Below, in pieces: positions 1 to 17,146 of a stretch of DNA of 17,146 nucleotides. The position numbers and the translations under genes were made by a program. The stretch covers positions 1 to 17,146 of the forward strand of contig JAFGKV010000224.1 of NCBI GenBank assembly GCA_016928395.1, read 5' to 3'. This stretch comes from Candidatus Fermentibacterota bacterium. GTDB taxonomy: Bacteria; JAFGKV01. Position 1 is the stretch's first letter. The number at the start of each line of letters is the position of its first letter. The notes beneath the pieces are model-generated. The model saw only the letters and a list, made by a program, of their open reading frames with translations, ran no database searches and was not told the origin of the DNA.

Positions 1-142
1 GAACCCTAACCTGTAGCTCCACGCCACGGCACCGGAAGTTGCATCACGTATCGTCCGGGCGAGCCCGGGGCCCCCACTCGTTTGAGAATACATCCACGCA
101 CTCGTACTCGGAGGTACGCCTCTCGATAGCGATAGCGACCCT

Positions 143-221
143 GAGTGAGGAGTGAGGAGTGAGGAGTGAGGAGATAGGAGTGAGCTGACAGCCGACAGCC
201 GATAGCTGACAGCCGATAGCC
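143..221. repeat. Heptanucleotide tandem repeat block (left)
   Basis: Two back-to-back arrays, both with a 7-bp period. GAGTGAG is repeated four times (143-170), followed by GAGATAG (171-177) and GAGTGAG (178-184). After a 2-nt gap come five units of the form GAYAGCY (187-221). A shorter GATAGC hexamer run precedes them at 125-139. The block lies upstream of rsmE and has no convincing reading frame. A related block, with the same GAGATAG-GAGTGAG ending, is at 16993-17056. It is comparable in style to the short tandemly repeated repetitive sequences known from filamentous cyanobacteria, but relationship to those is not claimed. Confidence 0.85.
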
Positions 222-445
222 ACCAGCGGGCCGTACTCTCCACCTCGAAAAACCTGGGTGCTCTCGCATCCAGAGGCCTTACTGACAACGGATGACTATA
301 CACTTCTCGCACCGCGAGCCGATTCGAGTACCTTATCGGGAGAATTCAACACCGACCGTTCCCTTTTGGGAGGATTCCGGCCTTGGACAGACGACCGACG
401 CGGCACGGGCAAAGGCCCGCGGATCAACGGAAACAGCCGATACCG

Positions 446-1198
446 ATGGCTCCATTGGGCCCGTACCATGCGCCGGGCGACGAGGCGCTCATGGTCGAAT
501 CACTGACCCTGGAGGCGCCCTTCTCCTTCGACAAGACCATTGCGCTGCGCCTCATGCGACGCCAAATCAACCCCAAAGAGGCGTTCACCGTTCGCGATGC
601 AGGGGGCGCATTCTATCGAGCGAGCTTGAAGGACCTTTCTCCACGCGGCGGCATCGCCGTTGTCTACGAGAGGCTCTCTGTCTCTCCGGAGCCTTCCGTG
701 GAGATCACTCTGGCATGCGCCGTTTTGGCGCGACAGCGGATGATCTTCATCATGCAGAAGGCGACCGAACTGGGCGCCTCCTGCATCGTCCCGCTCCTGA
801 CCGACTGTTCCGTTCCAGCCGAGGGCCTCGAGCACGAGAAAGCCCATGCCTGGCCGGGTCAGATTATCCGTGCGGCCAAGCAGTGCCGGAGGAGTTCGCT
901 GCCGCAGATCATGCCTCCCACCACGCTGGAAGCGTTTCTCACATCCCCGAAGTTCTTGGCCAGCGACCTGAAGTTCTACCTCGATGACCATGGCCCCCAC
1001 GCTGTGCACGCTACGTCAGTACCCCGCAGCATCGTACTGTGTGCCGGCCCGGAAGGGGGCTTCTCCGATACCGAACGGCGCCGCCTCGAATCGGCTGCCG
1101 TGCCGTGGAGGCTGGGTGGCCGGGTGCTGCGGGCCGAGACCGCCGTGATGGTGGGTCTGGTGGCCATCCACCTGACGTGGGGTGACTATCGACTCTGA
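446..1198 (+). CDS. rsmE: 16S rRNA (uracil(1498)-N3)-methyltransferase RsmE
   Basis: SAM-dependent enzyme expected to methylate N3 of U1498 in 16S rRNA within the 30S subunit. The family has an N-terminal PUA-like domain and a C-terminal SPOUT (trefoil-knot) domain. Visible hallmarks are MQKATELGAS, KQCRRSS, the knot motif AGPEGGFSDTE and the C-terminal LGGRVLRAETAVM, all in RsmE order. The length of 250 aa from this start fits the family (about 240-250 aa). The start is uncertain. ATG 446 gives a family-length PUA domain but has a weak ribosome site. ATG 491 has a GAGG 5 nt upstream but would remove the first beta strand. TTG 383 has the best Shine-Dalgarno (GGGAGGA, 8 nt away) but adds 21 low-complexity residues. 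The usual N-terminal RRFFV-type strand is not recognisable in any version. It stands alone; the next gene is 261 bp away. Confidence 0.9.
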   Translation: MAPLGPYHAPGDEALMVESLTLEAPFSFDKTIALRLMRRQINPKEAFTVRDAGGAFYRASLKDLSPRGGIAVVYERLSVSPEPSVEITLACAVLARQRMIFIMQKATELGASCIVPLLTDCSVPAEGLEHEKAHAWPGQIIRAAKQCRRSSLPQIMPPTTLEAFLTSPKFLASDLKFYLDDHGPHAVHATSVPRSIVLCAGPEGGFSDTERRRLESAAVPWRLGGRVLRAETAVMVGLVAIHLTWGDYRL

Positions 1199-1260
1199 GC
1201 GACCGGCCGCGGGAAGGGGAACAAGCGACGGATAGATGAAGAAATGACGCATGGCGGGAT

Positions 1261-1322
1261 GGGTTCTGTCGGTAGAACGCCCAGCACGATCGATGGTGAC
1301 GAAGGCGCCGGAGCGTGGCGCC
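1261..1322 (+). other. Two short hairpins between rsmE and the sulfur cluster
   Basis: First hairpin (1261-1281): arms GGGTTCT and AGAACgCC with one bulged G and a 6-nt loop. Second (1304-1322): GGCGCC, a 7-nt loop, GGCGCC. No T-run follows either stem, so neither is a classical intrinsic terminator. They lie 60-125 nt downstream of the rsmE stop and upstream of the candidate promoter of the next gene. They may end or stabilise the rsmE transcript. No known riboswitch class was recognised. Confidence 0.3.
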
Positions 1323-1392
1323 AGTTAGGGAGAGGAATGCACGGTTCTGACCCGGGGCATCCAATCCAGTTTCATCCGGCGAGTTGAGAATG

Positions 1393-1398
1393 TATACT
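1393..1398 (+). promoter_or_regulatory. Candidate -10 element upstream of the cysteine desulfurase gene
   Basis: TATACT matches the sigma70 -10 consensus at five of six positions and is preceded directly by TG. The sequence 16-18 nt upstream (around GTTTCATC, 1369-1376) is a poor -35 match. Initiation here would give a leader of about 55 nt before the TTG start at 1460. It could drive the whole 1460-4987 cluster. Confidence 0.3.
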
Positions 1399-1459
1399 AC
1401 GCCATCCGATTCCTGCCCTTCTACTACCTCGCCTCGATGTGGAACCTCGGAGGGATCCG

Positions 1460-2626
1460 TTGAAAGACCTAATCTACCTGGATAGTGGCGCAACCTCATT
1501 CCCCAAGCCAGAGGAAGTCTACGTCTTCATGGACCGGTTCTACCGCGACTTCGGAGTCAACCCCGGCCGCTCAGGCTACGACCTGTGCATGGAAACGGGA
1601 ACTTTGGTCGAGAATACGCGCAAGATGCTCACCCAGTTCTTCAACGGAACCGATCCGAACCGCCTGTGCTTTTCCTACAACTCCACGGATGCGCTCAACT
1701 TGATCATATTTGGGACATTGCAGCGCGGCGACCATGCCATCACCACGAACCTGGAGCACAACTCGGTGATCCGCCCCCTCTACCATTTGTGGCAGGATCA
1801 CGGGGTGGAGGTGGATCACATTCCGTTTGACGGCAAGGGATTTGTCCATCCGGAGGACTTCGCCCGTCGGTTCAAGACCAACACCAAACTGGTGGTCATG
1901 AACCATGGCTCCAATGTCATCGGCACTGTGCAGCCCATCCGGGAGATCGGGAAGCTCTGCAGGGAGCGCGGGATCCTGTTCGCCATCGACGCCTCCCAGT
2001 CGGCAGGCATGATCCCCATCGACATGGAGGCTGACTGCGTTGACCTCGTTGCCTTCACGGGTCACAAATCCCTCATGGGCCCGACGGGCATCGGCGGCCT
2101 CTATGTTCGGGAAGGGGTTGTCGTACGCCACACGAGGGCTGGCGGCACCGGCGTGCGTTCGGCGGTGAAGACGCACCTCCATGAGTATCCTTACCGGCTC
2201 GAGTACGGCACGCCCAATGTGCACGGGATCGCGGGGCTTCACGCGGGGCTCAAGTGGGTAGAGGCGCAGGGAATGGCATCGATCCACGAGCGGGAAATGC
2301 ATCTGTGTACCATGCTGCGGGACGGCCTGCAGGGCATAGAGGGCGTGACGATCTACTGCGGGGACGACTTGACGGATCACATCAGTGTCCTGGCATTCAA
2401 CGTCGACGGGATGGAAGCGGGCAATGTGGGCACGATCCTCGATGTGGATCACAATATCGCCTGCCGTACGGGCCTGCACTGCGCACCGTTGGTCCACGAG
2501 CAGCTTGGGACTGTGCCTATTCACGGCGCGGTGCGATTCGGCATCGGGCCGTTCAATACTGAGGAACATATCGAGGCCGCGATCCAGGGTGTTCGCGAGA
2601 TCGCGTCCATGCGACGGGCGCGGTAG
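1460..2626 (+). CDS. Aminotransferase class V / cysteine desulfurase family protein
   Basis: Fold-type I PLP enzyme of the IscS/SufS superfamily, closest in appearance to the stand-alone cysteine desulfurase group typified by TIGR01977. It should remove sulfur from cysteine (or a related thiol donor) as an enzyme-bound persulfide. Evidence: the N-terminal YLDSGATSFPKP, the PLP-binding lysine K203 in FTGHKSLMGPTG, and the catalytic-type cysteine C341 in RTGLHCAPL, with a second cysteine at C335. The protein is 388 aa, normal length. I chose the TTG at 1460 because CGGAGGG lies 5 nt upstream and the product then starts like family members (M-K-D-L-I-Y-L-D). A GTG at 1439 would overlap that ribosome site. 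It is the first gene of the cluster; dsrC follows after 59 bp, so its sulfur acceptor may be DsrC. That link is inference from position. Selenocysteine lyase activity cannot be excluded. Confidence 0.9.
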   Translation: MKDLIYLDSGATSFPKPEEVYVFMDRFYRDFGVNPGRSGYDLCMETGTLVENTRKMLTQFFNGTDPNRLCFSYNSTDALNLIIFGTLQRGDHAITTNLEHNSVIRPLYHLWQDHGVEVDHIPFDGKGFVHPEDFARRFKTNTKLVVMNHGSNVIGTVQPIREIGKLCRERGILFAIDASQSAGMIPIDMEADCVDLVAFTGHKSLMGPTGIGGLYVREGVVVRHTRAGGTGVRSAVKTHLHEYPYRLEYGTPNVHGIAGLHAGLKWVEAQGMASIHEREMHLCTMLRDGLQGIEGVTIYCGDDLTDHISVLAFNVDGMEAGNVGTILDVDHNIACRTGLHCAPLVHEQLGTVPIHGAVRFGIGPFNTEEHIEAAIQGVREIASMRRAR

Positions 2627-2685
2627 GAGCACGCCCCTCGATCGCAACGGTTTCGATCCATCGGCAGGTCACGAAAGGAGCATAT

Positions 2686-3006
2686 ATGGGCTGCATCAAT
2701 GTCAGCGGGCGCGGCGTTCAGATCAATGAAGAAGGGTTCTTGCAGAACCCGGGGGAGTGGAACCGAGAGGTGGCCCGAGAGCTGGCATGCACCCAGGAGG
2801 GCCTGACCGACCTGACCGATGAACACTGGTCCGTGGTCAACTGCATCCGCGAGCACTACCTGGAGCATGATCTGGCCCCCATGGTGCGCAAGATCTGCGT
2901 GACCACCGGCCTGAAGCTCACCCGCATCTTCGAGCTCTTCCCCTCGGGGCCCGCCAAGGGCGCCTGCAAGGTGGCCGGCCTACCCAAACCCGACGGCTGC
3001 GTTTAG
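2686..3006 (+). CDS. dsrC: DsrC / TusE family sulfur-carrier protein (redox-competent DsrC type)
   Basis: Small soluble protein (106 aa) whose flexible C-terminal arm carries sulfur as a persulfide or trisulfide. The arm GPAKGACKVAGLPKPDGCV is almost canonical. Both redox cysteines are present, C105 as penultimate residue and C94 eleven positions earlier, the spacing of true DsrC. TusE-type proteins keep only the last one. Additional cysteines at C3, C35, C53 and C71 are unusual in number. The central WSVVNCIREHYLEHDLAPMVRKI region matches the family helices. The ATG is supported by AAAGGAG 5 nt upstream. Within the cluster it sits between a cysteine desulfurase and a DsrMK-like membrane complex, the known partner that reduces DsrC disulfide or trisulfide in sulfate reducers. 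Confidence 0.95.
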   Translation: MGCINVSGRGVQINEEGFLQNPGEWNREVARELACTQEGLTDLTDEHWSVVNCIREHYLEHDLAPMVRKICVTTGLKLTRIFELFPSGPAKGACKVAGLPKPDGCV

Positions 3007-3030
3007 GAATCGGTGGGAGATTCCTCCCTC

Positions 3031-3657
3031 ATGACTCTTCTGACCTGGGGCGTCATCCTCTCCGCCGGCATCTGCCTGGTCGCGCTCTCGGCCTTGGTGG
3101 CCCGCACCTTCGCCTTCCGGGCGCCTTCGTCGCTGGCTGCCACCCAAGGGAGCGCCGCCAGGGGTATGAGGTATGCGTTCGGCGCGGGGATGCTCCCGAC
3201 CGCCAAGGAGAGTGCCCGGGACCATCTGATGGTGTGGGTGACAGGTATGCTCTATCACGCCGGCATCTTCGCGGGATTGTTCTACCTGGCGTTCACGGTG
3301 ATCGGGTTCCTGCCCGCGGCCATAGTCGCCGCGCTGCGGGTTCTCATCGCGGTGGGCGCCGTCGCGGGGCTCGGCCTTCTCGCACGCCGGATTGCCCTTC
3401 CTCACCTCCGGCAGCTCAGTTGCGCCGACGATTTCGCAGCCAATCTCATCGTCGATCTCTTCCTGACGGCCGCCGTGATCCATTCCTTCGTTCCGACGTT
3501 GCGTGGGCCGTTCTACCTGGTTGCGATCCTGATGTTCCTCTATGTCCCCGTGGGCAAGATCCGACATTGCTTTTTTTTCTTCTACATGCGCATTCTGTTC
3601 GGCACCTTCTTCGGTCGCCGGGGCGTGCTGCCTCATCGAGGCGTCCGTGAAGCCTGA
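3031..3657 (+). CDS. DsrM/HdrE-like cytochrome b membrane subunit
   Basis: Integral membrane protein of 208 aa related to the NarI-like gamma subunits of respiratory complexes. About five hydrophobic segments are visible (roughly residues 3-24, 66-92, 94-117, 136-155, 159-177). Histidines that could ligate heme b are H65 and H76 in HLMVWVTGMLYHAG, H151, and H179 in PVGKIRHCFFFFY; the last resembles the PFTKLVH motif of NarI. It should pass electrons between the quinone pool and the iron-sulfur subunit encoded next. It is closer in size to HdrE than to full DsrM (about 330 aa). The start could be GTG 3013 or ATG 3031. I chose ATG because a GGGAGA lies 10 nt upstream and the first helix then begins at the N-terminus. 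Its stop overlaps the next start by 11 nt. An eight-T run encodes the FFFF stretch. Confidence 0.8.
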   Translation: MTLLTWGVILSAGICLVALSALVARTFAFRAPSSLAATQGSAARGMRYAFGAGMLPTAKESARDHLMVWVTGMLYHAGIFAGLFYLAFTVIGFLPAAIVAALRVLIAVGAVAGLGLLARRIALPHLRQLSCADDFAANLIVDLFLTAAVIHSFVPTLRGPFYLVAILMFLYVPVGKIRHCFFFFYMRILFGTFFGRRGVLPHRGVREA

Positions 3658-4987
3658 GCCAATCAACGCGGGTCCGCTGGAGGACCGCGTCGAGGCCCTA
3701 AAGCCCGATGATCTCACCCGAGCTCTGGAGGAATTCCGGGCCGTCATGACCCGTGATCACGCCGCAGCCTTGGCTTCGTGCGTTCACTGTGGGCTCTGCT
3801 CCGAGACCTGCCACTACTATCTCGCCACCCGGAGGCTGGACGCCATCCCCGCCTACAAGTTGGGGCTTGTCGCCAGCGTGTTCCGCCGGCATGAGGGTCT
3901 TCTGGGCAAAGTAGCGCCGGGATGGGTGGGCGCGAGAACGCTGAACCACGAGACAATCAAGGCGTGGATCGATGCGCTGTTCGGCCGGTGTTCGCTCTGC
4001 GGCAGGTGCGCACTCAACTGCACGATGGGGATCAATATCACCGCGGCGATTCGCGCGGCCAGGGGCGTCCTGGCGGCCTTGGATCTGGTGCCTCCCGGCC
4101 TGAAGTCCACGGTGGACACCGCCTTGATCAAGGGCAACAACATGGGAATCTCCGAGAACGACTTCGTGGAGACCTTGGCCTGGCTTGAGGGGGAGATGCA
4201 GAGTGATGCCGGGTTTGAGACGGCTCGGATGTACGTTGAGGAGACCGGTTGCCGCATGCTCTACACGTTGAATCCACGGGAAGTGATGTTCTTCCCCCTT
4301 TCCATCGTGGCCGTGGCCAAGATTTTCCATGCCGCAGGTGAGAGCTGGACCTTCTCCAAGGATGGGTTCGACGTCACCAACTATGGGCTCTACGACGGCT
4401 CCGATGCGCATGCGGGAACCATGTCGGGACGATTGGTCACCTCCATGGAGCGCCTCGGGGCCGGCACTCTGGTGCTGGCCGAATGCGGTCACGGATTCAA
4501 TTCGAACCGCTGGGAGGCCCCCCAGTGGCTCAATCGGCGCTACCCCTTCGAAGTCAAGAGCATACTCCAGGTGGTGGCCGGCTATCTTCGGGATGGCAGG
4601 ATCAAGGTTGATGCCGCCCAGAACACCCAACCGGTAACGCTCCACGATCCCTGCAATCTGGTACGATTGGGCGGCATCGTGGAGGAGCAGCGGTATCTGC
4701 TGCGGCATACGGCACGTGACTTCCGGGAGATGACGCCCAACCGCGAGCACAACTACTGCTGCGGCGGAGGCGGGGGCCAGTTAGCCATGACCAACTACGC
4801 CGACCGGCGCCTTGAGGCCGGCAGGATCAAGGCGGATCAGATCCGACGCACGGGAGCCAAAATTGTGGCAGTACCGTGCCACAACTGCATCGACCAGCTC
4901 ATGGAGCTCAACAAGCATTATGGGCTCGGGGTGGAGTTGAAGACAGTTTGCGAACTGGTGGCCAATGCGCTGGTGGTGGAGCCGTAG
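3647..4987 (+). CDS. DsrK/HdrD-like (Fe-S)-binding reductase subunit
   Basis: 446-aa cytoplasmic iron-sulfur protein, probable catalytic partner of the preceding cytochrome b. Two 4Fe-4S motifs are intact: C45-x2-C48-x2-C51-x3-C55 and C115-x2-C118-x2-C121-x3-C125. The C-terminal half carries a CCG-type domain: ECGHG (C280), HDPCN (C336), YCCGGGGG (C371, C372) and VPCHNC (C411, C414). This combination is that of DsrK, TmcB and HdrD, where the CCG cysteines bind the noncubane 4Fe-4S centre that cleaves disulfides. The GTG start at 3647 has GAGG 5 nt upstream and overlaps the upstream stop by 11 nt, suggesting translational coupling. The reading frame stays open upstream to 3542, but that part lies inside the cytochrome gene. 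With dsrC two genes upstream, the likely substrate is oxidised or sulfurated DsrC. This assignment is by context, and other glycolate-oxidase-like CCG proteins are a less likely alternative. Confidence 0.88.
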   Translation: MKPEPINAGPLEDRVEALKPDDLTRALEEFRAVMTRDHAAALASCVHCGLCSETCHYYLATRRLDAIPAYKLGLVASVFRRHEGLLGKVAPGWVGARTLNHETIKAWIDALFGRCSLCGRCALNCTMGINITAAIRAARGVLAALDLVPPGLKSTVDTALIKGNNMGISENDFVETLAWLEGEMQSDAGFETARMYVEETGCRMLYTLNPREVMFFPLSIVAVAKIFHAAGESWTFSKDGFDVTNYGLYDGSDAHAGTMSGRLVTSMERLGAGTLVLAECGHGFNSNRWEAPQWLNRRYPFEVKSILQVVAGYLRDGRIKVDAAQNTQPVTLHDPCNLVRLGGIVEEQRYLLRHTARDFREMTPNREHNYCCGGGGGQLAMTNYADRRLEAGRIKADQIRRTGAKIVAVPCHNCIDQLMELNKHYGLGVELKTVCELVANALVVEP

Positions 4988-5056
4988 CGCATCCAGATGG
5001 CCTCCCGCTAGCCCCGGGCGACATTCGCAGATGAATCCTCCCTGGGAGATGACTCA

Positions 5057-7759
5057 ATGACTAATGACCCCACCGCTCCTTGGACGAAAGCCGCGGAGGA
5101 TCTCGCCGCCGATCTTGGTGTCGACTTGGAGTCGGGGCTCCCCTCGGCCAACGCCTCCGCCCTCCTGGTATCTCATGGCCTCAACGAACTCGTGGAAGAG
5201 AAAGGGCCCAGTCTCCTCGTGCAGTTCCTCGGCCAGTTCAACAACTTCATGGTGTGGGTGCTCATCGGGGCGGGCATCATTGCCGGAATCCTCCAGGAGT
5301 GGGTTGACACTGTTGCCATCACGGGCATCGTTATTCTTAATGCGCTCATGGGCTTCATCCAGGAACACCGGGCCGAAAAGGCTCTGGCCGCCTTGCGCAG
5401 GATGTCCAGTCCCGTTGCCAAGGTGCGCCGAGGAGGCACGACTGTTCAGATTCCCGCAGCCCAAGTCGTCCCGGGTGATGTGGTGGAACTGGAAGCCGGT
5501 GATGCCGTGCCGGCCGACGCACGGATCACATGGGCGACGGGCGGGTTCGCGGTGCAGGAGGCAAGCCTGACCGGTGAATCCCAGCCCGTCTTCAAGACGG
5601 CGGCAACCCTGGAGCGGGCGAAAGTCCCCCTGGCTGAGCGACGGAACATGGTGTTCATGGGCACCTCGGCAGTCGCGGGCAAAGCCCGGGCAATGGTGAT
5701 GGCTACAGGGATGCACACCGAGCTGGGCAAGATCGCCGGCATGTTGCATGCCTCAGGCCATGAGCCGACGCCTCTCCAGCGGCGGCTGACACGGTTCGGG
5801 AAGATCCTGGTCTATGTGTGCCTGGCTTTGGTCTCGCTGGTCTTCCTCGTGGGCTGGCTGCATGGAAGGAGCCTGCTGGAGTCGTTCCTCACGGCCGTGA
5901 GTCTTGCGGTGGCGGTCATTCCGGAGGGCTTGCCCGCCGTGGTGACCATCGCGCTGGCTCTTGGCGTACACCGCATGGCCGCGCGGAATGCCCTGGTCCG
6001 CAAGCTCCCGTCGGTGGAGACACTGGGCTGCGCCACCGTGATCTGTTCCGACAAGACGGGGACGCTGACCCGCAATGAGATGACGGTGCGGGCCGTGTAC
6101 GCGGGCCATCATCTGAACGATGTCTCCGGCATCGGGTATGCGCCCGAAGGGCGCTTCTTGCGGGATGGCGCACCCTTTGATGCGGCCGAAGACGCCGACC
6201 TTCTGCAGACGCTGCTGTGCGGTACGCTCTGCAACGGCGCGACCCTTGAGTCGAAAGGCGGAACATGGCGGGTCATCGGCGATCCGACCGAGGGTGCGCT
6301 CCTCACGGTTGCGGGTAAGGCCGGGCTATCCAAGAAGGCATTGGAGGAGATCCATGACCTGGCTGAGGAGATCCCCTTTGACTCCCAGCGCAAGCGGATG
6401 ACCATGTTGCGGCGTTTTGACGGCGACCTGGTCGCCTATGTCAAAGGCGCCCCCGATCTCCTACTGGATCGATGCGCGCGGATTCTGGAGAACGGTACCG
6501 TTCGGCCCATGGATGATCATGACCGCACGCGGATCCTTGAGGCAAACGGCACGATGACCCGCCGCGCCATGCGGGTTCTGGGCGCCGCCTATCGAACCGT
6601 TGAGGAGCAGGAGACGGTGGGAGCCGAGATCGTGGAGCGCGATCTGATCTTCGCCGGTCTTCTGGCCATGATCGATCCGCCTCGGCAGGAGGTGAAAGAT
6701 GCCGTGGATCTCTGCAAGGAGGCGGGAATCCGCACGGTGATGATCACCGGCGACCATCAGAATACCGCGGTGGCAGTGGCGACGGAGTTGGGGTTCTTCG
6801 AGACCGGGTCGGAGGCAGTGACTGGGGAGGGTCTCGAAAGCATGACGGACGAGCAGCTCACGGGATCGGTGAAGCGGATCGCGGTCTATGCCCGCGTCTC
6901 ACCCGAGCACAAGCTCCGGATCGTCAAGGCATGGAAGCGCCTCGGTGAGATTGTAGCCATGACGGGCGACGGGGTGAACGATGCGCCGGCGGTGAAGGAA
7001 GCCGATATCGGCGTTGCCATGGGAATCACCGGCACCGATGTCACCAAGGAAGTCTCGGACATGGTCATCACTGATGACAACTTCGCGTCTATCGTGTCGG
7101 CGGTGGAGGAGGGCCGCGGCATCTATGACAATATCCGCAAGTTCATCCACTACCTTCTCTCCTGTAACTGCGGCGAGATGCTGGTGATGCTTGTCTCCAC
7201 GTTCGCCGGGACCCCTGTCCCACTTCTCCCCATCCAGATCCTCTGGGTCAACCTTGTGACCGACGGACTTCCCGCGTTGGCCCTCGGCGTGGATCCCATG
7301 GATCCTCATGTGATGCGCCGACCACCCCGACCACCCAAGGAGCCGCTCATCAACCGGCGAACCCTGGCCCTCATCCTGTTTCAGGGAACGGTGATCTGTC
7401 TGTGTTCATTGGGCGTCTTCCTCTTCGTGCTCAAAGGAGGCGGATCAATCCGGGAGGCGCGCACAATGGCGCTGGCGGTGCTGGCGGGAACCCAGCTCTT
7501 TCATTCCCTTAACTGCAGGAGCCAGACCGAGTCATTGTTCACCCTGGGCATTTTCACCAACCGTAGTCTGGTGTTCGCATTTCTTGGTTCGTTCGTGCTC
7601 CAGTTCGCCGTGATCACCCTGCCCGGGGTGCGCGACGTGTTCAAGACCCAGCCGCTCACGATGACACAATGGGGGTTGGTGGTCGCCCTTTCGTCGCTGC
7701 CGCTGTGGGCAGGCGAAGTGCGGAAGCTTCTCCAGCGGCGCGGGAAGGAGACGGTCTAA
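5057..7759 (+). CDS. P-type Ca2+-transporting ATPase (P2A, SERCA/PMR1-like)
   Basis: 900-aa inner-membrane cation pump, full length for the P2 class. Domains in order: N-terminal cation-ATPase domain, actuator loop with T172-G-E-S, M4 with VIPEGLP (E290), phosphorylation motif CSDKTGTLT (D332), nucleotide-binding GDPTEGALL and KGAPD (K463), hinge TGDGVNDAP (D638, D642), then the C-terminal transmembrane domain. The residues that bind calcium in SERCA appear conserved: E290 in M4, N704 and E707 in M5 (CNCGE), N732, T735 and D736 in M6 (NLVTDG). This favours Ca2+ over Na+/K+ or Mg2+. ATG 5057 has GGGAG about 8 nt upstream. It follows the DsrK-like gene by 69 bp and could be cotranscribed, though no functional link is evident. 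Mn2+ transport is possible. Confidence 0.93.
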   Translation: MTNDPTAPWTKAAEDLAADLGVDLESGLPSANASALLVSHGLNELVEEKGPSLLVQFLGQFNNFMVWVLIGAGIIAGILQEWVDTVAITGIVILNALMGFIQEHRAEKALAALRRMSSPVAKVRRGGTTVQIPAAQVVPGDVVELEAGDAVPADARITWATGGFAVQEASLTGESQPVFKTAATLERAKVPLAERRNMVFMGTSAVAGKARAMVMATGMHTELGKIAGMLHASGHEPTPLQRRLTRFGKILVYVCLALVSLVFLVGWLHGRSLLESFLTAVSLAVAVIPEGLPAVVTIALALGVHRMAARNALVRKLPSVETLGCATVICSDKTGTLTRNEMTVRAVYAGHHLNDVSGIGYAPEGRFLRDGAPFDAAEDADLLQTLLCGTLCNGATLESKGGTWRVIGDPTEGALLTVAGKAGLSKKALEEIHDLAEEIPFDSQRKRMTMLRRFDGDLVAYVKGAPDLLLDRCARILENGTVRPMDDHDRTRILEANGTMTRRAMRVLGAAYRTVEEQETVGAEIVERDLIFAGLLAMIDPPRQEVKDAVDLCKEAGIRTVMITGDHQNTAVAVATELGFFETGSEAVTGEGLESMTDEQLTGSVKRIAVYARVSPEHKLRIVKAWKRLGEIVAMTGDGVNDAPAVKEADIGVAMGITGTDVTKEVSDMVITDDNFASIVSAVEEGRGIYDNIRKFIHYLLSCNCGEMLVMLVSTFAGTPVPLLPIQILWVNLVTDGLPALALGVDPMDPHVMRRPPRPPKEPLINRRTLALILFQGTVICLCSLGVFLFVLKGGGSIREARTMALAVLAGTQLFHSLNCRSQTESLFTLGIFTNRSLVFAFLGSFVLQFAVITLPGVRDVFKTQPLTMTQWGLVVALSSLPLWAGEVRKLLQRRGKETV

Positions 7760-7783
7760 GGCGTCGAGACGAAGCCGTTCTCC
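7747..7783. terminator. Hairpin shared by two convergent genes
   Basis: GGAGACGG (7747-7754) pairs with CCGTTCTCC (7775-7783) with one bulged T, and the loop contains an inner CGTC-GA-GACG stem (7762-7771). The structure spans the stop codon of the ATPase gene and the end of the opposing gene, only 23 bp apart. No U-tract is present on either strand, so efficiency as an intrinsic terminator is uncertain. Confidence 0.4.
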
Positions 7784-8982
7784 TACTCTCCCGTCACCCG
7801 GTAGAAGAAACCCTCGGCCGTGGCCGGTTCGGAGTAGAGGGTGTCGGCCGTTGTGGCGATGAGGGAGAACGCTTCGAAGGCCGATAGCGAGCGATACACC
7901 CGGTAGAGATCGAACGGGAAATCGCTTGTCCAGTGAAGGGTGACGGTGGGGCCCATGACCTCTACCTCCAGCGTGATGGGCGGCGTCACCGTGCGTACGA
8001 ACACCCCGTTCTCGCAGGTCGTCAGATAGAGGCGATCTCCCGACGGGTGAAACACCAGGTCCACCGCGGGCAAAGGTAGTGGGGTGTCGGTACGGTCGAT
8101 CCAGGTTGTTCCCCAGTCCCATGAGAAGAGGAGTGTGTACGGCGAGAAGGTGACGGCAGCGGCCATTCCCGGGACGCCGGGGTTGAAGGCGATTCGCTTC
8201 GAGTCATGGGCATCGACCTGATGCCAGGTTGCAGCCCCGTCGCCGCTTCGGTAGATGCCGTTGTCATTGGAGCACAGCAGCACGAGGGAATCATGGGGGC
8301 TCACGGCCACGCAGTACACACCCAGGGAGGGCGGCAGGCCACCGCTTGTCTGCATCCACGTCTCTCCCGCATCGTCTGATCTGGTGACCTGCTGGTCGCC
8401 CGACACGTAGAGCCTGCCGCGCACCTGGGGATCCATGGCGATCCCCGTCATGGCGTAGTGAATGTGATTCGTCAACTGCTGCCATGTGAGCCCGCCGTTG
8501 ACCGACTTGAGAAGATCGCCGGGCGTGATGTCGTGCCATCCGCAGGCGAGAAGCGTATTGGGCCCGAACGGATCTGCCTTGATGTCCTTGAACCCGCCGC
8601 CCTGGGACGACCAGACGAGCTGGTTTGTCACACCCCAGTCGTGGCTCAGCTCGACATACCCCTTGAAGAATGCGTTCTGCCGCCCGGTGAGAATGCGGCC
8701 CGGCACATCCGGATGGGCCAGGATAGACCACACTTCCCGGCCGATCCATCCAGGTTGTTCGCGATTCGTCCACACGCTGTCATCAATGGCGTAGTACAGA
8801 AACCCGGTCACAGAACCCACCAGCAGCGTGTTCGTCGCCGCGTCCACGGACATGCACGTGCTGCCGGTGCTGATGCCGCCCAGGGCCTGCCACGGGCCGA
8901 GGGTGGCCCTGCAGGTTTGGAAGGGCGCGAAGACGATGAGCGAAAAGACCATCGCGAGCCTCATGAGGGCACCGTGGCGCAT
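7783..8982 (-). CDS. Secreted Asp-box (BNR-type) beta-propeller protein
   Basis: 399-aa exported protein of unknown substrate. Residues 1-26 form a signal peptide (positively charged start, hydrophobic LAMVFSLIVFAPF core, probable cleavage after TCRA). The body contains Asp-box motifs S-x-D/N-x-G-x-T-W near residues 160 (SVNGGLTW), 202 (SDDAGETW), 246 (SGDGAATW) and 287 (SWDWGTTW), plus a degenerate one near 113. These occur at propeller blade turns in sortilin-, sialidase- and YCF48-like proteins. The last 65 residues (TVTLHWTS to FFYRVTGE) look like a fibronectin III-type beta sandwich. The ATG at 8982 has GGAGGT 4-5 nt upstream; an upstream in-frame ATG at 9066 would place 28 residues before the signal. 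No catalytic residues were identified. It is downstream of, and co-directional with, the lipoprotein gene at 9126-10838. Confidence 0.8.
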   Translation of the reverse strand: MRHGALMRLAMVFSLIVFAPFQTCRATLGPWQALGGISTGSTCMSVDAATNTLLVGSVTGFLYYAIDDSVWTNREQPGWIGREVWSILAHPDVPGRILTGRQNAFFKGYVELSHDWGVTNQLVWSSQGGGFKDIKADPFGPNTLLACGWHDITPGDLLKSVNGGLTWQQLTNHIHYAMTGIAMDPQVRGRLYVSGDQQVTRSDDAGETWMQTSGGLPPSLGVYCVAVSPHDSLVLLCSNDNGIYRSGDGAATWHQVDAHDSKRIAFNPGVPGMAAAVTFSPYTLLFSWDWGTTWIDRTDTPLPLPAVDLVFHPSGDRLYLTTCENGVFVRTVTPPITLEVEVMGPTVTLHWTSDFPFDLYRVYRSLSAFEAFSLIATTADTLYSEPATAEGFFYRVTGE

Positions 8983-9046
8983 GAACACCTCCGGGCACGG
9001 CGCTCGTGCAGGCCGGCCATTGATTGGAGGAAAGCAGGGGAGGAAT

Positions 9047-9079
9047 CCATAGGTCCTAAACGACATGTACGACCTATGG
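9047..9079. repeat. Perfect 9-bp inverted repeat between the two propeller genes
   Basis: CCATAGGTC (9047-9055) and GACCTATGG (9071-9079) are exact reverse complements separated by 15 nt. The element lies 47 bp past the end of the lipoprotein gene and 65 bp before the ATG of the Asp-box protein gene, both on the minus strand. No T-run follows. It may be an operator or a transcript-processing hairpin. Confidence 0.7.
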
Positions 9080-9125
9080 CTCTCCGCATCAGTCGTGCCG
9101 CGTACTCCGTCTTCGAAGCCCTTCG

Positions 9126-10838
9126 TTACCTTGTCGATCGGGCCTGTCTCCCCAGGCTGGCCATTGCCTGGATGCGAAGGCGATAGAGCTTGTGATCCAT
9201 CGTGAAGGGGAGCCGTCCTATCATCCAGACGTCATCTCCGGCAAGGGCAATGCCGCACGGCTCGGGGAGGATCGCCAAAGGTCGATAGGTGTTGACGATG
9301 GCGCCGGATGCATCGAGCCGGTGCAGCGCCTCCAACGCCAGCCAGGAACGCGCTGCCGCCCACAGATCACTTCCGTCGTGGGCCAGCCCTCCTACCTCGT
9401 CACAGGGATAGGCGAAGGATGCCGCGATGCCCTCCGGGGAAGAGAACCGGCGGATCATTCGCTCGGAGCCGTCGGTTCCCCAGAGAGACTGTGCGTCGCC
9501 GGCCAGATAGCCGATGTCGAAATCGGGATATGGGATGAAGTAGTCGCCGCTGGTGGGAAGGCGATAGACCCGTTCGGTCACCTTGTCGGCCAGCCACAGA
9601 TGCGTGCCGTCATGGGTCAGCCCGCCGGGGCTGGAGCCGGGGCAATCGAACTGGGAGATGACCGCCCCCGTGGTATCGAGCTTGTAGAGTCGGTCGGGAT
9701 CAGGATCGACGTCGCCGTCGGCCACCCACAGATGGGTACCGTCGAAGGTCAAGTCTGCGGGGGCGTGGCCTGGAGCCGCGAATGAGGTCACCATCTGACC
9801 CGCGGTATCCACTCTGTAGATGAGGTCGGTCACTCCATCGGAGTACCACAAATGCCCATCGCCGAAGGCGAGGCCGGACCCCATGCTTGTTGAGCTCCCC
9901 GGTGCCGGGAATGAGGTCAGCGTCTGGCCCTCGGGCGTGCATTGGAAGATGCGGGTCTCGCCTTGGTCCCATGACGCATACCAGAGGGTGTTGCCATCGA
10001 AGGTGAGGCCGCCCAGGCCGGCGCCCTGGCATCGAATCGAGTCTATATGCGTACCGTGTGTGCTGACCTTGAAAAGCCATGGCTGGCCGTAGAACCCGTC
10101 GGCACACCAGAAATGGGTGCCATCGAAGGCCAGACCGGTGATCTGACCGGAGCCCGGCGAATGGAAGATACTCGTCTCTCCGGGAGCCACACGGTAGATC
10201 TTGCCGGTGCCCCACCAGTTGTCGCCGACCAGGAGGTTCGTACCATCGAACGCGATGCCCGAGGGGTATTGCCCGGGGTTCGGATGGGTGACCGACAGGC
10301 CTGTGATCGGATCCAGCGACCAGATGCCTTGATCCATGAGTATGCATACCCTGGCACCATCCCACGTGAGATCCTTGGGGAAGCCCTCCGGAAGGGGAAA
10401 GGAATCCACCAGCGCGACCAGTGCACCACCCTTGGCGGCCTGCCACGTACCATTGTCGTTCAAGGCGGTATTCTCGTAGGTGCCCGATGCGGTGGTGTCG
10501 CCTTCGTCTATGGTGCCCGTGAAGGCGATCTTCTGATCGATGTCGCCGAAAGTGATGGAGTGGCCATCGACCCTGCCGGTGACCGGCGCATCGGCCATGT
10601 CGATATCGGGAATGGTGATGGTCCCGCTCACATTTGACCCGTTCTGCTCGGCCTGGAGATAGAAGGGACCGCTGTCGGATCCCCCCGAGCTGTGCCATGT
10701 CCCCATCCAGAAACCCGCCATGTCGGCGGGGATCACGTCGTCTCCGGGTGGTGAGGAGCTGTCGCTGCAGCCGAGAAGAAAGAAGGGGGTGAGCACAGCG
10801 AACCATTGTATGTGTCTGAGTATGTGTCTGACGCCCAT
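9126..10838 (-). CDS. Lipoprotein with N-terminal beta-barrel-like domain and about ten propeller repeats
   Basis: 570-aa exported lipoprotein. The signal peptide ends in the lipobox LLGC with lipidated C24; serine at +2 suggests outer-membrane localisation. Residues 40-135 form a beta-rich domain (GFWMGTWHSSGG, NGSNVSGTITI, GTYENTALNDNGTW) similar in style to lipocalin-like barrels of bacterial lipoproteins. From about residue 155 there are about ten repeats with a core like GLTFDGTHLWVAD, at 156, 194, 235, 277, 322, 362, 407, 443, 483 and 528, spaced 36-45 residues and often followed by IYRVDTTG. This is a six-bladed-or-larger NHL/SMP30-like propeller pattern. ATG 10838 has AGGAGG 7 nt upstream. 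No enzymatic motif was recognised; ligand or carbohydrate binding, or a structural role, are possible. Confidence 0.85.
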   Translation of the reverse strand: MGVRHILRHIQWFAVLTPFFLLGCSDSSSPPGDDVIPADMAGFWMGTWHSSGGSDSGPFYLQAEQNGSNVSGTITIPDIDMADAPVTGRVDGHSITFGDIDQKIAFTGTIDEGDTTASGTYENTALNDNGTWQAAKGGALVALVDSFPLPEGFPKDLTWDGARVCILMDQGIWSLDPITGLSVTHPNPGQYPSGIAFDGTNLLVGDNWWGTGKIYRVAPGETSIFHSPGSGQITGLAFDGTHFWCADGFYGQPWLFKVSTHGTHIDSIRCQGAGLGGLTFDGNTLWYASWDQGETRIFQCTPEGQTLTSFPAPGSSTSMGSGLAFGDGHLWYSDGVTDLIYRVDTAGQMVTSFAAPGHAPADLTFDGTHLWVADGDVDPDPDRLYKLDTTGAVISQFDCPGSSPGGLTHDGTHLWLADKVTERVYRLPTSGDYFIPYPDFDIGYLAGDAQSLWGTDGSERMIRRFSSPEGIAASFAYPCDEVGGLAHDGSDLWAAARSWLALEALHRLDASGAIVNTYRPLAILPEPCGIALAGDDVWMIGRLPFTMDHKLYRLRIQAMASLGRQARSTR

Positions 10839-10902
10839 CGAAGTGCCTCCTGGTAACAGGTCCTCGGTGCCACATCACGGGGCGCACTCCCTCAGCGGCA
10901 TG

Positions 10903-10925
10903 GGCGCGTGAGACCCGCACGCGCC
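10903..10925. repeat. Strong GC hairpin in the divergent intergenic region
   Basis: GGCGCGTG (10903-10910) and CACGCGCC (10918-10925) are exact reverse complements with a 7-nt loop. The hairpin is 65 nt upstream of the lipoprotein ATG, so it would be in its 5' leader or promoter. The 299-bp region 10839-11137 holds no credible gene. A TAGAAT at 11052-11057 (five of six matches to the -10 consensus, no clear -35) might be a promoter for the methyltransferase gene. Confidence 0.5.
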
Positions 10926-11137
10926 GAAGGGAGGAATCCGCCCCGACTGTGAGTCAAGTGGGCAACGTAGTTCTCGAGCCAGGCGCGTCAAGTGTTCTGT
11001 GTATCAGGCTCCCCCAAAGGAGGCCAAGGGGTTCCCGCGGCTTCGCTGCAATAGAATGCCTGGCCCTGCCGACCATGGAGTGAATGAGCAGTCACCGAAC
11101 ATGCCTTGAGGATCTGGGCAGTAACCGGGAGCATACC

Positions 11138-11848
11138 ATGTCAGAGCAACGACACTCACAGTGGCGAGGCATCCGGGCCAAGTCCGCAGCCTGGTGGTTT
11201 AACACCCGGGCCCGGACCAGGGTTGAGCACGGGGTGCTTGAGACGATCAGGAGCACGGTCAGGAAAGACGACGTAGTCCTCGATCTCGGGGCAGGCACGG
11301 GGTTCTTCGCCCTCGCGGTGGCGCCGATGCTCGATGGGGGCAGAGTAGTCGCCCTGGACCTGTCGCCGGATATGCTGTCAGGGCTGGTTCGTCACGCAAC
11401 GCGGAGCCGTCTCACCAGCAGGATCGAACCGGTCGTCGCGGAGGCAACCAAGACAGGGCTGCCGGATGCCTCTGTGAACCTCGTCATAAGCGGTAATCTA
11501 CTGCACGAGCTTCCTGATCCGGCTGCCGCCCTGAACGAGATGGCTCGAGTGCTGAAGCCGGGAGGCCACGTCGTGATTCAGGACTTCCATGACGGCATAG
11601 TCGGCCGGCTCATGAAGGCGCTCCATCATCACCAGGCCCGAGGGGCCCTCGGGACGGATGAAATCGGTCGACAACTCAGGGCCGCGGGATTCTCCGACGT
11701 AAGGGTCACCGCGTCAGGTGTACGCTATCTCGCCACAGGGCGCAAGAACAGCATCTGTGAGGCGCAGGAACGTCCTGAAGCGCCGTCTGGCCACGAGAAG
11801 GAGACTGAACGCGGCGTGATCCCCAGCCCCCACGCGACAGGCGTATGA
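11138..11848 (+). CDS. Class I SAM-dependent methyltransferase (UbiE/Methyltransf_11-like)
   Basis: 236-aa soluble enzyme with a Rossmann-type fold. Motif I is VLDLGAGTGFF (47-57), with the acidic end of strand 2 at D74 in ALDLSPDM, a motif near AEATKTGLPD (101-110), post-motif NLLHELPD (120-127), and MARVLKPGGHVVIQDF (135-150). The substrate is unknown; no arsenite- or quinone-specific residues were recognised. ATG 11138 has CGGGAG 7 nt upstream; the in-frame ATG at 11084 has a poorer site and adds 18 residues. The fold normally ends close to residue 200 (VRYLATGRK). The remaining 35 residues (from NSICEAQ to HATGV) are charged and unrelated, and overlap the degenerate domain on the opposite strand. 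That suggests readthrough past a lost stop codon after nearby DNA was rearranged. Confidence 0.85.
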   Translation: MSEQRHSQWRGIRAKSAAWWFNTRARTRVEHGVLETIRSTVRKDDVVLDLGAGTGFFALAVAPMLDGGRVVALDLSPDMLSGLVRHATRSRLTSRIEPVVAEATKTGLPDASVNLVISGNLLHELPDPAAALNEMARVLKPGGHVVIQDFHDGIVGRLMKALHHHQARGALGTDEIGRQLRAAGFSDVRVTASGVRYLATGRKNSICEAQERPEAPSGHEKETERGVIPSPHATGV

Positions 11849-12010
11849 GCCGGCAGCCAGGTCGGCAGTCACCAGCGAAAGCACATGCGCCGCGGCGCCA
11901 AGGGGCCGAGGCGGAATGGCCCTCACCTCTCTCCCCAAGAGACCCCGCAACGAGAGTCGTACCCACGCCATGTCCGAGCAGGGATGAGGAGAGCTCTGGA
12001 GCGCGAGCAC
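11786..12010 (-). pseudogene. Remnant of a FlgD-Ig / T9SS-type C-terminal domain
   Basis: Translating the minus strand gives a segment matching the pattern of C-terminal FlgD-Ig or type IX sorting modules of secreted proteins: ALQSSPHPCSD (like the PNPF start), VRLSLRGLLGREVRAI (like VRLAVYDLLGREV), then DLAAGSYACRVGAGDHA followed by LLLVARR (like the L-x-x-G-Y-x-x-R-x-x-A-G and terminal LVR). About 12 residues between the PNP-like motif and the LLGREV strand are missing, no start or ribosome site is visible, and the frame runs past the usual terminus. It therefore looks like a decayed gene end, overlapping the methyltransferase tail by 63 nt. The rest of the 388-bp gap up to comM (12011-12236) shows no recognisable gene. 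The match is by eye only. Confidence 0.45.
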
Positions 12011-12236
12011 CTTTGGTGCAAAGACCTTTTCTTCGGCCCCGACGCGGTTGCCGAATGCGCGTATGCCACCCGAGGATGGCACGAAGAGCCTGTGGTCCGC
12101 AACAATGGGCTTGATACCGGTGGTCTGCGGCGATCGTTCCGCCTCTGAGTGCGTAACGGGACTCAACCCAGGCCAACACGCGGCACACCCTTGACCCTGT
12201 TGACAGTCTGCAGGAAGCCTTCCGGTCCCCCTTCTT

Positions 12237-13772
12237 CTATGACCAGTATGACCGGTCGAGGCTACGGTACTGGATGGCTTCAGCCAAGTGCGCGGCGCCG
12301 ATGAGGTCGGCGCCTTCGATGTCGGCGATGGTACGGGCGACCTTAAGGATGCGGTCATAGGCCCGGGCGCTGAAACCGAGACGGCGAATGGCGGCGTCGA
12401 TGATGGCGTCGGCGCCAGGCTCCAGCTTGCAGTACTTGCGTATATGCTTTGACTGCATGTGGGCATTACAGTAGAGCCCCTGCTTATCCTTGAAACGGGC
12501 CAATTGGACATCCCGCGCCCGGTTCACCCTTTCGCGAACAACCTCCGACGTCTCGCCAGTGGGCGCCTTGATCATGTGATCATACGGAAGGGATGCGACC
12601 TCCACGTGAATATCGATCCGATCCAGTAAGGGCCCGGAAATCTTGTAGAGGTAGCGCTGGATCTGAGGCGGCGAGCAGGTGCATTCATGGTGCGGATCGC
12701 CGAAGTAGCCGCAGGGGCAAGGGTTCATGGCGGCGGCGAGCATGAACCGGGCCGGATAGGTCAGCGCTGTGGCCGCGCGGGAAATGGTGACCGTGCCGTC
12801 TTCCATGGGTTGGCGCATGACCTCCAGCACGTTTTTTCTGAACTCCGGCAGCTCATCCAGGAACAGAACCCCGTTGTGGGCCAGGCTGACCTCCCCGGGC
12901 CGAGGGTATGCACCGCCGCCGATGAGGCCTGCGTCGGAGATGGTATGATGCGGCGAACGGAAGGGTCTCGTCGCAATGATCGCTTCGTCAGTCTTCAGGA
13001 GCCCAGCGACGCTATGGATCTTGGTGGTCTCCAGGGCCTCCTCCAGAGTCATGGCGGGCAGGACCGTCGGCAGGCGGCGTGCCAGCATGGTCTTGCCCGA
13101 CCCTGGCGGCCCCAACATCAGGATATTGTGTCCGCCCGCGGCAGCCACCTCCAACGAGCGTTTGACGTTTTGCTGGCCCTTCACGTCGGCGAAGTCGACC
13201 TCGTAGGCCGCGGCCTGGCGGAAGGCCTGCTGCATGTCCACCGAGAAGGCGGGTGGTTCCCCGTCGGACTCGAGGATAGTCACCGCCTCCCGCAGAGAAT
13301 CTGCGGGCCAGACCTTGAGCCCCTGTACGATGGCGGCTTCCCTGGCATTTGACCGGGGCACAATCACCGCCTCGATGCCCTCTCGAATGGCGGCCAAGGC
13401 GATGGGAAGCACGCCATGCACGGGGCGGAGTATGCCGTCCAGCGAGAGTTCTCCCAAGAGAATAGCCTGTTCAGGCCGGTGTAACTCCACCTGTTCCGTG
13501 GCGACCAAGATGCCGATGCTGATGGGGAGGTCGAAGGCAGAACCCTCCTTCTTGCGATCGGCGGGGGCGAGATTGATGGTCACCCGGCGGTGCGGAAAAT
13601 GGAAACCCGAGTTGCGGACCGCGGCCAAGACTCGGTCGCGGCTTTCCTTTACCGCCGCATCAGGAAGCCCCACGGTGGCGAACTGAGGCAGCCCCGATGC
13701 AATATCGGCTTCGACCTGTACGACATAGGCGTCAATGCCCACGACCGACGCACTCAGCACCCGAGCCAGCAC
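12237..13772 (-). CDS. comM: YifB/ComM family Mg-chelatase-like AAA+ ATPase
   Basis: 511-aa cytoplasmic ATPase. ComM is a hexameric helicase promoting branch migration of DNA strand exchange in natural transformation; many homologues occur in species not known to be competent. Domains: ChlI-like N-terminal domain (MLARVLSASVVGIDAYVV to about 160, with PADRKKEGSAFDLPI), Walker A GPPGSGKT (221-228), Walker B VLFLDELPE (302-310), a cysteine cluster PCPCGYFG...CTC (C352, C354, C364, C366), then PLLDRIDIHVE and a C-terminal lid ending YRSLDRSYWS. Full family length. The start is GTG at 13772 with AGGAGGT 4 nt upstream; that ribosome site overlaps the stop of the preceding bactofilin gene (TAA-CT-GTG), implying translational coupling. 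Confidence 0.95.
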   Translation of the reverse strand: MLARVLSASVVGIDAYVVQVEADIASGLPQFATVGLPDAAVKESRDRVLAAVRNSGFHFPHRRVTINLAPADRKKEGSAFDLPISIGILVATEQVELHRPEQAILLGELSLDGILRPVHGVLPIALAAIREGIEAVIVPRSNAREAAIVQGLKVWPADSLREAVTILESDGEPPAFSVDMQQAFRQAAAYEVDFADVKGQQNVKRSLEVAAAGGHNILMLGPPGSGKTMLARRLPTVLPAMTLEEALETTKIHSVAGLLKTDEAIIATRPFRSPHHTISDAGLIGGGAYPRPGEVSLAHNGVLFLDELPEFRKNVLEVMRQPMEDGTVTISRAATALTYPARFMLAAAMNPCPCGYFGDPHHECTCSPPQIQRYLYKISGPLLDRIDIHVEVASLPYDHMIKAPTGETSEVVRERVNRARDVQLARFKDKQGLYCNAHMQSKHIRKYCKLEPGADAIIDAAIRRLGFSARAYDRILKVARTIADIEGADLIGAAHLAEAIQYRSLDRSYWS

Positions 13773-13774
13773 AG

Positions 13775-14194
13775 TTACCTCCTGGGCTTGTGGCGGGTCC
13801 CTATGTCGAGGCGGCCCGTCACTGACGCGCCATCCTCAAGTACGAGGGACCACGCGCGGATGTCCCCGATCACCCGGGCGCTGGGGCTCAGTAGCACGCG
13901 CCCCGACGACCACAGGTCGCCTCGAATCATTCCATGCACGATGATCTCTCCCGCATGAATGCTGCCGAACACCGTGGCCTCCTTGCGTATCAAAACGCTG
14001 GCCCCCGTCATCAAATCCCGGCCGATGTTCTCGGTGACCTGAAGGTCTTCTAGCTCGATCCGACGATTGCACGCTGCGCACGGCACCGAGATCGCTTCCC
14101 TGGCGACCGACGTCTCTCGTCCGCAGTAGGGGCATGCGACCGTGCGCATGGCGCGGTCTGCCGCGGGAGGGCGACTCATGGCCACACCGAGCAT
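13775..14194 (-). CDS. Bactofilin-family protein with N-terminal zinc ribbon
   Basis: 139-aa protein. Residues 20-44 form a zinc-ribbon (C21-x2-C24 and C39-x2-C42 in ACPYCGRE...PCAACNRR). Residues 50-132 form a bactofilin/polymer-forming core: short beta-helix repeats such as GASVLIRKEATVFGSIHAG, IIVHGMIRGDLWSSG, and LLSPSARVIGDIRAWSLVLEDGAS. Bactofilins polymerise without nucleotide and scaffold cell-envelope processes. The zinc finger replaces the usual unstructured N-terminal tail. The ATG at 14194 is 9 nt beyond the upstream bactofilin stop; internal ATGs at 14179 and 14149 are possible but have no better ribosome site. It is sandwiched between a canonical bactofilin and comM with a 2-nt gap to the latter. 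Confidence 0.85.
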   Translation of the reverse strand: MLGVAMSRPPAADRAMRTVACPYCGRETSVAREAISVPCAACNRRIELEDLQVTENIGRDLMTGASVLIRKEATVFGSIHAGEIIVHGMIRGDLWSSGRVLLSPSARVIGDIRAWSLVLEDGASVTGRLDIGTRHKPRR

Positions 14195-14203
14195 GCAATG
14201 GCT

Positions 14204-14707
14204 CTACTTGATGCCGGTTTTCACCGCCTTGACCAGGAGTTCAGGAGCCGAGGCCGTGGAGTCGGCACCGAGAGCGCTTACCGCGATGGCGGGCTTGGGC
14301 TTCTGTACATCGGCGCCCGAAGGGTTGACATCACAGTGACCGACGAACGTGGCCCCCTCGGCGATGGCCAGGCGTGACGCGCGGATATCGCCGATCAAGC
14401 TCGCCGTCGGGTTGAGTTGCACCTTGCCCTCGGCCATGATATTGCCGGAGACTTTTCCGTCGACCACGACATTACCCGATCGTATGTCGGCGTGCACGTC
14501 GCCCGACTGCCCCACGATGAGAAAACCCTTGGTGGTGAGTTCGCCCTCGAACTTGCCATCGATCTTCAGCGGCCTCTCGAAAGTAAGGGTGCCCTTGAAG
14601 CTCGTGTCGGCACCCAGAGTCGTCTCCACCTCGCCCTCCGGCGTCGGCGCGAACGGTCGTGGCTGCACGGGGTCATCCCACTCTGACTGGCGGTCTCTCT
14701 TGATCAT
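14204..14707 (-). CDS. Bactofilin (polymer-forming cytoskeletal protein)
   Basis: 167-aa cytoskeletal protein. After a hydrophilic, proline-rich N-terminus (residues 1-27), the DUF583 core at about 28-126 shows the repeating beta-helix pattern (FKGTLTFERPLKIDGKFEG, GFLIVGQSGDVHADIRSG, VVVDGKVSGNI, VQLNPTASLIGDIRASRLAIAEGATFVGHCDV). A flexible alanine- and proline-rich tail follows. ATG 14707 is supported by GAGGAGGT 7 nt upstream, a strong site; longer in-frame versions reach back over the plsC stop and are less likely. It probably polymerises at the inner membrane and may coassemble with the zinc-ribbon paralogue encoded 9 nt downstream. Confidence 0.92.
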   Translation of the reverse strand: MIKRDRQSEWDDPVQPRPFAPTPEGEVETTLGADTSFKGTLTFERPLKIDGKFEGELTTKGFLIVGQSGDVHADIRSGNVVVDGKVSGNIMAEGKVQLNPTASLIGDIRASRLAIAEGATFVGHCDVNPSGADVQKPKPAIAVSALGADSTASAPELLVKAVKTGIK

Positions 14708-14787
14708 CGATGTAACCTCCTCTGAGGCGGCCTTCTCTCGCGGAAGGAACCTCTCGATTGTGGCGCGTGGCGATACCATGCGCGCCG

Positions 14788-15576
14788 TCACACACCTGAT
14801 GCCCACAGGGGACGATATGGGGGATCCAGAAGGTCGACGATAGGGCGGGTATAGGCCTCCATCTCTTGAGCCTTATCCGTGTTGGGATCCGGTTGAGCAA
14901 TAAAGGGGCCGCCAATGCGGAGCACAATGGTCGTGAGATGGGGAAATCTTGAGCCCACGCCCAGCATTCGCTCCGTACCCTGCAATGCCATGGGCAACAC
15001 CAGGTTGCCGCGCAGATAGTTCGCCAGGGCCGGTACTGGTGGCCCCATGCGGCCGGTCCTCGTGCGGGTTCCTTCAGGGAAGAGCAATACCGGATGGGCA
15101 GCCACCACACGCTTGAATGCCTTGAAGCTCTCCAGGGCCTGCCGCCGCTTCACTTCGGGGGTTTCATCCGCCAGCGCCTGGATCACCTTGATGGTGTTCA
15201 CGCCGGCGGTGAAGAAGCGGCGCCAAAGTGTTCGGTAGGTCTTCTGACCCGCAAGAGAGAACAGGGAGCGCGAGAGATCCCCGAAGCCGACGCGATTGAG
15301 CAGTTGCTCGATGATGTGGGAGTCGGCATAGCTGGCATGGTTTGAGATGATGACCAGGGGCGATCCCGCCCGATGCCTATTCCATGCCTCCTGAAGGTGC
15401 GGGAGTCCCTCCACGCGGGAGTCACGACGGATGAAGGAACCGACAAACCAGCCTCCCAGGAGGCGGTTGATTTCGGCGGAACTAAAGACGGCGGCGTATG
15501 ACAATCGCGAGTGCACGGCGGTGATATCGCTCCGTAGTGAAGCATCCTCGGGTTGACCGGAAGTGGAACGCACCAT
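14788..15576 (-). CDS. PlsC-like lysophospholipid/1-acylglycerol-3-phosphate acyltransferase
   Basis: 262-aa membrane-associated acyltransferase expected to acylate lysophosphatidic acid or a related lipid. Catalytic NH-x4-D motif: N79-H80-A-S-Y-A-D85. Second motif FPEGTRTRTG (166-175), typical of the substrate-binding EGTR. A further GGPF near 222-225 and NLVLPMALQGTE near 191-202 fit motif IV of the family. One hydrophobic segment near residues 29-49 could anchor the protein. ATG 15576 is the only good candidate in the region but has no clear Shine-Dalgarno. The gene begins a co-directional run with two bactofilins and comM, with 80 bp to the first bactofilin. Confidence 0.9.
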   Translation of the reverse strand: MVRSTSGQPEDASLRSDITAVHSRLSYAAVFSSAEINRLLGGWFVGSFIRRDSRVEGLPHLQEAWNRHRAGSPLVIISNHASYADSHIIEQLLNRVGFGDLSRSLFSLAGQKTYRTLWRRFFTAGVNTIKVIQALADETPEVKRRQALESFKAFKRVVAAHPVLLFPEGTRTRTGRMGPPVPALANYLRGNLVLPMALQGTERMLGVGSRFPHLTTIVLRIGGPFIAQPDPNTDKAQEMEAYTRPIVDLLDPPYRPLWASGV

Positions 15577-15664
15577 AAGGTAGCAGGACTCGCCCCGGAG
15601 GAAAGGGGGGAGTTTCTGCTCGGGTGGCGAACGTTCAGGGGTGCTGGACCTAGCGCACTCGTGG

Positions 15665-15748
15665 CTCGCTGCGCGAGGAACCCACAGGGTTCAGGTGGCA
15701 GTGCACCAACCAGATTCGAACCACTCCTCTTTCTAGATTTCGAATCTA
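15665..15748. other. Cluster of stem-loops in the divergent plsC / RNase Z-like intergenic region
   Basis: Consecutive hairpins: CTCGC-tgc-GCGAG (15665-15677), directly followed by GAACCC-aca-GGGTTC (15678-15692), then GGTG/CACC (15694-15707). Next, AGATTCGAA (15712-15720) pairs perfectly with TTCGAATCT (15739-15747). An alternative hairpin TAGATT-tcg-AATCTA (15734-15748) excludes the last pairing. Read on the minus strand this sits in the leader of the plsC-like gene, 90-170 nt from its ATG. The complementary strand contains a tRNA T-loop-like string GGTTCGAATC, but no acceptor stem or cloverleaf closes. The rest of 15577-16051 has no gene. Confidence 0.5.
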
Positions 15749-15856
15749 CTCCAAGAGGCGCCGCCTGACTGCCGATCTGACAGCATGATGGGAGAATGTC
15801 GCTGATGAGTGAGATCTGCTTGGTTGAGAGTGGGCAGTCTTGCGATCTCATGACAG

Positions 15857-15911
15857 TCGCTATCATGATCGGTTTCGGGGTCGGCGTATGGGCATTCGAT
15901 TCCGATAGCGA
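15857..15911. repeat. Inverted TCGCTATC / GATAGCGA repeat
   Basis: TCGCTATC (15857-15864) and GATAGCGA (15904-15911) are exact reverse complements. The sequence CGATAGCGATA at 15903-15913 also occurs in the left repeat block near 124, where GATAGC hexamers precede the heptamers. It lies in the gene-free region upstream of the RNase Z-like gene. Confidence 0.5.
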
Positions 15912-16051
15912 TATCGAGAGCGACAGTGCATCCTCCTCCCAAGCGGTACAGTGAACTGAGACGTGCACCGTGGACACCGTGCGCAGCGAGGCCATCTCGC
16001 CGGCCGCGTGGTCTCACCCAAACCCGAACCCTGAGACCTGAGTAACCACAG

Positions 16052-16981
16052 ATGGGACTAACGACGCATCTTGTTGACATGATGGAGGGATACTCCAAGG
16101 CCCTCTATTCTTCCTTTTACCTGTTCAGGAACTATGACCTGCTGTTTGACTGCGGTGAGGGCTGCGCTGCACGGCTGGATCGTCATCAGTTCAGGGCTCG
16201 GTGGGTTTGCATCAGCCATTACCATCATGACCACAGCGGCGGCCTCAAAGGACTCTTCCTGGCCAGAGCCTATACCAAGGGCTCCAACGACCGCGAGATG
16301 ACGGTGTTCTACCCTGATCGAAGCCCCTCCATGGAACGGCTTCGCCGCTGGCTCGATCGCGATTTGCCGCGGCTCCCCTTCCCGCTGGAATGGGTGGCCG
16401 TGGGGCCCGGATTCCGGCAGCGGCTGAGCCTTGAGGATGCCCGGGTGCCCGTTGATCTTGAGGCCTTTGCCGCCGATCATGCCGCCCGGGAAGCCTGCCT
16501 TGGCTTTCGGATTGTGGAGAAGCGCAAACGTCTGCGCCCCCAGTTTGTCGGGCATGCGCCCGAAGAGATCGCACGCCTTGCCCGTCAGATTGGTCATGAC
16601 GCCCTTATGGAAGACTTTGAGAAGCCGACGTTGGTCTACTCGGGTGACTCTGACCCCCTTCCCGTGGAGCTGGTGCGGGGTGCTGATCTGCTCTTGCATG
16701 ACGCGACCTTCCTGTCCGATCGCGACAAGGAAGAACCGGGCCATGCCTCGGTGGAACAAGTGCTTGAGCTGGCCCGCACGGCACACGTGAGCGGCGTCGT
16801 ACTGGTGCACACCTCACACAGGTACAGCCTCCGGTCGGTGCGCAAGGCGATGCCCCGGCTTCTCAGGAGAACGGGCTACCAAGGCAATCTCTGGATCCAA
16901 TGGCTGGATCAGACCGAACGCCTCGACGGTCCGCTGGATGGGGAGGTGAATGGGCCAAGAAGTGAAGAAGTAAAGAAGTGA
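16052..16981 (+). CDS. RNase Z-like metallo-beta-lactamase-fold hydrolase
   Basis: 309-aa protein. Signature residues: the dizinc site SHYHHDHSGGL (H56, H58, D60, H61), D199 in YSGDSDPLP, H216-D217 in LLHDATF, H231 in EPGHASVEQ, and H253/H256 in HTSHRY. The order and the HDATF/HTSxRY motifs fit ribonuclease Z, which trims tRNA 3' ends, or the related ElaC-like proteins. The N-terminal strand is VDMMEGYSKALYSSFYLF, with no GxxSxxPT motif of the standard form, so it may be a divergent RNase Z-like hydrolase rather than the main tRNase Z. ATG 16052 has only a weak ribosome site; ATG 16079 is an alternative. The last residues (EEVKK) are encoded by an 8-bp tandem repeat that includes the stop codon. 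Confidence 0.85.
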   Translation: MGLTTHLVDMMEGYSKALYSSFYLFRNYDLLFDCGEGCAARLDRHQFRARWVCISHYHHDHSGGLKGLFLARAYTKGSNDREMTVFYPDRSPSMERLRRWLDRDLPRLPFPLEWVAVGPGFRQRLSLEDARVPVDLEAFAADHAAREACLGFRIVEKRKRLRPQFVGHAPEEIARLARQIGHDALMEDFEKPTLVYSGDSDPLPVELVRGADLLLHDATFLSDRDKEEPGHASVEQVLELARTAHVSGVVLVHTSHRYSLRSVRKAMPRLLRRTGYQGNLWIQWLDQTERLDGPLDGEVNGPRSEEVKK

Positions 16982-16986
16982 AGAGG
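16959..16986. repeat. Octanucleotide tandem repeat over the end of the RNase Z-like gene
   Basis: Units GAAGTGAA (16959), GAAGTAAA (16967) and GAAGTGAA (16975), then a partial GAGG. The repeat provides the final codons and the TGA stop at 16979-16981. Confidence 0.7.
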
Positions 16987-16992
16987 TCTATC

Positions 16993-17056
16993 TAGTGAGG
17001 AGTGAGGAGTAAGGAGATAGGAGTGAGGCAGTCTCCAGTCGGCAGTCGGCAGTCAG
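16993..17056. repeat. Heptanucleotide tandem repeat block (right)
   Basis: Nine contiguous 7-bp units with a 1-nt shift in the middle: TAGTGAG, GAGTGAG, GAGTAAG, GAGATAG, GAGTGAG (16993-17027), then four CAGTCNN units: CAGTCTC, CAGTCGG, CAGTCGG, CAGTCAG (17029-17056). The first half is the same sequence family as 143-184 and in the same orientation. Confidence 0.85.
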
Positions 17057-17069
17057 GACTAATACGCAT

Positions 17070-17098
17070 TTGACATCAAAGATAGAGTAATGTACTAT
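17070..17098 (+). promoter_or_regulatory. Sigma70-type promoter for the gene starting at 17124
   Basis: A perfect -35 TTGACA (17070-17075), a 17-nt spacer, and TACTAT (17093-17098; four of six matches to the -10). Transcription would begin near 17105 and leave a leader of roughly 20 nt carrying the ribosome site of the next gene. Confidence 0.6.
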
Positions 17099-17123
17099 GC
17101 TGGGCAGAAGGAGGGATCTGCCC

Positions 17124-17146
17124 ATGAGACGACCAGCCAGACTCGC
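17124..17146 (+). CDS. Start of a gene truncated by the window edge
   Basis: ATG 17124 is preceded by GGAGGG with an 8-nt gap and by a good promoter. Only seven codons (MRRPARL) are visible, so the product cannot be identified. The basic start would suit a signal peptide, but that is a guess. Confidence 0.55.

Follow-up and report, generated by a model that had tools for sequence, protein, structure and literature searches.

DsrC and the DsrMK membrane complex are normally taken to mean that an organism respires sulfate, sulfite, or sulfur by means of DsrAB. The window, meaning the whole 17,146-nucleotide stretch of DNA analyzed here, carries genes for a DsrC and a DsrMK-like pair directly behind a cysteine desulfurase gene. 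From where would such a DsrC obtain its sulfur, and what would a membrane complex do with it if sulfite reductase is missing? The first-pass annotation had proposed the desulfurase itself as the donor, and we analyzed the 4 genes, their distribution, and the genomes that carry them.

Composition of the locus and its active sites

Positions 1460-4987 had been read as 4 co-directional, closely spaced genes, and the gene calls and family matches bear this out. The first gene (1460..2626, forward strand, as are all 4) begins with TTG behind a ribosome-binding-site-like GGAGGGA (1448..1454, forward strand) and encodes a cysteine desulfurase of the TIGR01977 (EF2568) family, scoring 432.9 bits against a cut-off of 377. 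The predicted intact PLP active site was identified at Lys203 and the persulfide-forming Cys341, both conserved in 100% of homologues (66 and 65 sequences, respectively), with Cys341 located in a short RTGLHCAP loop (type II, SufS-like). In the tree, the desulfurases linked to dsrCMK formed 1 clade (SH-aLRT 95).

The second gene (2686..3006; ATG start) encodes a member of the DsrC/TusE/DsvC family, with 113.9 bits to PF04358 (cut-off 24.9; 6e-33) and 97.7 to TIGR03342 (cut-off 53.5), and DsrC/DsvC were its best matches among solved structures in the PDB. Both C-terminal redox cysteines were in place as annotated: C94 and the penultimate C105, 11 residues apart as in redox-active DsrC, were conserved in 97% and 100% of homologues, with both present in 71 of 73 sequences and C94 replaced by alanine in 2 Aminicenantes DsrCs. 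DsrC in organisms without DsrAB has been reported almost always to lack the first cysteine (PMC3397948); the cluster DsrCs contradict this published rule, keeping that cysteine though DsrAB is absent. The residue preceding the terminal GCV is acidic (D/E103) in cluster DsrCs, including the KPDGCV ending in the window, and mostly threonine in DsrAB-linked copies. A DsrC tree of 102 columns was too weak to show a single clade of cluster DsrCs, and we therefore give the D/E103 signature in place of a clade claim.

The third gene (3013..3657) may start at GTG 3013 or, more likely, at ATG 3031, which is favored by its own ribosome-binding site and by the relative at locus L035. Its DsrM-like product matched no Pfam model, and a sequence search of solved structures gave no match. 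The AlphaFold model (pLDDT 91) had E. coli NarI as its best fold, with Z of 10.5-10.9 over ~170 residues and the next fold at 8.8. The earlier description as a NarI-like heme b protein thus stands for the fold and does not extend to a Pfam sequence match. Histidines H82 and H185 were invariant and H71 was conserved in 91%. A NarI fold in which the histidines expected to bind heme b are conserved is the pattern of NarI/DsrM-type proteins; the subunit presumably holds heme b and a quinol site.

The fourth gene (3647..4987; GTG start) overlaps the dsrM-like gene by 11 bases and encodes a DsrK/HdrD-type iron-sulfur subunit (PF02754 CCG, PF13183). We identified 2 CxxCxxCxxxC ferredoxin motifs for [4Fe-4S] clusters and 1 intact CCG site for a noncubane cluster (C336, C371, C372, C411, and C414), confirming the annotated two-ferredoxin-plus-CCG architecture and placing the protein among the CCG-domain heterodisulfide-reductase-type proteins. 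Its Cys ligands were invariant across 83 sequences, except C45 (99%), and its folds matched HdrB and EtfD. Scores fell below the cut-offs of the DsrK equivalog NF045796 (219 bits vs 400), HmcF NF045711 (279 vs 750), and TmcB NF045724 (257 vs 735), and the linked DsrKs formed their own clade (support 99), separate from canonical DsrK. Canonical DsrMK is ruled out by the DsrK score and the tree, and with all 3 cut-offs missed, the original wording "DsrMK-like" is the correct label.

Consensus promoter and terminator scans gave matches no more frequent than in shuffled sequences. A Ca2+ ATPase gene lies 3' of the cluster in both genus members; it was otherwise near only 1 further locus (L066) and was therefore excluded from the module.

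Distribution of the gene set and of sulfite reductase

Scanning GTDB with the DsrK gene as the query identified 80 DsrK loci in about 9 phyla; the carriers, for the most part uncultured bacteria, belong to Eisenbacteria, Aminicenantes, Holophagae, Zixibacteria, Bacteroidota, Ignavibacteria, Krumholzibacteria, Gemmatimonadota, and Planctomycetota. In 66 of the 80 loci, the desulfurase gene sits next to dsrC-dsrM-dsrK, being downstream and co-directional in 37, downstream and convergent in 27, and upstream in 2, and these 3 arrangements indicate that the association outlived repeated rearrangement. The first-pass annotation had proposed a survey for the conserved order desulfurase-dsrC-dsrM-dsrK; conservation holds for the gene content and not for a fixed order. 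Chance adjacency is ruled out by the same genes in a further genome (G001), the spread over phyla, and the different arrangements. Among 11 genomes checked that lack an adjacent desulfurase, 9 encode one elsewhere (58-75% identical), and 2 Bacteroidales with a lone dsrK have DsrC elsewhere in the genome. The module is rare in Bacteroidota (2 of 247 genomes), where a close desulfurase and a close DsrK were found in exactly the same 2 genomes. Several loci also have a cysteine synthase gene adjoining the desulfurase or the cluster; this enzyme would re-fix released sulfide, a point against the sulfur-release module proposed below.

The cluster had been described as lacking sulfite reductase genes, and searches with the DsrA model (TIGR02064) agree. 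The window's genome gave no match and therefore falls outside the dissimilatory sulfite reduction pathway (DsrABCMK). No DsrA scored over the cut-off in 54 genomes (1 weak match lay under it), comprising the window's genome and 53 others, 50 of these from cluster-bearing loci, with 2 single-contig chromosomes; the cluster genomes were assembled from metagenomes, for most of them no completeness is reported, and parts of the collection are masked. Taken together, the conserved gene content, the co-occurrence of the genes where they are scattered, and the absence of dsrA strongly support a functional link between the desulfurase and DsrCMK that would operate without DsrAB.

Possible routes of sulfur and electrons

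We regard it as moderately probable that the 4 genes form a DsrAB-independent sulfur-release module, leading from the desulfurase to DsrC and to its re-reduction from menaquinol by the DsrMK-like complex. The desulfurase would strip sulfur from L-cysteine, yielding alanine and a Cys341 persulfide. Its short-loop type II character implies the need for a dedicated acceptor protein, and we infer that the sulfur passes to the flexible C-terminal arm of DsrC (Cys105). Precedent exists in vitro, where A. vinosum DsrC was persulfurated by E. coli IscS and cysteine and the penultimate cysteine was required (PMC3397948). Cys94 would then attack the Cys105 persulfide, or a trisulfide would form, so that sulfide is released and DsrC is left oxidized; the alanine at position 94 in the 2 Aminicenantes DsrCs counts against this reading. 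Electrons from menaquinol, the likely donor, would pass through the NarI-like heme subunit as the DsrMK-like complex re-reduces DsrC. The net reaction would be cysteine + 2[H] -> alanine + H2S, making cysteine sulfur a terminal electron acceptor coupled to the quinone pool. That this amounts to an undescribed, energy-conserving, menaquinol-driven anaerobic respiration on cysteine sulfur, present in about 9 phyla and needing no sulfite reductase, is a bolder claim that we put forward only tentatively. We found no description of the desulfurase-dsrC-dsrM-dsrK combination in the open-access literature. Where cysteine synthase is attached, sulfur might also cycle as a catalyst, with serine reduced to alanine via cysteine, which is much less likely.

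The desulfurase need not be the sole donor in the window's genome, since the search for tusA, dsrE-type, and Hdr genes proposed in the first-pass annotation found TusA, DsrE/DsrE2, and an Hdr-Nuo cluster there (contig C304; DsrE-TusA-HdrA-HdrA-HdrC-HdrB-NuoG/GcvH-NuoF), the last of these possibly another redox partner of DsrC. DsrC could accordingly be loaded mainly from inorganic sulfane sulfur via TusA and DsrE/DsrE2, with the desulfurase only priming or topping up the carriers; the module would then reduce polysulfide or elemental sulfur or, together with Hdr-type partners, oxidize sulfur. In 2 Bacteroidota loci (L087/L200 and L112), the cluster runs on into DsrE2, TusA, FlpD, and 2 HdrA, with a QmoC-like subunit shown for 1 of them, and at L091 a DsrE2-TusA extension reaches the contig end. 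Such extensions, however, occur in only 3 of the 80 loci, a family search found neither TusA nor DsrE in 3 cluster genomes (G126, G137, and G142), and the universal partner is the desulfurase; we consider this reading unlikely.

Distinctly less probable is a biosynthetic relay, in which a TusE-like DsrC delivers sulfur from the desulfurase for tRNA thiolation or Fe-S assembly and DsrMK resets over-oxidized DsrC. Nearly all organisms thiolate tRNA and assemble Fe-S clusters, whereas only 2 of the 247 Bacteroidota have the module. The window's DsrC reached 65 bits against the cut-off of 191 for the TusE equivalog (PRK11508) and retains both redox cysteines, a relay has no need of a dedicated membrane quinone complex, and the cluster genomes encode further SufS/IscS-type enzymes. 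The idea draws on the textbook destinations of desulfurase sulfur, Fe-S and tRNA thiolation (PMC13232883), and on the DsrC homologue TusE, which in E. coli carries sulfur that IscS supplies through TusA and TusBCD (PMC3397948).

Running in reverse, the module would oxidize sulfide and DsrC to DsrC persulfide and pass electrons to the quinone pool, the desulfurase or cysteine synthase being only a sink. No cysteine desulfurase is known to run in reverse in cells, DsrAB is absent, and the genes next to the core revealed no further oxidation step. Dsr systems do operate both ways in nature (PMC10504309) and several loci have a cysteine synthase next to the cluster, yet we hold this direction to be very improbable. 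A selenium-handling module with the desulfurase as a selenocysteine lyase, as the family's namesake EF_2568 was described as probably being (PMC2276186), is rejected as scarcely credible, since the same genome has its own YedE-TusA-desulfurase-SelD set elsewhere (contig C22), the 2 desulfurases sit in different clades, and the SclA model (NF040779) gave 300 bits against a cut-off of 525.

Significance and relation to known sulfur systems

The four-gene set hints at a form of respiration on cysteine sulfur that has not been described so far. It ties a DsrC carrier and a membrane complex to a cysteine desulfurase in mostly uncultured bacteria of about 9 phyla. Respiration thereby becomes a possible fate of the sulfur released by desulfurases, dsrAB surveys may have overlooked a source of sulfide, and the set bears on how DsrC and DsrMK could have predated sulfite reduction. 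A desulfurase beside a dsrC ending KPDGCV provides a genomic marker, and the desulfurase and DsrC are amenable to a simple two-protein assay.

The module shares with DsrC-DsrMK(JOP) of dissimilatory sulfate/sulfite reduction the two-cysteine DsrC, the NarI-like plus CCG iron-sulfur membrane reductase, and the presumed menaquinol reduction of a DsrC trisulfide or disulfide. It differs in that no DsrA was found in the cluster genomes tested, the cluster has no DsrJOP, a cysteine desulfurase is linked to it, the cluster DsrKs form a clade of their own with the window copy under the DsrK cut-off, and the cluster DsrC ends KPD/EGCV instead of KPTGCV. TmcB/HmcF-type DsrK paralogues of sulfate reducers, which gave the DsrK-like protein its best NCBIfam scores, are likewise built on a core of two subunits, one NarI-like and the other a CCG protein, whereas the window protein falls far under both equivalog cut-offs and has no neighboring multiheme cytochrome. 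In the E. coli Tus relay (IscS-TusA-TusBCD-TusE-MnmA), a desulfurase likewise feeds a DsrC/TusE-family carrier, as we infer here; the cluster carrier, in contrast, retains the second cysteine and adjoins a membrane redox complex, and in 3 cluster genomes no TusA or DsrE-family intermediates were found. The TIGR01977 (EF2568) selenium-linked desulfurase/lyase belongs to the same enzyme family, with the window enzyme above the cut-off, but the latter falls in a separate clade and lies beside dsrCMK instead of selD. Hdr-type sulfur systems (FlxABCD-HdrABC, sHdr, Qmo) have counterparts in the HdrA/B/C-type, TusA, and DsrE genes that the window's genome carries on a different contig and in the HdrA-type, TusA, and DsrE2 genes that extend the cluster of some Bacteroidota, although the Hdr proteins lie outside the conserved core of the module.

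The four-gene cluster and its residues

The window makes up the entire contig C279 (17,146 bases) of G000, a draft genome (4.79 Mb; completeness 94%, contamination 3%) whose nearest named relative in the scan was Candidatus Eisenbacteria Prado127 (G001; locus L053). The cluster lies on the forward strand and agrees with the first-pass annotation, comprising a cysteine desulfurase (1460-2626; TIGR01977, 433 bits, cut-off 377), dsrC (2686-3006; TIGR03342, 97.7 bits, cut-off 53.5), a dsrM-like gene (3013, or ATG at 3031, to 3657), and a dsrK-like gene (3647-4987, GTG start), the last 2 overlapping by 11 bases. The DsrM-like protein had no match in Pfam, and structure comparison of its AlphaFold model (pLDDT 91) gave E. 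coli NarI as the best fold (eight NarI rows with Z 10.5-10.9; next fold 8.8), in line with the earlier label of a NarI-like protein. The HmcF, TmcB, and DsrK models all matched the DsrK-like protein below cut-off, and its predicted structure (pLDDT 90) matched EtfD and HdrB.

The active site read earlier as intact (K203, C341) was invariant in 66 desulfurases, and the 2 redox cysteines ascribed to DsrC were retained, C105 in all 73 sequences and C94 in 71. Residue 103 of these DsrCs was Asp in 71 and Glu in 2, a position held by Thr in 11 of 23 comparison DsrCs. H82 and H185 of the DsrM-like proteins were invariant, with H71 in 91%. Eight ferredoxin cysteines (one of them at 99%) and all five CCG cysteines were conserved in 83 DsrKs.

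A PMR1/SERCA-type Ca2+ P-type ATPase gene (5057-7759) starts 69 bases past dsrK and also lies 3' of dsrK in G001; it is no general part of the module. Two neighbouring genes on the minus strand (13775-14806) appear bactofilin-like by eye.

Distribution, descent, and absence of DsrAB

A three-row DsrK alignment was scanned against 84,980 species genomes, and the best 80 loci were kept, spanning Bacteroidota, Acidobacteriota, Aminicenantes, Eisenbacteria, Zixibacteria, Ignavibacteriota, Krumholzibacteriota, Gemmatimonadota, and Planctomycetota. The proposed order desulfurase-dsrC-dsrM-dsrK recurs in G001 (identity to the window: desulfurase 87%, DsrC 84%, DsrM 72%, DsrK 90%), and G027, from a different lineage, has dsrC-dsrM-dsrK-desulfurase. 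Relatives thus keep the gene content but not the desulfurase position: nearly all of the 80 loci have dsrC-dsrM-dsrK, and the desulfurase adjoins in 66, downstream convergent in 27, downstream co-directional in 37, and upstream in 2. Seven of the other 14 loci are truncated by contig ends, and 9 of the 11 genomes searched among the 14 encode a desulfurase 58-75% identical at another site. Lone-dsrK Bacteroidales (L106, L120) encode desulfurase and DsrC at other genome sites. Across 247 Bacteroidota, close desulfurases (E < 1e-150) and close DsrKs (E < 1e-160) were confined to exactly the same two genomes; one of these had been selected as the centre, which puts a fair estimate of the probability by chance at about 1 in 246. 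In rumen and horse-gut Bacteroidales (L106, L120, L207, L208, L215, L216), dsrK, desulfurase, and dsrC are scattered yet all present, with dsrC adjoining dsrM in L216.

In quick trees with a single support measure, a branch with SH-aLRT 95 set the 33 sampled cluster desulfurases apart from 20 paralogues, and the selenium-linked paralogue of G000 fell outside their group. Cluster DsrKs, both lone DsrKs included, formed one clade (support 99), separate from canonical DsrK (support 100) and closest to other DsrK-type paralogues. The selenium set (contig C22, 1978-6024; L161) reads YedE (TIGR04112)-TusA-TIGR01977 desulfurase paralogue-SelD. A DsrMK-like pair akin to the cluster type (L197; contig C58 of G008) lies near siroheme-synthesis-like genes in a genome with DsrAB.

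The absence of DsrAB was borne out with the DsrA model TIGR02064, which had no match in G000, G001, G002, and G027 and nothing over cut-off in 54 genomes (G000 and 53 others), of which 50 carry cluster loci; chromosome records were CP070702 (Eisenbacteria bin56) and CP070687 (Bacteroidales bin64). Because this search also picks up the assimilatory enzymes of E. coli and B. subtilis, assimilatory sulfite reductases likewise seem absent from the searched genomes.

Proposed sulfur transfer and other possible inputs to DsrC

Desulfurases convert cysteine to alanine and an enzyme persulfide with sulfur at the zero oxidation level, and sulfide release therefore takes two electrons. The loop RTGLHCAP marks the window enzyme as short-loop type II, a class requiring a partner acceptor, and since the cluster showed no acceptor of SufE/SufU type, DsrC naturally suggests itself for that role. 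Loading of DsrC by a desulfurase is possible in principle, as A. vinosum DsrC was persulfurated by E. coli IscS and cysteine, with the penultimate cysteine required (PMC3397948). The DsrC carrier gives the electrons through disulfide formation and is re-reduced by DsrMK (PMC10504309; PMC13232883). From the gene set and residues observed here, we infer sulfur transfer, direction, and coupling: cysteine sulfur would pass to desulfurase Cys341-SSH and on to DsrC Cys105-SSH, which would yield H2S and a DsrC disulfide, re-reduced by DsrMK with electrons from quinol.

DsrC may have several inputs, because DsrE/TusA/Hdr sets occur in Bacteroidota extensions and on contig C304 of G000. At two Bacteroidota loci, L087 and L112, the core genes are followed by DsrE2, TusA, FlpD, and two HdrA, then by a QmoC-like protein where the contig continues (L200); L091 has DsrE2 and TusA before the contig end. 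The comparable C304 set (about 23.0-34.1 kb; L230, L233), DsrE-TusA-HdrA/GltD-HdrA-wHTH-HdrC-HdrB-NuoG-like-Trx-like-NuoF, in which the NuoG-like protein carries a fused GcvH/lipoyl domain, is possibly an NADH-linked Hdr complex that includes a fused LbpA-like domain. Neither TusA nor DsrE was found in 3 cluster genomes (G126, G137, G142), so they are not essential to the core. The extensions at L087:3201-15296 (with L200) and L112 also hold a second SufS-like desulfurase (490-530 aa), and that of L087 a CRP-type regulator and a NifX-like gene.

In several loci, those of Aminicenantes among them, a cysteine synthase gene lies next to the cluster; examples located between dsrK and the desulfurase gene, or alongside them, are L045:5665-6765, L054:8654-9442, L058:9898-11001, and L210. 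This ties the cluster to cysteine yet would re-fix sulfide, and suggests a cysteine-sulfide cycle. At L116 (2300-2581) and in 11 further loci of Bacteroidota type, the gene directly 5' of dsrC encodes a conserved protein, about 80-120 aa long and containing cysteine, that had no match in Pfam or NCBIfam. Tandem double DsrC-like domains lacking terminal cysteines (L020/L023, L021/L024, L025/L026), single-frame fusions in L021 and L025, occur in genomes that also encode ordinary DsrC.

Comparison with known systems

We found no description of this gene combination in the open-access literature, and the association of DsrC-DsrMK with a cysteine desulfurase, which would feed it instead of DsrAB, is apparently undescribed. 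The association of these known parts is real and widespread. Stockdreher et al. (PMC3397948) stated that, a few cases aside, DsrC of organisms without DsrAB nearly always has another residue in place of the first cysteine, and the module is a large exception to that rule.
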